The position numbers were made by a program, and so were the translations under genes. From positions 62,001 through 126,000 of the forward strand of contig JAPLKG010000011.1 in assembly GCA_026388185.1 (NCBI GenBank): 64,000 nt of DNA, in the 5' to 3' direction. Position 1 is the first letter of the stretch. Every line of letters starts with the position of its first letter. Positions 1 to 64,000 of this stretch are shown here, one piece after another. Origin of the DNA: Candidatus Eisenbacteria bacterium (GTDB lineage: Bacteria; Eisenbacteria; RBG-16-71-46; JAFGJU01). A model generated the notes under the pieces. It had not been told where the DNA came from. It saw only the letters and a list, made by a program, of their open reading frames with translations, and searched no databases.

Positions 1-89
1 AAGCAAGGGAAAAGGGGCTCCTCAGGGTCGAAGGAAGAAGCTACGAGGTCAAGGACGGGGACGTGCTGACCATACGATTCAACCCATGA
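1..89 (+). CDS. ychF: C-terminal end of YchF-type GTP/ATP-binding protein (partial)
   Basis: The frame open at the left edge (codons from base 3, stop TGA at 87-89) encodes the last 28 residues of a protein ending in EVKDGDVLTIRFNP. This matches the end of the TGS-like domain of the YchF/Ola1 family, whose members end in a motif of the type YVVQDGDVMHFRFNV. YchF is a cytoplasmic Obg-family P-loop ATPase linked to ribosomes and oxidative stress. The nucleotide-binding part lies outside the window. The call rests only on this short tail, so a different TGS-domain protein is possible. Confidence 0.7.
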   Translation, partial: AREKGLLRVEGRSYEVKDGDVLTIRFNP

Positions 90-105
90 TGGCGAGGAAC
101 ATTCC

Positions 106-429
106 ATGAAGGACGACAGATACGAAAAAAGCGATCTGGTCGAGGCATTCGTGGCTCCGGATGAACTCTTGGCCACGATGATCAAGGACATGCTCGAATC
201 AGAAGGCATAGACGCCACCATCCGCTGCGATCAGATCGTCTGCTACGACAGCATAGCCAAGGCCGGGAGGGGCTACTGGGGTAAGGTCTTTGTGAGGGGT
301 GAGGATCGAGAACGGGCCAAGGAACTTGTCGCCGAGTTTCTGAAAGCGGGGGAGGCGTCTGAGCAAGGGACGGGAGACTCCGAGCAGGTGACCGGCGACG
401 ACGAGGAAGGCGAGACACGATTGTCTTGA
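106..429 (+). CDS. DUF2007-type small protein
   Basis: This 107-residue cytoplasmic protein starts 16 bases after the ychF stop, with GAGG eight bases before its ATG. Residues 10-85 have the DUF2007 pattern: a short strand, the helix ELLATMIKDMLESEGIDA, then a strand ending WGKVFVRGEDRERAKELV. DUF2007 is a ferredoxin-like fold often annotated as a putative signal-transducing protein; its biochemical role is not established. The last 25 residues are acidic and low in complexity. The stop codon overlaps the -35 box of the riboflavin promoter, so the gene probably ends the upstream transcription unit. The family call is fairly secure; function is unknown. Confidence 0.75.
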   Translation: MKDDRYEKSDLVEAFVAPDELLATMIKDMLESEGIDATIRCDQIVCYDSIAKAGRGYWGKVFVRGEDRERAKELVAEFLKAGEASEQGTGDSEQVTGDDEEGETRLS

Positions 430-455
430 CAGGCGTGGATCGGATTTGCTAGTCT
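426..455 (+). promoter_or_regulatory. Sigma-70-type promoter of the riboflavin operon
   Basis: A perfect -35 box TTGACA (426-431) is followed after 18 bases by TAGTCT (450-455), which is preceded by TGC, giving an extended -10 arrangement. The -10 hexamer itself is weak. Transcription would start near 462, about 12 bases before the first paired bases of the FMN riboswitch, which is the expected geometry. The -35 box overlaps the stop codon of the preceding gene. Confidence 0.6.
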
Positions 456-470
456 GTAGTACGTTAGAGG

Positions 471-640
471 CAGATCCTTCGGGGCGGGGTGAGAGTCCCC
501 ACCGGCGGTAAAGCCCGCGAGCCGAGGAACGAAACAGGCGATCGTCAGGCCAAGAATGGCCCTGGGCGATCGAGCTCGTTCTGGTGCAGATCCGGGGTGG
601 CTCCGGAGCCGACAGTGAGAGTCTGGATGGAAGAAGGATA
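471..640 (+). promoter_or_regulatory. FMN riboswitch (RFN element)
   Basis: The conserved RFN blocks appear in order: TTCGGGGCGGGGTGAGAGTC, ACCGGCGGTAAAGCCCGCGA, then CAGATCCGGGGTGGCTCCGG, AGCCGACAGTGAGAGTC and TGGATGGAAGAAGGAT. Closing stem P1 is ATCCTTC (474-480) paired with GAAGGAT (633-639), a 7-bp perfect match. A variable arm of roughly 65 bases (about 522-585) contains its own hairpin GGCC-AAGAAT-GGCC. FMN binding to this class represses riboflavin genes. Here a terminator follows 57 bases after P1 and ribD comes next, so control by premature termination is expected. Confidence 0.97.
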
Positions 641-696
641 AGCGTCGATTTTGGCAGAAACGAATTCTGACAAGAACGAAGTGAGTTTGCTTTGCC

Positions 697-722
697 CCGC
701 AGGTCTTTGCCTGCGGTTTTTT
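697..722 (+). terminator. Intrinsic terminator of the FMN riboswitch expression platform
   Basis: The stem CCGCAGG (697-703) pairs with CCTGCGG (710-716) around a 6-base loop and is followed by six T residues (717-722). It sits between the riboswitch and ribD, so it is most likely the conditional terminator that forms when FMN is bound. An anti-terminator should involve the 640-700 linker, but I could not identify its partner strand with certainty. Confidence 0.88.
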
Positions 723-793
723 CGTTTGAAAGCGCGGAGCTCGTTTCTACGTGCAGGCCTGGCCGGAAGATCCAGGCGCCCTGCGGTCTCGAC

Positions 794-1918
794 ATGACAA
801 ACGTGAGGCATCCGGACGCGACATCGAGTCCGGCACAACTTGAAGAATTCATGAGGCTGGCTCTCAGGCTGGCCTCCGGAGGACGCGGGAAAACCTCGCC
901 CAACCCCATGGTGGGAGCGGTCGTGGTGCGCGCCGGCAAGGTGGTCGGGACCGGATGTCACCGTTACCCGGGAGGACCTCACGCGGAGGTGGTGGCCATA
1001 GAGAAGGCGGGGAAACTGGCCAAGGGGAGCGCGCTTTTCGTTACCCTCGAACCCTGCTGCCACTACGGTCGCACCCCTCCCTGTGTCACGAAGATAGTAG
1101 AAGCTGGGATAAGCGGAGTCTTCGCGAGCATCGTCGACCCCGACCCGAGAGTGAGGGGCAAGGGGTTCAGGTTTCTGAGGCAGCAGAAGGTCAAGGTGAA
1201 CGTGGGCCTTCTCGCTGAAGAGGCCGGCAAGCTCAACGAAGCCTACATCAAATGGGTGACCGAGAAACGTCCGTTTGTGGCCGTCAAGGTGTGCGAGAGT
1301 CTTGACGGACGGATCGCCACTTCAAGCGGCCAATCGCGTGGTCTCGGCTCTGAGGAAGAGATAGAGTTTGCTCACGCTCTTCGCGCCAGGTATGATGCAG
1401 TTCTTGTGGGGGTGGGTACCGTCCTCGCGGACAACCCCAAGCTCACGGTCAGAAACGTGAGAGGCCGCAACCCTCACAGAATCGTTCTGGATTCGCGCCT
1501 CAGGACGCCCGTTTCTTCAAAGATGCTCAAGCGCGACGGGAACGAAAGGGTGATCGTAGTTTCGGTCGAGGGTGTAGCGAAGACGAGAGTTGAAGCCCTC
1601 GAGTCAAGGGGAATCGAGGTGTGGACCCTGCCTGGGAAGAAGGGAAGGGTGAATCTCGAGAGTTTTCTCTCCGAGGCCGCCGGTCGCTCCATCCAGAGCA
1701 TTCTGGTCGAAGGCGGTAGCGACGTGATAACCTCTTTCTTGAAGGGAAAACTTGTAGACAAGGTCTACGTCGCCATCGCCCCCAAGATACTGGGCGGAAC
1801 CCAGCGCGTCTCTTGGCCGAAGGAGCTGGGTATTCGAAGCGTCACCCGGGGCCTCGGGCTGAAGGAACTGCGCGTGAGAAGATTGGGGACCGACATACTG
1901 GTGGAGGGTTACCTGTGA
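794..1918 (+). CDS. ribD: Bifunctional diaminohydroxyphosphoribosylaminopyrimidine deaminase / 5-amino-6-(5-phosphoribosylamino)uracil reductase
   Basis: RibD catalyses the second and third steps of riboflavin synthesis, deaminating then reducing the pyrimidine product of GTP cyclohydrolase II. Residues 15-150 form the CDA-fold deaminase with the zinc motif H63-A-E65 and Cys88/Cys97 (PCCHYGRTPPC). Residues about 155-374 form the DHFR-like reductase. The frame stays open upstream into the terminator hairpin, so an earlier TTG cannot be real. ATG 794 was chosen because it leaves a short lead before the conserved EEFMRLALRLA helix; ATG 851 is an alternative. Neither has a good ribosome-binding site, consistent with RNA-level control. 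First gene of the riboswitch-controlled operon. Confidence 0.95.
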   Translation: MTNVRHPDATSSPAQLEEFMRLALRLASGGRGKTSPNPMVGAVVVRAGKVVGTGCHRYPGGPHAEVVAIEKAGKLAKGSALFVTLEPCCHYGRTPPCVTKIVEAGISGVFASIVDPDPRVRGKGFRFLRQQKVKVNVGLLAEEAGKLNEAYIKWVTEKRPFVAVKVCESLDGRIATSSGQSRGLGSEEEIEFAHALRARYDAVLVGVGTVLADNPKLTVRNVRGRNPHRIVLDSRLRTPVSSKMLKRDGNERVIVVSVEGVAKTRVEALESRGIEVWTLPGKKGRVNLESFLSEAAGRSIQSILVEGGSDVITSFLKGKLVDKVYVAIAPKILGGTQRVSWPKELGIRSVTRGLGLKELRVRRLGTDILVEGYL

Positions 1919-1987
1919 GGAATCGTCGGAGGCGCGGCGCACTCCTAGCGTGCAGCGGCGCCGGACAGACTGCGTGAGGGAGAACGA

Positions 1988-2647
1988 ATGTTCACTGGTA
2001 TCATCGAGGTAATTGGGAGCGTCAGCTCCATTCAAAGAAGCGCAGGAGGCTTTTCGGTCACCATAGAAGCCCCAGGCGTCGCGCAGGACACCAAGGCGGG
2101 CGAAAGCGTCAGCGTGAACGGCGCCTGCCTGACCGTGGCGAGTCTGATGTCAGAGCGTGCCTTCTCGGTCGAAGTCGTGGCCGAGACTCTCGAAAAAACC
2201 AATCTCGTGTTTCTCAAGTCCGGCGACCGCGTGAATCTCGAAAGGTCTCTCAAGCTCGGCGACAGACTGTCGGGCCATCTGGTCCTGGGTCACGTGGACG
2301 GCGTAGGTGAGGTGACCGGTATCAGGCAGACCGGCGCGGGGAAGACAATGAACATAGAGATTCCCTCCGAGCTTGTGCGTTACTTCGCTCTCAAGGGTTC
2401 GATGGCACTCGACGGGGTCAGTCTCACGATCAGCGGACTTTCCGGGAGAAGCGTTGAAGTTTCTCTCATTCCCTTCACGCTCAAGTCCACGATCGTCGGG
2501 AGCTACACGTCGGGGAGAAAAGTGAACGTCGAGGTGGACGTGATCGCCAGATACCTGGAGAGTCTTCTCGTCGATAATGGAGGGCGTCGAGGACGTTCTT
2601 TCGAGAAGGGTCTCACGCTGGATTTCTTGAAGGAGAAGTGGTTGTGA
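1988..2647 (+). CDS. ribE: Riboflavin synthase, alpha subunit
   Basis: This 219-residue protein has the two tandem lumazine-binding barrels of riboflavin synthase. It begins with the diagnostic MFTGIIE, and the second repeat starts at [11 protein letters not shown] near residue 98. The enzyme dismutates two 6,7-dimethyl-8-ribityllumazine molecules to riboflavin and the pyrimidine substrate. A GAGGGAG ribosome-binding site precedes the ATG. The stop codon overlaps the ATG of ribBA by one base (TGATG), implying translational coupling. The last 20 residues extend beyond the usual core and look unstructured. Confidence 0.97.
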
Positions 2648-3921
2648 TGGAGTGGAAGACCGATGCCGAGGCAAGGTCAAGCAGCTTTGCAGCAATCTCG
2701 GAAGCCATCGGGGACATCAGGGCCGGTAGGATGCTCATCGTCGTGGACGACGAGGACAGGGAGAACGAGGGTGACCTCGTGGTCGCCGCGGAAAAGGTGA
2801 CTCCGGACGCCATCAACTTACTGGCAAAGCATGCGAGAGGTCTGATATGCGTCCCCATGACTGCCCAGCGGTTGGACGAACTGGGTCTGGGGCCCATGGT
2901 TGCCGCCAACACTGCGAAGATGGGAACGCCCTTCACCGTGTCCGTAGACGCGGTCGCCAATACTACTACCGGCATCTCCGCCTTCGACAGAGCGCAGACG
3001 GTCCGCGCTCTCATCGATCCCGAGACTAGACCGGAGGACCTGGCAAGGCCGGGTCACATTTTTCCTCTGAGGGCCGCCGAGGGGGGCGTGCTTCGCAGGG
3101 CGGGTCACACGGAGGCCGTTGTGGACTTGATGAGGCTCTCGGGCATGTACGAGGCCGGTGTCCTTTGCGAAATAATGGACGAAGACGGTCAGATGGCGCG
3201 GCTTCCTCAGCTCGTCAGAATGGCCGAACAGTTTAGGGTGAGAATTGTGACTATCAGGGACCTCATCGAATACCGTCGACAGACGGAGAAACTGGTGACG
3301 GCCGTGGCGAGGACTAAGCTGCCCACTCAGGTCGGGGAGTTTGACCTCATTCTTTACGAAAGCAGTCCCGACCTCGAACATCATGTCGCTCTGGTAAAGG
3401 GTGACGTGTCGAGCGGAGGGAGTGTTCTGGTGCGGGTCCATTCGCAGTGTCTCACGGGCGATGTGTTTCACTCTCTTCGCTGTGACTGCGGGGAACAGAT
3501 GGAGAGGGCTCTCGAGATGATTCAGAAGGAGGGGCGGGGCGTCTTTCTCTACATGAGACAGGAAGGCAGGGGAATAGGTCTTGCGAACAAACTCAAGGCT
3601 TACGAGCTTCAGGACCAGGGCGCCGACACGGTTGAGGCAAACCTGAGATTGGGGTTTCCTGCCGACCTGAGGGACTACGGAATAGGCGCACAGATTCTTG
3701 CGGATCTGGGGTTGAGAGAGATCAGACTCCTCACAAACAACCCGAAGAAGGTCGTAGGGCTGGAAGCGTACGGACTCAAGATCACGGAAAGGGTACCCAT
3801 CGAGGTCGGCGTTCATGCCGCCAACAGAAATTATCTTGCCACAAAGAGGGACAAGCTTGGCCACATACTGGGACTCGATGGGGGTCAGGCTTCATCAGGG
3901 AGCACGAATCGCTGCGACTGA
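2647..3921 (+). CDS. ribBA: Fused 3,4-dihydroxy-2-butanone-4-phosphate synthase / GTP cyclohydrolase II
   Basis: A 424-residue fusion supplies both precursors of riboflavin. The RibB half (about 12-215) makes dihydroxybutanone phosphate from ribulose 5-phosphate and shows [11 protein letters not shown] and [12 protein letters not shown]. The RibA half (about 220-415) opens GTP and carries the zinc site C-x10-C-x-C in [16 protein letters not shown], followed by [13 protein letters not shown] and [12 protein letters not shown] lies 9 bases upstream, but ATG 2647 is spaced correctly from AAGGAG (2630-2635) and overlaps the ribE stop. Both halves have the expected length and motifs, so both activities are likely intact. 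Confidence 0.97.
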
Positions 3922-3938
3922 ACGTGGAAGGAGGAGAA

Positions 3939-4418
3939 ATGACACCGAGAGTATTCAAGGGTAATCTTGACGCAAGCGGGAAGAGGTTCGCTTTGATCGT
4001 GAGCCGTTTCAACGAGTTCATTTCGCAGAAGCTTCTCGAGGGCGCGATGGATTGTCTCCAGAGGCACGGCTGCGACGAGAAGGCGGTGGACATTTACTAC
4101 GTGCCGGGCAGTTTTGAGATTCCTTCTCTTGCGAAGCGTCTTGCGGGAAAGAGGGAGCGAGATCGATATCATGCCATTCTGGCCCTCGGTGCCGTCATAA
4201 GGGGTGACACGCCGCACTTCGAGTTTGTGGCCTCCGAGGTGGCAAAGGGGGTGGCCTCGGTTTCGCTGGACACGGGAATCCCGGTAATTCTTGGTGTAAT
4301 TACCGCAGACAATCTTGAACAGGCCATCGAGCGCGCAGGCACGAAGGCGGGGAACAAAGGCTGGGACGCGGCAATTTCCGCCATCGAAATGGCGAATCTT
4401 TTTGAGATCTGCGGCTGA
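3939..4418 (+). CDS. ribH: 6,7-dimethyl-8-ribityllumazine synthase
   Basis: This 159-residue protein condenses the pyrimidine from RibD with dihydroxybutanone phosphate to give the substrate of RibE. Family motifs include FNEFI near residue 24, VPGSFEIP at 55-62 and [10 protein letters not shown] with catalytic His93. ATG 3939 lies three bases after AAGGAGGAG (3928-3936), a strong but closely spaced site; an upstream in-frame GTG at 3924 precedes this site and is rejected. The stop overlaps the nusB start by one base. Lumazine synthases usually form pentamers or icosahedral shells; the assembly state cannot be told here. Confidence 0.97.
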
Positions 4419-4867
4419 TGAAACGGAGAGAGGCACGAGAGATCACGTTCAGGATTCTCTACCAGGCCGAGATAGGAGGCTTCGAGCTTGAAGCGACGCT
4501 GTCTCAAGTCTTCAAGGAACTGAAGCCGTCGGCTGAGGTGTCGAAGTACGTTTCCCTCCTTGCAGACCAAATAGGGACTCACAAGACGGAAATAGACGGC
4601 GTCATTTCGGACGTGTCCATGCACTGGCGACTTGAAAGAATGGCGGTGACGGACAGAAACATCCTGAGGATCGCGGTTTCCGAGCTTCTTTACATTCGTG
4701 AGGTTCCGGCTCGAGTGGCAATTGACGAGGCGATCGAGTTGGCCAAGAAATACGGCGACGAAGGCTCGGGACGTTTTGTGAACGGAATACTGGACACCGT
4801 GGCCAGAAGGTACAGGGCCGAGGAGCTTCTGGAGAGAGGAACAAAGGACGGACTCACGCAAGCATGA
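4418..4867 (+). CDS. nusB: Transcription antitermination / rRNA processing protein NusB
   Basis: NusB binds boxA RNA with ribosomal protein S10 in rRNA antitermination complexes. The 149-residue product begins [16 protein letters not shown], the typical NusB opening, and has the late helix motif EVPARVAIDEAIELAKKYG followed by FVNGILD. The ATG overlaps the ribH stop (TGATG) and the stop overlaps the next gene's ATG (ATGA). A ribH-nusB pairing is common in bacteria, and here it extends the riboflavin transcript, which would place nusB partly under FMN control unless an internal promoter exists; none was seen. Confidence 0.96.
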   Translation: MKRREAREITFRILYQAEIGGFELEATLSQVFKELKPSAEVSKYVSLLADQIGTHKTEIDGVISDVSMHWRLERMAVTDRNILRIAVSELLYIREVPARVAIDEAIELAKKYGDEGSGRFVNGILDTVARRYRAEELLERGTKDGLTQA

Positions 4868-5589
4868 GATACGCGATCATCTCTGACGTTCACGCAAACC
4901 TCGAGGCTCTGGAGGCCGTGCTGAAGGAGATAGACTCCTTGACCGCGGACAGAATCGTCTGTCTCGGAGACACGGTAGGCTACGGGGCAAACCCAAACGA
5001 GTGCACGGAGATCATCCGAGACCGAGCCGGCGTGGCCGTGCTGGGTAACCACGATCAAGCGGCCACGGATGGGACGAGCGTCGAGTGGTTCAATACTCAT
5101 GCCCGGGCCGCGATCATCTGGACAAAGGAAGTATTGAAGCCCGAGTGCGCGGAATTTCTGAAGAATCTTCCCTACACGGCTTCCATAGACGGAGCCCGCC
5201 TGGTGCATGCGAACCCTTCGGAGCCCGGTGGTTGGAATTACATTTTTGAACCGACCGAAGCTTCGTACGAGTTTAGATGTTTTGACGAAAGAGTCTGCTT
5301 CATCGGGCATTCCCACTTTCCCCTCTTTTTTGTCAAGGAAGGGCGTTCCTGCAAGGCAGTGTTGCCCGAACCACTCAAGCTCGAACAGGACAAGAGGTAC
5401 ATAGTGAACGTGGGAAGCGTCGGACAGCCCAGGGATCACGTTCCCGCAGCGTCTTTTGCAACGCTGGACTTGCCCGAGGGGATTGTAGAATTCCGCAGAG
5501 TCGAGTACGATCGCCGGCTTGCGTACGAGAAGATCCTGAAGGCCGGGTTGCCTAGATTTCTTGCCGAAAGGCTTCTGGTCGGGGAGTGA
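4864..5589 (+). CDS. Metallophosphoesterase of the YfcE/MJ0936 type
   Basis: The 241-residue protein has a complete calcineurin-like metal site: D8-x-H10, G-D36, G61-N-H63-D and a late GHSH motif near residue 141. The compact size and the opening MRYAIISDVHANLEAL place it with the Metallophos_2 phosphodiesterases that act on small phosphodiesters or nucleotides. The physiological substrate cannot be read from sequence. It overlaps nusB by four bases and ends 12 bases before the next gene, so it may be co-transcribed with both the riboflavin operon and the start of the glycan locus. Confidence 0.85.
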   Translation: MRYAIISDVHANLEALEAVLKEIDSLTADRIVCLGDTVGYGANPNECTEIIRDRAGVAVLGNHDQAATDGTSVEWFNTHARAAIIWTKEVLKPECAEFLKNLPYTASIDGARLVHANPSEPGGWNYIFEPTEASYEFRCFDERVCFIGHSHFPLFFVKEGRSCKAVLPEPLKLEQDKRYIVNVGSVGQPRDHVPAASFATLDLPEGIVEFRRVEYDRRLAYEKILKAGLPRFLAERLLVGE

Positions 5590-5601
5590 GCGTTCGACCC
5601 T

Positions 5602-6372
5602 ATGAGAGAATCTACGAGAGACGTCTGGGAGAGATACTGGGAAGTCCACGCGGACGCGGACGAGCTCTACTCAAACGAAGACAGAATCGTTAACCAGCTC
5701 GTGTCCTCTTGCCCAATCAAGGGACAGAGAGTCCTCGAGGTGGGGGCCGGTTCCGGGAGGGACAGCGTGAGATTGGTCCACCTGGGCGGTGCGGTTTTCG
5801 TGATTGACTACGCCGAGAGCTCTCTCGCGGTTGTTAGGAGAGAAGCGTCGGCCGCCGGTGTGGAGGTGCACCTGGTGCGCGGCGATGCTACCGGCATGCC
5901 TTTCAAAGACGCTTGTTTTGACGCCCTGTTTCACCAGGGCCTCATGGAGCATTTCCGAGATCCCTCCGGCCTTCTTGACGAGAACAGAAGGGTTCTCAAG
6001 ACCGGGGGCGTCATTCTAGTGGACGTTCCCCAGAGATATCACATATATACGCTCGTCAAGCACTTTCTCATTTTCTTCGGGAAGTGGTTTGCCGGCTGGG
6101 AGACGGAATTTACCGTCGGTTCCCTCGAAAGACTGATCGCGTCCAGGGGATTCAGAGTGAAGTCTTCGTATGGAGATTGGATGGTGCCCGGGTTCTTCTA
6201 CAGAGGATTCAGGTACGTGCTCAGGCAGTTGGGTGTTGCCAGACTTCCGAAGTATCCGAGGCCGGTGCCGCTGCTCTCGGGCCTGACGGACAGGTTCAGG
6301 AATTGGTTTCGCAAGAAGCGCCTCGCGTTCTACACTTTTGCCGTCGTCGGAACGGTCGCCAGAAAGGAATGA
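5602..6372 (+). CDS. Class I SAM-dependent methyltransferase
   Basis: A 256-residue protein with the Rossmann SAM-binding motif VLEVGAGSG at residues 44-52, the acidic end of strand 2 (VIDYAE) and motif-IV-like FDALFHQGLMEHF near residue 108. This is the Methyltransf_11/25 arrangement. The C-terminal third is basic (RFRNWFRKKRL) and could contact membrane or a polyanionic acceptor. Standing directly before a glycosyltransferase gene, it probably modifies a sugar or lipid-linked glycan, but the acceptor is not determinable. It marks the left end of the glycan locus. Confidence 0.8.
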   Translation: MRESTRDVWERYWEVHADADELYSNEDRIVNQLVSSCPIKGQRVLEVGAGSGRDSVRLVHLGGAVFVIDYAESSLAVVRREASAAGVEVHLVRGDATGMPFKDACFDALFHQGLMEHFRDPSGLLDENRRVLKTGGVILVDVPQRYHIYTLVKHFLIFFGKWFAGWETEFTVGSLERLIASRGFRVKSSYGDWMVPGFFYRGFRYVLRQLGVARLPKYPRPVPLLSGLTDRFRNWFRKKRLAFYTFAVVGTVARKE

Positions 6373-6381
6373 GGGTCACCC

Positions 6382-7530
6382 TTGAAGAGACTCAGAGTGC
6401 TTGCTTTCAATTGGCGAGACATTGAGAATCCGGAGGCCGGCGGCGCCGAAGTTCATCTTCACGAAATCCTGCGTTGGCTCGTGAAGCAGGGCCATTCCGT
6501 AACTCTTCTGTCCAGCTCCTTCAGGGGCTGCGCGCCGACCACGGAGATCGACGGCGTGCGAGTCTTGAGAAGGGGAAGGTGGTTCAATGCAAACCTTGCG
6601 TTGCCCCTCGCCTACTTGAGGGAGCTCAGGCGCGAGAATTTCGACGTCGTCCTGGAAGACATAAACAAGATACCATTCTACACTCCCTGCTTCGTCAAGG
6701 CCCCTGTTCTCGCCATCGTGCCTCACCTTTTCGGCACAACTGTGTTTCAAGAGGCTAGCTTTCCTTTCGCCATGTATGTATATTCCTATGAGCTACTCAT
6801 TCCGTTCGTGTACCGGAATGTCAGGTTCATGGTGATCTCCGAAAGCACCAAGCGCGACCTCATCAAAAGGGGCGTACGGCCCGACAAGATTGACGTCGTC
6901 GAGTGTGGTCTCGACCACACCCTCTATAGAAAGATGGACGTGCCCCGAGATCCCAAACTTGTTCTTTATCTCGGGAGACTTAGAAAGTATAAATGTGTTC
7001 ACCTTCTCATTAGAGCCATGATCAACGTCAGGGATTCCGTGCCCGGTGCGCGACTTGTGGTCGTTGGGGACGGACCGTACAAATCCGAGCTCGAAGATCT
7101 TGCGCGGGCGCTCGGCTTGAGCGAGACGGTTGAGTTCAGGGGGCACGTGAGTCCGGACGAAAAGGTGAAGCTTCTGTGCCAGGCCACGGTCGTGGCCAAC
7201 CCGTCTCCCAAGGAGGGGTGGGGTCTTACGGTCGTGGAAGCCAATGCCTGCGGCGTGCCGGTCGTCGCCAGCAGCAGCCCGGGGCTCGTCGACTCCATAA
7301 GGGACGGAGAGACCGGCATCCTGGTGGAGCACGGAAACGTGGAACAACTTGCGCAAAGAATGGTAGAACTACTTGTGAATGACGAGCTAAGGGAGAGACT
7401 GTCAAGGGCGGCAGTCGAGTGGGCTGGCAGGTTTAGCTGGGAAGGTTGCGCAAGAAGAGCCGGAGGGCTGATTGAGCGGATCGTCGAGGCTGGCGAGGCC
7501 GAGGCGAGAACCTGTGGTCCGACAGGGTAA
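6382..7530 (+). CDS. Glycosyltransferase family 4
   Basis: A 382-residue GT-B enzyme. The N-terminal domain has the GT4 loop GGAEVHLHEI near residue 21, and the C-terminal domain has LVLYLGRLRKYKCV, VVVGDGPYKSELE and the nucleotide-sugar motif E-x7-E in PKEGWGLTVVEANACG. GT4 enzymes are retaining transferases using UDP- or GDP-sugars in the cytoplasm. TTG 6382 is the only start near the family N-terminus and has GAGGG seven bases upstream. Donor and acceptor are unknown. Confidence 0.88.
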   Translation: MKRLRVLAFNWRDIENPEAGGAEVHLHEILRWLVKQGHSVTLLSSSFRGCAPTTEIDGVRVLRRGRWFNANLALPLAYLRELRRENFDVVLEDINKIPFYTPCFVKAPVLAIVPHLFGTTVFQEASFPFAMYVYSYELLIPFVYRNVRFMVISESTKRDLIKRGVRPDKIDVVECGLDHTLYRKMDVPRDPKLVLYLGRLRKYKCVHLLIRAMINVRDSVPGARLVVVGDGPYKSELEDLARALGLSETVEFRGHVSPDEKVKLLCQATVVANPSPKEGWGLTVVEANACGVPVVASSSPGLVDSIRDGETGILVEHGNVEQLAQRMVELLVNDELRERLSRAAVEWAGRFSWEGCARRAGGLIERIVEAGEAEARTCGPTG

Positions 7531-7554
7531 CCTCAAGTGACTCAAAGGGTATCC

Positions 7555-8655
7555 ATGAGCGAGCTCAACGACGCAACGTCAGTCGATTCAAACGAAGCGT
7601 GCAACGGGAGCCTCGAGAAAAAGGACTCTCCGGCGAAGCGCCGCCACATAAAGCACATCATGGTCGCGGCCAAGATAATCGTCAGCCTTTCGCTCCTGGC
7701 CTACATCCTTCACAGAGTAGAGCCCGCGAACGTGGTCGAAACCATATCGAAGGCACGCGCAAACCCGCTCATCCTGGCGGCCGTGCTTTTCTTCGTAAGC
7801 AATGTTCTGGGTAGTTGGCTCTGGAGCATGCTTCTGAGCTCTCAGCGGGTGCGCATACCGTTCTACAGGGTGGCGTCCTTCTATTTCGTGGGTCTTTTCT
7901 TCAACAATTTCCTGCCGGCAAACATAGGCGGGGACATCGTCCGGATTTATGACGCCTCACGATATTGCAAGGACAAGAGCGCCGTTTTCATCGCCACGTT
8001 CATGGACCGGGTCATCGGCCTTCTTGCCATCAGCTTCCTTTCTGTCGTCGCCTCGTTCTACGCCCTGGATCATTTCAAGATTTTCTTGCTTTACCTCACC
8101 GTTGTGCTTGGTTTTCTCGGAAGTCTTCTCGTCGTGCTGAGCATCTTGAATCGACGGATCCTCGCCCTTTTCGAGAAGCCGTTCAAGTGGGTCAAGGCGT
8201 TTGACCTGGAGCGCCGCGTGGTCAAATTGTTCGACGAGCTTCACTCGTTCAGGGATCGATTGCCGCTTCTCGTCGCCGTGCTCTCCCTCGCAATCGGCAT
8301 CCAGCTCCTGCGCGTGTACGTTCACTATCTTGTTGCGAGGTCCCTGGGGATAAATATATCACTGTCCTACTTCTTTCTGTTCGTCCCCGTTCTTGCCGCC
8401 CTCTCCGCGCTGCCCATCTCGATAAACGGTCTGGGCGTCAGGGAAGGTGCTGGAGTCGTCTTGTTTGGCCTCGCCCACGTTGCCAGGGGACCGGCGTTCT
8501 TGATAGAGTTCATTACCTATCTTATCGGAGTTGCGATAAGCTTGACCGGAGGTGTCATATTTCTCTTGAGAACGCCCTTCGAGATTTTGAGGAGACACAA
8601 CGCCTCTGCCGCGCCACAATCGCCGACGAGCAATAGCATAGACCGGAGGAGCTAG
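7555..8655 (+). CDS. Flippase-like integral membrane protein (UPF0104 / YbhN / LPG synthase TM family)
   Basis: About eight hydrophobic segments span residues 30-350 of this 366-residue protein. The family signatures YFVGLFFNNFLPANIGGDIVR (the segment at about 105-125) and PISINGLGVREG (about 253-264) are present. This family includes the membrane part of MprF and AglD-like proteins, and members near glycan genes are often proposed to move lipid-linked intermediates across the membrane. No soluble lysyltransferase domain is attached. ATG 7555 with AAAGGG upstream is preferred over GTG 7537. The stop abuts the next ATG exactly, indicating coupling. Confidence 0.85.
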   Translation: MSELNDATSVDSNEACNGSLEKKDSPAKRRHIKHIMVAAKIIVSLSLLAYILHRVEPANVVETISKARANPLILAAVLFFVSNVLGSWLWSMLLSSQRVRIPFYRVASFYFVGLFFNNFLPANIGGDIVRIYDASRYCKDKSAVFIATFMDRVIGLLAISFLSVVASFYALDHFKIFLLYLTVVLGFLGSLLVVLSILNRRILALFEKPFKWVKAFDLERRVVKLFDELHSFRDRLPLLVAVLSLAIGIQLLRVYVHYLVARSLGINISLSYFFLFVPVLAALSALPISINGLGVREGAGVVLFGLAHVARGPAFLIEFITYLIGVAISLTGGVIFLLRTPFEILRRHNASAAPQSPTSNSIDRRS

Positions 8656-10896
8656 ATGTACACCGAGACGAAGAGGGATTGGTACGCTGCACTCATCATC
8701 TTTGCGATCGTCATGGCCGCCTACATTGAGACCATGGCCCTCTCGATACCTTTTTGGGACAGCGGCGAATTCATCGCCACGAGCTATATTCTTGGCATTC
8801 CACACCCGCCTGGTACTCCTCTCTACGTACTGCTTGGGCGTATCTTCACTCTCCTTCCCTTTGCAAACGTGGCAACTCGCGTCAATTTCTTCTCCGCCCT
8901 ATCGAGCGCTCTTGCCGTGCTCTTCACGTTTCTCGTCACGGTCAGACTCGCAAAGATGAGCTTCAAGGTTCAGGGATGGAAGGCGTGGCTCGCCGGAATC
9001 GTAGCGAGCTTCTTCATGGCCTTCTCGAATACCTTCTGGCTGAACAGCACGGAGGCCGAGGTGTATTCGTTGAGCAGTTTTGTCATGCTCCTGACCCTGT
9101 GGATGAGTTTCAAATGGTGGGACTCCGTGGGGAAGGACCACTCGGACAAGATGCTGCTCGCAATAGCCTACTTGTTGAGCCTGAGCGTGGGAATACACCT
9201 GGGGACTCTCCTGGTGGCGCCGGCCATCCTCGTCATGGTGCTTCTCGTCGACTGGCGCACCGTCACCAAGTCCAGGCTCCTCACTGCCGTCTGCGTCCTT
9301 TTTGTGCTGGGCGTGAGCGTCCATCTCTATCTCTTGCTTCGCTCCCGTCTCTACCCCGCCATCAACGAGGACGACCCCACGACGTGGCACGATTTGTGGC
9401 TCGTTCTCAAGCGCGACCAATATAAGCCGGGAAGCGTATTTGTGAGGAGAGCCGATTTCGGCTTCCAGTCGACGATGTTCTGGGGCTATTTCTCGGATCA
9501 GTTCACCATGTGGGGGGGAAGACTCGAGACTCTCGGCCGCTACCTGCCGATTTTGCTGGGCGTGGTCGGGGCCTACTTCCATGCGGTCGCAAACAAGAAG
9601 ACCTTCGTCGTCCTTTTGACCGTGTTCCTCATATGCAGCCTCGGTCTCATCATTTATCTCAACTTCACGGACCACGAAGTCAGGGAAAGGGATTATTTCT
9701 ACGTCGCTTCGTATCACTTCTTCACAATATGGATGGGTCTCGGTGCGACCGGTCTCCTGGTGAGACTCCTAAAGGTCACCAAAGAGCGCTTCAAGAGCCA
9801 GGTGCTGCCTGTCTCTGCCTTTTCTTGCCTGTTCATCCTGGCCTCCGTGCTTCCCTATTTCCATTTTCACTTTTCACACGACCGGAGCACCGACACTATC
9901 GCAAGGAACTTTGCCTACAACATGCTCGTGCCGCTGGAGAAGGACGCCATAGTTTTCACCAACGGAGACAACGACACGTTTCCCTTGTGGTGCATACAGG
10001 AAATCGAAGGTGTCAGGAAAGACGTGCGAGTGGCAAACCTCAGTTTGCTGAGGACTACGTGGTACGTGAAGCAGCTGAGAGACCACGAGCCGAAGATACC
10101 AATGACGCTCGACGACTACCAGATTGACGGTCTTTCCCCTTACCGCGACAGTACAGGGAAGGTCTGGCAGACCAACGAGATCGTGGTGCACAACGTAATC
10201 GCGGCGAACAAATGGCGCAAGCCCGTTTACCTTGCCGTGACGGTGCCCGACCAGATGGGTCTCGAGAAACAACTCCTTCTGGAAGGTCTGGTCTTTCGCA
10301 TAACACCTGAGGCGTATGGCTTGAGGCTCAACGAAGCGAAGATGAAACACGACCTCTATCAAGTCTTCAACTGGGGTGGGATACTCAAACCCGACGGCAG
10401 GCGAGACGAGTCCTTTTACAAGGACGTTAACGAGTCAAGGTTGGTGCAGAACTACGGAGCGGCCTTCTTCACTCTCGCGTTCTGGTATAGACAGACGGGT
10501 CGAATGGACATGGCCGTGAAGGAGCTGGAGAGATCTCACGAGGTTTCTCCCATGTTTGTCGACGCCGCGCGCTGGTTGGGACAGTTCTACGCTGAAAGCG
10601 GCCAGATGGAGAAGGGGGAGAGGCACTACTTGGAACTCGTCAAGCAATACCCCGCTGATGCCGAGATACGCTACAGGTTGGGTGCAGTACATGTCGCCAT
10701 GGGAAAGCTGGATGCGGCCATTCAAGACTACAAGGGAGCCATCGAACTGGATCCCACATTTCGGAGCGCTTACGCCGGGCTTCATGACGTTTACGCGAGG
10801 CTGGGAAGATTCGCTGAGAGCAAAGCGGTTCTGAGTGCCTGGCTTCAGATCGACCCCGGTGACGAGGAAGTCAGGAGGTATCTCGAGGGACGGTAG
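8656..10896 (+). CDS. DUF2723 membrane protein with C-terminal TPR repeats (GT-C-like, GT117)
   Basis: A 746-residue polytopic protein. The first periplasmic loop carries the DUF2723 signature FWDSGEF with Asp35 and Glu38, followed by HPPGTPLY at 50-57. Roughly ten membrane segments extend to residue about 410, and a soluble region follows with at least three TPR units (about 610-740). DUF2723 proteins are GT-C-fold relatives classed as GT117 and tied to protein O-glycosylation in Bacteroidetes. By analogy it would use a polyprenyl-phosphate sugar at the outer membrane face. The TPRs suggest partner recruitment. Its acceptor is not known. Confidence 0.85.
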   Translation: MYTETKRDWYAALIIFAIVMAAYIETMALSIPFWDSGEFIATSYILGIPHPPGTPLYVLLGRIFTLLPFANVATRVNFFSALSSALAVLFTFLVTVRLAKMSFKVQGWKAWLAGIVASFFMAFSNTFWLNSTEAEVYSLSSFVMLLTLWMSFKWWDSVGKDHSDKMLLAIAYLLSLSVGIHLGTLLVAPAILVMVLLVDWRTVTKSRLLTAVCVLFVLGVSVHLYLLLRSRLYPAINEDDPTTWHDLWLVLKRDQYKPGSVFVRRADFGFQSTMFWGYFSDQFTMWGGRLETLGRYLPILLGVVGAYFHAVANKKTFVVLLTVFLICSLGLIIYLNFTDHEVRERDYFYVASYHFFTIWMGLGATGLLVRLLKVTKERFKSQVLPVSAFSCLFILASVLPYFHFHFSHDRSTDTIARNFAYNMLVPLEKDAIVFTNGDNDTFPLWCIQEIEGVRKDVRVANLSLLRTTWYVKQLRDHEPKIPMTLDDYQIDGLSPYRDSTGKVWQTNEIVVHNVIAANKWRKPVYLAVTVPDQMGLEKQLLLEGLVFRITPEAYGLRLNEAKMKHDLYQVFNWGGILKPDGRRDESFYKDVNESRLVQNYGAAFFTLAFWYRQTGRMDMAVKELERSHEVSPMFVDAARWLGQFYAESGQMEKGERHYLELVKQYPADAEIRYRLGAVHVAMGKLDAAIQDYKGAIELDPTFRSAYAGLHDVYARLGRFAESKAVLSAWLQIDPGDEEVRRYLEGR

Positions 10897-10936
10897 GTTT
10901 TCTCAAGCCGGGCGTTGCTTGCCAAGAGGTATTGAG

Positions 10937-11884
10937 ATGGAAATTTCGGCAGTAGTACCTGTCTTCAACGAAGCAGAAAGTCTGAGGGAGCTCCACAGAC
11001 GTCTCGCTGAGGCTTTGAGGAGCGCCACACACGACTACGAGATTATCTTTGTGGACGACGGAAGCACCGATGAGTCGCTCAAGGTACTGGAGGAGCTTCA
11101 GGCCGCGGACACGCAAGTGCGCGTCCTAAGCTTCAGGAGGAATTTCGGGAAGTCTGCGGCTCTTTCGGTCGGATTTGGTGAGTCTACCGGACGTGTGGTG
11201 ATCACGCTGGATTCTGACCTTCAGGACGACCCCGCCGAGATTCCCAGTCTCGTCGGGAAACTCAACGAGGGGTACGATCTCGTGTCGGGATGGAAGAAGG
11301 ACAGGAAAGATCCCTTGTCGAAGACTCTCCCATCGCGCGTGTTCAACCTGATCGTAAAATCCACGACCGGCATCAAGATACACGATTTCAACTGCGGCCT
11401 GAAAGTCTACAGAGGAGACACGGCGCGCGGTTTGGACCTGTATGGGGAGCTTCATCGTTTCATTCCCGTGCTGGTTCACTGGGAGGGGGGTAGAGTGGGC
11501 GAAAAGGTCGTCCTTCATCATCCCAGGAAGTACGGAAGGAGCAAGTTTGGAGTTGCCCGCTTCATCAACGGTTTTCTTGATCTCTTGAGCGTGATGTTCT
11601 TCACCACTCATGAATCCAACCCACTTCACGTTTTTGGGAGACTGGGTCTTTTCTTCCTCATCGTCGGCCTGGGAATCAACGTCTACTTCGCCGGTCTGTG
11701 GGCGACGGGACAGCCCTTGCGCGTCAGACCTCTTCTGCTGTTTGCGGTGGTGCTGATCATACTGGGAATCCAGTTCATATCGATGGGACTCCTGGGCGAG
11801 ATGATTGTGAGAACCGGCAGACGCAGGGAGTACGCCTTGAAGGCCCGGTTGGGTTTTGGGACGGACCGCAGGGAAGTCGAGTGA
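10937..11884 (+). CDS. Membrane-anchored GT2 glycosyltransferase (polyprenyl-phosphate sugar synthase-like)
   Basis: The 315-residue protein has a GT2 A-fold (residues 1-230) with VDDGSTD near 38, the metal-binding LDSDLQDDP near 92 and NCGLKVYRG near 153, then two C-terminal transmembrane helices (about 240-295). This is the GtrB/DPMS-like layout of enzymes that charge undecaprenyl phosphate with one sugar. ATG 10937 was chosen because it begins the conserved MEISAVVPVFNE strand; the frame is open further upstream. It likely supplies donor lipid for the DUF2723 or other GT-C proteins in the locus. The sugar is unknown. Confidence 0.88.
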   Translation: MEISAVVPVFNEAESLRELHRRLAEALRSATHDYEIIFVDDGSTDESLKVLEELQAADTQVRVLSFRRNFGKSAALSVGFGESTGRVVITLDSDLQDDPAEIPSLVGKLNEGYDLVSGWKKDRKDPLSKTLPSRVFNLIVKSTTGIKIHDFNCGLKVYRGDTARGLDLYGELHRFIPVLVHWEGGRVGEKVVLHHPRKYGRSKFGVARFINGFLDLLSVMFFTTHESNPLHVFGRLGLFFLIVGLGINVYFAGLWATGQPLRVRPLLLFAVVLIILGIQFISMGLLGEMIVRTGRRREYALKARLGFGTDRREVE

Positions 11885-12579
11885 TGAAAGCCCTTATCCT
11901 TGCGGGTGGAGAGGGTCGAAGACTGAGGGCGGTGCTCGGGAAGGTGCCGAAATGCCTGGCGGAAGTCCGAGGCAGACCATTCATAGAGCATCAGATCGAA
12001 CTGCTGAAATCAGAGGGCGTTCGAGAGTTCGTCTTGTGCGTGGGTCCTGGTGGGAATCTGATTCAGAGGACGTTGGGGGGCGGCGGCAGGTTGGGAGTCT
12101 CGATTGAGTATTCTCGCGAGGGAAAACCCTTGGGCACTGCCGGGGCGATCAAGAATGCATCGTCGTTCATTGACGGGCGGTTTCTCTGCGTGAACGGGGA
12201 TACTCTTGTAGAATTCTCCTTGAAAGACATGGAAAGCGGCCACGCGGGCGCCGGAGCCATCGGAACGATTCTTTTCAAGACGGCCGACGCTGCTGCAAGG
12301 GGTACGATTGAAGTGGGGGCGGGCGGGCAAGTGCTGGGTTTTGCAGAGAAGACCGAGCGCGGCGGTCCGGCCTTCATCAATTGCGGTTTCTACCTGATGG
12401 AAAGAGAAATTCTTGATCACATACCTGGCGGACAGGGCGTCTCTCTGGAAGAGGAGATTTTTCCGAAGCTTCTTCGTTCCGGACTGAGTCTGTTTGCTTT
12501 TCCTGCTCGCGGTGCCTTTATCGACATCGGCACGCCTGAAAGCTACTCGCTCATGAGAGAGAAGGGTTGGAAGCAATGA
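11884..12579 (+). CDS. Sugar-1-phosphate nucleotidyltransferase, HddC/RmlA-like
   Basis: The 231-residue product opens with MKALILAGGEGRRLRAVLG, the nucleotide-binding loop of the NTP_transferase family, and has the later motifs VNGDTLVEF and FAEKTERGGPAFINCGFYL. Size and the adjoining HddA-type kinase suggest a D-glycero-alpha-D-manno-heptose 1-phosphate guanylyltransferase (HddC). A uridylyl- or guanylyltransferase for another sugar remains possible. The ATG overlaps the previous stop by one base, and the stop overlaps the kinase start by four bases, so these two genes are tightly coupled. Confidence 0.82.
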   Translation: MKALILAGGEGRRLRAVLGKVPKCLAEVRGRPFIEHQIELLKSEGVREFVLCVGPGGNLIQRTLGGGGRLGVSIEYSREGKPLGTAGAIKNASSFIDGRFLCVNGDTLVEFSLKDMESGHAGAGAIGTILFKTADAAARGTIEVGAGGQVLGFAEKTERGGPAFINCGFYLMEREILDHIPGGQGVSLEEEIFPKLLRSGLSLFAFPARGAFIDIGTPESYSLMREKGWKQ

Positions 12580-13589
12580 AACGAGCCATGTACAGAAGCA
12601 GGGCTCCGTTGAGGATCAGTTTCTGCGGCGGAGGCACGGACGTTTCCCCTTATCCAGAAGAACGCGGGGGGATCGTCCTGAGCGCCACGATAAACAAGTA
12701 TGCCTACGCTTCGCTGTCTCCGCGGGCCGACTCCAAGATTACCATCACTTCCCTCGACTACGACGTGGTCGCCAAGTACGAGCACTCGGAGCGAGTCAAG
12801 TTTGACGGCAATCTTGACCTTGTCAAGGCCGTGATCAAGAGCCAGGGGGAACGCTCCGGGCTTGATTTGTTCGTCCACAGCGACGCTCCGCCGGGATCGG
12901 GACTGGGCTCATCTTCAACGCTCGTCGTGGCTCTCATAGGAGCCTTCAAGGAGTGGCTGTCCAAGCCCATCACCGATTACGAGATTGCCGAGCTCGCTTA
13001 CCGGATAGAGCGTGTCGACTTGAAGATTGCCGGCGGGAGGCAAGATCAGTATGCGGCGACTTTCGGGGGGTTCAATTTCATAGAATTCAGCAAGGACTAC
13101 ACCGTGGTCAACCCGCTCCGCATCAAGTCGTCAATACTCAACGAACTCGAATACAGGTTGCTTCTTTGCTACACGGGCGAGACCAGACTCTCGGCGGGCA
13201 TATTGAAGAGGCAGATCGATTCCTACGTATCGAAGAACAAGGACGTAGTCAGAGCCCTTGACGGCCTCAAGGCCGACACCATGAAGATGAAGACTGCCCT
13301 TCTCTTGGGCAAGCTCGACCTCCTGGGGGAGCTCCTGCACGAAGCCTGGCTCAAGAAAAAGAAACTCGATCGAGAGATCACGAGCAGCAAGATAGACGAG
13401 CTCTATTCGGTCGCGCGGAAGAACGGGGCGATCGGGGGCAAGATACTCGGTGCGGGCGGCGGAGGTTACCTTCTAACGCTTTGTAGATTTGACAAGAAGC
13501 ACATCGTCGCCGAGAAGCTCGAGAAGGCCGGCGGCCAGATTGTGGAGTTCGGCTTTGAGTCAAAAGGACTCAACACGTGGAAGGTCTAG
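12576..13589 (+). CDS. GHMP-family sugar kinase, D-glycero-D-manno-heptose 7-phosphate kinase-like
   Basis: This 337-residue GHMP kinase has APLRISFCGGGTDV at the N-terminus, the ATP loop PPGSGLGSSST near residue 108 and the C-terminal GGKILGAGGGGYLL. The sequence style is that of HddA, which phosphorylates heptose 7-phosphate at C1 on the GDP-heptose route; fucose and galactose kinases of the same family are alternatives. ATG 12576 has GAAGGG nine bases upstream; a TTG at 12567 is less likely. GmhA and GmhB, the other GDP-heptose enzymes, are not in the window. Confidence 0.85.
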   Translation: MKRAMYRSRAPLRISFCGGGTDVSPYPEERGGIVLSATINKYAYASLSPRADSKITITSLDYDVVAKYEHSERVKFDGNLDLVKAVIKSQGERSGLDLFVHSDAPPGSGLGSSSTLVVALIGAFKEWLSKPITDYEIAELAYRIERVDLKIAGGRQDQYAATFGGFNFIEFSKDYTVVNPLRIKSSILNELEYRLLLCYTGETRLSAGILKRQIDSYVSKNKDVVRALDGLKADTMKMKTALLLGKLDLLGELLHEAWLKKKKLDREITSSKIDELYSVARKNGAIGGKILGAGGGGYLLTLCRFDKKHIVAEKLEKAGGQIVEFGFESKGLNTWKV

Positions 13590-13657
13590 TGAGATGACAG
13601 AGCGTAGCAGGAAGGCGCGGCGTGGCAACGGAGGAGAACTGAGTAACGGGAGGCTTC

Positions 13658-14803
13658 TTGCCGGATAAACTGAGGTTCTGCATCGTGGGCCCGGCATATC
13701 CTCTGAGGGGCGGGATAGCTCAGTATCTCGCAATTCTTTACTCGCTCCTCGAGAAAGACCACGACGTATCTTTCGTCTCTTTCAAGAGGCAATATCCTTC
13801 CTTCCTGTTTCCCGGCGAGACCCAGATGGATCCCGGGAAGCCCAGAATCGACGTGAAACCGGCGGCGCTCATAGACTCGATAAATCCGCTGAGCTGGTAC
13901 ACGGCCTTCAGGTACGTGAAGAAAGTGCGACCGCACTTGCTCATATTCAAGTGGTGGATTCCCTTCTTCGGGCCGTGCTATGCGTCGATATGCTTTCTGG
14001 CGCGGAAACTCACAGGCGCCAGGGTGCTTTTCATCTGCGACAATGTGATACCGCACGAGCGAAGAGTCGTGGATCGCATCCTCACAAAGCTCGCGTTTGC
14101 TCAGGTGGACTATTTCGTCACGCTTTCCAACGCGGTCCTACGCGACCTGAAGTCCGTCAAGCCGGGCGCGGTGGCCGTCGAAATAGCGCATCCGAACTAC
14201 GATTACTTCACTTTTGGAAGAATCGAGTCGGAAGCGGCCAAGAGGAGACTGGGCGTGGACGGCAGGGTCATTCTTTTTTTCGGATACGTGAGGCCGTACA
14301 AGGGGGTGCGCTACTTACTCGAAGCGTTTGCCAAAGTCAAGGAGAGGGTGAAGGCGACTCTGCTGGTTGTCGGCGAGTTCTATGAACCTCGTGAACCCTA
14401 TCTCGAGCTGATCGACAAGCTGGGCCTGGGAAAGAGCGTGGTGCTCGTGGACAGATACGTGAGCGACGAAGAGGTGGGTCTGTTCTTCTCCGCGGCCGAC
14501 GTCGTCGTTCTTCCTTACACGTCTGCCACTCAAAGCGGGGTAGTACAGATAGCTTTTGCATTTGAAAAGCCCGTCATTTCCACCAGAGTGGGAGGAATTC
14601 CCGAGGTCGTTAACGACGGAGTGAACGGCATTCTCATCCCGCCCTCCGACAGCGAGGCCATGGCCGGCGCCATCGAGACTTTCTTTGGAGGGAATCTTTC
14701 CGACACTTTAGTGAAGAACATTCGCGAGAACAGTTCGGCCTATTCGTGGACTCCTCTTGTGGAGGCTCTCGAGCATTTCTGTTCACTGGGCGCAGGGGGT
14801 TGA
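13658..14803 (+). CDS. Glycosyltransferase family 4
   Basis: A 381-residue GT-B protein opening with FCIVGPAYPLRGGIAQY, a glycine-rich acceptor loop. The C-terminal domain has LFFGYVRPYKGVRYLLEAF, LLVVGEFYEP and SAADVVVLPYTSATQSGVVQIAFAF, where the usual E-x7-E region reads Q-S-G-V-V-Q, as in several bacterial GT4 subfamilies. TTG 13658 is preceded by GGGAGG at 13648-13653. A 68-base gap separates it from the kinase gene, and the stop is four bases before the next ATG. Donor and acceptor cannot be inferred. Confidence 0.85.
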   Translation: MPDKLRFCIVGPAYPLRGGIAQYLAILYSLLEKDHDVSFVSFKRQYPSFLFPGETQMDPGKPRIDVKPAALIDSINPLSWYTAFRYVKKVRPHLLIFKWWIPFFGPCYASICFLARKLTGARVLFICDNVIPHERRVVDRILTKLAFAQVDYFVTLSNAVLRDLKSVKPGAVAVEIAHPNYDYFTFGRIESEAAKRRLGVDGRVILFFGYVRPYKGVRYLLEAFAKVKERVKATLLVVGEFYEPREPYLELIDKLGLGKSVVLVDRYVSDEEVGLFFSAADVVVLPYTSATQSGVVQIAFAFEKPVISTRVGGIPEVVNDGVNGILIPPSDSEAMAGAIETFFGGNLSDTLVKNIRENSSAYSWTPLVEALEHFCSLGAGG

Positions 14804-14807
14804 GAAA

Positions 14808-16379
14808 ATGACAAGGGGAAGGTGGCTTGGTCTAAAACTTTTCGTCTTTTTCTTGAGCATTTATCTGCTTACGAGCGGCGGCAGGATAGTCTCGAGCGAC
14901 GGCAATACCATGTTTCTTTTGACTCAGAGCATCGTCGAGAAGCACACGATCGCCATTCCGTACGGCAACGGTTACGTGGGGCTTGACGGCAGGCTCTATC
15001 CGAAAGCCGGAATCGGACAGGCGATCCTGTCCGTTCCTTTCTATATCCTGGCCCGCGCCGTGTACGATCGTTCCGGGCTCGGTGAACGCGAGAGCGGCTA
15101 CGTACTCAGGTTCGTGACTTCCATGATCGATCCGGTGGCCGCGGCCATAGCCGTGGTGCTCCTTCTTCACATTTGCTTCTGTCTCGGCTACGGCGTGAGG
15201 ACCTCGGTGGCCCTGTCCTTTGCGTTCGGACTCACGACGCCCCTCTGGATCTACTCGAAGGACTTCCTGACGGAACCCCTCACGACTTCGCTGCTCCTCG
15301 GCTCGATCCTGGGTCTGCTTGCGTTCAAACGAAGCGGAAGAAGAAGGCATCTGTTTCTCGCAGGGTTGTGCGTCGCGGTGGCCGTTCTCACGAAGTACGC
15401 TATGGTGCTCGCCGTTGTTCCGATCATTGTCTTCTTCGTCGGTACGTGCCTTCCGATGAAGCACAGGTCGTCCGAGTTGAGCGGTTTCTCGACCGTCTGC
15501 CGCCTTTTGGCTTTCGGCGTCCCGCTCGCGATCTGTGCCGCGCTCGCCCTGTGGTATAACCACGCCAGATTCGGCAGCGTTTTCGAAAGCGGCTACAACG
15601 CAGAGACTACCAGGGCGGGCTTCGGCACGCCTCTTCTTGTCGGCGTGTACGGCCAGCTTTTCAGTTCCGGCAAGAGCATATTTCTGTACGCGCCGGTTCT
15701 GGTGTTGGCGTGGAGTGGTTTCTCCGTGTTCAGGCGAAAGTTCGGGGCGGAAGCGCTTCTGTTTGCCTCGATCTTCGTGGTCAACCTTCTTTTCTACGCG
15801 AAGTTCATCTCCTGGGCCGGCGACGGCAGTTGGGGGCCGCGCTACCTGATACCTTTTGTGCCTTTTCTTCTCATCCCCGTCGGTAGCCTTCTGTCGAGCG
15901 AGACCGCAGGAAAACTTGTCTGGGGGTTCTTTATCTTCCTGGCGGTCGCAGGCTTCTTGGTCCAAGTGGGCGGCGTCTCCATCTATTTCGGAAGCTACAT
16001 GCGGGAAATACGGGAATTTCCCTACACGCGCGAATTCAATGACCCGCGCTTCCTCTCTGATTCCCACTTCATTCCCAACTACTCTCCCGTTTACGGACAC
16101 TGGAAAATGCTCGTCAGGAACGTGCGGCTGCACGCGGAGGGCAAGTTACCCAAAGTGCCCATGGCCTCGTACGGAGAAACGAAGGCCCGGATACCCCTCG
16201 ACGAGGGAGCCAGAAAAGAGCTCCTGACCGGGCTGGACTTCTGGGCCGCTTATCTTGTCTACGTCGACAGGTGGAAGAGAGCCTACTGGCTGATTGTAGC
16301 TTTTCTGGGTGCGGCTGCGGCTATCTCGGGTGGGCTCGCCGCACGTGGTCTTGTTTCGAGGAGGCCGGCCCTAACCTGA
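14808..16379 (+). CDS. Polytopic membrane protein, GT-C glycosyltransferase-like
   Basis: A 523-residue protein with about ten to eleven hydrophobic helices. An acidic Ser-Asp-Gly motif sits in the first loop (GRIVSSDGNTMF, residues about 25-36) and a conserved-looking DGSWGPRYLIPFVPF segment near residue 340 resembles motifs in ArnT/PMT-like GT-C proteins. I did not recognise a named family. In this locus a role as outer-face glycosyltransferase using a polyprenyl-phosphate sugar is reasonable but inferred. ATG 14808 follows the previous stop by four bases. The final 60 residues carry one more membrane helix. Confidence 0.7.
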   Translation: MTRGRWLGLKLFVFFLSIYLLTSGGRIVSSDGNTMFLLTQSIVEKHTIAIPYGNGYVGLDGRLYPKAGIGQAILSVPFYILARAVYDRSGLGERESGYVLRFVTSMIDPVAAAIAVVLLLHICFCLGYGVRTSVALSFAFGLTTPLWIYSKDFLTEPLTTSLLLGSILGLLAFKRSGRRRHLFLAGLCVAVAVLTKYAMVLAVVPIIVFFVGTCLPMKHRSSELSGFSTVCRLLAFGVPLAICAALALWYNHARFGSVFESGYNAETTRAGFGTPLLVGVYGQLFSSGKSIFLYAPVLVLAWSGFSVFRRKFGAEALLFASIFVVNLLFYAKFISWAGDGSWGPRYLIPFVPFLLIPVGSLLSSETAGKLVWGFFIFLAVAGFLVQVGGVSIYFGSYMREIREFPYTREFNDPRFLSDSHFIPNYSPVYGHWKMLVRNVRLHAEGKLPKVPMASYGETKARIPLDEGARKELLTGLDFWAAYLVYVDRWKRAYWLIVAFLGAAAAISGGLAARGLVSRRPALT

Positions 16380-16422
16380 GGCTTCGCCCTGGCTGGTTTC
16401 CGACGATCGGATATCTCCTCCT

Positions 16423-17319
16423 ATGTCGAGAGTCTCAGCAGTCGTAGTGAACTGGAATGCCCGTGAAGACACGAGGGAGTGCATAGAGTCGCTCACAAAC
16501 TCGGACTATCCCGAGCTGGACGTAATACTCGTCGACAACGCCTCCTCCGACGGCTCCGTCGAATATCTTCGCTCGCTGTTCCCCCGCGTAACGATCGTCG
16601 AGAATCTTACCAACGAGAGGTTTGCCCTCGGAAGCAACAAGGGCATGCGGCTCGCTCTCGACCGCGGAGCACAATGCGTCTTTCTCTTCAACAACGATGC
16701 GGTCGTCGAGAAGACGACGATTGGGAAGCTGGCCGAAGCCTTGGAGGGGACGTCCGGTGCGGGGCTCGTGGGGCCGAAGATACTGTATTCTTCGAGAAAG
16801 GACGTGATCTGGTCGGCCGGCGGCGAGGTGAATTTCTGGACGGGAATCACACGTCACAGAGGGATACGCGAGAAGGACGCGGGGCAATACGACAGGTCGA
16901 CGGAGGTCGGCTATCTCACGGGGTGCGCTCTGATGGCAAGGAGAGAGCTCATCGCAAAGATCGGATTCCTCGATCCCTCTTACCACATGTACGGAGAGGA
17001 CGCCGATTGGTGCCTGCGTGCGAGGAAGGCGGGTTTTGGGATCGTCTACGTACCGGACGCGAGAGTCTGGCACAAGGTCTCTCTTTCGACGGGGGGAGAG
17101 TTTTCTGCCGGCAAGTTGTACGAGAAGACGAGGAGCAATCTCTTGCTCCTTTCCAGACACGCCAGACCCTATCACTGGATCACGATACCTTTCTCTTCTC
17201 TGTTTTATCTTTTCCGGCTTTTTGTGCAGGGGATTTGGCGAAGGAATCTCGACGTGCCGCGGACAATCGTAGGGGCCCTCGGTGACGGCGTGCGAAAGAG
17301 AGATCGACATGCAAAATGA
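16423..17319 (+). CDS. GT2 glycosyltransferase, rhamnosyltransferase (WbbL)-like
   Basis: The 298-residue protein has the GT2 opening VSAVVVNWNAREDT, ILVDNASSDGS near residue 36, the metal site FLFNNDAVV near 89 and the catalytic-side motif YMYGEDADWCLRARKAG-like stretch near 188 (HMYGEDADWCLRA). This pattern is typical of the WbbL/WcaA subgroup that adds rhamnose or similar sugars to lipid-linked glycans. A hydrophobic patch near residue 255 may bind membrane. The stop overlaps the next gene by 11 bases. Confidence 0.87.
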   Translation: MSRVSAVVVNWNAREDTRECIESLTNSDYPELDVILVDNASSDGSVEYLRSLFPRVTIVENLTNERFALGSNKGMRLALDRGAQCVFLFNNDAVVEKTTIGKLAEALEGTSGAGLVGPKILYSSRKDVIWSAGGEVNFWTGITRHRGIREKDAGQYDRSTEVGYLTGCALMARRELIAKIGFLDPSYHMYGEDADWCLRARKAGFGIVYVPDARVWHKVSLSTGGEFSAGKLYEKTRSNLLLLSRHARPYHWITIPFSSLFYLFRLFVQGIWRRNLDVPRTIVGALGDGVRKRDRHAK

Positions 17320-18121
17320 TGTTGCACACCGCGACGAAGCACCACTGTTCATCGAAGAAATCCTGGGCTCACTTGAAGCCGGCAAGGTGGTGCTCGACGC
17401 AGGGTGTGGCGCGGGCAGCTTCCAACATTCCAAGTTCCCGAAGCTTCTCGTGGTCTCGATAGACATAAAGAGACCCAACGCGAGCGGCTCAGACACGACC
17501 GTCCTGAAGCCCCTTCCTCCCAATTTCGTTGTGGGCGACATCGAGAGACTTCCCGTCAGGGCTTCCAGCGTTGACTTCGTAGTACTCAACTACGCGCTGG
17601 AGCACGTCTCGGATGCAGACGCCGCCGCGGCGGAGGCGTCCAGGGCGCTCAGGGAAGGCGGACTTCTGTACGCCGCCGTTCCTAACTCGCGCTCTTTCGA
17701 CGACAGATTCTATCGTTTCGCGGGCTATTTCGCGAAGTACTTCCTTCTCAAAGTGCATAAGAGACTGGAGCATCAACAGCGTTTTGATTTTGTCTCTCTC
17801 AACAGGCTCTTTTACGAGAAGGGACTCAGGCTTCTTTCGTTTTGTGAATGTCCTTCCGGATACACGTGGATGAACGACCCCAGGGTCAGGAGATTCCACG
17901 CTTCGTTTCTGAAGACGCTTTCCCTCGTAGAGAAGGCACTCAAGATAGACCTTTTCAAGGGAAGCAATTATCTTGCGCTCTACCAGCGTGCCGGAATCAG
18001 TGGGATCAGAAACGTGACACACGTATGCGCGTACTGCGGAATGCAGTTGTTGCGGGAGAGTGACCGGCGGCCGGATCCGCGGGCGTGTCCATACTGTGGC
18101 CGGCAGAACGCCCATTGGTAA
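17309..18121 (+). CDS. Class I methyltransferase with C-terminal zinc-ribbon
   Basis: A 270-residue protein. Residues 20-165 are a SAM-binding fold with VVLDAGCGAGSF, the strand-2 acidic end SIDIKRP and DFVVLNYALEHV. The last 31 residues contain two Cys-x2-Cys pairs (Cys240/243 and Cys260/263) in CAYCG and CPYCG, spaced like a zinc ribbon. That tail is not usual for sugar methyltransferases and may mediate protein or nucleic acid contact. ATG 17309 was chosen over GTG 17282 because of the purine-rich GAAAGAGAG upstream. Acceptor unknown. Confidence 0.78.
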   Translation: MQNDVAHRDEAPLFIEEILGSLEAGKVVLDAGCGAGSFQHSKFPKLLVVSIDIKRPNASGSDTTVLKPLPPNFVVGDIERLPVRASSVDFVVLNYALEHVSDADAAAAEASRALREGGLLYAAVPNSRSFDDRFYRFAGYFAKYFLLKVHKRLEHQQRFDFVSLNRLFYEKGLRLLSFCECPSGYTWMNDPRVRRFHASFLKTLSLVEKALKIDLFKGSNYLALYQRAGISGIRNVTHVCAYCGMQLLRESDRRPDPRACPYCGRQNAHW

Positions 18122-19320
18122 GAACAAAAACGGGGGAGGCAGGGACGAGAGCAAAAGCAAAGGCGAAGGCGAAGCGAACGGATCTTCTGGTATTCTCCGA
18201 GGTCAAGTGGAACTACATGAGAACCAGAAAACGTTTCATCCTCAGCCGGTTTCCGAAGGATTGGCGTATTCTTTTCTTCGAGCCGATCAGCTCGTCGGTG
18301 TCCAACAACTTCCTTCCGAAGCGTGACGGCAACGTTATCTACGTCAGCACGCCGATTCTCAAGCCTCAAACTGAAAGCAAGATCTACAACAGGCTGATCG
18401 AGCGCAAGATCTTCAGAGACTTGCTGGGGCTGTTCGTACTCACGTGGGTCAGAGTCGTGATGTGGTTTCTTGGGGTCAGGGCCGACGCCGACGTGCTCAT
18501 CTCGAGCATATACTTTGTCCCCGTTGTCCGGCGTCTGAGGTCGAGTTTTGTTTGTTACGACTGCAACGATGATCCCACCGTCTTCCCGGGTGTCAGGGAT
18601 TGGTCCCGGGAGTATTTCCGCCGTCTCTGTCGCAGGGCCGACGTCATAGTCGCGTGCTCGCAGAGTCTGGCCGACCGGGTCGGTTCGTTTTGTGGAAAGA
18701 CTGCGATTGTGATCGGCAACGGCGTCGACTACGATCTGTTCGCTTCCAAGGTTTCTCGCGAAGCCCTGCCGGACGACATCGCAAGAATGAAGGGCCCGAT
18801 CGTCGGCTACACCGGCGCCATAAAGGAATGGTTCGATTTCTCACTCGTGGCCCAGGCCGCGAGGGCCAACCCCCAGGCCTCCTTCGCGCTCATAGGGCCG
18901 GTGGCCCCGGGGGTCAGAGAAGAAGCTCTGGCTCTGGCCCAAGAACTCGAGAACGTCCGCTTTCTCGGTGAAAAAGCCTACGAAGCGTTGCCTCTGTACC
19001 TGGCCGGCATGAGCGTCTGCCTCATACCTTTCAAAATGAGTGCTCTCACCTCCGTCCTGAATCCGAACAAATTGTACGAGTACTTCGCGGCGGGCAAAAC
19101 CGTGGTGAGTCTCAAGTACTCAGAAGACCTGGCCAAGTACGAAGGGTTAATGTATCTTGTTGACGAGCCGAGCCGGTTTGGTGCGACGGTGACTCGTGCT
19201 CTGCGAGAGACTGTCGAGCCCGGAAAGGTGATGGAGATAGCCGCCAGGAATAGTTGGCGCGTCAAAGCGCGCGAGATGGTCGAACTTCTCGAACGTAAGG
19301 GAAAGTCAGCCGAGGTGTGA
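18085..19320 (+). CDS. Glycosyltransferase family 4 (GT-B)
   Basis: The conserved part starts at DLLVFSEVKWNYMRTRKRF, followed by FVCYDCNDDPTVFPG, the C-terminal domain IVGYTGAIKEWFDF and NKLYEYFAAGKTVVS. This resembles the bacterial GT4 group that begins with an F-S-x3-W motif and often adds sugars to exopolysaccharide. The start is uncertain: GTG 18085 and TTG 18115 are both possible, neither with a good ribosome-binding site, and both overlap or abut the methyltransferase. The 30 residues before the conserved start are a low-complexity Lys/Ala run encoded by imperfect hexanucleotide repeats (about 18150-18178). The full length from GTG is 411 residues. Confidence 0.83.
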   Translation: MSILWPAERPLVRTKTGEAGTRAKAKAKAKRTDLLVFSEVKWNYMRTRKRFILSRFPKDWRILFFEPISSSVSNNFLPKRDGNVIYVSTPILKPQTESKIYNRLIERKIFRDLLGLFVLTWVRVVMWFLGVRADADVLISSIYFVPVVRRLRSSFVCYDCNDDPTVFPGVRDWSREYFRRLCRRADVIVACSQSLADRVGSFCGKTAIVIGNGVDYDLFASKVSREALPDDIARMKGPIVGYTGAIKEWFDFSLVAQAARANPQASFALIGPVAPGVREEALALAQELENVRFLGEKAYEALPLYLAGMSVCLIPFKMSALTSVLNPNKLYEYFAAGKTVVSLKYSEDLAKYEGLMYLVDEPSRFGATVTRALRETVEPGKVMEIAARNSWRVKAREMVELLERKGKSAEV

Positions 19321-19321
19321 C

Positions 19322-21805
19322 ATGGCAAAAAAGACCAGCAAGGAAGCGAAGAAGGAGAGAGAAAAAGTGAGGGGCAGGCAGAGGAGGGCCGACAAGCGGG
19401 CCGAAGTGGGACCGCGAGAATTTCCATTCAGTAAACGTCCGGTTCTCTTTGTGTCGATTATTCTGGTGGTGCTTCTCGCCCTCCTGTTTAACCAGCTCGT
19501 CTTCGCGAGAAAGATCTTCGTCTCCGCAGACGTCGTGGCGCCCCTGGGATTCGCTACCGTTGCCGAGGAGAGCATGAAGAAGGGGGGGCCGTACCCGCTT
19601 TGGAATCCTTACGTTTTTCTTGGGATGCCTTCTTTCAGCAGCCTCACGTACAATCCGAGCGTGTATTTCCCCGACGTCATATTGAAGGGCGTCGAGGTGG
19701 TGCTCCCGTTTCTTCCGCCCATGACGTGGCTTCTCATATACTACTTCCTGGCCGGTCTCTTCACTTTCCTTCTGCTGAGGGGAGGAGGGCTTTCTCTCGA
19801 GGCCGGCTTCTTCGCAGCCGTGGTTTTCATGCTGACGCCCAATCTCGTCGCGATCGGTGCCTTCGGTCATGGTAGCAAGCTCATTACGTCTGCTTTCATT
19901 CCGATCGTAATGATGGCGGCGTGGAGACTCCTCTCAAGAGGAGGCGCTCTCTGGTTTGGTTTTCTCGCCCTTGTCGCGGGGCTTCAACTCCTGAGGGCCC
20001 ACGTACAGATCGTCTACTACACTTGGATGGCGCTCGGGCTTTACTGCGTCCTGTTTCTCTTGATGAAATCACCCAACGGGCTGCGATTCCCGAAGCGTCT
20101 CGCGAGAGTCGGCTTCGTTGTCGGAGCCCTGGTGGTGGCTCTCGCCCTCGCCGCCGTGCTCTACCTGCCCGTGCATGATTACAGCGCCTATTCCAGTAGA
20201 GGTGGAGCGGAAGGTGGTGGCCTCGAGTTCGGAAGGGCGACGGATTGGTCCTTCAGCCCGGTCGAAATGATGACTTTTCTCGTGCCGTCGTGGTTGGGCT
20301 TCGGTGGCTCCACGTATTGGGGAAGCATGCCCTTTACGGACTATCCCAACTACATGGGCATTCTTCCGCTCTTTCTGGCCCTGGTGGGCCTCCTGGGCGT
20401 CAGGAAGAGGGAGACGCTGTTCTTCGGCCTCGTGGCCCTCTTATCGCTCTTGATTTCTTTTGGGAAGCACTTCGAGTTCCTTTACCGATTGCTCTACGAA
20501 GGACTTCCATATTTCAACAAGTTCAGGGTCCCGGTAATGATACTTGTGCTTCTTCAATTCTCGGTTGCGGCGCTCGCGGCCTACGGGATTGAGAAGCTGA
20601 GACGTGAACGCGAGGACCCCAAGAGGGGGCCTCTCGAGAGAGTTTCACTGGCGATTGCCCTGGCGTTTGCCGCCGTCTGGCTCCTGTGGCTTCTCTTCGG
20701 AGGAAGCCTGGGTGCTTGGTACGAGAATCTTGTCACGGGTTCCCCCAGGGGGCTCTCGGTGCAGGCGGCCGAGCAATGCCTCGAAATGGTGAAGAGAGAC
20801 ATTCTGATTGTGGGTTTCATCGGGTTTGCGGGTTTCATGAGTATTCACCTCTTCCTGAAGCGCAAGCTCACCGCCGTCCTGCTTGTGGCGATCCTTGCCT
20901 GCTTGACGATTGTCGACATATGGAGGGTCGACAATCACATCTTCGGTCCCATGCTGGGCGAGCGCTCGAGCGTGTCAACTGAGAGCTTCCGTGATGATAC
21001 GATAGAGTTTCTTCAGAGAGATTCTTCACTCTATCGGATACTCCCTACCGGTCAGAGCTTCACGGACAACAGCTATGCCGGTTTCGGCATAGCCAGTGTC
21101 GGTGGCTACCACGCCGCCAAGCCTGCGCTTTACGAGCAGTTCTACGATGGTATCTTTCCGAGCTCCGATAAGCCCGGGAGGCTCACGCCCGCCGTACTCG
21201 CAATGCTGAACGTGAAGTACCTCGTCACTCCGGACTACATCCCTCAAGGGCCTCTCGTGACTCTGGTGCACGATGGCTCGAAAAAGGTCTATCAATTCAA
21301 CGCCGCCTTGCCGAGAGCTTATCTCGTGGACAGCGTGGTCGTCCTGGCGGATACGAATGCCGTTCTCGACGCCATCGCTTCGAATTGGTTCGACCCGTCA
21401 AAGACTGCGCTTCTCCTGGAGCCCACCCCGAGCCAGGCAGTTACAAAGGAAGGTTCTTCTGTTAGAATTGTATCGTACGGTCTAAACCGGATTGATATCG
21501 AGGCGAACGTTGCCAAGCCGTGCTTCATGGTGTTGAGCGAACTCTTCTATCCGGACTGGAAAGCGAAGGTCGACGGCGTTCAGGCGAAGATCTATCGGAC
21601 CGATTTTCTGCTGAGAGGTCTGCCGCTCTCTCCGGGCAATCATGCCATAACGTTCATCTATGATTCTCGTTCCTTGAAGAGAGGGATGCTCGTGTCTGCG
21701 GGGGCATCCATAGTGATAGTCGTGTCGTTCGTTCCTGCTGTTGTAGGACTCGTTCGCAGGGGGAAAAGAAGTGAAATCGCTCGTCATAGTCCCGACATAC
21801 AATGA
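19322..21805 (+). CDS. YfhO-family membrane protein (GT-C-like)
   Basis: At 827 residues this has a basic N-terminus (residues 1-35), about twelve transmembrane helices to residue 520, and an extracytoplasmic beta-rich region to residue 790 with one final helix. The motif YPLWNPYVFLGMPSFSS near residue 97 matches the YfhO signature (WNPYIFGGMP). YfhO-type proteins, with a GtrB/DPMS partner, glycosylate teichoic acids or other surface polymers in Gram-positives. The neighbouring polyprenyl-phosphate sugar synthase (35-base overlap) fits that two-component scheme. The acceptor here is unknown. Confidence 0.83.
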   Translation: MAKKTSKEAKKEREKVRGRQRRADKRAEVGPREFPFSKRPVLFVSIILVVLLALLFNQLVFARKIFVSADVVAPLGFATVAEESMKKGGPYPLWNPYVFLGMPSFSSLTYNPSVYFPDVILKGVEVVLPFLPPMTWLLIYYFLAGLFTFLLLRGGGLSLEAGFFAAVVFMLTPNLVAIGAFGHGSKLITSAFIPIVMMAAWRLLSRGGALWFGFLALVAGLQLLRAHVQIVYYTWMALGLYCVLFLLMKSPNGLRFPKRLARVGFVVGALVVALALAAVLYLPVHDYSAYSSRGGAEGGGLEFGRATDWSFSPVEMMTFLVPSWLGFGGSTYWGSMPFTDYPNYMGILPLFLALVGLLGVRKRETLFFGLVALLSLLISFGKHFEFLYRLLYEGLPYFNKFRVPVMILVLLQFSVAALAAYGIEKLRREREDPKRGPLERVSLAIALAFAAVWLLWLLFGGSLGAWYENLVTGSPRGLSVQAAEQCLEMVKRDILIVGFIGFAGFMSIHLFLKRKLTAVLLVAILACLTIVDIWRVDNHIFGPMLGERSSVSTESFRDDTIEFLQRDSSLYRILPTGQSFTDNSYAGFGIASVGGYHAAKPALYEQFYDGIFPSSDKPGRLTPAVLAMLNVKYLVTPDYIPQGPLVTLVHDGSKKVYQFNAALPRAYLVDSVVVLADTNAVLDAIASNWFDPSKTALLLEPTPSQAVTKEGSSVRIVSYGLNRIDIEANVAKPCFMVLSELFYPDWKAKVDGVQAKIYRTDFLLRGLPLSPGNHAITFIYDSRSLKRGMLVSAGASIVIVVSFVPAVVGLVRRGKRSEIARHSPDIQ

Positions 21806-22505
21806 ACGTGAGAACGTCAAGACTCTCATTCCCCAAGTCCTCGCGCTCCCCGGCGACATTGAAATGCTGATCGTGGACGACAACTCTCCGGACAGCACCG
21901 CCGACGTGGTCTCAGACATGGCGAAGAAGGACTCGAGGATCCATCTCCTGAGGCGCAAGGAGAAGTTGGGTCTTGGGTCCGCGTACGTCGAGGGTTTCAA
22001 ATACGCGTTGTCCAGACCCGAGATCGAGTACGTCTTCGAGATGGACGCCGATTTCTCCCACGACCCCTCCAGCATCCCCAATTTCCTCACTGCTATAAAG
22101 GACCACGACCTGGTTCTCGGCTCCAGATATCTTCGTGGAGTCACGGTCGTGAACTGGCCTCTGTCGCGGTTGATTCTGAGCTATTCGGCCAACCTCTTTA
22201 CCCGAGTGGTCACCGGGCTTCCGGTGCACGACGCCACCGGCGGTTTCAAGTGTTTCCGGAGACGTGTCCTGGAGAGCATAGAGCTGGACGGCGTGCGTTC
22301 CGATGGCTATTCATTCCAGATAGAAATGAGTTTCAAGTGCTGGAAAAAAGGATTCAGGATCAAGGAAATACCGATCACTTTCGTTGACAGACGCGTCGGA
22401 ACCTCGAAGATGTCTCAGAAGATCATTTGGGAAGCAGTCTCGCTTGTATTGAGGCTGCGTCTGCAGAGCCTATTCTACAAGGACGCGTCCGGGAGCTCCA
22501 AGTGA
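21771..22505 (+). CDS. Polyprenyl-phosphate mannose (or hexose) synthase, GT2
   Basis: The 244-residue enzyme has the bacterial/archaeal Dpm1 pattern: LVIVPTYNERENV, LIVDDNSPDST near residue 34, the metal site FEMDADFSHDP near 90, and GSRYLRG and DATGGFKCF downstream. It lacks C-terminal membrane helices, as in soluble Dpm1 enzymes. It should transfer a sugar from GDP- or UDP-sugar to a polyprenyl phosphate on the cytoplasmic face. GTG 21771 is preceded by a GGGGGAAAAG stretch. It overlaps the YfhO gene by 35 bases and the next gene by four. Confidence 0.9.
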   Translation: MKSLVIVPTYNERENVKTLIPQVLALPGDIEMLIVDDNSPDSTADVVSDMAKKDSRIHLLRRKEKLGLGSAYVEGFKYALSRPEIEYVFEMDADFSHDPSSIPNFLTAIKDHDLVLGSRYLRGVTVVNWPLSRLILSYSANLFTRVVTGLPVHDATGGFKCFRRRVLESIELDGVRSDGYSFQIEMSFKCWKKGFRIKEIPITFVDRRVGTSKMSQKIIWEAVSLVLRLRLQSLFYKDASGSSK

Positions 22506-24586
22506 GCGAGGTTTCCGTCATAGTCGTCAACTACAGAACCGAAGAATACCTGTCCGAGTGCCTGGAGTCCCTCAAGAAATCCAGCTCTCTCGCCGGTCTT
22601 GAGATAATCCTGATAGACAATTCCAGAGGCCGGGGGGCTGCCGAGATCCTGACGCGGCATTTTCCCGGCGCCAAGCTGATCGAGAACGAGAAGAACCTCG
22701 GTTACGCCAAGGCGGTCAACCAGGGCCTCGGCGTTTCGACCTCGGAATTCGTCTTCGTGTTGAACCCTGACACCGCCGCCAGAGAGGGTTCGCTGGATGA
22801 ACTCGTGGAGTTCATGAGGACGCATCCCGACGCGGGCATCGTAGGCCCCAAACTCGTCAACGCGGACGGTACCATTCAGCTCTCGTGCCGCAGGTTCTAC
22901 ACCATGAAAACCATTCTTCTGCGGCGGACATTCCTGGGCAAAGTTTTCAAGAACAGTGCTTCGGTGAAGCGCCACCTAATGCTGGAGTGGGATCACAAGT
23001 CTACTCGTGAAGTGGATTGGGTTCTGGGCGCCGCAATGATGGTCAGGAAAGCGGCCATGTCTGAAGTGGGACCCATGGACGAGAGGTTTTTTCTTTATTT
23101 CGAGGACGTGGATTGGTGCTACAGGATGAGGACGTTCGGTTGGAGGGTGTACTACTGTCCGTCCAGCGAGCTTCTGCACCATTACAGGAGGGAAAGCACC
23201 GACGTCAGGTTCGGTAGGGCAAAGCGAGCGCACCTGGAGAGTTGGCTTAGATTCTCCGAGAAGTGGAGTCTCGTCATTTACCTCATGAAGAGAAACAGGG
23301 AATTGATTTCCAGGACAGTGCTTTTGGCCGCCGACGTCGCCGCCGTCTCTCTCGCATTCTACCTCTCGTATCTCGTGAGAGCGAATCTGGGTTTCCTGCT
23401 GAAGAAACCCACTCCTTCTTTCGAAGCATACGGGAGTTTCATGGCGCTGGCCGTGATCGTGGGGGTAGGCTCCGTAGCCTACGTAGGATTGTACGGCAAG
23501 CGCAAGACGGCGGATTGGATCGACGTTCTGTTTGACGTTTCCAGGGCGATGATACTCACGAGCGTCGCGCTGATGGCCAGCACGTTTCTTCTATACGTCA
23601 AGACTTACTCCAGGGCCGCCGTCTTGATGTTCCTCCCGATTTCTGTCCTTGTTCTGACCGGTGAGAGATTTCTTTTCTGGATCGTTCAGAGAAGACTCGC
23701 CCTGACGAAAGTCAACGTCCGGAGAATTCTTATAGTCGGCTCCGGACCGCTTGCACAAAGGGCGAAGAGTGCCGTCCTGCGAGGCTCACGGGACGGTCTC
23801 GAGCTGGCAGGTTTTCTTGACACCAGCACGTGGTACTCCGGAGAATCGGCCGACGTCCTGGAAGTATCGGAGACAATGCGGGAAGCCGCGCACCTGCAGA
23901 GGGCAAGCGAAATCGTCTTCGCCGATCTTCCATCGCGCGTCGAGGCGATGTGGCCGGCGCTGTCCAGACTTCGAGGCCGCGGTCTTGGGATCGCCCTGGC
24001 AACAGAGCTGGGTCTTGTCCTGACCGAAGGCGACAGAATAGAAGAGGTGGGAGGTCTCGGTCTCGTCTCCCTCAAGAGGAGAACCTTGCCCGGCGTCGCA
24101 AAGAGGGTAATGGAATTCAAGCTCGCCTTGCTCGGCTTGCTCGTACTCGGCGCACCGACCCTGCTCGCGGCCACTTACCTGGCCGGCAGGAGGAGAAAGC
24201 CGATCCTGGTCAAACAAGACATAACGGGGGAGCACGGCGAGACTGTGACAGTTCGGTTCCTCAACTGCGGGAGGGTATCTAAGTCACAAGAATCTAGTGA
24301 GTACGGACGCGAAGCGAAAGGGCTTTGTGCGGTCCCGCTATTACTGAGCGTTCTTGCCGGTCGACTCGCGCTTGTTGGAGTGAGACCTCGCTGCGAGTCT
24401 CCGGGGCAGGAAAAGCCGTCCGGAATCGGTGGGAAACCGGGTATTTTTGGAATGTGGAAACTCGCCGGAGGTCTTGAAGAGAGAGACAGCAAAGATAGTG
24501 AATACCTGGCTGGTTGGTCTCTGTCGTTGGACGTGAAGACCATGGCGAGATGTATACTTAGGAGGAAAACCGGATGCTTCATCTAA
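22502..24586 (+). CDS. GT2 glycosyltransferase fused to a degenerate phosphoglycosyl transferase (WbaP/WcaJ-like)
   Basis: This 694-residue fusion joins a WbbL-like GT2 domain (residues 1-265; VSVIVVNYRTEEY, VFVLNPDTA, YFEDVDWCYRM) to a complete WcaJ/WbaP-type layout: four membrane helices (about 270-395), a CoA-binding-like domain (about 405-525) and a monotopic PGT domain (about 529-690; end GWSLSLDVKTMARCILRR). The PGT motif LDELPQL is replaced by LCAVPLL, so the catalytic Asp-Glu pair is Cys609-Ala610, and the early KRxFD reads KRVMEF. The second domain is therefore probably inactive as a PGT. GTG 22502 follows GGGAG by six bases and overlaps the previous stop. Confidence 0.85.
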   Translation: MSEVSVIVVNYRTEEYLSECLESLKKSSSLAGLEIILIDNSRGRGAAEILTRHFPGAKLIENEKNLGYAKAVNQGLGVSTSEFVFVLNPDTAAREGSLDELVEFMRTHPDAGIVGPKLVNADGTIQLSCRRFYTMKTILLRRTFLGKVFKNSASVKRHLMLEWDHKSTREVDWVLGAAMMVRKAAMSEVGPMDERFFLYFEDVDWCYRMRTFGWRVYYCPSSELLHHYRRESTDVRFGRAKRAHLESWLRFSEKWSLVIYLMKRNRELISRTVLLAADVAAVSLAFYLSYLVRANLGFLLKKPTPSFEAYGSFMALAVIVGVGSVAYVGLYGKRKTADWIDVLFDVSRAMILTSVALMASTFLLYVKTYSRAAVLMFLPISVLVLTGERFLFWIVQRRLALTKVNVRRILIVGSGPLAQRAKSAVLRGSRDGLELAGFLDTSTWYSGESADVLEVSETMREAAHLQRASEIVFADLPSRVEAMWPALSRLRGRGLGIALATELGLVLTEGDRIEEVGGLGLVSLKRRTLPGVAKRVMEFKLALLGLLVLGAPTLLAATYLAGRRRKPILVKQDITGEHGETVTVRFLNCGRVSKSQESSEYGREAKGLCAVPLLLSVLAGRLALVGVRPRCESPGQEKPSGIGGKPGIFGMWKLAGGLEERDSKDSEYLAGWSLSLDVKTMARCILRRKTGCFI

Positions 24587-26817
24587 CGAGAGTGCGGAGA
24601 CGGACGCCCCTGCCGGCAGAGCCAGACCGCCGGCGCGGGACGGCTCTTCTTGCGTTGTGGTTCTGGCTGGTCTTTGCCGCCGGTTTGGCCGGGGTTTGTC
24701 AGGGGGCCGTCGGCGATTGGACGACGCACGTGAACTCAGACAGTCTTTGTTGGGTCCACTTTGACGGAACGTACGTGTGGTGCGCCTCCAACGGAGGCGC
24801 GGTGATATTTGAACCTGGCGTCGAGCAATTCACGAAGACATTGAGGAACGGGCCCGGCACGCTTGTCAACAATGACATTTCCTGCGTGGCCGTCAGCGAC
24901 GGCCAGATGGCGTGGTTCGGCACAAGCGGTTTTGGTCTGAGTCTTCTCCACGAAGGAGGATGGACGCTCTTTACCGAAGGAATCACGCTGCTGCCTTCGA
25001 ACGACATTCTCTCCTTGCGCTCCTCCGGGAGTTCACTTTGGGCAGGAACAAGGCAGGGTCTGGCTCTCTTTCAGGGGAGCTCGCTCGACGCCACGTTCGA
25101 CGTTTCTTCTACCGGAGGAGGAATCCCAAACGACGTCATAAACGACATCCTTGCAACCGCGGACACTGTCTGGTGCGCAACAGATGGGGGCGTGGGCATG
25201 GGGGTGCTGTCCGCCGGAGCGTGGACCTGGCAAGCTCTGAACAGCGGCCTGGCGAGCTTGAACGTACTCTGCGTGGGTCGTCTCGCCGGGAGAGTGTGGG
25301 TTGGAATTCAGGATAATGTATACAGTTACAGCACCTATGAGTACGATGGGAGTGCGTGGGTCAAGATGGGAGCGTCGCTTTCGTGGGCCCCGGTGGCCCT
25401 TCAGGAGATGGGTGGAGACCTCTACGTTGCGGGCAGTGCTTCCGGGGTTTTTGTGTGGGAGACCTCCGCGTGGGTCGACAAGACTCCATCGTCTGTCACG
25501 GGCTCGTTCATTGACCTGACATCCGATGGCGCAGGCACACTGTGGTGCGCCACGTCCGAGGGCCTCGTGTCGTACGACGGGACAGATTGGCGTCAGTTCA
25601 CGCCTCCCGGCCCGCAATACGACTACGTGCAAGACTTTTCGGCAAGTCCGGCGGGCAAAATGTGGGCCGCCATCCGGTCATTCCCGGCTGCTCTGAGACT
25701 GGATGGACTGGAGTGGACGCTCTTCGATAATTCGACGTCGGGCGGGGGCTTTCAAGACGCAACGCTTTTCTCCGTGCTTGCCTCTGCCTCCGGAACGGTG
25801 TGGTTTGGTCACTGCTGCCACGTCACCTGCAGGGCGGACAAACTCGACTACGCAGACGGCGCCGAGGTTTGGAGCAATCACTACTTCAACAACTCGAAGG
25901 ACATCACGGAAGACGTTTCCGGCACGGTTTGGTTCTCCAGCGAGGGACACGGCATATATGCGTTCGATCCCTCGACGTCGTCAGAGAGGAACATCGACTA
26001 CACTGAGGGGAAGCTTTCGTCCAGCAGCGTCGAGTTCGTAGCCCCCGTTGATGCTCGAAGACGTTGGATAGGTCACATGCTGAACGGTGTGGATTTCTGG
26101 GACGACCTTGGAACGGCGGACGAGTCGGACGACGTGTGGAAGCATTTCGAGACAGACGACGGGCTGCTGAGCCTGAGTGTGACGTCCGGCGCAATTGCCG
26201 GCAACAAAGTCTACGTCGGGACTGGGAAGGGTGTAACCGTTTTCCAGGACACTGTCTGGCTCAGAAACTACGGTGCATCCGATCTCGTCCACGACGGGGT
26301 GGCGGTTTCGTCGACGGTCAATGACGTCGCAGTCGACTCCCGCGGAAACGTCTGGGTGGCGACCACCGGTGGCGTTGCAGAGATCGCTCCTTCCGGAGAC
26401 GTAGCGGCCACTTTCACCTACGCCTCTTCAGGTCTTGTCGGAGACGAAGTGCTGTGCGTTGCCGTGGATGAAACCAGAGGTGAAGTGTGGTTTGGTACCA
26501 GAAAGGGCATGTCCGTTCTTGAGGCGTGGAACCCCTCTGAGGGGAAGAGTCTCGCAGACGCCTACGTCTACCCGAATCCCTTCAGACCTCTAAGCGGTCA
26601 CCAAGACATCCGTATTGACGGACTTCCGGTTCCCGTCATGGTTTCCGTCTACGATCTTACAGGCCGCATGCTCAGGTACCTCGGAACCGTCGGCAACGGG
26701 GAAAAGGTGTGGGACGGTACTGACGCAAACGGTCGAGCGGTTTCCACGGGCGTTTATCTGCTGAGACTTGAAGCGAGTAACGCCAGCTCCGTCAAAAAAG
26801 TCGCCGTCATCAGGTAG
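24574..26817 (+). CDS. Exported beta-propeller protein with FlgD/type IX-like C-terminal domain
   Basis: The 747-residue protein has an arginine-rich N-terminus and a signal-type hydrophobic helix at about residues 24-43. Residues 47-640 contain many short repeats of the two-component-regulator propeller type (for example NDISCVAVSDGQMAWFGTSG and NDILSLRSSGSSLWAGT). The last 90 residues have YVYPNPFRP, VSVYDLTGRML, KVWDGTDANGRAVSTGVYLL and end KKVAVIR, the pattern of FlgD Ig-like/type IX sorting domains. It is probably displayed on or released from the cell surface. GGAGG (24561-24565) eight bases before ATG 24574 is a strong start. No kinase domain is attached to the propeller. Confidence 0.85.
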   Translation: MLHLTRVRRRTPLPAEPDRRRGTALLALWFWLVFAAGLAGVCQGAVGDWTTHVNSDSLCWVHFDGTYVWCASNGGAVIFEPGVEQFTKTLRNGPGTLVNNDISCVAVSDGQMAWFGTSGFGLSLLHEGGWTLFTEGITLLPSNDILSLRSSGSSLWAGTRQGLALFQGSSLDATFDVSSTGGGIPNDVINDILATADTVWCATDGGVGMGVLSAGAWTWQALNSGLASLNVLCVGRLAGRVWVGIQDNVYSYSTYEYDGSAWVKMGASLSWAPVALQEMGGDLYVAGSASGVFVWETSAWVDKTPSSVTGSFIDLTSDGAGTLWCATSEGLVSYDGTDWRQFTPPGPQYDYVQDFSASPAGKMWAAIRSFPAALRLDGLEWTLFDNSTSGGGFQDATLFSVLASASGTVWFGHCCHVTCRADKLDYADGAEVWSNHYFNNSKDITEDVSGTVWFSSEGHGIYAFDPSTSSERNIDYTEGKLSSSSVEFVAPVDARRRWIGHMLNGVDFWDDLGTADESDDVWKHFETDDGLLSLSVTSGAIAGNKVYVGTGKGVTVFQDTVWLRNYGASDLVHDGVAVSSTVNDVAVDSRGNVWVATTGGVAEIAPSGDVAATFTYASSGLVGDEVLCVAVDETRGEVWFGTRKGMSVLEAWNPSEGKSLADAYVYPNPFRPLSGHQDIRIDGLPVPVMVSVYDLTGRMLRYLGTVGNGEKVWDGTDANGRAVSTGVYLLRLEASNASSVKKVAVIR

Positions 26818-27836
26818 TGCCGCACGTGATTGAGCTAACGCCTTCCCTCAGAAGCGAAGTCCTGAAGGAGAAATGGGAGAATCTTCTCTCGAGCTCCTCG
26901 GGCGCCACTGTTTTTCACACCAGAGAGTGGGCGCTCGTTCTCAAGGAGACGTACAGGGACTTGGGCGTCAAGTACATTGTGATCGAAGATCAGGATGGTC
27001 GTTACGTGGCGGGCATGCCGTTTGCACACAGCAGGAGTCTTTTCTTTTCCACTTATCTTTCCATGCCCTTCGGCACCTACGGGGGTCCCGTGGTCATTGA
27101 CGGCCTCGAAGAGGACGTCGCCCCGTTCATTGGGGTTGCTCTCCAGGGAATAACGAGGGGGGTCTTTCCTTTTTCTTTCTATTGTGTGACTTACAACACG
27201 CCCGTCCTTCTGGAGAGAGCCGTTCAGGGTGCCTTTCCTCAGGGCCGGCGGACGAGGGTTTCCACTCACCTGATCGAGCTTGGCGAGGGATTCGGAAGGC
27301 TTTGGGATTCTTCGTTCGATAAGGAAACGAGAACCTGTGCGCGCAAGGCACTCCGAAATGGCGTGAGAATCGAGAAGAGCCCCGGCGGACAAGGCGCCGC
27401 CGCGCTTCACTCTCTCTACAAGGAACAGGCCGCGGCGTGGGGGGTGAGGAAAGTTTATCCAGAGCGCCTCGTCTGCCAGATAGCAGAGCTGATGGGCGAC
27501 AAGGCAAGCATCTGGATTGGTGCTCTCAAGGGGGCGCCGGTGTGCGCCGTGCTTGTGTTTCATTTCAAGGACGTGCTCATGGCGTGGTTGAGCGGGCAAA
27601 ACGCCGAAGGAAGGAGGGTGTGCGCAAGCCACCTGTTGTATTCCGAAATCCTGAAGGACGCTTGTGAGAAAGGATACTCCGTCTTCAACTTCGGTGGAAG
27701 TGGAAAACTGCAAGGCATCCGGTACTTCAAGGAATCGTTTGGGGGAAGGGAATACTTCTACTCTCTTTTCATCAACGAGTCCGGGGTTTTCAAGTCCGCC
27801 AGGAAGCTGAGAAGAATCACGACGGGGCATGAATAG
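26817..27836 (+). CDS. FemAB-like GNAT-fold protein
   Basis: A 339-residue protein with the double-GNAT FemAB/Acetyltransf_6 pattern: FHTREWALVLKETY near residue 33, GTYGGPVV near 86, the R-K helix TCARKALRNGVRIEKSP near 170, and the C-terminal NFGGSGKLQGIRYFKESFGG near 300. Relatives include peptidoglycan bridge transferases and exopolysaccharide-locus proteins (PEP-CTERM/XrtA FemAB). In a glycan locus, acylation or aminoacylation of the polymer is plausible. GTG 26817 shares its G with the TAG of the previous gene; GTG 26826 is an alternative. Confidence 0.83.
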   Translation: MPHVIELTPSLRSEVLKEKWENLLSSSSGATVFHTREWALVLKETYRDLGVKYIVIEDQDGRYVAGMPFAHSRSLFFSTYLSMPFGTYGGPVVIDGLEEDVAPFIGVALQGITRGVFPFSFYCVTYNTPVLLERAVQGAFPQGRRTRVSTHLIELGEGFGRLWDSSFDKETRTCARKALRNGVRIEKSPGGQGAAALHSLYKEQAAAWGVRKVYPERLVCQIAELMGDKASIWIGALKGAPVCAVLVFHFKDVLMAWLSGQNAEGRRVCASHLLYSEILKDACEKGYSVFNFGGSGKLQGIRYFKESFGGREYFYSLFINESGVFKSARKLRRITTGHE

Positions 27837-27907
27837 CGGTCTGCCGGCGGCAGATTCGCACGAAGGAGTTCAGTCTGGAAGCCGCGAGGGACAGCGCGAG
27901 AACCTTT

Positions 27908-29176
27908 GTGTCGAGGGTCTTTTCGGTTGCGGCCGGAGCAGTTCTCAGCGTTGTCATGGCAAGGTGGTTAGGACCCAAAGGCCAGGGTCTCTACAGCCTC
28001 TGCACTGCCGCCTCGCTTGTTGCCGCCCTCCTGGTGAACTGCGGGCTCGGACTCTCCAGCGTCTATTTTCTTGGGAAGAAGACCTTTTCACCCGGCGAGA
28101 TTGCTTCCGCCTCGCTGGGTTTTGCCGTGACAATCGGCTCCGCCGGATTCATCGTCGCGTCGCTGGTCGTGGGTTTGTTCGAGGTGCCGGGTCTCACTCA
28201 CGTGCCGGTTGGCGCGCTTATTCTGGCCTTCGCTTCAATCCCTTTCTACAATCTGTCCGACTACTATTTATACTTCCTCATAGGCTCTGACAGAATAAAG
28301 CACTTCAACGTGCTGTCTGCGGCGAGAAATGCTTTTCAGTTGGTTTTGGCTGTTTTGCTGATCCTGGTCGCCGGTCTCGGGTTGAACGGGGCAATACTGT
28401 CGTGGATCTGCGGTTTCGCGGGGGCGGCATTAGTCTCGTATGTGATGGTGAACAAGCTCGCCCCGGTCAGACTCGTTCTCAAGAAAAAAATTCTCGGTCC
28501 TTCGGTGTCGTTTGGAATAAAAGGATATCTTTCCCGCATAGCGTCCTTTCTGTATTACCGTATCGACATGTTTATTCTCAGCTATTTCATGGGAGCCGCC
28601 GCCGTGGGGCAATACGCCATAGCAGTCCTGATCGCCGAGTTGTTGTGGAACATTCCGAGTTCGCTCGCCCCGGTCGTCATGTACAAGAGCGCGTCTGAAG
28701 ACTCACGGGCCAGGGATCTTCTCACCGCGTCTGCGTGTCGTCACACGTTGCTGATATGCGCCGTCGGGGCCGGTTGCGTGGCCCTCCTTGGCCGGCCGCT
28801 CGTGAGACTTGCTTTCGGCAACGAGTACCTGCCGTCTGTGACGCCGCTGCTCGTGTTGCTGCCGGGCACCGCTTTTCTCAGTCTGGGAGGGGTTATTGCA
28901 AACGATTTCGTCGGCAGGGGAAAGCAACTCATGAACTCATTTGCTGCCTTGCTGACTCTCTCCATAAACGTGCCATTGAACTTCCTCTTCATACCGGTCT
29001 GGGGCATAGCGGGTGCTTCCGCCGCCTCGACCTTCTCCTACTGTGCGGGCACCGTGGTCATGCTCGTCGAATTCTTGCGCGTGACGGGCATGAGGCCTGC
29101 GGAAGTGCTTGTTCCCAGAGTCGGTGACCTGCATGCGTATCTGAATTTGGTGAGGAACTCGCTCAGGAAGCGCTGA
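27908..29176 (+). CDS. Lipid-linked oligosaccharide flippase (Wzx/MATE-like polysaccharide biosynthesis protein)
   Basis: At least 422 residues with about twelve to fourteen transmembrane helices. The early motif MARWLGPKGQGLYSL and mid-protein FLYYRIDMFILSYFMGAAAVGQYA are characteristic of Wzx-type flippases of the MVF/MOP superfamily. It should move a polyprenyl-linked glycan from the inner to the outer membrane face. GTG 27908 is the first conventional start, but the frame continues upstream with coding that fits the family N-terminus (EAARDSARTF), and CTG 27875 lies six bases after a perfect AAGGAG (27863-27868). The real start may therefore be CTG, adding 11 residues. Confidence 0.88.
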   Translation: MSRVFSVAAGAVLSVVMARWLGPKGQGLYSLCTAASLVAALLVNCGLGLSSVYFLGKKTFSPGEIASASLGFAVTIGSAGFIVASLVVGLFEVPGLTHVPVGALILAFASIPFYNLSDYYLYFLIGSDRIKHFNVLSAARNAFQLVLAVLLILVAGLGLNGAILSWICGFAGAALVSYVMVNKLAPVRLVLKKKILGPSVSFGIKGYLSRIASFLYYRIDMFILSYFMGAAAVGQYAIAVLIAELLWNIPSSLAPVVMYKSASEDSRARDLLTASACRHTLLICAVGAGCVALLGRPLVRLAFGNEYLPSVTPLLVLLPGTAFLSLGGVIANDFVGRGKQLMNSFAALLTLSINVPLNFLFIPVWGIAGASAASTFSYCAGTVVMLVEFLRVTGMRPAEVLVPRVGDLHAYLNLVRNSLRKR

Positions 29177-29183
29177 GGAACGG

Positions 29184-30548
29184 ATGAGCAGCATGTGCAA
29201 GACCGAAGAGAAGTTCGAGACAACGGTGAAAGGGAAGATACTCATGTTCGCATACTTCTTCCCGCCTCTCGGGGGGGGAGGCGTTCAGAGGACTTCCAAG
29301 TTCGTGAAATATCTTCCCTCTTTCGGCTGGCTTCCAGCCGTTGTGACGGTGAACGAACGTGCATACTGGGTGAAGGACAATACGTTGAGGGACGACGTTC
29401 CCTCCGGCGTGGACGTCGTAAGAACGTCTGCCGTGTCCGTCTTCCATCTCCTGAGGTTTGTTCCCGGGGGCGGAAGTTCCGGTGGGGAAGGGCAGAGGTC
29501 CGGCGCCCTGTTTTCGTTCCTGAGGAAAGTCTCGAGCTTCTTCCTGATTCCAGATCAATACGTTGGATGGGTGCCGTTTGCAGTCAGCGGCGCCCGGCAG
29601 TACATGAGAAGACATCCCGTTTCGGTCATCTACTCCACTTCTTCTCCGGACAGCTCTCATCTCGCCGCCCTCCTGACCAAGCGCCTGTGTTCGAAACCGT
29701 GGGTGGCGGACTTCCGCGACCCCTGGACCGAGAGGTTGACCTTCGCTTCGCCCACTCGAGTTCACTTGAGACTGCATCGCTTCCTCGAGGCCGCGGTGCT
29801 CAGAAACGCGGATCGTGTGGTGTGCACCAGCGAGGAGATAATGCGGGATTTCCTGAACAAGTATCCTCGTCTCGAGCCTCGGAAGTTCCACGTCATTACG
29901 AACGGCTTCGATTCTGAAGATTTCGCCGGAACCGTCGCTTTGGCAACGCAATTCACGATCAGTCATACGGGTATACTGACCGGGAAGAGGAATGCGTTCG
30001 GCTTTCTTGAAGGCCTGAGGCTCTTTCTCGAGCAGAGGCCGGACGCGAGGCCCAAGATGCGAGTTTCCTTCGTCGGACCGCGCGACAGCGAAAACGAGGT
30101 CAAGGCAGAGGAATTGAATCTTCTCGACGTCGTTTCCTTCCGCGGTTCGCTACCCCACAGAGAATGCGTGGCCCTACAGCGCAGCTCTCAGGTCTTGTTG
30201 CTCATCGAAGACGACAGCCCCCGCGGCGCGATGATATATCCTGCAAAGGTTTTCGAGTACGGAGCGTCGGGTCGCCCCATCCTGGCTCTCTTGCCGGAGG
30301 GCGCGGCCTCGAGATTTGTGAGAGAGCTGAAGGCCGGCACGGTCTGCTCTCCTTCCGATCCGCTCGAGATATCGAGAGCGATATCTTCATTCTTCTCGGC
30401 TCACGAAGCCGGAACTCCCCTGAACGGCATCATCGACAAGGGCCTGCTCGCGGCGTACGAGAGACGCGAGTTGACGAAACAACTTGCCCGATTGCTTGCC
30501 GCGTTCGAGAAAACGGCCGAATCTCCGCAATCTGGTCCCCGAGAATAG
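29184..30548 (+). CDS. Glycosyltransferase family 4
   Basis: The 454-residue GT-B enzyme has ILMFAYFFPPLGGGGVQRTSK near residue 20 (acceptor loop), WVADFRDPWTER near 172, and the C-terminal HTGILTGKRN, VSFVGPRDSENE and KVFEYGASGRPILALLPEG. This matches a common GT4 group of exopolysaccharide loci whose members share FRDPW. It is the last gene of the glycan locus; a terminator-like structure and the dcw promoter follow. Donor sugar unknown. Confidence 0.87.
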   Translation: MSSMCKTEEKFETTVKGKILMFAYFFPPLGGGGVQRTSKFVKYLPSFGWLPAVVTVNERAYWVKDNTLRDDVPSGVDVVRTSAVSVFHLLRFVPGGGSSGGEGQRSGALFSFLRKVSSFFLIPDQYVGWVPFAVSGARQYMRRHPVSVIYSTSSPDSSHLAALLTKRLCSKPWVADFRDPWTERLTFASPTRVHLRLHRFLEAAVLRNADRVVCTSEEIMRDFLNKYPRLEPRKFHVITNGFDSEDFAGTVALATQFTISHTGILTGKRNAFGFLEGLRLFLEQRPDARPKMRVSFVGPRDSENEVKAEELNLLDVVSFRGSLPHRECVALQRSSQVLLLIEDDSPRGAMIYPAKVFEYGASGRPILALLPEGAASRFVRELKAGTVCSPSDPLEISRAISSFFSAHEAGTPLNGIIDKGLLAAYERRELTKQLARLLAAFEKTAESPQSGPRE

Positions 30549-30612
30549 AGAAGGGGAGCCCCCCTTTCTCCCAGGCCCCCGGAAACCCTCTCAAACGGCC
30601 GCCCAGTTTCGC

Positions 30613-30643
30613 AAAAAAAAATCTCCGGCGGGCGGATTTTTTT
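30613..30643 (+). terminator. Probable terminator between glycan locus and dcw cluster
   Basis: A run of A residues (30613-30621), the short stem TCCG/CGGA (30624-30627 with 30633-30636, five-base loop) and a run of seven T residues (30637-30643) can fold into one A/U-flanked hairpin, with two bulged bases at 30622-30623. The symmetry would allow action in either direction. The GC stem is only four pairs, so efficiency is uncertain. It ends two bases before the -35 box of the mraZ promoter. Confidence 0.5.
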
Positions 30644-30644
30644 G

Positions 30645-30674
30645 TTGACAGTAGGAGGGGGATATCGGTATTAT
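30645..30674 (+). promoter_or_regulatory. Strong sigma-70-type promoter of the dcw cluster
   Basis: A perfect TTGACA (30645-30650) is followed after 18 bases by TATTAT (30669-30674), five of six matches to the -10 consensus. Transcription would start near 30681, exactly where the repeated GTGGTGA boxes begin. No other convincing promoter was found before ftsZ, so this one probably drives the whole 18 kb cluster. Confidence 0.8.
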
Positions 30675-30680
30675 GCGGCA

Positions 30681-30726
30681 GTGGTGAAGAGTGGTGATTT
30701 GAGGTGACATAACCCTAATGATGGTG
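30681..30726 (+). promoter_or_regulatory. Putative MraZ operator: 10-bp-phased GTGGTGA repeats
   Basis: Three consecutive 10-base units begin GTGGTGA (30681), GTGGTGA (30691) and GAGGTGA (30701); a fourth, weaker copy ATGGTGT (30721) keeps the same phase after one skipped unit. MraZ of Escherichia coli binds TGGGN repeats separated by 5 bases, also a 10-base period, upstream of its own gene. The core TGGTG in a 10-bp period just downstream of the -10 box fits autorepression by MraZ. The last copy overlaps the region where the mraZ ribosome-binding site should be. Confidence 0.72.
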
Positions 30727-30730
30727 TTCT

Positions 30731-31195
30731 ATGGAAATCGCATTTCAGGGAACGTTCGCGCACACGATAGACCAGAAGGGTAGACTGAGCATACCCGCGA
30801 CGCTCAGGGAAATGCTTCCGAAGAATCAGCAGAGGAAATTCACCGTCATGAGGGGGCTGGACGGCTGCCTCTTTCTCTATCCGAGAGGAGAGTGGGAGAG
30901 GGTGCAGAGAAAGATAAAGAGGCTTCCCTTCTGGAAGGCCGACACGAGAAGGTTCGCGAGGCTATTCTTTCAGAAGGCATACAACGTGGAGCCTGACAGA
31001 CAGGGGCGAGTGACGATTCCACAGGAATTGCTCGAGGAGACAAGATTCGACAAGGAAGTGTGGTTCCTGGGAGTGGGGGAGAGAATAGAGATTTGGAATC
31101 CCAAGGTTTACAAGAAGTATCTGAGCGAAGGCAACGTGACGTTCGAAGAAGCAGCCGAGAAGGTCTTGGTACCGAGAGAAGACACGGATGACTGA
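30731..31195 (+). CDS. mraZ: Transcriptional regulator / cell division cluster protein MraZ
   Basis: The 154-residue protein has the two SpoVT-AbrB-like repeats of MraZ, each with the D-x3-R signature: D14-QKG-R18 and D89-RQG-R93. MraZ forms octameric or dodecameric rings and represses the dcw promoter by binding short direct repeats. Such repeats lie directly upstream here. No good Shine-Dalgarno sequence precedes ATG 30731. The C-terminus is overlapped by the next gene by eight bases. Confidence 0.95.
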   Translation: MEIAFQGTFAHTIDQKGRLSIPATLREMLPKNQQRKFTVMRGLDGCLFLYPRGEWERVQRKIKRLPFWKADTRRFARLFFQKAYNVEPDRQGRVTIPQELLEETRFDKEVWFLGVGERIEIWNPKVYKKYLSEGNVTFEEAAEKVLVPREDTDD

Positions 31196-31622
31196 AGAAT
31201 ATCCGGGGCACAACAAGTCTGCATTTCGCACACGAGTGCAAGAGGCCGGGGCTCTAGTGGCCATAGTATTGGAGGGGAGGCTCTCTGTCAGGAACGCTGA
31301 AGCTCTGACAGGCCGTCTCGCAAGGCTCTTCACATCTGGGAAGTCCGCTATCATAATCGACTTCTCAAGGCTTAAGCACGCCGACTACAGATGCCTTCCC
31401 TCCTTTGCCTCTTCACTCAAGAGGCTGTCCCTGTGCGGCTGTCATGTGACCCTTTGCAGTATGAGTGACTACGTCTTCAACATCTTCAAGGCAGTGGGGT
31501 GTGATGACGGGCTGGACATCTACGCGAGTAAACAAGAGGCTGTGAGAGCGCTGGACTTCTACCTAGCCGGGTCTTGCGCCTCTCGGTCGTCTCGAACACG
31601 AGCCATATCTGCAACCTTATGA
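31188..31622 (+). CDS. STAS-domain protein lacking the usual phosphorylation site
   Basis: This 144-residue protein has the STAS order of strands and helices: ALVAIVLEGRLSVRNAEAL (21-39), AIIIDFSRLKHADYRCL (54-70) and a helix ASSLKRLSLCG, then VTLCSMSDYVFNIFKAVGC. In SpoIIAA-like anti-anti-sigma factors the loop after the second strand reads D-S-S-G with a phosphorylatable Ser. Here it is D66-Y-R-C69, so switching by a serine kinase is unlikely. It overlaps mraZ and lies just before rsmH, an unusual place for such a gene. No partner kinase or sigma factor gene is adjacent. Confidence 0.75.
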   Translation: MTEEYPGHNKSAFRTRVQEAGALVAIVLEGRLSVRNAEALTGRLARLFTSGKSAIIIDFSRLKHADYRCLPSFASSLKRLSLCGCHVTLCSMSDYVFNIFKAVGCDDGLDIYASKQEAVRALDFYLAGSCASRSSRTRAISATL

Positions 31623-31626
31623 CAAA

Positions 31627-32517
31627 ATGCCCCAAAGTCAACCTGGAAAACGGCAGCCACACGCACCAGTCATGGTGCGTGAGATCTTGTCGCTGCTCGT
31701 CCACGACCCTGACGGCACTTACGTAGACTGCACTCTGGGTTGTGGAGGACACGCTGCCGCCATTCTGGGAAAGCTCTCTCACCAGGGCAGGCTCATAGGC
31801 ATGGACAAGGACGGAGCCTCGTTTCTTGTCGCCGGTGAGAATCTTAGAGCGTTTGGTGAAAGAGCGTTGCTCTTCAATCGAGACTTCCGAGAGTTGCCAA
31901 ACACGCTGGCGGATTTGTCACTCAGATCCGTCGACGGCATATTGTTCGACCTAGGAATTTCCTCCTTCCAGCTTGGCTCCGAGAGGGGCTTCAGCTTTCA
32001 GAAGGAGTCACCGCTTGACATGCGATTCGACCCCGCGAGGGGAGTTACAGCCGCCGAGCTTCTGAACACGTTGGAGGAGAGGCGGTTGGTGGAGATTTTC
32101 AGGGTGTACGGTGACGTACGAAACGCGAGAGGGCTTGCGCGGTCGATAGTGGAGTTCAGAAGAAGGCAGCCCTTCCTGACCACGCTCCACCTCGTCTCTG
32201 CAGCCCGAAAGGTCATTTCCCACGGAAACCCGCACGGCTCTCTTGCAAGAATCTTTCAGGCACTCAGGATAGTCGTTAACGACGAACTTGATAACGTGCG
32301 CGAGGGATTAGGGCTCGCTGCGCCTCTCCTCGCCCCCGAGGGCAGGCTCTGCGTAGTCTCGTATCATTCGGGCGAAGACAGGATCGTGAAGCAATTCATG
32401 CGCGAGACGTTGCTTCTCGCCATTCTCACCCGCAAACCGTTGAGACCGGGAAGAGACGAAGTCGTGGAGAATCCAAGGTCCAGGAGCGCTCTGCTGAGAG
32501 CAGCCAGGAGGTCGTAG
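31627..32517 (+). CDS. rsmH: 16S rRNA (cytosine-1402-N4)-methyltransferase
   Basis: RsmH (MraW) methylates C1402 in the ribosomal P site using SAM. The 296-residue sequence has HAPVMVREILSLL, the SAM loop VDCTLGCGGHAAAIL, ILFDLGISSFQL, the MDMRF-like LDMRFDP and the final NPRSRSALLRAARR. A conserved HSLEDR reads HSGEDR here. The length is close to the usual 300-310. ATG 31627 is five bases after the STAS stop. Confidence 0.96.
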   Translation: MPQSQPGKRQPHAPVMVREILSLLVHDPDGTYVDCTLGCGGHAAAILGKLSHQGRLIGMDKDGASFLVAGENLRAFGERALLFNRDFRELPNTLADLSLRSVDGILFDLGISSFQLGSERGFSFQKESPLDMRFDPARGVTAAELLNTLEERRLVEIFRVYGDVRNARGLARSIVEFRRRQPFLTTLHLVSAARKVISHGNPHGSLARIFQALRIVVNDELDNVREGLGLAAPLLAPEGRLCVVSYHSGEDRIVKQFMRETLLLAILTRKPLRPGRDEVVENPRSRSALLRAARRS

Positions 32518-32518
32518 G

Positions 32519-32974
32519 ATGACCAGGTTCTTGAGGAGATCGCCGCCCCCGAGATCGGGTTGGAGCACGTTTCCGTCACAGCGCAAGAATGCCCTCAAGA
32601 GGGTGCTCTCGTTCGCGGTGGCCTTCCTTCTCGCCTTCCTCTTCGCCTGGGAGAACATCTACATGGATCAGCTTCTCTCCGACCTGCAGAAGCAGAGGAA
32701 CGCGGTGGAGAACCTTCGCGCGCAGGTGACCGAAACGCGCGCTGTAATCCAGGAGAAGATGATGCTGGCGCTTTCAGACACCGACGCATCGAGCATTGGA
32801 CTCGGAGCAGCCGACGTTGAACAGATCGTCCTGCTCTCGGAAAGCTCGGGCCTCTTTGCCGGGCGGCAGTACGTCCCGGCTCGACTGTCTTCGTTGGAAC
32901 AAGTTCAGAGACGGATATTTGACTTCTTCGTGACGACGGCTCTGGCGCGTGTGCAGAGTCCGGAGCAGCCATAA
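32519..32974 (+). CDS. FtsL-like single-pass division protein (positional call)
   Basis: The 151-residue protein has a basic N-terminus, one transmembrane helix (about residues 28-45, LSFAVAFLLAFLFAW) and a short coiled-coil stretch (about 50-80, LSDLQKQRNAVENLRAQV). Size, topology and its place between rsmH and ftsI are those of FtsL, the FtsB/FtsQ partner in the divisome. The C-terminal 70 residues extend beyond typical FtsL and have no recognised domain. AGGAGG (32506-32511) seven bases upstream supports ATG 32519. The identification relies on location and topology, since FtsL diverges strongly. Confidence 0.65.
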   Translation: MTRFLRRSPPPRSGWSTFPSQRKNALKRVLSFAVAFLLAFLFAWENIYMDQLLSDLQKQRNAVENLRAQVTETRAVIQEKMMLALSDTDASSIGLGAADVEQIVLLSESSGLFAGRQYVPARLSSLEQVQRRIFDFFVTTALARVQSPEQP

Positions 32975-32993
32975 AAAAACCGGAACATCAGAC

Positions 32994-35108
32994 ATGAGAA
33001 CGTATGATCCCAAGCGAAGACTCAAGCACCTTGCTCTCGCTTGCCTGGTCATATGGCTCATCCTCTTTGTCAGGCTACTCCAGGTCCAGATCTTCCTCCA
33101 TTCCTCCTACGTGAACAAAGCAATTGCGCAGCAAAATCGACGCGTACCGGTGAGCGGGATCAGGGGTACCATCTACGACAGAAACGGCGAAATCCTGGCC
33201 CAGGACATCAGGACCTCCTCGGTCTGCGCCTACCCCGATCAAGTGAAGAACAAGGTTTCCACCGCCAGAGAGTTGAGTTCGGTCCTCGGCGTTCCCTACG
33301 GAAGGGTCCTCGCGCAACTCAAGAGAAAAGTGGGCTACGTCTCTATAGCCAGCAAGATATCTGCTGAGGCCGAAGCCAAACTGCGTGAGGCAAGACTCGG
33401 GGGCGTAGACCTGATTGACGACACAAGACGGATATATCCCCTTGGGGCTGCTGCCTGCCACGTGGTCGGGCTCGTAAATCCCGACGGCGAGGGCATAGAA
33501 GGCGTCGAGGCAGGAATGAACGAGGTTCTGATGGGCACGCCGGGCTGGTTTATCCTGGCCCACGACGCCAAGGGAGAAGACTTTGTCACGGCCAAGAGTG
33601 TGATGAAGGAGCCGAGAGCGGGGGCCAACGTAATCCTGACAATCGATTCCCACTACCAGACGATCGCGGCCTCAAGTCTCAAGCGAGCAGTCGCCGCGAA
33701 CAACGCTGTTGGCGGGACGATCATCATCGTCAATCCAGCCACGGGCGAAATACTGGCAATGGCCAACGAGCCCAGCTTCGATCCTTCCGACAATCGCACC
33801 TGGAAAAAAGGTGCACTGAGAAACAGGGCCGTGACCGACCAGTTCGAACCGGGGTCGACCTTCAAGCTCATCACTGTTTCCGCAGTCCTTGACGAGAAGC
33901 TTGCGGATTCGACGAGCGCGTTCTACGCAGAAAACGGCGTTGCCTACATTGGAAAAGCCAGGATCACCGACACGCATGAGCACGGATGGCTCAATCTCAA
34001 GGAGTTCTTCACGGTATCGAGCAACATCGTCGCGGCCAAACTGGGGATGCTTCTCGGGAAAGAGAGGTTCTACAGATATTGTCGCGCCTTTGGGTTTGGG
34101 GCGACGACCGGTATAGACCTTCCCGGAGAGGCTGCGGGCAAGCTGAGAAACCCTTCCGCCTGGTCCGAGAGATCTCTTCCCACGATGGCGTTCGGCCAGG
34201 AGATTTCTGTCACGTCTCTACAACTCGTGATGGCCTATGCGGCAATTGCCAATGACGGCATACTCATGCGCCCCGCCACAATAAAGCGCGTGCTGGACAC
34301 CGAAAGAAAACCCTTGAGGACGTGGCAACCTCGCAGAACACGGCAGGTGGTCACTGCTTCCACCGCCAGGACTGTCCGCGAGTTTCTCGCCACCGCCGTA
34401 GACATAGGAACCGGCAGGAACGCCGGCGTTGACTGGTGCAGGTTGGGCGGCAAGACTGGAACCGCACAGAAATACGACCCGAACACTCGTACGTATTCGT
34501 ACTGGATAAGTTCTTTCGCAGGACTCGTTCCTGCCGAGAATACAAAGATTGTCTGCCTTGTCGTGCTGGATCAGCCCGCTCTGGCACACTTAGGCGCGCT
34601 CGTGGCAGCCCCGGTTTTCAAGGAGGTGATTGAGACTGTCAGCAAGTGTTCGAGGTCGCCTTTGGCCCCCGGCTTTGACAGCATTCCCTTTGTAGTCAAG
34701 AACGACGCGTCCCTGCGAGTGCCGGACGTTAGACTTCTTGCCGAGGAGAAAGCGGGGGAAGACCTGCGGAAGGCCGGTTTCCGCGCGCAGCTAAAGGGGA
34801 TCGGTAGTCGAGTGGTCTCGCAGGACCCACCTCCGGGAGCCTTGACCAAGGCGGGGGCAGAGGTGCAGCTTGAACTCAAGGAGAGCGAGAAGCTGCCCGA
34901 GAGTGCGGCGGTCATTCCGGACCTCACCGGCCTCAGCGTGAGGGAGGCGCTCCGAAAGCTCTCCTTCATCGCCGTGAGTGCCAAGGTCGACGGAAGCGGC
35001 GTCGTAGTCGCTCAGTTTCCGCCTCCCGGGACCACTACTCGCCGCGGCGAGCGATGCGTTTTGACGTGTAGACCCACGGTTGACGTCTATACCTGTAGTA
35101 CCAGATGA
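32994..35108 (+). CDS. ftsI: Septal peptidoglycan transpeptidase (class B PBP) with two PASTA domains
   Basis: A 704-residue class B penicillin-binding protein: one N-terminal membrane helix (about 13-35), PBP dimerisation domain (about 45-200) and transpeptidase domain with Ser288-T-F-Lys291, S342-S-N344 and K487-T-G489. Two PASTA domains follow at about 575-631 and 640-698. It cross-links septal peptidoglycan with FtsW. PASTA domains are usual on PBPs of Gram-positives and SpoVD/PBP2x types and less common in Gram-negative FtsI. ATG 32994 starts just before the basic membrane anchor; an upstream GTG overlaps the previous gene and is less likely. Confidence 0.93.
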   Translation: MRTYDPKRRLKHLALACLVIWLILFVRLLQVQIFLHSSYVNKAIAQQNRRVPVSGIRGTIYDRNGEILAQDIRTSSVCAYPDQVKNKVSTARELSSVLGVPYGRVLAQLKRKVGYVSIASKISAEAEAKLREARLGGVDLIDDTRRIYPLGAAACHVVGLVNPDGEGIEGVEAGMNEVLMGTPGWFILAHDAKGEDFVTAKSVMKEPRAGANVILTIDSHYQTIAASSLKRAVAANNAVGGTIIIVNPATGEILAMANEPSFDPSDNRTWKKGALRNRAVTDQFEPGSTFKLITVSAVLDEKLADSTSAFYAENGVAYIGKARITDTHEHGWLNLKEFFTVSSNIVAAKLGMLLGKERFYRYCRAFGFGATTGIDLPGEAAGKLRNPSAWSERSLPTMAFGQEISVTSLQLVMAYAAIANDGILMRPATIKRVLDTERKPLRTWQPRRTRQVVTASTARTVREFLATAVDIGTGRNAGVDWCRLGGKTGTAQKYDPNTRTYSYWISSFAGLVPAENTKIVCLVVLDQPALAHLGALVAAPVFKEVIETVSKCSRSPLAPGFDSIPFVVKNDASLRVPDVRLLAEEKAGEDLRKAGFRAQLKGIGSRVVSQDPPPGALTKAGAEVQLELKESEKLPESAAVIPDLTGLSVREALRKLSFIAVSAKVDGSGVVVAQFPPPGTTTRRGERCVLTCRPTVDVYTCSTR

Positions 35109-35158
35109 AGAATGGTCGGAGTGAGGCCAAGTCGCAATTGAGACTGAAGACACATTCA

Positions 35159-36634
35159 ATGAAGCTCCAAGACCTACTGAGTGATCTCGAGACAAAGACG
35201 GTTTCGGGCCCTGACGACGTTGACGTCTCACACATTGCCTACGATTCCCGGAAGGTAGGACCTGGAGCAATCTTTGTCTGCGTGAGCGGTTTGCGCAGCG
35301 ACGGCCACAAGTTTGTCAGGGAGGCTGTTTCGTCGGGGGCCGTGGCGGTGGTTGTCGATAGAGACGTACCCGTCGACGACGCGGTGAGAATCCGTGTTCC
35401 CGATTCGAGGAAGGCCCTCGCCTTGCTCGCATGCAGTTTCCACGGACACCCTTCGCGCAAGCTCAAGATCGCCGGAATAACGGGAACGAATGGGAAAACC
35501 ACGGTGTCTTATCTGGTCCAGTCGATCTGTTCTCAGGCCGGTTTGAAGGCGGGGGTCATCGGCACCGTCGGCTACGACGTCGGTGATACGAAACTCAAAG
35601 GTTCCCACACGACGCCCGAGGCGCCCGAATTCCAGGAACTCCTGAGCAGAATGGTGGCGCAGAGAATCAGTCATGCGGCCGTCGAAGTCTCCTCGCACGC
35701 TCTGGCGCTCAGGCGTTCCTACGGAACAAAATTCGACGTGGTCGTGTTCACGAATCTCACCCGCGACCATCTGGACTTTCACGGCACGTTCGAGGACTAC
35801 AGGAAGGCCAAGCTCAGGCTCTTCGATCGCGCAGAGAGGGGAGTCTCGGAGAAGGACCGGCCCACGGCCGTGCTCAATCTTGACGATCCTTTCTCTGACG
35901 CCCTGGCCGAGGCCGTGGGCGAAGATATAATCGGCTACTCGATTGACAAGGACGCCGACTTGAGGGCGCGAGACGTGAAGCTTTTCCCGGGCGGCAGCAC
36001 GTTTTCTGTGATCTGGAAGGGGCAAGCATTCGAGGTCAGACTCTCTCTTCCCGGCCTGTTCAATGTCGCGAACGCCCTCGCGGCTTTTGGCGTGGGAACG
36101 TCCTTCGGGATCGAGGGACATCACGCAGTTCGCGGGCTCGAGGCGATGAAGGGAGTCAAGGGAAGGCTGGAGCTCGTGGAGAAGTGTCAGCCTTTCTCTG
36201 TTTTCGTAGACTACGCCCACACGCCGGACGCCCTGAGCAACGTGCTCAGGACCGTGCGCGACATCACGAAGGGAAATCTCATCTGCGTGTTCGGCTGCGG
36301 AGGGGAGAGAGACAAAGGCAAGCGAAGTGAGATGGGGCGTGTCTCCGGAGCGCTCGCGAACTACACCGTCATCACGTCCGATAACCCGCGAAGCGAGGAG
36401 CCGCTCTCCATAATCACCGAAATAGAGGAGGGAATGCTTGCGGCTGGTGGATGCTACGAGACGGTCCCCGACCGTCGCGAGGCGATAGGACGTGCCATCG
36501 CTCGCGCGAGGCAGGGCGACAGCGTCCTCATAGCAGGCAAGGGGCACGAAGACTATCAGATCCTCGGTGACAAGGTCATACATTTCGACGACAGAGAAGT
36601 GGTCGAGGAGTTTTTGAACGGACGATCGCGATGA
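35159..36634 (+). CDS. murE: UDP-N-acetylmuramoyl-L-alanyl-D-glutamate--2,6-diaminopimelate ligase
   Basis: MurE adds the third residue of the stem peptide. The 491-residue product has GITGTNGKTTVSYL (ATP loop), HTTPEAPEFQELL, HLDFHG and the specificity motif SDNPRSEEP; DNPR in this loop is the signature of meso-diaminopimelate ligases. ATG 35159 gives an N-terminus (MKLQDLLSDLE) that aligns with known MurE starts. An in-frame ATG at 35105 overlaps the ftsI stop and would add 18 residues; neither has a good ribosome-binding site. Confidence 0.95.
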   Translation: MKLQDLLSDLETKTVSGPDDVDVSHIAYDSRKVGPGAIFVCVSGLRSDGHKFVREAVSSGAVAVVVDRDVPVDDAVRIRVPDSRKALALLACSFHGHPSRKLKIAGITGTNGKTTVSYLVQSICSQAGLKAGVIGTVGYDVGDTKLKGSHTTPEAPEFQELLSRMVAQRISHAAVEVSSHALALRRSYGTKFDVVVFTNLTRDHLDFHGTFEDYRKAKLRLFDRAERGVSEKDRPTAVLNLDDPFSDALAEAVGEDIIGYSIDKDADLRARDVKLFPGGSTFSVIWKGQAFEVRLSLPGLFNVANALAAFGVGTSFGIEGHHAVRGLEAMKGVKGRLELVEKCQPFSVFVDYAHTPDALSNVLRTVRDITKGNLICVFGCGGERDKGKRSEMGRVSGALANYTVITSDNPRSEEPLSIITEIEEGMLAAGGCYETVPDRREAIGRAIARARQGDSVLIAGKGHEDYQILGDKVIHFDDREVVEEFLNGRSR

Positions 36635-38070
36635 AAGTGAGCTTCACGGTAAACGAAATCATCAAGGCGACCGGCGCCGCGTACCCCAGCGAGGGAGCGA
36701 GACGGAGGGTACCCGAGTTTTTTCCCGGGATATCCGTTGATTCGCGAACAGTGGGGGAGGGAGAGCTCTTTGTGGCCCTCAGGGGTAACAGGTTCGATGG
36801 CCACGACTTCATTGATGAAGCGCTCTCCGGAGGCGCGTCGGCTGCTCTTGTCTCGAGCGACTGGGTGCGTGCGAGGAGAGACGGAGACGTTGCAGGCGCT
36901 TTTCTTGTCGTGCGGGATTCTCTCGCCGCGTTCCAAGAACTCGGGAAATATCACAGGATTCGTATCAATCCCAGGGTGGTTGCCGTGACAGGAAGCAACG
37001 GCAAGACGACCACGAAGGACTTGATTGCGGCAGTCTCTTCGGCGAAGTATCCCACGGCCAAGACCCAGGGGAATCTCAACAACCAGTTCGGCGTACCGAT
37101 CACTCTCCTTCAGCTCAAGACCGGAGACGAGGTGGCCGTCGTGGAGATGGGCATGAACCATCCCGGGGAACTTCGTCGCCTTGCGGAACTCTGCATGCCC
37201 TCGATTGCGGTGATAACGAACGCCAGCGCCTCCCATCTGGAAGGGCTCGGCACGGTTCACGACGTGGCCCGCGCGAAGAGCGAGCTGGCCGAAGACCTGA
37301 GTAGAGATGATTGGCTCATTCTGCACAGAGATTCGGAAGAACTCTACAGGCAGAACCGCACCAGGCGCTGCAGGATTGTCACCTTCGGAATGTCTGAAGA
37401 GTCCGACCTATTCCCCAGGGACGTGCGCCATTCTGGAAGAGACGGAACGGAGCTGCAGGTAGACGGTTTTCCTCCGGTCAGACTCGCGTTGCTGGGCAGA
37501 CAGAACGTGCTCAACGCGCTCGCGGCTCTCGCTGCCTCGAGATCGCTGGGCGTGCCGCCCGAAATCGCGGTTTCTGCGCTCGCCACGACGAGACCCGCTA
37601 AAGGCCGGATGGAGATCAAGATGGTCGGACCGGCCACTTTTGTGGACGATTCGTACAACGCAAACCCGATTTCGATGAAGATGGCTCTCGAGACCTTGTT
37701 TTCCCTCGACGGCTTCGGAAGGAGAATGGCAGTTCTCGGTGACATGCTCGAGCTCGGCGACACGAGCGAGAGATGGCACGTAGAACTGGGAGTCCAGGCC
37801 GGCAAAGCAGACATGCTGCTGCTCCGTGGACAATTCGCTCGGGCCGTCGAGAGGGGGGCTCTAAGCGCGGGCATGGATCCTGGAAAGGTTTCCGTTCTTG
37901 GAACGCACGCCGAAATGGCCGAGCGAATACTGGCAATCTGGGCCGAAGGTGACCTCTTTCTACTGAAGGGCTCGAGGGGCATGGAAATGGAGAAGGTGCT
38001 TGCCGAGCTTGCAAGACGCGTGAAGGAGCCTTCCGGACCGGCCGCGGCCGGCTTGAGGAGAGAAGCGTAA
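36631..38070 (+). CDS. murF: UDP-N-acetylmuramoyl-tripeptide--D-alanyl-D-alanine ligase
   Basis: MurF adds D-Ala-D-Ala to the UDP-muramoyl tripeptide. The 479-residue protein has ISVDSRTVGEGELFVAL near residue 34, the ATP loop VTGSNGKTTTKDL near 116, TQGNLNNQFGVP, VEMGMNHPGEL and FVDDSYNANP, all diagnostic of MurF. The ATG overlaps the murE stop (ATGA). No ddl gene for making D-Ala-D-Ala lies in this cluster. Confidence 0.96.
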   Translation: MKVSFTVNEIIKATGAAYPSEGARRRVPEFFPGISVDSRTVGEGELFVALRGNRFDGHDFIDEALSGGASAALVSSDWVRARRDGDVAGAFLVVRDSLAAFQELGKYHRIRINPRVVAVTGSNGKTTTKDLIAAVSSAKYPTAKTQGNLNNQFGVPITLLQLKTGDEVAVVEMGMNHPGELRRLAELCMPSIAVITNASASHLEGLGTVHDVARAKSELAEDLSRDDWLILHRDSEELYRQNRTRRCRIVTFGMSEESDLFPRDVRHSGRDGTELQVDGFPPVRLALLGRQNVLNALAALAASRSLGVPPEIAVSALATTRPAKGRMEIKMVGPATFVDDSYNANPISMKMALETLFSLDGFGRRMAVLGDMLELGDTSERWHVELGVQAGKADMLLLRGQFARAVERGALSAGMDPGKVSVLGTHAEMAERILAIWAEGDLFLLKGSRGMEMEKVLAELARRVKEPSGPAAAGLRREA

Positions 38071-38071
38071 C

Positions 38072-39157
38072 GTGCTGTACCATTTGCTCTATCCGCTTCA
38101 CACTCACATTTCCTTCTTCAACGTATTCAGGTACATAACGGTCAGAGCCGCGTACGCTGCGGTGACCGCTCTTCTCTTGAGCCTGATCCTCGGCCCGCCG
38201 CTCATAAGGTGGCTCAGGACCTTCAAGATAAGGCAGACGATAAGACAGGACGGCCCGGCCACGCACTTCACCAAAGAGGGAACGCCGACCATGGGCGGCC
38301 TCCTCATACTTCTTGCGGTTGTGGTGCCGACACTTCTCTGGGCAAACCTGGCAAACAAGTTTATATGGATTGTGCTTCTGTCCACGGTGTGGTTGGGACT
38401 GATTGGTTTCCTGGACGACTACCTCAAAATAGTGAAGAGGTACCCGAAGGGATTGCGTGGTAGATACAAGATCGCTGCCCAGATCGCCCTCGGCCTGGCC
38501 GTGGGGCTCATTCTCTATTTCTACCCGACGCAGCAAGAAATGGCAGGATGGACCAACGTGCCGTTTTTGAAAGAGATGAGTCTCTATTTCGGTCCGTTCT
38601 ACGTGCTGTTCGTGGTACTTGTCATCACGGGAAGTTCGAACGCAGTGAATCTGTCTGACGGACTTGACGGGCTGGCGATAGGAATGGTGATCTTCGTCGC
38701 TCTGGCCTTCGGAGCCCTGAGCTATGTCACGGGCCACGTCAAGTTCGCCAGCTACCTCAACGTCTACTACATCGAAGGAGCGGGGGAGCTGTCGGTATTC
38801 TGCGGCGCCGTCATGGGAGCTTCCCTGGGTTTTCTGTGGTTCAATTGCCACCCTGCTGTCGTGTTTATGGGAGACACGGGGGCGCTGGCGCTGGGAGGTG
38901 CGCTGGGGACCGTCGCAGTTCTGATAAGGCGCGAGTTGCTTCTCGTAATCGTGGGTGGTCTCTTTGTGGTGGAAGCACTCTCCGTCATGTTGCAGGTAGC
39001 TTCCTTCAAGCTGCGCGGTCGCAGATTGTTCAGGATGGCCCCGCTTCACCATCACTTCGAATTGCTTGGCTGGCCCGAGTCGCGTGTCGTAGTCAGATTT
39101 TGGATAGTTGCTGCCATATTGGCGCTCGTTACCATCACAACGCTGAAACTACAATGA
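38072..39157 (+). CDS. mraY: Phospho-N-acetylmuramoyl-pentapeptide-transferase (MraY)
   Basis: MraY makes lipid I from UDP-MurNAc-pentapeptide and undecaprenyl phosphate. The 361-residue protein has ten membrane helices and the catalytic motifs FLDDYLK, NAVNLSDGLDGLA, VFMGDTGALALGG and MAPLHHHFELLGW. GTG 38072 has GAGGAG (38055-38060) upstream at a somewhat long spacing. The stop overlaps murD by four bases. Confidence 0.97.
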   Translation: MLYHLLYPLHTHISFFNVFRYITVRAAYAAVTALLLSLILGPPLIRWLRTFKIRQTIRQDGPATHFTKEGTPTMGGLLILLAVVVPTLLWANLANKFIWIVLLSTVWLGLIGFLDDYLKIVKRYPKGLRGRYKIAAQIALGLAVGLILYFYPTQQEMAGWTNVPFLKEMSLYFGPFYVLFVVLVITGSSNAVNLSDGLDGLAIGMVIFVALAFGALSYVTGHVKFASYLNVYYIEGAGELSVFCGAVMGASLGFLWFNCHPAVVFMGDTGALALGGALGTVAVLIRRELLLVIVGGLFVVEALSVMLQVASFKLRGRRLFRMAPLHHHFELLGWPESRVVVRFWIVAAILALVTITTLKLQ

Positions 39158-40650
39158 AAACACCAAACACGCCGAGGATATCAAAGATGTCGAAGACATC
39201 GAAGACATCTCCCTCCTTCTTCAAGAAGAATGTCCTGGTAGTCGGCCTGGGGCGAAGCGGAATAGCCGCCTGCGTGCTACTTCGCAAGTACGGGTGCGCC
39301 ATAACTGCCACGGACGTCAGAGAACAGTCCGCGCTCACGACAGACGTGCGTAATCTGCAAGACGAGGGCGTCAAGCTCTCCTTGGGCGGGCACGACCCCG
39401 CACTAATCAAGGGCAAGGATCTCGTTGTCCTCAGTCCGGGCGTGCCCAGGAGCATCGCGTTGATTCAAGAGGCCCTCAAGGCGGGCCTTCCCGTTCTTAG
39501 CGAGATAGAAATAGCCTCCGAGGTCGCCCGCGCTCCCATTCTGGCGGTCACGGGAACGAACGGCAAGAGCACCGTGGTCACACTTCTGGGGACGATACTC
39601 TCGAGTGCGGGGCTTGAGGTCGCGGTCGCCGGCAACATAGGCGTGGCCCTGTCGGCCGTGGTGGAGGACGTCCCTTCTGAGGGGGTCATCGTTGCCGAAA
39701 TCAGCAGTTTCCAGCTCGAAAGTATTGCGAAATTCCACCCCAAGGTGGCCGTGCTCTTGAACATTACGCCCGACCATCTGGACAGGTACGATCGTCTCGG
39801 CAGCTACATCGAGGCAAAGGCCAGGCTGTTCTCGAACCTCAAGCCGTCCGACTTCGCCGTCTACAATGCCGACGATCCTTTCGTGCCCCCGCTCGTGACC
39901 CCGCTCACGGCAGGGCTACTCAGTTTCTCGTTCAGAGAGCGAAGAGTAAAGGACGGGGCCTTTGTGCGTGGAGGCGCCTTCTGGCTGCGACGCTCGGGCG
40001 AGGAGTTCGAAGTGACCAGAGAAAACAACGTCGCGCTGAGGGGGCCGCACAATTTCTCGAACATACTCGCCTCAATCTGCGCAGCTTCGGCCCTCGGCCT
40101 GACAGCGGAACAGATGAAACGGCCGCTGGAGCAGTTCAAGGGACTCGAGCACAGGCTCGAGGAGGTGGCCGAAATAGACGGCGTGAGTTTCGTCAACGAC
40201 TCCAAGGCGACGAACGTCGATTCACTCAAGTACTCGCTGCTCTCTTTTGACAATCCTATCGTGCTGATAGCGGGGGGAAGGGACAAGGGCGGCAACTTCT
40301 CTACGCTGAAGCAGCTCGTCGCCGAAAGAGTGAAGGAGCTCGTTCTCGTCGGCGAAGCTTCCCAGAAAATCTCAAGCTCCTGGTCCGGAACACGCGCCCA
40401 CCTGGCCCAATCCATGGCGGAAGCGGTGGAGACGGCCTTCAAACTGGCCGCGCCTCGCGACGTCGTTTTGCTGGCACCCGGATGTGCGAGCTTCGACATG
40501 TTCAAGGATTTCGAGGACAGGGGCCGCGCCTTCAAGAACGCTGTTCTTTCGCTGGTGAGAGGTAGTGCGGAGACAAGAGGTGACAACACCGCGAGCGCCG
40601 ACGCGACCGCAAAGCGTGACGGCGGGGCGAAAGGAAAACCTGATGCTTGA
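39154..40650 (+). CDS. murD: UDP-N-acetylmuramoyl-L-alanine--D-glutamate ligase
   Basis: MurD adds D-Glu to UDP-MurNAc-L-Ala. The 498-residue sequence has VLVVGLGRSGIAA (N-domain), the ATP loop VTGTNGKSTVVTL, EISSFQLESI, NITPDHLDRY and NDSKATNVDS. The first 25 residues are a Lys/Ser/Thr-rich low-complexity extension encoded by a short repeat (39184-39209), so ATG 39187 could also serve. The last 30 residues form another unstructured tail. ATG 39154 overlaps the mraY stop (ATGA). The frame is open far upstream within mraY, which is coincidental. Confidence 0.95.
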   Translation: MKTPNTPRISKMSKTSKTSPSFFKKNVLVVGLGRSGIAACVLLRKYGCAITATDVREQSALTTDVRNLQDEGVKLSLGGHDPALIKGKDLVVLSPGVPRSIALIQEALKAGLPVLSEIEIASEVARAPILAVTGTNGKSTVVTLLGTILSSAGLEVAVAGNIGVALSAVVEDVPSEGVIVAEISSFQLESIAKFHPKVAVLLNITPDHLDRYDRLGSYIEAKARLFSNLKPSDFAVYNADDPFVPPLVTPLTAGLLSFSFRERRVKDGAFVRGGAFWLRRSGEEFEVTRENNVALRGPHNFSNILASICAASALGLTAEQMKRPLEQFKGLEHRLEEVAEIDGVSFVNDSKATNVDSLKYSLLSFDNPIVLIAGGRDKGGNFSTLKQLVAERVKELVLVGEASQKISSSWSGTRAHLAQSMAEAVETAFKLAAPRDVVLLAPGCASFDMFKDFEDRGRAFKNAVLSLVRGSAETRGDNTASADATAKRDGGAKGKPDA

Positions 40651-41782
40651 GACGCGGGGAGGAAAGGACAAACAACTGTTGGCTGCCGCCGTGGTGTTGA
40701 TGGCAGTCGGGCTACTGATGGTTTACACCTCCAGCGCCGGCCTTGGTGCCGCGAGATACCAGGGCGATCTCTACTACTATTTTAGAAATCAGGCCGCGCG
40801 GGTCGTCCTTGCCTTTGCCGCCATGGTCGTGATGATGAACGTTGACTATCACAAGCTGAACAAGATGGCTCCATGGCTGTTGCTGCTTGCGTATGCAGCC
40901 CTTCTGGCGCTTGTTGTGATTCCGGGTGTCGGGAGGCACGTGAGGGGCGCCAAGAGTTGGTCAGGATACATCCCCGTTCAGCCGAGCGAGCTCGCCAGGT
41001 TTGCAATGGTTGTCTATCTGAGTGTTTTCATGACAAAGAGGGCGAACATCCACTCCTTCAAGAAGTGCGTCCTGCCGTGTTTCGTCATCATACTGGGGGC
41101 CGCGGGGCTCGTGCTTCTGCAGCCGGACCTCGGGAGTGCCGCCGTGATCGTGCTCATCGGCGTGGCGTTGGTTTATGCTGCAGGAGCGAGGTTGCTTCAT
41201 CTTTCTTATCTCCTGGGAGTCGGAGCAGTGGCGGGAGCGGTGTGCATGCTGAAGAATCCGTATCAGGTAACGAGATTGTTCGGATTCTTCGGTCGGGGGG
41301 CGCCGTACCAAGTCGACCAGAGCCTCATCGCGCTTGGCACCGGTGGGCTGCTCGGGAAAGGTCTTGGCGGAAGCATGCAGAAGTACCTCTTTCTTCCCGA
41401 TCCTCACACGGACTTTGTGTTCTCGATCTATGGCGAGGAGACGGGTTTCGTCGGCGCTTTGCTTCTCATCTCGCTTTTCGTGTATCTCTTGCTCAGAGGC
41501 TTGAAGATCGCGGCAAATGCGCCTGACAGGCTCGGCCGACTGCTCGCCACCGGCATGGTGGCAAGCATCGGGGTACTCTTCGCCGTCAACTTGGGCGTGG
41601 CGACGGGTATTCTTCCAACCACCGGTCTGCCTCTGCCTTTCATTAGCTATGGAGGGTCGGCTCTGCTGGTTAACGCTGTCTCTGTGGGCGTTCTCCTCAA
41701 CATATCGGGACACCGAAGCTCGGAGGGAATGTCCATCGGAGGCGGCCGCTGGATGAAACGTACTGTCCGTTTAACGGAGTAA
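40643..41782 (+). CDS. ftsW: SEDS-family peptidoglycan glycosyltransferase FtsW
   Basis: FtsW polymerises lipid II at the septum together with FtsI. This 379-residue, ten-helix protein has the SEDS motifs SWSGYIPVQPSELARF, LLQPDLGSAAVI, FLPDPHTDFVFSIYGEE and TGLPLPFISYGGSAL. ATG 40643 has AAGGA eight bases upstream and overlaps the murD end by eight bases. The location between murD and murG is the standard one for ftsW rather than rodA. Confidence 0.96.
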   Translation: MLETRGGKDKQLLAAAVVLMAVGLLMVYTSSAGLGAARYQGDLYYYFRNQAARVVLAFAAMVVMMNVDYHKLNKMAPWLLLLAYAALLALVVIPGVGRHVRGAKSWSGYIPVQPSELARFAMVVYLSVFMTKRANIHSFKKCVLPCFVIILGAAGLVLLQPDLGSAAVIVLIGVALVYAAGARLLHLSYLLGVGAVAGAVCMLKNPYQVTRLFGFFGRGAPYQVDQSLIALGTGGLLGKGLGGSMQKYLFLPDPHTDFVFSIYGEETGFVGALLLISLFVYLLLRGLKIAANAPDRLGRLLATGMVASIGVLFAVNLGVATGILPTTGLPLPFISYGGSALLVNAVSVGVLLNISGHRSSEGMSIGGGRWMKRTVRLTE

Positions 41783-42915
41783 TGAACATGCGCATTTTGA
41801 TGGCCGGAGGAGGCACGGGTGGTCACCTTTATCCGGCAATCGCAGTCGCACAGGAGCTCGCCGCCAAGAACGGCGGCATCGATGTCCGGTTCGTAGGGAG
41901 CCGGAACAAGGCGGAAAGAGAAATCGTCGAACGCTACGGCTTCAAGATGGTGGCCATTTCTGCCAGCGGAATGCCGAGACGGTTCGGGTTGGGGCAGGTG
42001 AGCTTTCTGGTCCGTTCCGCGGCCTCGCTGTTCGAAGTGCTCTACCTTCTGTCGAGATGGAGGCCAAACGTGATATTGGGCACCGGCGGATACGTGAGCG
42101 GTCCCGTTGTGCTGGTGGGATGGCTCCTGAGGATTCCCTGCGTAATTCAGGAGCAGAACACCGTCCCCGGTTTCACCAATCGTTTACTCGCAAACATCGC
42201 CAAGGAAGTTCACCTCACTTTTGCAGAATCGAGGAAGTACTTCAAGAAGAAGGACCACCTGAGGCTGACTGGGAATCCCATTAGAAAGGAAATAATGAAG
42301 GGCGACCGTGAAGCCGCGCTGCAAAAGCTTGGTCTCAGCAGCGAGCGCAAAACGATATTGGTGCTGGGTGGGACGAGAGGGGCTCACAGTTTGAATCTGG
42401 CCGCGGTAGGAGCCCTGAACAAACTCAGCCAGAGGAGAGATCTGCAGTTCATTCTTCAGACGGGAAGCCAGGACTTCGACTGGGTCCGGCACTCGGTCGC
42501 CCCGTTCGGAGACAGGGTCCACGTCGCGCCCTACTTCGTGTCGATTGCGGACGCATATTGCTGCTCCGACCTTGTCATCTGCCGGGCCGGCGCGATGACC
42601 GTCTCGGAGGTGGCAGCGTGCGGTCTTCCGGCGGTCTTCGTTCCGTATCCTCACGCCGTGTACGATCACCAGGCTCAGAACGCCAAGAACCTGGTGGAGG
42701 CTGGAGCGGCAGAGATGATACTTGACACCGAGTTGAATGCGGATATTCTGGCCTCGACCATCGCGCGCCTGGCGAGCGACGACACGCGCCTCAGGAGAAT
42801 GTCCATAAACGCGCGCGGTTTTGCCAGACTGGACACGGCGGAGAAGATCACAAGATCCCTGATGGAATTCGGGCGCGCGGGACAAAGGAGCGAACGTAAT
42901 GTACACGACCATTAG
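41782..42915 (+). CDS. murG: Undecaprenyldiphospho-muramoylpentapeptide beta-N-acetylglucosaminyltransferase
   Basis: MurG (GT28) converts lipid I to lipid II on the cytoplasmic face. The 377-residue protein has MAGGGTGGHLYPAIAVA, TGGYVSGPV, IQEQNTVPGFTNR and the donor-site motif ICRAGAMTVSEVAACGLPAVFVPYP-type sequence near residue 265. It starts within the stop of ftsW (TAATG) and overlaps murC by 17 bases. Confidence 0.97.
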   Translation: MNMRILMAGGGTGGHLYPAIAVAQELAAKNGGIDVRFVGSRNKAEREIVERYGFKMVAISASGMPRRFGLGQVSFLVRSAASLFEVLYLLSRWRPNVILGTGGYVSGPVVLVGWLLRIPCVIQEQNTVPGFTNRLLANIAKEVHLTFAESRKYFKKKDHLRLTGNPIRKEIMKGDREAALQKLGLSSERKTILVLGGTRGAHSLNLAAVGALNKLSQRRDLQFILQTGSQDFDWVRHSVAPFGDRVHVAPYFVSIADAYCCSDLVICRAGAMTVSEVAACGLPAVFVPYPHAVYDHQAQNAKNLVEAGAAEMILDTELNADILASTIARLASDDTRLRRMSINARGFARLDTAEKITRSLMEFGRAGQRSERNVHDH

Positions 42916-44290
42916 GAGGATACATCTCATCGGCATCGGCGGGACGGGGATGAGTGGCATAGCCGAAGTTCTCCTGAACCAGGGCTACGACGTGTCGGGT
43001 TCCGACATCAAACACTCCGACGTCACGGAGACGTTGGAGAGGCTCGGAGGAAGGATCTTCTACTCTCACGATCCGCTTAATCTCGAGGGTGCTCACGTCG
43101 TGGTCATCTCCTCGGCAATAAGACCGGACAATCCCGAGCTTCTGGCAGCAAGAGAGAAAAACATTCCTGTGATATCTCGCGCCGAGATGCTTGCCGAGCT
43201 TATGCGACAGAAGTACGGTATCGCGATAGCCGGCGCGCACGGGAAAACGACGACCACCTCGATGATTGCATCCGTCCTCACGCACGGCTATCTCGCTCCC
43301 ACGATAGTCATAGGAGGGAGACTCCGATCCTCCAATCGCAACGCCAAGTTGGGGACAGGACAATTCTTCGTGGCCGAGGCCGACGAGAGCGACGGGTCTT
43401 TCTTGAGACTTTCCCCCACGATCGCCGTGATAACTACGATCGACGAGGAGCATCTCGACTACTACACGGACATCGCCAGGGTCAAGGACGCTTTTGTCGA
43501 GTTCGCCAACAAGGTTCCTTTCTACGGCGCCGCCGTGGTGTGCATAGACGACGAGAACGTGCGTTCCATAATCCCTCGCATCACAAGAAGAGTCTTGAGC
43601 TACGGGCTTGACGGCCGGGCCGACTTCTCGGCGAAGACGATTACTCAGAGCGGGATGCGCGTGTCCTACAAGGCCTTCGTTCATGGAGAGCTTCTCGGCG
43701 AAATCAAGCTTCGAATGCCCGGCAAGCACAACGTATACAATTCGCTGGCCGCGGTGGCGGTGGGTCTCGAACTGAGGGTCGAGTTCGACGCGATAAAGAC
43801 CGCCCTCGCCGAGTTCGAGGGCGTGAAGAGACGATTCGAGATCAAGGGCGAAAGCTGCGGCATCACTATTCTGGATGACTACGGTCATCATCCCACCGAG
43901 ATAAAGGCGGTTCTGGACACGGCCAACGAAATCTGGAAGGGGAGAGTCGTGGCCGTCTTCCAGCCCCACAGGTACACCAGGACCGCATTGCTCGGACACC
44001 TTTTTGGAGGCGCCTTCGACGCCTGCCAGCGCGTCTACGTCACGGACATCTATGCGGCCGGAGAAGAGCCGATCAAAGGCGTCAGCTCGACGAACATAGT
44101 CAACGAGATCAAGAGCCGGGGAAAGACAGAGGTGAGGCACGAGGCAGACCTCAAATCTTTGCTCAAGACTCTCGTCGCAGAGCTCGCGCCGGGCGACGTC
44201 GTGGTCACGCTCGGCGCAGGCGACATCTGGAAATTCGGCGAGAGCCTGCTGAGTGAGCTTCGCGTGGGTAGGGAAAGTGTCAGGTGCTAG
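42899..44290 (+). CDS. murC: UDP-N-acetylmuramate--L-alanine ligase
   Basis: MurC adds L-Ala to UDP-MurNAc, the first peptide step. The 463-residue enzyme has HLIGIGGTGMSGIAEVL at the N-terminus, the ATP loop GAHGKTTTTSM near residue 115, EADESDGSFL, TTIDEEHLDYY and DDYGHHPTEI. All catalytic blocks are intact. It overlaps murG at the start and murB at the end. Confidence 0.97.
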   Translation: MYTTIRRIHLIGIGGTGMSGIAEVLLNQGYDVSGSDIKHSDVTETLERLGGRIFYSHDPLNLEGAHVVVISSAIRPDNPELLAAREKNIPVISRAEMLAELMRQKYGIAIAGAHGKTTTTSMIASVLTHGYLAPTIVIGGRLRSSNRNAKLGTGQFFVAEADESDGSFLRLSPTIAVITTIDEEHLDYYTDIARVKDAFVEFANKVPFYGAAVVCIDDENVRSIIPRITRRVLSYGLDGRADFSAKTITQSGMRVSYKAFVHGELLGEIKLRMPGKHNVYNSLAAVAVGLELRVEFDAIKTALAEFEGVKRRFEIKGESCGITILDDYGHHPTEIKAVLDTANEIWKGRVVAVFQPHRYTRTALLGHLFGGAFDACQRVYVTDIYAAGEEPIKGVSSTNIVNEIKSRGKTEVRHEADLKSLLKTLVAELAPGDVVVTLGAGDIWKFGESLLSELRVGRESVRC

Positions 44291-45182
44291 CGGCCTTTAC
44301 GAGTCCATTGAGAACATCCGCGGCGTTCGCTGTAGGAGAAACGTTTCCCTCGCGACTCTCACCTCTTTCAAAGTCGGCGGACCGGCGGACGTTCTTGCCG
44401 TGGCAGAAGACGCAGAAGGGTTGCGCAGCATTTTGGTGCGGTTCGCGGACGCCGGAGCAAAGTGGTTCTTGCTGGGGGCCGGCACCAACGTGGTTTTCGG
44501 AGACGCAGGGTTCAGAGGAGTCGTCGTGAAGCTCGGTCCCGGGTTTGCCGGCATCGTCAGGAAGGGCACGGGTATTTTCGCGGGAGCGTCTGCCTCCTGG
44601 TCGGAGTTGCTATCATCCTGTGCGGAGTCCGGACTGGCCGGTCTCGAACGGATGTCTGGAATCCCAGGCACCGTCGGCGGCGCCGTGTTCGGTAACGCCG
44701 GCGCTTTTGGAGTGACGGTAGGAGACAGAGTCGAGTGGGCGAGCGGAATGAACGCTCGTGGTGTCGAGAGAAAGCTCGCGCGAGACGAGATGGAATTCAG
44801 CTACCGACACGCCAGTTTTCCGAGTGGGTTTGTGCTCACCCAGGTGGCCATGTGCCTGGAGAACGGCGAGAAGGGCGCAATCCTGGCAACGACGGACGAG
44901 ATTCTTGCCAGAAGGAGAGAGAAACAACCGTTGGAACTGCCGAGCGCCGGCTCCGTCTTCAAGAATCCACCTGAGGCCAAGGCGGCGAGGCTGATCGAGC
45001 AAGCGGGTCTCAAGGGGCGGCGCGTGGGGGGTGCGGAGGTGTCGGAAAAGCACGCCAATTTCATTGTGAACAAGGGCGGAGCGACCGCCGGAGACATCCT
45101 CTCTCTCATCGACATCGTGAGAGAAGAAGTCTGCAAGCGTTTTTCCGTCGGGCTCGAGCTCGAAGTGAAAGTAGTGGAGTGA
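44253..45182 (+). CDS. murB: UDP-N-acetylenolpyruvoylglucosamine reductase
   Basis: MurB reduces UDP-GlcNAc-enolpyruvate to UDP-MurNAc with FAD and NADPH. The protein (309 residues from GTG 44253) has TSFKVGGPADVLAV, the FAD loop LLGAGTNVVFGDAG, GIPGTVGGAVFGNAGAFG, YRHASF and the catalytic-Ser motif SAGSVFKNP. The size and loop pattern fit the shorter type II MurB. GTG 44253 and GTG 44277 are both possible; the second has GGTAGGGA just upstream. Confidence 0.95.
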   Translation: MSFAWVGKVSGASGLYESIENIRGVRCRRNVSLATLTSFKVGGPADVLAVAEDAEGLRSILVRFADAGAKWFLLGAGTNVVFGDAGFRGVVVKLGPGFAGIVRKGTGIFAGASASWSELLSSCAESGLAGLERMSGIPGTVGGAVFGNAGAFGVTVGDRVEWASGMNARGVERKLARDEMEFSYRHASFPSGFVLTQVAMCLENGEKGAILATTDEILARRREKQPLELPSAGSVFKNPPEAKAARLIEQAGLKGRRVGGAEVSEKHANFIVNKGGATAGDILSLIDIVREEVCKRFSVGLELEVKVVE

Positions 45183-46057
45183 GAATCAGGATGTTCACAT
45201 TGAGAAAAACGAGAAAGAAAGCATACTGCGGCGGGGCGCTTGCCAGGGGGCCGATTTCGCTTGACCTTTCTCTGAGAATCATCTTCTTCTCACTGATAGT
45301 CGTGCTCGCCATCGTCAAGTTGCCGGAGGCCAGGGCGAAAATTCTTCGCACGGGCTTATTTAAGCTTGACTCCGTGACGCTAAAGGGCAATAGATACCTT
45401 CTGGAGTCTCAAGTCGTGGCAATTGGCGGCATTGAAAAGGGTGCTTGCGGTCTGAGCCTCAACGCCGACGAGATTCGCGAGAAGCTGATGAAGCACCCGA
45501 GAATCAAGTCGGCCTCTGTGAAGAAGCTCCTGTGGAAGAAGCTCTACATAACTATCGAGGAACGTACACCGGTGGCGCTCGTTGAGTTGGACAAAATTCT
45601 TGAGACAGACGAAGATCGAGTCGTGTTCGAGCCGGTTGACTACGCTCTGCTTCCCGACTTGCCGTTGATCACGGGACTCTCCTACAGGAGAGTGGTCCTC
45701 GGCGACACGCTGGAGGGCAAGGGGATGGAGCATGCCATGGCGCTCATCGATCAGTTGCGTGATCCTGAGGTGAACCTTCTTGATCAGATCTCGGAGATCC
45801 ACGTGAACAAGAGCGGTGACCTGGTTCTGATGGCGGTTCAATCCGGCACTCCGATCGTCGTGGGCAGCGAGGCCGTCACGATAAAGAAACTCCAGGCATT
45901 CAAAGTTGCCTGGGCCGACATGCAGCGCAAGGACCTTAAGCCGGTTTCCGTGGACCTCAGGTTCAAGGATCAGATAGTCGCAAAGGTACCGGAGCGGACT
46001 GTCCCTGAGGTGCTCTACGCGGGAGACACAGAAGCACGGAAGGCCGTGCGCTTCTAG
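45179..46057 (+). CDS. ftsQ: Cell division protein FtsQ/DivIB
   Basis: The 292-residue protein has a basic cytoplasmic N-terminus, one transmembrane helix (about 29-47) and a POTRA domain beginning FKLDSVTLKGNRYLLESQV near residue 61, then the FtsQ beta domain. It bridges early and late division proteins with FtsL and FtsB. GTG 45179 overlaps the murB stop; ATG 45191 is an alternative. Sequence similarity within this family is low, but the POTRA motif, topology and place before ftsA make the call firm. Confidence 0.9.
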   Translation: MRIRMFTLRKTRKKAYCGGALARGPISLDLSLRIIFFSLIVVLAIVKLPEARAKILRTGLFKLDSVTLKGNRYLLESQVVAIGGIEKGACGLSLNADEIREKLMKHPRIKSASVKKLLWKKLYITIEERTPVALVELDKILETDEDRVVFEPVDYALLPDLPLITGLSYRRVVLGDTLEGKGMEHAMALIDQLRDPEVNLLDQISEIHVNKSGDLVLMAVQSGTPIVVGSEAVTIKKLQAFKVAWADMQRKDLKPVSVDLRFKDQIVAKVPERTVPEVLYAGDTEARKAVRF

Positions 46058-46072
46058 AGTGGAAAGGCTGGT

Positions 46073-47305
46073 GTGAGAATGGCATCCGGAAGGATACTCG
46101 CGGGGCTGGACATAGGCACCACGAAGATCTGCGTCATCATAGCCGAGGTGGATGAAGCCAATCAGGTGAACATCGTGGGTGTCGGCACGGTGCCGTCGGA
46201 GGGGTTGAGAAGAGGAGTAGTAATCAATCTCGAGAAGACGGTCCAGTCCATCTCGAGAGCCGTCGAGAAAGCCGAAAGAATGGCCGGCATAAAGATCAAG
46301 TCGGCCTACGCCGGAATCGCCGGAGATCACATAAGAAGCATCAATAGCAGAGGCGTGATTGCCGTTTCGCGCAAGGACAACGAGATCGGTCCCGCCGACG
46401 TGGCCAGGGTAGTGGAAGCCGCCAAGGCGGTCGCCATTCCGGCGGACAGGGAAATAATCCACGTGATTCCCCAGGAATTCATGGTTGACGACCAGGACGG
46501 GATAAAGGACCCGATCGGCATGAGCGGCATAAGGCTTGAGGCCGAGGTCCACATCATTACCGGCGCGGTTACCTCGGCCAGGAACATCTGCAAGAGCATA
46601 GAGAAGGCAGGTCTCAGGGTGGAGGACCTGGTCCTCGAGCCGCTCGCTTCGAGTCACGCCGTGCTCGGCCCCGACGAGCGAGACCTGGGCGTGGTGCTGG
46701 TTGACGTTGGCGGTGGCACGACGGACGTGGCGGTTTTCTACGAAGGAAGCATAAGGCACACCGCCATCATCGGGCTGGGGGGATCCAGCATCACGAACGA
46801 CATTGCCATCGGGTTGAGGACGCCTATTGACAAGGCAGAGCAGCTCAAGATAGAGCATGGTTGTGCGCTGAGTTCGATGGTTTCCGAAGACGAGAAAATC
46901 TTGGTGCCCGGCGTGGGCGGTCGGCCCACCAGGGAGCTTTCACGATACGTATTGAGTGCAATGATCGAGCCCAGGATGGAAGAGATATTTACGCTGGCCC
47001 TCAAGGAGGTGAGGAAGAATCATTTTGCCGACTTGCTCGGTGCCGGTGTGGTCATCACCGGCGGCACGGCCGTGATGCAAGGTGTCACCGAACTTGCCGA
47101 GCAGGTCTTCGAACTGCCGGTCAGGATTGGCGTTCCGACCGGAGTATCGGGGCTTGTTGATTCGGTCAGCGATCCCAAGTTTTCAACGGGAGTCGGTCTG
47201 GTACTCCATGCCTTTCACACTGAGGAAATGGATGCTGATTACTCGAAGGGCCCTCTTTCCAGACTGTCTTCCGGCATCAGACGGCTCGTCGAGAGTTTTT
47301 TCTAG
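46073..47305 (+). CDS. ftsA: Cell division protein FtsA
   Basis: FtsA is an actin-fold ATPase that tethers FtsZ to the membrane. The 410-residue product has LAGLDIGTTKICVII (phosphate 1), an SHS2/1C domain near 85-165, VVLVDVGGGTTDVAVF (phosphate 2) and GVVITGGTAVMQG. The last 15 residues (LSSGIRRLVESFF) form an amphipathic helix of the type that binds the membrane. GTG 46073 lies five bases after AAAGG; ATG 46079 is an alternative two codons later. Confidence 0.97.
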   Translation: MRMASGRILAGLDIGTTKICVIIAEVDEANQVNIVGVGTVPSEGLRRGVVINLEKTVQSISRAVEKAERMAGIKIKSAYAGIAGDHIRSINSRGVIAVSRKDNEIGPADVARVVEAAKAVAIPADREIIHVIPQEFMVDDQDGIKDPIGMSGIRLEAEVHIITGAVTSARNICKSIEKAGLRVEDLVLEPLASSHAVLGPDERDLGVVLVDVGGGTTDVAVFYEGSIRHTAIIGLGGSSITNDIAIGLRTPIDKAEQLKIEHGCALSSMVSEDEKILVPGVGGRPTRELSRYVLSAMIEPRMEEIFTLALKEVRKNHFADLLGAGVVITGGTAVMQGVTELAEQVFELPVRIGVPTGVSGLVDSVSDPKFSTGVGLVLHAFHTEEMDADYSKGPLSRLSSGIRRLVESFF

Positions 47306-47343
47306 TTGCCGTTGTTTTCATTTAGTGATACGGAGGTATTGTG

Positions 47344-48495
47344 ATGCTTCTTCAATTCGAACCGGACGAGAATACAGGTGCTAGCCTCCGCGTGATTGGA
47401 CTTGGTGGGGCCGGAGGGAATGCGGTGAATCGGATGATCTCCGCCGGTCTCACGGGTGTCGAGTTCATTGCCGGAAACACCGACGCACAGGCGCTCAATC
47501 AGTCACAGGCCCCGCATAAGATTCAAATGGGGAGCCTGCTCACGAGGGGACTTGGTTCCGGTGGGGACCCCGACGTGGGAAGACGGGCCGCCGAGGAAAC
47601 GTCGGAAGAGATCGGCAATCTCATCCGCGGCAGCGACATGGTGTTCATAACGTGTGGGATGGGCGGCGGGACCGGCACGGGCGCTGCCCCGATGGTCGCA
47701 TCACTGGCGAGGGAGCTGGGTTGTCTCACCGTCGCGGTGGTCACGAAACCGTTCGTCTTCGAAGGCAAGCGCAGAGCGGCCGTCGCTGAAGACGGTCTGA
47801 ACGAGCTGAGAGAGAACGTTGACACTCTCATCGTCATTCCGAATGACAGACTGCTGTCGGTCGTAGAGAGGACCACGCCCATTCTGGAAGCCTTCAGGAC
47901 CGCCGACGAAGTCTTGCTGCAAGCCACGAAGGGTATCTCGGATCTGATCACGATCCCCGGCATAATCAATCTCGATTTCGCGGACGTCAAGGCAGTGATG
48001 ATGTCTCGCGGAAACGCTTTGATGGGCACCGGAATAGCTTCCGGTGAGAACAGGGCGGTGGAAGCGGCACAGCTCGCAGTTTCGAGCCCTCTCCTCGAGG
48101 ACGTCGCGATTACCGGCGCGCAGGCCCTTCTTGTCAACATCACCGGCGGGCCGGCGCTGAGTCTCCACGAGGCCAGCGAGGCGGCGAGCGTGATACTCGA
48201 GGCGGCAGGCGGAGAGGCGAGCGTTATCTTCGGAGCCGTGATTGACCCGAGGATCGAGTCGGAGATTCGAGTCACGGTCATAGCGACCGGGTTTGGCAAG
48301 AGAGCGACTACCAAGCCGGAAGTGACAGAGAGAAGGCAGATCGAGCGTCCCGACTACGACCGGGAGGGACTCAAGAGGCCCGCCTTCCTACGCAAGGAAG
48401 ATTCTACCGTTGTGACACACACGCGGCGGTGGGGCAGAGCCTTCTCGAAAGAGAGCCTGGAGATTCCGGCCTTCTTGAGAAAGCAGATGGACTGA
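47344..48495 (+). CDS. ftsZ: Cell division protein FtsZ with a doubled C-terminal peptide
   Basis: This 383-residue tubulin homologue forms the Z ring. It has the GTP signature [12 protein letters not shown], the T7-loop region [11 protein letters not shown] and the opening [14 protein letters not shown]. The conserved C-terminal peptide that binds FtsA and other partners is present at the end ([12 protein letters not shown], 372-383), and a near copy RPAFLRKED occurs 28 residues earlier (345-353). GGAGG (47332-47336) lies seven bases before ATG 47344, so that start is preferred to GTG 47341. Confidence 0.97.
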
Positions 48496-48555
48496 CAAGC
48501 TTCCCGACGACGTCTCTCGTCCGAGCGTCAACGATGTCGCAAAAAAAGTGTCTTT

Positions 48556-50208
48556 ATGAAACTTTTCGGAAAAATACTAGAGCGCCAGGGGAACGAACAC
48601 TATAACACTGGCATTGCCTTCTTCAACGACGGCCAGTACGAGGAGGCCGTTGGAGAATTCGAGAAGGCGATAGAGTCTATTTCGAGCAAGAAGGATCCCT
48701 ACTACAATCTCGGCCTTTTCTACGCCGCGGAAGCGAGGGCTCACCTTGGCCTGGCACATTTCAAGAAGGGCAAGCTTGAGAGTGCGGAGCAGGAATTTAA
48801 GAAGGCCCTGACGGAGAGCCCCAATTATCCTGACCTTCGTTACTATCTGGGCGTAATCTACGAAAGATCCGGCCGGCACAAGGAGGCGATAGGCGAGCTC
48901 GAGGCTGCCCTTGCGATCAATCCGCACTACTCGGAGGCCCGCTGCTATCTGGCCGTTTGCCTCCACGCCGTCGGCGAGGAGGAGGGCGCGAAGCGCCAGC
49001 TTCAGGACGTGAGACAGACAGGCTACGACCTTCCCCTCTCTCTCAGTCTTCAGAACAACAATCATATTCCGGAAGAGGCCATAGCAGAGCTGAGACAGAT
49101 ACCGAAGAAGCAGTCCGAGTGCTTCGTGCACATGGACAGCGCTGTCAGTTACTACAACAGGGGTCTGAGGAAAGAGGCCGTGGCAGAACTCGAGAAGGCC
49201 ATCGCCCTTCAGCCGAGGTATGCCGACCTGCGCTGCAAGCTCGGAGTCATACTGAGAGAAATGGGGGAGACGTCCAGGGCGGCCAGTGAATTCAAGCAGG
49301 CGGTTTCCATCAATCCCAACTATCTGGAGGCTCACGTTCATCTGGGGCTCACATACCTGGCCGAGTGCCGCCACGGAGAAGCCGTAAAGTTCCTCGCGCA
49401 TGCGTCGCAACTTGCTCCCAACTATGCCGACGTCCACTTCCTTGCCGGTCTTGCGTTCTACAGAGGCGGCTTTCCTCAGCTGGCGGTTGAGGAGTTCGAC
49501 AAGGCCCTGGAGGCCAATCCGCGTTTCTGGCGGGCGCATCATTACCTTGGCCTCTGCCATCATAGCATGGACGACACCGAAGGCGCCGTGAGAGAACTCC
49601 GCAGCGCCCTCGAGCAGTCACCTGACGCTGGAATAGCCAGGGCCGAGCTCGGACGTGTCTACCTGGCGAAGGGCGACTCTCAGAAGGCCGCCAACGAGTT
49701 TGAGATAGCGGTGGGATACCATCCCGACTATCCGGACCTCAGATTGAGCCTGGGCATCTCCTACATGAAGTCGAAGAACAACGCACAGGCCAAGGAGCAG
49801 TTGGTGAAGGCCATCGAGCTCAACCCCGACTTCGCCACGGCTCACTATGCCCTCGGCAGACTCCTCATGCTTGAAGACGAGCCTGACGAGGCCTTGTCCC
49901 ACCTGAATCACGCCCTCGCACTGTGCCCCGATCATGCCGACATCCACTACTGTCTTGGAAGGGCGCACGTCTCCAAGGGGCAGGAGGGAGAGGCCGAGAA
50001 AGCCTTCGCGGCTGCAATCAGCATCAACAAGAATTTCGTCGCAGCGAGGCTCGGATTGGCCATGCTTCTTCAACGGCAGGGTCACGTCGAAGACGCAAGG
50101 GAACACCTCCTGCACGTTCTGAAAATCGAACCCGATAATCCACTTGCTCGCTCCTACCTGGACGCCGACGTCACGTTTCCCCTCAGTCCTCCCGATGCGA
50201 AAAACTAG
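48556..50208 (+). CDS. Large TPR-repeat protein
   Basis: A 550-residue protein built almost wholly of tetratricopeptide repeats: about thirteen 34-residue units, for example YNTGIAFFNDGQYEEAVGEFEKAI at the start. There is no signal peptide or membrane helix, so it is probably a cytoplasmic scaffold. It stands 60 bases after ftsZ without a terminator between them and could be co-transcribed with the dcw cluster. A link to division or to the following radical SAM gene (14-base overlap) is only inferred. No clear ribosome-binding site precedes ATG 48556. Confidence 0.88.
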   Translation: MKLFGKILERQGNEHYNTGIAFFNDGQYEEAVGEFEKAIESISSKKDPYYNLGLFYAAEARAHLGLAHFKKGKLESAEQEFKKALTESPNYPDLRYYLGVIYERSGRHKEAIGELEAALAINPHYSEARCYLAVCLHAVGEEEGAKRQLQDVRQTGYDLPLSLSLQNNNHIPEEAIAELRQIPKKQSECFVHMDSAVSYYNRGLRKEAVAELEKAIALQPRYADLRCKLGVILREMGETSRAASEFKQAVSINPNYLEAHVHLGLTYLAECRHGEAVKFLAHASQLAPNYADVHFLAGLAFYRGGFPQLAVEEFDKALEANPRFWRAHHYLGLCHHSMDDTEGAVRELRSALEQSPDAGIARAELGRVYLAKGDSQKAANEFEIAVGYHPDYPDLRLSLGISYMKSKNNAQAKEQLVKAIELNPDFATAHYALGRLLMLEDEPDEALSHLNHALALCPDHADIHYCLGRAHVSKGQEGEAEKAFAAAISINKNFVAARLGLAMLLQRQGHVEDAREHLLHVLKIEPDNPLARSYLDADVTFPLSPPDAKN

Positions 50209-51829
50209 TCGTTACGGAGACGGATCCCAGACCGGAAGACGCGCTCAGTTGAGTCTGGCCCTCGTCTATCCCAATTCGTACGCAGTCGGCATGGACAATC
50301 TGGGGTTTCAAGGCATCTACGGGCTCGTTGTATCGGACCCCAGAGTGCATTGCGAGAGAGCCTTCTTCGAACGGGCTCCCGGTCGCCTGTCAATTGGGCA
50401 CGATCCGCGTCCTTCCGAAGCCAAGCCTCGCTCGTTCGAGAGCAAACTACCCTTGAAGTCTTTTGACGTCATCGCGTTCTCCGTTTCGTTTGAGAACGAC
50501 TACCTCAATCTGCTCAGGATTCTCAAGGCCTCCGACATTGAACCGTTTGCTTCGAAGCGGGACGAGCGCTCGCCGCTCTTGCTCGCAGGCGGAGTCGGGG
50601 TCTTCATGAATCCTGAACCGATCAGCCCTTTCATGGACGCGGTCTTCCTTGGAGAAGCGGACGAGGCCACGGAAGAGATAATCGATACCTTGCTGCAAGC
50701 AAGAGCGGGCGGAAGGCAGTCGGTCTTGGAGTCCCTGGCTTGCATCGACGGCGTGTACGTTCCTTCCGTGCACTCTCCTTTCCTGAGAGGGTCCGGCACT
50801 CCGGTTCCCTCTACGAGTGTGAAGAGAAGATACGTGTCTCAGCTTTCGACGGTGTTTCGCAGCAGCGTGATCTCGACTTCGAGAAGTCACCTCGGCGGCA
50901 TGGTGCTTGTGGAATCCGGACGCGGTTGCTCAAGAAAATGCAGGTTCTGCGCGGTGACGTCGGTCTACGCTCCTCTCAGATTCGTCCCGGCAGAGTCGTT
51001 GCTTGCCAGGATCGAAGAGGGCGCCCCGGCCCGCGGGACCGTCGGAATAGTGGGGGCCTGTGTCTCGGAGCATCCGGGACTCACGGAACTCGCAAGGGTT
51101 CTCGTTGGAAAGGGGCTCAGGGTTTCTCTCTCGTCAATGAGAGCAGACAGCACCCCTGCGGAGCTCGTCGAGCTAGTTGCGAGAAGCGGCACGAGGACAA
51201 TCACCACTGCTCCCGAAGCAGGTACGGCGAGACTCAGGGGGGTAATAAACAAGGAGCTGGACGAGGCAAAGCTGTTGAGACTGGTCGAGATTGCGCGCGA
51301 TAGCGGCATCGCATCGCTGAAGCTATATTTCATGATAGGTCTGCCGAAGGAAGAACCGGAGGACGTCGAGGCAATCGTCTCGCTTGTCGGGGCGATTCGT
51401 TCGACGTTCCTGTCCGGCAAGAAGGCTCGTCAGGTCGTGGTGAGCGCTTCTCCGTTTGTTCCGAAGGCCTTCACGCCCTTCCAGTGGTGTCGCATGCTCG
51501 AGCGGGACTCTCTCGACAAGAGAATGCAGATTCTGACCAAAGGTCTGTCGAAAATCAGAGGGGTCAAATTCGGCTCTCAGAGCATAAGAGGCTCAATTCT
51601 GGAAGGCGCACTCTCGCGAGGAGACTGGAGGGTGGCCCACGCCTTGCACGCGATGGTGTATGAGAATCTCAATTTCAAGAAAGCCTGGAGCAAGGCTGGA
51701 TTGCGCTTCGAGAACGAGGTCTTCGAAGAAAGAGACAGGAGAGCTCCGCTTCCCTGGGATCATTTGCTCATAGGCCCCGCGAGGAAGGAGCTTGAGGAGG
51801 AGCTAGATAGAGCCCTGGAGGAAGTCTAG
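50195..51829 (+). CDS. Radical SAM protein with B12-binding-like N-terminal domain
   Basis: The 544-residue protein has an N-terminal domain (about 10-215) resembling the cobalamin-binding-like region of uncharacterised radical SAM proteins (ALVYPNSYAVGMDNLGFQGIY), then the 4Fe-4S motif C-S-R-K-C-R-F-C near residue 247 and the radical SAM barrel with GIASLKLYFMIGLPKEEPED. It resembles the first part of the TIGR03960 family, which is often followed by a DUF2344 protein; none is seen here. The reaction is unknown. ATG 50195 was chosen; an upstream TTG reads deeper into the TPR gene. Confidence 0.82.
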   Translation: MRKTSRYGDGSQTGRRAQLSLALVYPNSYAVGMDNLGFQGIYGLVVSDPRVHCERAFFERAPGRLSIGHDPRPSEAKPRSFESKLPLKSFDVIAFSVSFENDYLNLLRILKASDIEPFASKRDERSPLLLAGGVGVFMNPEPISPFMDAVFLGEADEATEEIIDTLLQARAGGRQSVLESLACIDGVYVPSVHSPFLRGSGTPVPSTSVKRRYVSQLSTVFRSSVISTSRSHLGGMVLVESGRGCSRKCRFCAVTSVYAPLRFVPAESLLARIEEGAPARGTVGIVGACVSEHPGLTELARVLVGKGLRVSLSSMRADSTPAELVELVARSGTRTITTAPEAGTARLRGVINKELDEAKLLRLVEIARDSGIASLKLYFMIGLPKEEPEDVEAIVSLVGAIRSTFLSGKKARQVVVSASPFVPKAFTPFQWCRMLERDSLDKRMQILTKGLSKIRGVKFGSQSIRGSILEGALSRGDWRVAHALHAMVYENLNFKKAWSKAGLRFENEVFEERDRRAPLPWDHLLIGPARKELEEELDRALEEV

Positions 51830-51856
51830 GGCTCCCATCACGCACTTGTCGTTCTG

Positions 51857-52081
51857 CTATCCGATCTCGGCAGCCCTTGCCCTTGCGGCCCTGACGGCCT
51901 TCTGAACGACGTCAGACCTCAGGCAGCGCGTACAGACGTTGAGCTTCTTCGGCACGCCGTCCATCACCACTCGGACGCGCTGTAGGTTCGGCTGCCAGCG
52001 CCTGTTGGAGACGTTGTGAGCGTGACTGATTGTCGACCCAAAGAGGCTGCCTTTTCCACATATGTCGCATCTTCTAGACAT
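51857..52081 (-). CDS. rpmB: 50S ribosomal protein L28
   Basis: The 74-residue protein begins MSRRCDICGKG and contains the L28 core ISHAHNVSNRRWQPNLQ and VPKKLNVCTRCLRSD. Two Cys-x2-Cys pairs form the zinc site of the C+ type of L28. AAGGAG lies six bases before the ATG on the minus strand, and a promoter-like pair lies 40-70 bases upstream. It stands alone, facing the radical SAM gene with only 27 bases between their stops and no hairpin visible there. Confidence 0.97.
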   Translation of the reverse strand: MSRRCDICGKGSLFGSTISHAHNVSNRRWQPNLQRVRVVMDGVPKKLNVCTRCLRSDVVQKAVRAARARAAEIG

Positions 52082-52122
52082 GATTGATTTACTCCTTGAG
52101 AAACGATGAGACTCTGAGCTAG

Positions 52123-52151
52123 AATCTATCAGAGAGCCGGGGGGCTTGCAA
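52123..52151 (-). promoter_or_regulatory. Probable promoter of rpmB
   Basis: Read on the minus strand, TTGCAA (52151-52146) and TAGATT (52128-52123) are separated by 17 bases, matching four of six positions in each consensus box. The predicted start lies about 35 bases before the rpmB ATG. TTGCAA is its own reverse complement, so it could also be read toward recG, but no suitable -10 box follows on that side. Confidence 0.5.
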
Positions 52152-52184
52152 GCACAAAAGATTTACTGCGCGTCTTAAGACACC

Positions 52185-54260
52185 ATGTTGAAACCCTCGT
52201 CACCGATACAATACCTCAAAGGCGTAGGCCCTGCAAAGGCGGAGCTGTTCACGAAACTGGGAATCTCCACGGCGATGGATCTCCTCCGCTACTACCCTCG
52301 CGCGTACATCGACAGAACGACCATGGGAACAATCTCTTCGCTCACGGCCGCGCAGAGTTGCACCGTGATGGGAACTGTGGTCGGTTTTCATATAAGGCCC
52401 ACCCGCGACGGCAGGAAGGACTTCATAATGGTGCTTTCGGACGACACCGGCACCATCGAATGTATCTGGTTCAACCAGCCCTTCCTCCAGAGGGTCTTTA
52501 GTCCCGGGCAAACAGTCGTGGTGAGCGGTGAAGTCGGGTACTACAAGGGCAAGCAGCTCAAGAATCCGGTCTACGAGATTCTCGCAAAGGAAGACCAGGA
52601 GCTCATTCACACGGGTCGGATCGTACCGTCGTACAGACTCACGGCGGAGCTCGGCCAGAAGGTCTTGCGAAGGACGGTCAAGAGGACGCTCGACACGTGC
52701 CTTCCGCTCATCCGCGAGAGCCTGCCGCAACACGTCATCAATCGTAGGAAGTTGCTCGGTCTGCGGGAAGCCTTGATGCAAATACATTTTCCGGACGACT
52801 GGAAGTGCCAGCAGAGAGCGAGGGAACGATTGGCTTTCGAGGAGCTCTTCTATTTTCAGCTACTACTCGCGAGAAGAAAAAGAAGAGTGCAAGAGCCATC
52901 ACGGGCCCTGGCCTTCTCGACGAACGGCCCTCTTCTCAATCGCTTTCTGCAGTCGCTTCCCTTTGAACTGACCTCGGCGCAGAAGAAGGCTCTCGAAGAG
53001 ATCAAGACAGACTTGAAATCAAGGCGCGTCATGAACAGACTCCTCGAAGGAGACGTCGGTTGCGGGAAAACCCTGGTGGCACTCGCTGCGTCTCTCATCA
53101 CTGCGGACAACGGTTGCCAGGTCGCTTTCATGGCCCCCACAGAAATACTGGTGGAGCAGCACTTAGCCACGGCGTCGAAGCTCCTCGAAGGTTTCGACGT
53201 GAAGGTCGAGACCCTGTTCGGGAAGACGCCGTCCAAGAAGAAGGAGCGAATTCTCAAGGAAACGGCGCGCGGCGACATACAGATTCTCATCGGCACTCAT
53301 GCTCTGATACAGGACCAGGTTCAATTCTCGAGGCTGGGATTGATCATCGTTGACGAGCAGCATCGCTTCGGCGTGATTCAAAGGGCCACGCTCATAGGAA
53401 AGGGAATCTTTCCTCACGTGCTCGTCATGACGGCCACGCCGATCCCCCGGACGCTCGCCATGACTCTCTATGGCGATCTGGACGTCTCGATCATCGACGA
53501 GATGCCACCCGGGAGACGAAAGATCGTTACGAGAGCGGTCGTAGAAGGGGAGCGGACCAAGGTATATGAATTCCTTGCAAAGAAGGTGCGTGACGGCAGG
53601 CAGGCCTACGTCGTCTATCCTCTCGTCGAGGAGTCAGAGAAGGTTGAGCAGCTCATGGCTGCGACCGAAATGGCCCAAGAGCTTTCGCGACATCCGATCC
53701 TGAGAGGAATCAAGATCGGGCTCATGCACGGGAAGATGAAAACCGACGAGAAAGAAGAAACAATGAAGCGCTTCAAGTCGGGTGAGATAGATGTTCTTGT
53801 CAGCACTACGGTAATCGAGGTCGGCATCGACGTTTCAAACGCCTCCATCATGATAGTCGAGAATCCTGACAGATACGGGCTCTCCCAGCTTCACCAGCTC
53901 AGGGGGCGAGTGGGGAGGGGTTGCCACGAATCGTACTGCATCCTCATAAAGGACAAAGAGATCGGAGAGGACGCTTCGAGAAGATTGGGAATACTTGCAA
54001 ACTGCGACGACGGCTTCAAAATTGCCGAGGCCGACCTTGCGATCAGAGGGCCTGGCGAATTCCTGGGCACGCGGCAGCATGGTCTTCCCGAGTTCCGAAT
54101 AGCAGACCTTCTTCGCGACGGAACTCTCCTCTCTCTTGCCAGAAGAGAGGCGTTCCTTTTGCTGGAGAACGACCCCGAGCTGGCCCACCCCGACAATGGG
54201 CCGGCGCGAAGGACTCTCAGCGAGTTGAGAGTCATTTCTTCGGCCTTACCCGGCGCCTGA
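52185..54260 (+). CDS. recG: ATP-dependent DNA helicase RecG
   Basis: RecG remodels stalled replication forks and Holliday junctions. The 691-residue protein has a wedge OB-fold domain (about 60-150), Walker A LEGDVGCGKTLVA, the DEQHRFG box, VMTATPIPRTLA, and the C-terminal helicase motifs STTVIEVGIDV and QLRGRVGRG followed by DGFKIAEADLAIRGPGEFLGTRQ. Length and motif order are standard. ATG 52185 starts the conserved PIQYLKGVGPAKAE helix, but no Shine-Dalgarno sequence is visible. Confidence 0.97.
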   Translation: MLKPSSPIQYLKGVGPAKAELFTKLGISTAMDLLRYYPRAYIDRTTMGTISSLTAAQSCTVMGTVVGFHIRPTRDGRKDFIMVLSDDTGTIECIWFNQPFLQRVFSPGQTVVVSGEVGYYKGKQLKNPVYEILAKEDQELIHTGRIVPSYRLTAELGQKVLRRTVKRTLDTCLPLIRESLPQHVINRRKLLGLREALMQIHFPDDWKCQQRARERLAFEELFYFQLLLARRKRRVQEPSRALAFSTNGPLLNRFLQSLPFELTSAQKKALEEIKTDLKSRRVMNRLLEGDVGCGKTLVALAASLITADNGCQVAFMAPTEILVEQHLATASKLLEGFDVKVETLFGKTPSKKKERILKETARGDIQILIGTHALIQDQVQFSRLGLIIVDEQHRFGVIQRATLIGKGIFPHVLVMTATPIPRTLAMTLYGDLDVSIIDEMPPGRRKIVTRAVVEGERTKVYEFLAKKVRDGRQAYVVYPLVEESEKVEQLMAATEMAQELSRHPILRGIKIGLMHGKMKTDEKEETMKRFKSGEIDVLVSTTVIEVGIDVSNASIMIVENPDRYGLSQLHQLRGRVGRGCHESYCILIKDKEIGEDASRRLGILANCDDGFKIAEADLAIRGPGEFLGTRQHGLPEFRIADLLRDGTLLSLARREAFLLLENDPELAHPDNGPARRTLSELRVISSALPGA

Positions 54261-54416
54261 CGGCAGAGAATCCTGGGTCTCCTTCCAGAAGCCGGCCTGC
54301 CCGTGAAGCGATTACCTGCCGCCGAGGCTTGGCTCAGTTCTTGCATAAGCCTGGCTATGACGTATTACGAGCGCCTCGGAGCGTGCAAAAAACGTTAGCA
54401 CAACGAAGGTGAGACG

Positions 54417-55097
54417 ATGCTAGTACAATGTACGGGATGCGGGACAAGTTACAAGATTGCTGATGAAAAGGTTCCAGAGACGGGTGTGAAGGTCAAGTGC
54501 CCCAAGTGCAGGGTAGTCTTTCTGGTGCGAAGGGAAGCTGACAGTGAGCCGGAGACACTCGGTGAGAAGCTCTTCGGGAAGGACGTGGTACGCCGGCCTC
54601 TCTTCGGCGAAGGATTCGGCGAAGAGACAGCCGAGATCAGACCCGGAGGCCCGGGAGCGGAGCAGGCGGAGGTTCCCGGCCCGACGGGTGTCCCAATAGA
54701 CCGCGAGACGGAGGAGCAGCCGATAGGGACGGAGTCTCGGGGCAGCGAGCCGCAACCTGAAGTCGAAGAGAAATCTCCTGCGCCGCCGGAAGATACGGAA
54801 GAAGAGACGAGAACCCCGGTCGAGGAAACGGTCTGCGAGAGCAGCCGCGAGGCGACCGTGAGAGCCGAGGATCCCAGAAACCTCGCAAGAGCCCTGATTT
54901 CCGACGTGCTCTTCTACAACAGGGAAAAGAGGGACAAGGGACTTGCCGAAGGAAAGGTTCTTGCCTACCTTGGCAAGGAAATCGCACGCTCGTGGGAGTT
55001 ATACAAAGACAGGCTGGGGATAGAGAACGCCGTCGGGACAGACGATTTCAGAGAAGCGGTGAACGACATATTGGGAGAAAACAAGGAGATTCTCTGA
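54417..55097 (+). CDS. MJ0042-type zinc-ribbon protein with acidic linker
   Basis: A 226-residue protein. Residues 1-40 form a zinc ribbon with two Cys-x2-Cys pairs (QCTGCG and KCPKC) in the MJ0042/zinc_ribbon_5 pattern, where I-A-D-E-K-V-P follows the first pair. Residues 50-150 are an acidic, proline-rich linker. The last 70 residues form a helical region (NLARALISDVLFYNREKRDKG) that resembles tails in delta-proteobacterial proteins of this type. Function is unknown. AAGGTGAG precedes ATG 54417; a weak promoter-like pair, TTGCAT-16-TATTAC, is at 54341-54368. Confidence 0.82.
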   Translation: MLVQCTGCGTSYKIADEKVPETGVKVKCPKCRVVFLVRREADSEPETLGEKLFGKDVVRRPLFGEGFGEETAEIRPGGPGAEQAEVPGPTGVPIDRETEEQPIGTESRGSEPQPEVEEKSPAPPEDTEEETRTPVEETVCESSREATVRAEDPRNLARALISDVLFYNREKRDKGLAEGKVLAYLGKEIARSWELYKDRLGIENAVGTDDFREAVNDILGENKEIL

Positions 55098-55134
55098 GGG
55101 CGACCGCGTCCAATCGGAGATCAGCTTCGCGCGT

Positions 55135-56421
55135 TCACTTTCTCGATCTTCCCGCCTTTGAGGCCATCGCCTCGACGTAGTACTGCTCGGTTTGTTCGGC
55201 GATCTTTGCCCACGAATATCTAAGAGCTTTCTGCCGGCCTTTCGCCCCCATGTCCTCTCTTAGTCTCCGGTCATCGAGCAGAAGCAAGAGGGCCCTGGCC
55301 ATCGCCTCAAGATCCCTGGGTTTTGTCAGGAAGCCTTCCTGTCCATTCGTGACCACGGTCCTGTAGCCGGGTATGTCGGATGCAACGATGGGAACCCCGG
55401 ACGCCATGGCCTCGAGTAGAACGATCCCGAAGCTCTCGTTACCGGTCGCGGGCGAACAAAACGCGTGGGCGCTCGAGAAATAGCGGGGCAAAAGGTCCAC
55501 GCCGACACTTCCCAGGAAAAGAACGGAATCCCTGTGCCGCTTACCTACCATCGCTTCGTACGTCCTTCTCTTTGGTCCATCACCTATCACGACGAGCCTT
55601 ACAGGAGACTTGCTGCGGGAACGGACGATCTCCATAGACCTTATCAGGTATTCCAGTCCCTTTCTTGGATCGGGCCTTCCTACGAAGAGCACATTGAGCT
55701 TGCCGTCGGCAAGCTCCTCTATCGGCGGATTGTCGGGATTGAATCTTGATGGGTCCACGCCGTTCGGGATTATTCTGTAGTCCCCGCCGAAGTACTTGCG
55801 TACGAAGTCTCTCGCAGGCTCACTGACGGCGATCCTTCCGTCGAGTTTTCGGTGATACCTCTTGAGGAAAGGTTTGAACAAGAAATAGCCGGCGCTTGAT
55901 TCCGCCGAAGCATGGAAAGTCCCGAAAAGGAGAGCGTCCCCGGCAGTTCTCGTCGCGGCCAAGGGGAGCACGGGCACGAGAGGGCAATGCACGTGGACGA
56001 CATCGTACTGCCCCTGACAGAGCAGGCGCCTCATTTTCCCATAGACATTCCAGCCCGTCGTGAGGTTGACGTAAGCCTTGTTGTATCGGATCAATACGTT
56101 GCTGCCGAGGCGTATGACATTGTTGCCCTCGGGGTAATTCGCGCGGCCGCCGTGGCCGCACGTGATGATGGTCACTCGATGACCCCTCTTGCGAAGCTCC
56201 AGGGCGGCGTGGTGTACGTGTTCCGTGACGCCGCCGTACTGTGGGTAGTATGCGTGTGTCACTATGGCGATGTTGAAGCGCCGCCTCACGCCGGACTCGG
56301 CGGAGGGAGGTTCCCCGCCACGTCGTGTCTGTGCCGTTTCAGCGGATTCGGTCTTGCAGACACATTTGGTCGCAGTTGGGTTTCTGGGTTCAGCTTCCGG
56401 AGGGTGAATCATAGTAGGCAT
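55135..56421 (-). CDS. Glycosyltransferase family 4, PimA-like
   Basis: About 428 residues. After an unstructured 40-residue N-terminus, the GT-B fold starts at NIAIVTHAYYPQYGGVTEHVHH and has VVHVHCPLVPVLP, the C-terminal FVGRPDPRKGLEYLI and the E-x7-E motif NESFGIVLLEAMASGVP. It is close in style to PimA-like mannosyltransferases of phosphatidylinositol or related lipids. It overlaps the acyltransferase gene upstream, and such GT4/acyltransferase pairs suggest synthesis of an acylated glycolipid. The start is uncertain (ATG 56421 or 56412); the frame is open to 56517 inside the upstream gene. Confidence 0.87.
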   Translation of the reverse strand: MPTMIHPPEAEPRNPTATKCVCKTESAETAQTRRGGEPPSAESGVRRRFNIAIVTHAYYPQYGGVTEHVHHAALELRKRGHRVTIITCGHGGRANYPEGNNVIRLGSNVLIRYNKAYVNLTTGWNVYGKMRRLLCQGQYDVVHVHCPLVPVLPLAATRTAGDALLFGTFHASAESSAGYFLFKPFLKRYHRKLDGRIAVSEPARDFVRKYFGGDYRIIPNGVDPSRFNPDNPPIEELADGKLNVLFVGRPDPRKGLEYLIRSMEIVRSRSKSPVRLVVIGDGPKRRTYEAMVGKRHRDSVLFLGSVGVDLLPRYFSSAHAFCSPATGNESFGIVLLEAMASGVPIVASDIPGYRTVVTNGQEGFLTKPRDLEAMARALLLLLDDRRLREDMGAKGRQKALRYSWAKIAEQTEQYYVEAMASKAGRSRK

Positions 56422-57337
56422 GCTCTTCTGTCCGTTGCGCTTCTGAAAGCGTTCCACGCTTGACCTCGTCGGTCCAGACGCCTCTGAAGATACACCATTG
56501 GTCGAGGTTTTCCTCAATGTAAGATTCTACTCGGGAAAGGACCTGCCTAAACAGCTTCTCGATGTCCTCTGCCTTGTTGCCGGTCGAGACGGGAAGGATG
56601 GGCTCGCCCACGCTCATCCTGAAGCGGAGGGGGCCCTCTCTCTTCACGTAGCCCGATACGATGGCTGCGTTGGTCTTCAATGCCAGGGCAGCAGCGCCCG
56701 ACGAAATCCGGGCGGGCTCCGAGAAGAAATCCAGCTTGAGTCCGTTTGCGAAAACGTCTCCGTCCACAAGCAAGACCACGACTTCGTTGTCTTTGAGCGC
56801 CCGGAAGAGCGCCCGGTAGCCCTCTTCCGGCGACACGACGTTTATGTTGAGTCTTCGCTTCACGTCCTTGACATGTTCGGACAGCGAGCTACTGAATTGT
56901 ATTGCTGCGACCACGTGAAGCTTGTATCCCAGGAGGGCCAGCGCAGCTCCTCCCATTTCCCAGTTTCCGATGTGAGCGCTGGCGATGATGACACCGTTTC
57001 CCTTTGAAAGTGCCGAATCCAAATTCTGTAGACCTTCAAACGAAAATGCTCTCTCTATTCTCTGCCTATTGAGCACCGGAATCTTGAAGAACTCGAACAG
57101 AAATTCGTTGAAACTTCTGAAGATAAGTCTCGCTATCTGGTTCTCTGTGAGTACCCTGAATCTCGGAGAGGGAGAGTTGGCCAGAACATGCCTCACGTTG
57201 GAAAGCACTGCTGCGCGCCTGGAGGGGAACAAGTAGTAATGGAAGGCGGTTAAATTTCTTGCAACGAAGTATCCCAATCTTGCCGGCATGGCCGAAATGC
57301 ATAGGCCTAGTACGTTGAAAAGCACAAGGGAAACCAT
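56390..57337 (-). CDS. LpxL/HtrB-like lysophospholipid acyltransferase family protein
   Basis: The 315-residue protein has an N-terminal hydrophobic helix and the acyltransferase block ASAHIGNWEMGGAAL with the H-x4-E catalytic pair (the LpxL form of H-x4-D), then VVLLVDGD and FFSEPARISSGAAALALKT. The family includes lipid A late acyltransferases and phosphatidylinositol mannoside acyltransferases. Partnering with a PimA-like GT4 allows either role. ATG 57337 follows GGAG by 11 bases; GTG 57361 is an alternative. Located after a minus-strand promoter at 57382-57410. Confidence 0.87.
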   Translation of the reverse strand: MVSLVLFNVLGLCISAMPARLGYFVARNLTAFHYYLFPSRRAAVLSNVRHVLANSPSPRFRVLTENQIARLIFRSFNEFLFEFFKIPVLNRQRIERAFSFEGLQNLDSALSKGNGVIIASAHIGNWEMGGAALALLGYKLHVVAAIQFSSSLSEHVKDVKRRLNINVVSPEEGYRALFRALKDNEVVVLLVDGDVFANGLKLDFFSEPARISSGAAALALKTNAAIVSGYVKREGPLRFRMSVGEPILPVSTGNKAEDIEKLFRQVLSRVESYIEENLDQWCIFRGVWTDEVKRGTLSEAQRTEEHAYYDSPSGS

Positions 57338-57381
57338 CGTTGGGCAACTCCTAGCAGACACCTCGGCGTAACTCGCCAGAG

Positions 57382-57410
57382 AAGCTAATCAAACGACTCA
57401 TGCTTGTCAA
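57382..57410 (-). promoter_or_regulatory. Probable promoter of the acyltransferase-GT4 unit
   Basis: On the minus strand a perfect TTGACA (57410-57405) and TAGCTT (57387-57382) are 17 bases apart. The -10 box is weak (three of six). Transcription would begin near 57375, about 38 bases before the acyltransferase ATG. Together with the plus-strand promoter at 57445 it makes this a divergent regulatory region. Confidence 0.5.
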
Positions 57411-57444
57411 GCTATTTCAAATGTGAGGGGGGATGCGATACGCC

Positions 57445-57473
57445 TTGACAGGTGACTTGGGGTTCAATAACAT
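57445..57473 (+). promoter_or_regulatory. Sigma-70-type promoter with a long leader
   Basis: TTGACA (57445-57450) and TAACAT (57468-57473) are separated by exactly 17 bases. The predicted start near 57480 is about 275 bases before the next plus-strand gene (57756). No known structured RNA was recognised in that leader. The leader is antisense to the small minus-strand frame at 57486-57662. Confidence 0.6.
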
Positions 57474-57485
57474 GTGCCCAAAGGG

Positions 57486-57662
57486 CTAGGCGCTCTGTCT
57501 TGCGCTTGTCTTCGGAAGACCTGTGCATTCTGCTACGAAGGGACAAGAGCCTACGTCCTTATAAAGCGGGCAGGAGACGTACACCCGATTCGCCAATCTG
57601 CAGTAGATTGACGTCGTCCTTTTCGGTCCCAGTAGCCTTCTCGAGAGTGGTCTGAGTCTCAT
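57486..57662 (-). CDS. Possible small cysteine-rich protein (58 aa)
   Basis: A 58-residue frame on the minus strand begins with ATG five bases after GGGAGG (57673-57668), a near-perfect ribosome-binding site. The N-terminus is strongly basic (MRLRPLSRRLLGPKR) and four cysteines follow at 21, 31, 40 and 46, two of them in VSCPLY and GSCPF, suggesting metal binding. I do not recognise the family. It would lie 149 bases upstream of the acyltransferase on the same strand. Against it: short length, no clear promoter, and overlap with a predicted plus-strand leader. Confidence 0.4.
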   Translation of the reverse strand: MRLRPLSRRLLGPKRTTSIYCRLANRVYVSCPLYKDVGSCPFVAECTGLPKTSARQSA

Positions 57663-57755
57663 GCTTTCCTCCCTGGGGAAGCCCCGCGATGAGAGACCGC
57701 TTACTTTGGAGCAACTTGCGTGCCACGTCCGGCACCAGCAAGGAAGGAGCCGCAG

Positions 57756-58169
57756 ATGCCCAGTCAGAAACTCATCAGATGCGAGGTGACCAAGCAGGGT
57801 TTTTCCGGACGCTGCACAGTGCGATACGTCCCCATGGAGATCTACGGCCTGTGGGAGTATCTGATGACGACCAAGCACAGCTTCGAAATATCAAGACCCC
57901 AGGCTTCTTTGTGGCTTGATATAGAGGAGTCTCCCGATCTGGCGTATTCGGAGGAGCAGTGTGAGAAGGTCACGGAATTGACGCTTTTCATTTTCTCCGA
58001 GAGAGACGGGATGTTTGGGAAAGTCAGTCGCTATTTTCCCGCAGAGAGCTACGCAGACGTCAAGAACATCTTCCTCAAGCACTACTTGACGAGCAACGTT
58101 GAACCGGGGTTGATGCCCCAGATGAAAGAGAGGCCCGGGTTCTGGATCAAGCGAAACGGCAAGTGCTAG
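57756..58169 (+). CDS. Hypothetical protein (137 aa)
   Basis: The product is a soluble-looking 137-residue protein with no signal peptide or membrane helix. I do not recognise its family. It starts MPSQKLIRCEVTKQGFSG, has mixed strands and helices with several aromatic residues (IYGLWEYL, FWIKR), and ends in Lys-Cys. AAGGAG lies seven bases before ATG 57756 and an upstream promoter is present, which support expression. It is flanked by two long non-coding stretches, so it may be a single-gene unit. The coding call is moderately secure; function unknown. Confidence 0.65.
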   Translation: MPSQKLIRCEVTKQGFSGRCTVRYVPMEIYGLWEYLMTTKHSFEISRPQASLWLDIEESPDLAYSEEQCEKVTELTLFIFSERDGMFGKVSRYFPAESYADVKNIFLKHYLTSNVEPGLMPQMKERPGFWIKRNGKC

Positions 58170-58553
58170 TTGACAAGCCTGGCCTTGCTGCAGATTGCAA
58201 ACCCCATTGCGTCTTGCAAGTGACTTGACATTCCTCCGTGTCCTACCACCAGCGCAACCGACCTGATTTACGTGTAGTCCGTTACAGAACTTGGAATTGC
58301 CACCGCCTTGTTTGCCGCAGAAGAGAGACCCTCGTGGCACGAAAACTGCTACTTCGGGACTCGGCAACAGCGGTACAGGAACGCCTCTAGAGGGCCTGCC
58401 TGGACCGACATTGCCGAAAGCTTCCCGGCATTATGCGATTCCGGGAACTTGAGCCGTGCAAGCGGAAAGAACGCACAAGCTCGAGCTGGATAGGAATTCT
58501 GCAGAGGTTTTTGGGGCCAGGCGCGTTCGGAGCAAGACCAAAGGAGAGGCAAA
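58170..58553 (+). other. Intergenic region of 384 bases, no gene recognised
   Basis: No frame here has both a good start signal and protein-like composition, and no tRNA, rRNA or known riboswitch pattern was found. TTGACA hexamers occur at about 58170 and 58232, but neither has a fitting -10 box. The inverted repeat GCCG-AAAGCTTC-CCGGC near 58413 could form a weak hairpin. The MglA gene that follows must have a promoter here or further upstream, but I could not point to it. Confidence 0.6.
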
Positions 58554-60026
58554 ATGGTGGTCATAAGCTACTCTGGCAAGGAAGCGAATGCCAAGATTGT
58601 CTACTACGGTCCCGGGCTTGGAGGCAAGACCACCAACCTGGAGTTCATATACGACAGCGTCCCCGCGTCAAGCCGCGGCAAGATGGTTTCGATGAAGACG
58701 CAGACCGACAGGACCCTGTTCTTTGATTTCTTGCCTCTCGACCTTGGCGAACTTGGGGGCTTCAAGACCAGGTTCCTTCTCTACACTGTGCCTGGGCAGG
58801 TGTTCTACAACGCGACGAGGAAGCTTGTCCTGAGGGGAGTGGACGCAGTCGCGTTCATAGCGGACTCGGAGGTCGGCAAGATGGACGAGAACAAGGAAAG
58901 TCTTGCCAACCTCGTGGAAAATCTGGCCGAGTACGATCTCAACCTGGATAGCATTCCGTGGGTAATTCAGTACAACAAGAGAGACGTTGCCGGGGCTTAC
59001 ACGATTGAAGAACTGAACAGGGAACTCAACCCGAAGAACGCGCCGTACTTCGAGGCAGTTGCAACAGAGGGCACCGGCGTGTTTGAGACCTTCAGAGGAC
59101 TCTCGAGACTCCTGCTCGAGAAGCTATCGGAGGAGATAGGACATCGGATGGTCATAAGCAAGTCCTTCGGCCGCAAGCAAGAACAGGAGATAGAGACTGA
59201 GTGTCCCGAAGTGACGCCGATTGCGAAAGCAGAGTCCTCTCACGAGTCCGACAAAGCAGGGCACGAGCTGGCAGAGCCGATGGAACCCGAGACAATAGAG
59301 CTGGCGTCCCAGGCCACCCAAGAGGCCTCGGATGTCGATTCGGAAGAGCTGGAGATAGTCTCGGAGATAGTCTCACAGGAGATTGGACCAGCGTCCCAGC
59401 AAGGCGAGCGGGTCATGGAACCTCAAGTGGAGCCTGAGCCTACCATTGCGCGCGAACACGAGATACTGCACGGTTTCTTTAGTGAGGGCGTCCAGAGCGC
59501 CTCGCTGGAGAAAGACATAGTGCGCGAAGAGGTCATCCTGTCCACGGAGTCTGATCTTGAGCCCCCGTCGCAGGTTCCCACGGCGGAGCAAGTGACGGAG
59601 AGCAAGGATCAGCCGGAGGAGCGTTCGATCGCACAGGAAACCGAACAAGCGGACGAGCAGATGACCGCGGACGAACAGACAGATCCGCTCGTGCACGAGC
59701 CGGCGAGCGAGCAGGTTACTACTGGCGACGAGTCCTTCTTCCGTCGCATGGTCAGGCGCAACAACGTGGGTATCTTTGGAGAACACCAACAGGAAGCGAC
59801 AGAGCATGCGGAGCACACGGAGCACACGGAGAGCCCCTGCTCGAGCGAAGAGCCCAGTACCGATGTGAAGAGCCTGGAGCAGGTCATAACAATCCCCGCC
59901 GGCATGCTGCAAGGAGAGAAGGAACTTGTCATCACACTGCGGCTGAGAGTAAAGGCAGAGGCAGACAATGCAGATAATAGGGAGGCACCAGCAGACGAAT
60001 TCCTGCTTGACGGCATCTCGCGGTAG
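58554..60026 (+). CDS. MglA-like small GTPase with long acidic C-terminal extension
   Basis: Residues 1-200 are a complete MglA-type Ras-like GTPase: P-loop GPGLGGKTTN (19-28), YTVPGQVFYN with the Gly-Gln of switch II, and YNKRDV for guanine recognition. MglA controls polarity and motility in Myxococcus and Thermus. Here the domain is followed by about 230 residues of Glu/Gln/Ser-rich low-complexity sequence with short repeats, then a folded-looking end (VITIPAGMLQGEKELVITLRL). At 490 residues it is more than twice the usual length. AAAGGAGAGG precedes ATG 58554. No MglB (roadblock) gene is adjacent. Confidence 0.9.
   Translation: MVVISYSGKEANAKIVYYGPGLGGKTTNLEFIYDSVPASSRGKMVSMKTQTDRTLFFDFLPLDLGELGGFKTRFLLYTVPGQVFYNATRKLVLRGVDAVAFIADSEVGKMDENKESLANLVENLAEYDLNLDSIPWVIQYNKRDVAGAYTIEELNRELNPKNAPYFEAVATEGTGVFETFRGLSRLLLEKLSEEIGHRMVISKSFGRKQEQEIETECPEVTPIAKAESSHESDKAGHELAEPMEPETIELASQATQEASDVDSEELEIVSEIVSQEIGPASQQGERVMEPQVEPEPTIAREHEILHGFFSEGVQSASLEKDIVREEVILSTESDLEPPSQVPTAEQVTESKDQPEERSIAQETEQADEQMTADEQTDPLVHEPASEQVTTGDESFFRRMVRRNNVGIFGEHQQEATEHAEHTEHTESPCSSEEPSTDVKSLEQVITIPAGMLQGEKELVITLRLRVKAEADNADNREAPADEFLLDGISR
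59802..59828 (+). repeat. 9-bp tandem repeat within the GTPase tail
   Basis: Three copies of a 9-base unit stand in a row: GAGCATGCG, GAGCACACG and GAGCACACG. They encode the peptide unit Glu-His-Ala/Thr. The unit length keeps the reading frame, so changes in copy number would alter tail length without disrupting the protein. Confidence 0.8.
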
Positions 60027-60092
60027 TTCTTGAAGAGGCACGCTGCCCAGGTCCGCCAGGCGTTCGGCATAACCCGATGCTCCAGCGCCCCC

Positions 60093-60127
60093 GCCGTCGG
60101 TCAGTCATTCTGACCGACGGCTTTTTT
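60093..60127 (+). terminator. Strong intrinsic terminator after the GTPase gene
   Basis: The perfect 12-bp stem GCCGTCGGTCAG (60093-60104) with CTGACCGACGGC (60110-60121), a 5-base loop TCATT and six T residues (60122-60127) form a textbook intrinsic terminator, 66 bases after the GTPase stop. Confidence 0.95.
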
Positions 60128-60143
60128 GTGATGGGATTTTTCC

Positions 60144-60172
60144 TTGACTAACAAGTTGCAGTCCATTATGTT
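60144..60172 (+). promoter_or_regulatory. Sigma-70-type promoter of the exported-protein/TPR unit
   Basis: TTGACT (60144-60149) and TATGTT (60167-60172) are 17 bases apart. The pair follows the terminator by 16 bases, so a new transcription unit begins here with a start near 60179, about 75 bases before the next start codon. Confidence 0.65.
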
Positions 60173-60253
60173 CCACTTGTGGAGTGGCCCTGTGTGCCGA
60201 ACCCACGAGGACCGAGGGTAGGGGCGTGCCGGATTCCGGAGGAGGGCGACATC

Positions 60254-60742
60254 GTGATAACGAACGGATCGGGAGATTGTCTAATGCGCACGCACAGCAG
60301 GGTTGTGACGTGCCTTTTCGTTGCAGTCACCTTCTTCGGGCTTTCTATGCCGAGCTTGGTCGGCGCCGAGCTTCAATTGCTTGACCACCACTCCGCGGAC
60401 CCCTGGGAGAATCTCTTGCCCCTGTCGAGCAGAAACTCTTTGCTGGATCCTTCGAAGCTCGACATCTCTCATCAGCTCGTATTTTCCTACGCTTCGGGAT
60501 CAACCAAACAAGGTGACACGAGCGGTCTGTTCCTGACCAGATTCCAGTACCCCTTGTCGAACCCGCTCAAGCTCGATCTTACGATAGGCAGCTCTCTGAC
60601 CCACTCGGGGCTTCAAGGGTTTCAGTCCAACGGGTTGTTCATACAGAACCTGTCTTTGCGCTATGCACCGAACGACGGGTTCCTCCTGTTCTTCATGTAC
60701 AATGGCGCCCCTTATAACCGATTCTACTTTCCCACTCGCTAG
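60254..60742 (+). CDS. Exported protein of unknown function (about 162 aa)
   Basis: The frame has a signal peptide: a short N-terminus, the hydrophobic segment VVTCLFVAVTFFGLSMPSL and a probable cleavage after VGA (residue 38). The mature part has alternating beta-type stretches (LKLDLTIGSS, LSLRYAPNDGFLLFFMY) and may be a small beta-barrel or envelope protein. I do not recognise the family. GTG 60254 lies seven bases after GGAGGAGGG (60238-60246), a very strong site, and is preferred; ATG 60284 with GGGAG upstream is the alternative and starts nearer the signal peptide. Confidence 0.7.
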   Translation: MITNGSGDCLMRTHSRVVTCLFVAVTFFGLSMPSLVGAELQLLDHHSADPWENLLPLSSRNSLLDPSKLDISHQLVFSYASGSTKQGDTSGLFLTRFQYPLSNPLKLDLTIGSSLTHSGLQGFQSNGLFIQNLSLRYAPNDGFLLFFMYNGAPYNRFYFPTR

Positions 60743-60773
60743 ACGTACCAGGGGGGAGTGTTCCTAGAGTGTG

Positions 60774-61865
60774 ATGTGGCCCACTAGAATTCCTGGAAAG
60801 AAAGACATACAAGCGCTTCGCAAGGCCTGCCGCGATAATCCTTACGACGCCCTCGCAGCGGTCGAGCTTGCAAGAACGCTCGAAGCCAACGGCGAGAGCG
60901 AAGAAGCCCTTTCCGTCATAAGACTGTTGATGAGCAACGGCAGGGCGGACGAAGACGCGTACCTGATTGCTGCGAGTCTGCTCAGGAACAGAGGGGAATT
61001 CGAGGAAGCCTTGCGGGTGCTCCGGAAGGCGCAAGAATCGTTTCCTTCTTCTGTGGCCGTCGGATATGGCCTCGGTCAAGTACTGGCGCAGATGGGGAGG
61101 ACTGAGGAGGCGATAGCAGAACAGAAGGCGGCAATCGAACTCGATCCCCGCAACGCGGAGGCTCATTTCAGGCTCGGCGTCACGTATGCCAACACCGAGA
61201 TGTTCGAGGATGCCCTGAGACAATACGAGAGCGCGATTGACCTCAATCCGCTACACGCAAGAGCGCACACAAACCTGGGATTCGTTCTTGATAAGCTGGG
61301 TTACCACGATGACGCCATAGCTGCCTTCAAGCGGGCCCTGGAGCTTGACCCCGAAAGCGCAGAAGGGCACTACAATCTGGGTGCCGTCTACGGAGACCAG
61401 GGCCTTTACAGAGAGGCGATAGCCGAGTTCAAGGCCGCTCTCGAGATCGATCCCAATTCGGCCGAAGCGCACTTCAACCTGGGTATTGCGTATCTTGACG
61501 GGGGAAGGCTGGACGAAGCGCTGCAGGAGTTCAAATGGTCATTTCAGCTAAACCCAAAGAACCCCAGGGCCTCCTACTACCTCGGCCAAGTTTACAGTCG
61601 CAAGGGAATCTACGACCTGGCGATCGACAACTTCAAGCGTTGCATCGTAGGTGATCCGAGAGACGCGCGTGCTCACTACTTCCTCGGTCTGGCCTACAAC
61701 AAGATAGACGCGATTGACGAAGCCATCGCCGCCTTTGAGATGGTCACGAAGCTCATGCCGCAAGACTGCAAGGCGTACTTCTATCTCGGCGTGGCTTATG
61801 ACAAGAAGCGCCTTCCTGCGAAGGCAAGGGAGGCCTACATGACCGCCGACAGGCTTCTCAAGTGA
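60774..61865 (+). CDS. TPR-repeat protein
   Basis: The 363-residue protein consists of about nine tetratricopeptide repeats with the usual pattern (AHFRLGVTYANTEMFEDALRQYE, AEGHYNLGAVYGDQGLYREAI). There is no signal peptide or membrane segment. Such proteins act as docking scaffolds; the partner is unknown. It follows the exported-protein gene by 31 bases and precedes the UbiA gene by 22, so it may be co-transcribed with both. It is not a recent duplicate of the larger TPR protein at 48556. Confidence 0.87.
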   Translation: MWPTRIPGKKDIQALRKACRDNPYDALAAVELARTLEANGESEEALSVIRLLMSNGRADEDAYLIAASLLRNRGEFEEALRVLRKAQESFPSSVAVGYGLGQVLAQMGRTEEAIAEQKAAIELDPRNAEAHFRLGVTYANTEMFEDALRQYESAIDLNPLHARAHTNLGFVLDKLGYHDDAIAAFKRALELDPESAEGHYNLGAVYGDQGLYREAIAEFKAALEIDPNSAEAHFNLGIAYLDGGRLDEALQEFKWSFQLNPKNPRASYYLGQVYSRKGIYDLAIDNFKRCIVGDPRDARAHYFLGLAYNKIDAIDEAIAAFEMVTKLMPQDCKAYFYLGVAYDKKRLPAKAREAYMTADRLLK

Positions 61866-61887
61866 TCGCCACCCCCAACCGTAGCTC

Positions 61888-62766
61888 ATGAACAGCTTCT
61901 CGGTCAGAAGAATAGCCGGCCTCTTCGCGGCGATGCGAATTCTCAATTCGTGCGCTGTATTCACGGCCACCTTCGTCGGCGGACTCCTTGCGGCCGGCGG
62001 CCGGATGGCCTCCGGTGCGCTCGGCGCAATTGCCCTTGCGGCAGCCTCCGTGGCCTTTCTCGCCGCATTCGGCTACGCGCTCAACGACTACTACGACGTG
62101 CGCGCCGACGAGGTAAACAGGCCATCGCGCCCAATACCGTCCGGGATGCTGTCACGAAAAGCCGTGCTTGTCGTGGCCATTCTCTGTGCGTTGGCGGGGG
62201 CTCTATTCGCTCTCGGACTTCGGCCCGCTGTTCAGCTTGCCCTGGCAGGGATGTGTGGGCTCGTGTGGCTCTATAGCGCTCGGATGAAGCGCTCGGGTCT
62301 CCCCGGCAATATCCTCGTGAGTCTGCTCGCAGGCTCTACGCTTGTGGCCGGCGGGTTATCGGTTGGACACTTGAAGCCCGTTTTGTTCCCCGCTGTTCTG
62401 GCATTTCTTTCCAATCTGCCGAGGGAGATACTGAAGGACGTGCAGGACGTCAAGGGGGACTCACTCGCGGGTGGCCGGAGTGTCGCGAGTGCCAGAGGAG
62501 AGAGATTCGCGCTCAAACTTGCTTCGGTGATCATGCTCGTTCTTGTAGTGGTGAGCTTTGTTCCCTACTGGCCCCGACTCTACAATCGGTACTATTTCAC
62601 CATTGTGCTACCGCTTGACGCTCTGCTGGTTTGGGAGGCGTTTTCAATGTGGGGTCTTCGGTCACCGCGCGATCCAATTGAAAAGCGCAGGATCGAGACG
62701 GTCGTTCGGGTCCTCAAATTTGCAATGCTGGCTGGCCTCACTGCAATCGGCGTTGGAAGCCTTTAG
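61888..62766 (+). CDS. UbiA-family prenyltransferase, digeranylgeranylglyceryl phosphate synthase-like
   Basis: A 292-residue, nine-helix UbiA protein. The first Asp-rich motif NDYYDVRADEVNRPSRP (66-82) and the second, REILKDVQDVKGD near residue 180, have the form seen in archaeal geranylgeranylglycerol-phosphate geranylgeranyltransferase, including the RPIPSG sequence. That enzyme attaches the second isoprenoid chain in archaeal-type ether lipids. Homologues are known in FCB-group bacteria. A menaquinone or heme prenyltransferase is less likely from these motifs. No GGGP synthase gene lies in the window, so a full pathway is not shown. Confidence 0.82.
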   Translation: MNSFSVRRIAGLFAAMRILNSCAVFTATFVGGLLAAGGRMASGALGAIALAAASVAFLAAFGYALNDYYDVRADEVNRPSRPIPSGMLSRKAVLVVAILCALAGALFALGLRPAVQLALAGMCGLVWLYSARMKRSGLPGNILVSLLAGSTLVAGGLSVGHLKPVLFPAVLAFLSNLPREILKDVQDVKGDSLAGGRSVASARGERFALKLASVIMLVLVVVSFVPYWPRLYNRYYFTIVLPLDALLVWEAFSMWGLRSPRDPIEKRRIETVVRVLKFAMLAGLTAIGVGSL

Positions 62767-62778
62767 TAGGAGGTAGTT

Positions 62779-63642
62779 TTGAACTGGTGGACGGCTTTGA
62801 TACTCGGAATCGTGCAGGGGTTTACCGAGCTATTGCCCGTAAGCAGCTCGGGGCATCTTGTGTTGTTTGAGAGGCTCCTCGGCGTGCGGCTCACGGACGC
62901 GTCATTTGAGATTACCGTTCACGTCGCAACGGCCGCGGCACTCTGTCTTGTTTTGAGACGTGAGATATGGCTCATGCTGCGGTCGATTCTGCCCGCTGGA
63001 ACGTCGCAGGTTGTGGATTCAAAGACCGGGGGCTTCCTTCCAGGGGGTTCTGTGGGCTCTCAGGTCGAGGGCTCACAGAATGAAAGACGAAGGGGGCGTT
63101 TGCTCATCCTGGCCGTCGTTATCGGGACCTTACCGGCTGTTCTGGTGGGTGCGGTGGCTTCAGACAAGATTGAAGCCGCGTTTCACGGGGCCACTTTGAC
63201 GGTTGCCATGCTTCCCTTGACAGGAGTTTTCCTGATCCTGACAAGATGGGCGCAAGATAGAGGCCGTGACGTGAGCAAGCTCCGCGCCCTCATCGTGGGG
63301 GTTGCTCAGGCAATCGCGATTCTGCCGGGGATCTCGCGCTCAGGCATGACTGTCGGTACCGGTCTTTTTCTTGGCGTTACAAAGGAACAGGCGGTCAAGT
63401 TCTCTTTTCTTCTCTCTATTCCTGCCATCGCTGGAGGCGCACTGCTCAAGCTGGCGAAGGGTTCCAGCGGCGTTCCAAGCGTGGGTGCGCAAAATCTCGC
63501 AATCGCATCGGTGGTTGCCTTCCTTTCGGCGCTCCTTGCGGCGAGAGTCTTGTTCGGCGTCGTAAGACGTGGAAAACTCGATTACTTCGGCTATTACTGC
63601 CTGGCGGTCGGCGTGCTCGGCCTTCTCTTTCTGGCCCGCTAG
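62779..63642 (+). CDS. uppP: Undecaprenyl-diphosphate phosphatase
   Basis: UppP (BacA) recycles undecaprenyl diphosphate to the monophosphate carrier at the outer face of the membrane. The 287-residue protein has about eight helices and the two catalytic motifs, GFTELLPVSSSGH (14-26; Glu17) and PGISRSGMT near residue 185. A loop of about 30 residues between helices 3 and 4 (LPAGTSQVVDSKTGG onward) is longer than usual. TTG 62779 follows AGGAGG by about five bases. It serves both the dcw cluster and the glycan locus. Confidence 0.95.
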   Translation: MNWWTALILGIVQGFTELLPVSSSGHLVLFERLLGVRLTDASFEITVHVATAAALCLVLRREIWLMLRSILPAGTSQVVDSKTGGFLPGGSVGSQVEGSQNERRRGRLLILAVVIGTLPAVLVGAVASDKIEAAFHGATLTVAMLPLTGVFLILTRWAQDRGRDVSKLRALIVGVAQAIAILPGISRSGMTVGTGLFLGVTKEQAVKFSFLLSIPAIAGGALLKLAKGSSGVPSVGAQNLAIASVVAFLSALLAARVLFGVVRRGKLDYFGYYCLAVGVLGLLFLAR

Positions 63643-63703
63643 TGCGCAGATTTCTGCGCGAATCCTCGCCTCGTGATTCTTGCGACGTTCGCTCACTTGG
63701 AAC

Positions 63704-63731
63704 TAATGTTTTTGTAACATTCCGCCGATAG
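63704..63731 (+). promoter_or_regulatory. Sigma-28 (FliA)-like promoter
   Basis: TAATGTTT (63704-63711) matches the sigma-28 -35 consensus TAAAGTTT in seven of eight positions, and GCCGATAG (63724-63731) matches the -10 consensus GCCGATAA in seven of eight. The spacer is 12 bases, against 11 in enterobacteria. The box lies directly before an FlgM-like gene, a usual sigma-28 target. The predicted start is only about 17 bases from the ATG, close to the ribosome-binding site, a point of doubt. Confidence 0.55.
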
Positions 63732-63753
63732 CAGAGTTAGGAGGCTGATCTCA

Positions 63754-63948
63754 ATGATTCCGAGCCACACATCCAGAGTCAAGCGCCTCCGAGACGGCGG
63801 TGACGGAATGATGCTTGACGAAAAACGTCTCAGAGCGATTCGAAGAAGAATCGCCGACGGCTACTACAACAGAAAAGAAGTGCGTCTTAGCATCGTCGAA
63901 CGCCTCGTGAACGATCTCTCGGACGATGGCGAGGAGATCGAACCCTAG
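63754..63948 (+). CDS. FlgM-like small protein (putative anti-sigma-28 factor)
   Basis: The 64-residue protein ends in a pattern of two helices, KRLRAIRRRIADGYYNRKEVRLSIVERLV when read in parts (LRAIRRRIADGYY, then EVRLSIVERLVNDL), that resembles the sigma-28-binding C-terminal half of FlgM. It is shorter than typical FlgM (about 95 residues) but short forms are common outside proteobacteria. AGGAGG (63739-63744) nine bases upstream supports ATG 63754. A sigma-28-like promoter precedes it. This suggests flagellar genes to the right of the window. Confidence 0.55.
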   Translation: MIPSHTSRVKRLRDGGDGMMLDEKRLRAIRRRIADGYYNRKEVRLSIVERLVNDLSDDGEEIEP

Positions 63949-63954
63949 AATCCC

Positions 63955-64000
63955 GTGAATCTGCCCCGGCCGCTCTTGCCCTACGCCCTCAATAAAGTCT
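63955..64000 (+). CDS. Possible start of a further gene, cut by the window edge
   Basis: GTG 63955 opens a frame (VNLPRPLLPYALNKV) that runs to the window end, six bases after the FlgM-like stop. No ribosome-binding site is clear, and the fragment is too short to identify. After flgM one would expect flgN or flgK, but the visible residues do not decide. Confidence 0.2.
   Translation, partial: MNLPRPLLPYALNKV

Follow-up and report, generated by a model that had tools for sequence, protein, structure and literature searches.

Several described systems come close to the locus studied here. SpoIIAA and RsbV are STAS proteins with a phosphorylated serine, and the stressosome protein RsbS also keeps its loop serine and works with RsbR and RsbT. 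MlaB is a small STAS protein that relies on constitutive binding rather than on partner switching, in MlaFB and YchM-ACP, STAS domains provide constitutive docking, and small ligands are bound by some members of the domain superfamily. The head of the dcw operon, in turn, is among the best-studied bacterial gene orders, and for MraZ, a widespread regulator of this operon, no established signal is known to us. Here, we describe an extra conserved gene in this operon head, encoding a STAS protein between mraZ and rsmH. No published description of a STAS gene with mraZ and rsmH or mraW was found in the literature searched, which did not include subscription papers and preprints; genome annotations may carry the gene, uncommented, as "STAS domain-containing protein," and "unreported" is to be read within that literature.

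A STAS gene in the operon head of Candidatus Eisenbacteria

The window, i.e., the whole stretch of 64,000 nucleotides that was analyzed, comes from Candidatus Eisenbacteria, with CP070702.1 as the nearest named genome. The following features make up its operon head.

30645-30650 and 30669-30674, + strand: sigma70-like promoter, TTGACA, 18 nt, TATTAT (11/12 in a consensus scan)
30681-30707, + strand: putative MraZ operator GTGGTGA-AGA-GTGGTGA-TTT-GAGGTGA, three 7-mers with a 10-bp period just after the -10 element
30731-31195, + strand: mraZ, operon regulator, 154 amino acids (Pfam PF02381, E = 6.1e-35)
31188-31622, + strand: mraZ-linked STAS gene, ATG start, 144 amino acids, Ser/Thr absent at the canonical phosphosite
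31377-31391, + strand: family motif H64-A-D66-Y67-R68 in the canonical phosphosite loop (75-member alignment)
31470-31472, + strand: codon of Y95 (from the alignment), at the start of the third helix (residues 94 to 102 in the AF2 model)
31627-32517, + strand: rsmH (mraW), 16S rRNA methyltransferase (Pfam PF01795, E = 2e-89)
32519-32974, + strand: short ORF in the ftsL position, named by position alone (an ORF is kept there in L002, L003, L091, and L092)
32949-35108, + strand: ftsI (penicillin-binding protein) reading frame (homologues are next in order in L091 to L095 and L097)

The STAS gene of the window lies between mraZ and rsmH, on the same strand as both. The initial annotation had described an overlap of eight bases with mraZ, which we recovered (the mraZ stop ends at 31195, and the STAS gene starts at 31188), and a distance of five bases to rsmH, which we correct to four (rsmH start at 31627). 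Its reading of the product as a STAS-domain protein was borne out by Pfam matches to PF01740 (E = 7.9e-10, 38.9 bits, curated cutoff of 22.6) and PF13466 (STAS_2; E = 2.9e-8, 34.2 bits, curated cutoff of 29.2), as well as by the AF2 and Foldseek results given below. Two relatives have an ORF in the same position that is 64 to 68% identical to the window STAS. Given these same-place ORFs and the presence of the gene in every Eisenbacteria genome with a readable mraZ, the STAS ORF is not a product of chance.

The putative MraZ site of B. cenocepacia consists of four 7-nt repeats with 3-nt spacers just after the -10 element (PMC7761207), and the window operon head shares this layout of promoter and MraZ boxes. 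Of 221 loci (a set that includes repeats of some genomes), 176 have pairs of GTGG at an exact 10-bp spacing upstream of mraZ, compared to 1.85 expected from base shuffles; when each genome is counted once, 93 of 115 STAS-linked cases and 31 of 43 unlinked ones have MraZ boxes. Given the promoter-like site and the MraZ boxes, arranged as in B. cenocepacia, it is very likely that MraZ autoregulation extends to the STAS gene. Furthermore, most Eisenbacteria have a 4-bp overlap between the end of mraZ and the beginning of the STAS gene, which suggests translational coupling between the two genes. Coexpression with the division genes, which the initial annotation had presented as a necessity, is thus very likely in view of the overlap, the promoter, and the MraZ boxes, although "must" is stronger than these features allow.

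The linked STAS gene accompanies mraZ throughout Eisenbacteria

A match to MraZ was obtained in 44 of 47 Eisenbacteria genomes, and the same 44 have a match to the STAS profile; the three genomes without an MraZ match are 68 to 88% complete. Among these 44 genomes, none has mraZ without a linked STAS gene, with 43 of the loci read showing the order mraZ-STAS-rsmH and one showing mraZ-STAS at a contig end. In four Eisenbacteria families, 130 to 195 bp separate the STAS gene from the rsmH match, and there the STAS gene lies at most 14 bp from mraZ. In families f5, f7, and f9, this interval between the STAS stop and rsmH holds a conserved nucleotide element, GCTCCCTGCC..CCTCGGGAA, found at the following positions.

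L128, 2287-2310, - strand: element (Eisenbacteria f5/f7/f9, as for the five below)
L129, 2307-2329, - strand: element
L130, 3488-3510, + strand: element
L133, 2980-3002, + strand: element
L134, 2252-2270, - strand: element
L137, 1287-1309, + strand: element

The element gave no Rfam match at an E value of ≤0.1, is not present in the window, and may be a cis-acting RNA ahead of rsmH. The STAS C termini in f5, f7, f9, and f10 all end in Asn, often as -PSPN, -SFN, or -SRN (L128 to L135 and L137). Family f8 has, apart from the mraZ-linked STAS, canonical STAS genes of the HLNST and LNSI types, often in tandem pairs (L241 to L244, L246 to L249, L251, L253, and L256).

The mraZ-STAS-rsmH order spans at least four phyla

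When the single window protein was used as the query, 49 of 99 genomes matched, and in 28 of 30 loci retrieved, the STAS gene was preceded by mraZ and followed by rsmH; among the best 20 matches from other families, 17 showed the order mraZ-STAS-rsmH. One match outside Eisenbacteria, in genome G074, led to a phylum of 195 genomes. We identify this phylum as Myxococcota, and its genome G153 as Myxococcus xanthus, from sequence agreement of the G153 encapsulin with the solved M. xanthus EncA (4pt2) at positions where sister species differ. A STAS match (E value of ≤1e-12) was found in 146 of the 195 Myxococcota genomes, so that the gene is present in about 143 once at least three genomes are set aside in which the STAS is unlinked or plain mraZ-rsmH was seen (G246, G255, and G261, family f74). 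The order mraZ-STAS-rsmH was read in 11 Myxococcota families, M. xanthus included, where locus L225 is arranged as follows.

6170-6622: mraZ
6669-7055: STAS gene, motif HLNYR
7062-7976: rsmH, then ftsL-, ftsI-, and murE-like ORFs

Since M. xanthus is genetically tractable, the function of the gene is open to direct experiment. Two further small phyla, with one family sampled in each, have the STAS gene in 3 of 3 and 10 of 10 genomes. In a sample of 51 genomes, one per family and picked independently of the STAS gene, MraZ was found in 39, and a STAS gene lies between mraZ and rsmH in 7 of the 38 with a readable rsmH.

The mraZ-STAS-rsmH neighborhood was thus found in 37 GTDB families, and its synteny spans at least four phyla. 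This rules out that the arrangement is unique to one contig, which had been named as a finding that would refute the initial annotation. Plain mraZ-rsmH was found in 41 families, with f67 in both sets, and these 41 may include STAS genes too diverged for detection, as the one in G200 was seen only on closer look. The STAS gene is therefore an optional, clade-wide accessory of mraZ-rsmH, and neither neighbor needs it. In most families it lies a few base pairs before rsmH or overlaps it. No STAS gene was seen upstream of rsmH, under the scoring used, in 11 genomes without an MraZ gene call, a small sample in which one locus is cut off at a contig end and one genome has a weak MraZ-like match. 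Natural MraZ-STAS fusions were not seen in the loci read. In G442 (L167:2155-2567), about 375 bp lie between mraZ and the STAS gene, which touches rsmH.

A predicted STAS fold with a remodeled phosphosite

The AF2 model of the window STAS (pLDDT of 89.5, pTM of 0.79) gave Foldseek matches to SpoIIAA, RsbV, and RsbS with E values of 1e-6 to 5e-8 and TMt values of 0.78 to 0.87, the best being those to SpoIIAA and RsbV. A fold other than STAS, the second finding that would have spoken against the initial annotation, is therefore not what is predicted. The protein stays below the cutoffs of the more specific models, with 27 bits for TIGR00377 (anti-sigma factor antagonist; cutoff of 53.45) and 18.9 bits for the spore_II_AA model (cutoff of 114.75). 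No curated NCBIfam family was found for the linked STAS proteins, whose members reach only general anti-sigma-antagonist models, and none of the alignments displayed contained a solved structure with the family motif; the Haliangium STAS structure 4hyl was ruled out as a solved family member by the Ser at its site.

To compare phosphosites, 75 linked proteins were aligned with 35 unlinked STAS proteins, mostly from the same genomes. In the profile alignment, Y67 of the window protein is placed on the phosphorylated Ser58 of SpoIIAA and the family motif on D-S-S-G. At this position, the linked proteins have Tyr (57), Phe (12), Leu (2), Val (2), Ser (1), or Arg (1), versus Ser in 35 of 35 unlinked ones, which were chosen by similarity to the family and include many close paralogues, so that they amount to fewer than 35 independent observations. 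The alignment shows that the residue corresponding to the phosphorylated Ser is replaced by Tyr or Phe family-wide. The lack of a phosphorylatable residue, claimed for the window protein, thus extends to the whole family (Tyr/Phe in 69 of 75). Linked proteins also share His at position 64 (67/75), Arg at 68 (56/75), Tyr at 95 (68/75, versus Arg in 27 of the 35 others), and Gly at 104 (66/75, versus mostly Lys in the others). The window protein carries both the H-x-[D/N]-[Y/F]-R loop and Y95; its D66-Y67-R68-C69 stretch had been read correctly, but the motif that is conserved is H-x-[D/N]-[Y/F]-R, and the Cys is not part of it. The linked STAS proteins present a natural case in which tyrosines have remade a partner-switch surface, possibly to make binding last.

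Family f67 (L148, L161, and L162, in 5-Mb genomes) has a STAS protein of about 100 amino acids at the locus that keeps H64, Y67, and Y95, with R68 absent and the second helix partly missing. Its apparent in-frame stops come from the profile overrunning the shortened protein, and the idea of broken genes was discarded. The shortened form is predicted to adopt the STAS fold (pLDDT of 96.3) and is possibly a minimal working form.

In a maximum-likelihood tree, all linked STAS proteins fall on one side of a branch (support of 95/90), and common descent is likely. Support for a single origin hinges on the motif columns, as it is lost when these are removed and the linked proteins break into five label changes.

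A proposed permanent binder made in step with MraZ

We consider the chances about even that the window gene is the Eisenbacteria member of an uncurated family of mraZ-rsmH STAS proteins acting as nonphosphorylatable adaptors that bind permanently, with MraZ as a less firm choice of partner. Through MraZ autoregulation, the STAS protein would be produced together with MraZ and RsmH, and it would stay bound to one partner instead of undergoing phosphorylation-driven release. What points to a permanent binder is that the usual phosphosite is lost while the loop and the start of the third helix are kept, and that the gene travels with mraZ and rsmH. The binding surface would be the partner-switch surface, i.e., the loop of residues 64 to 68, the second helix, and the beginning of the third helix, where Y95 lies. 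If, less firmly, the partner is MraZ, the STAS protein could tune its DNA binding or assembly and would then serve as an operon-encoded gauge of division-gene expression. MraZ is favored because the gene hugs mraZ, as the short overlap in most Eisenbacteria illustrates, and because the 11 genomes lacking an MraZ gene call showed no STAS gene before rsmH. In addition, a modulator encoded in an operon could plausibly act on the regulator of that operon. A mirror-tree test gave no correlation of MraZ and STAS tree distances beyond RsmH (partial correlation of 0.01), and no MraZ or RsmH columns convincingly track STAS presence, a comparison that is confounded by descent and whose summary z is undefined due to invariant columns. 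That several phyla control MraZ through a dedicated STAS protein encoded in the operon, binding via a remodeled partner-switch surface without phosphorylation, is a tentative generalization that we hold to be somewhat doubtful. If true, the STAS fold would here have a new role, that of modulating a transcription factor without phosphorylation.

The STAS protein could act as a chaperone or regulator of the 16S rRNA methyltransferase RsmH rather than on MraZ, in line with its position just before or overlapping rsmH in most families and with STAS tree distances that follow RsmH (partial correlation of 0.45) and not MraZ. We regard this as unlikely, given that, among the three proteins, RsmH has the greatest length and makes the best clock, so that the correlation may reflect species descent only, that the four Eisenbacteria families with 130 to 195 bp before rsmH keep the STAS gene close to mraZ, and that the gene was not seen before rsmH where an MraZ call is missing. 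A permanent sequestration of an RsbW-type anti-sigma kinase, which would couple sigma-factor release to expression of the division operon, appears decidedly unlikely. SpoIIAA and RsbV are the nearest solved folds, and HATPase_c_2 proteins are encoded in all 46 Eisenbacteria genomes searched; however, no kinase gene adjoins the STAS gene in the loci read, Ser-bearing STAS proteins exist in the same genomes, some adjoining HATPase_c_2 genes (e.g., in G002), and Tyr at the phosphosite together with Tyr for Arg at position 95 alters the canonical contact region.

It is very unlikely, in our view, that the protein works like the MlaB or SulP STAS domains and ties the division operon to some other protein of division, the wall, or the membrane: constitutive docking by STAS domains and a weak profile match to MlaB (E = 9e-4) speak for it, but no candidate partner was found, and the similarity to MlaB and SulP is weaker than that to SpoIIAA. 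Least of all do we expect a sensor of small molecules, such as a nucleotide or a lipid, which we hold to be highly improbable even though H64, R68, and Y95 are conserved polar residues and ligand binding has precedent among STAS domains. The f67 form persists at the locus although R68 is lost and the second helix is incomplete, and neither the sequence nor the fold search yielded a pointer to a ligand, including the nucleotide or lipid suggested by the initial annotation; its proposed link to envelope state or stress likewise found no support in our analysis.

Comparison with known systems

Compared to SpoIIAA and RsbV, which are its best Foldseek and profile matches, the linked STAS protein has the same fold and is likewise single domain, but their phosphorylated Ser is Tyr or Phe throughout the linked family, and the gene lies in the dcw operon without an adjacent RsbW-type kinase or sigma gene. 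An RsbW/SpoIIAB kinase neighbor is not seen in any linked locus, the neighbors being mraZ and rsmH in all of them. RsbS resembles it as a stand-alone STAS protein of similar size with a structural match (6jhk), while partner genes of the RsbR/RsbT type are absent at the linked STAS locus. The likeness to MlaB consists in being a small STAS protein with a weak profile match, found for only 7 of 75 linked proteins; Mla genes are absent at the locus, where mraZ and rsmH flank the gene. Finally, relative to the MraZ-RsmH pair of the dcw operon, which has no such gene in 41 sampled families, the operon described here has an extra gene inserted.
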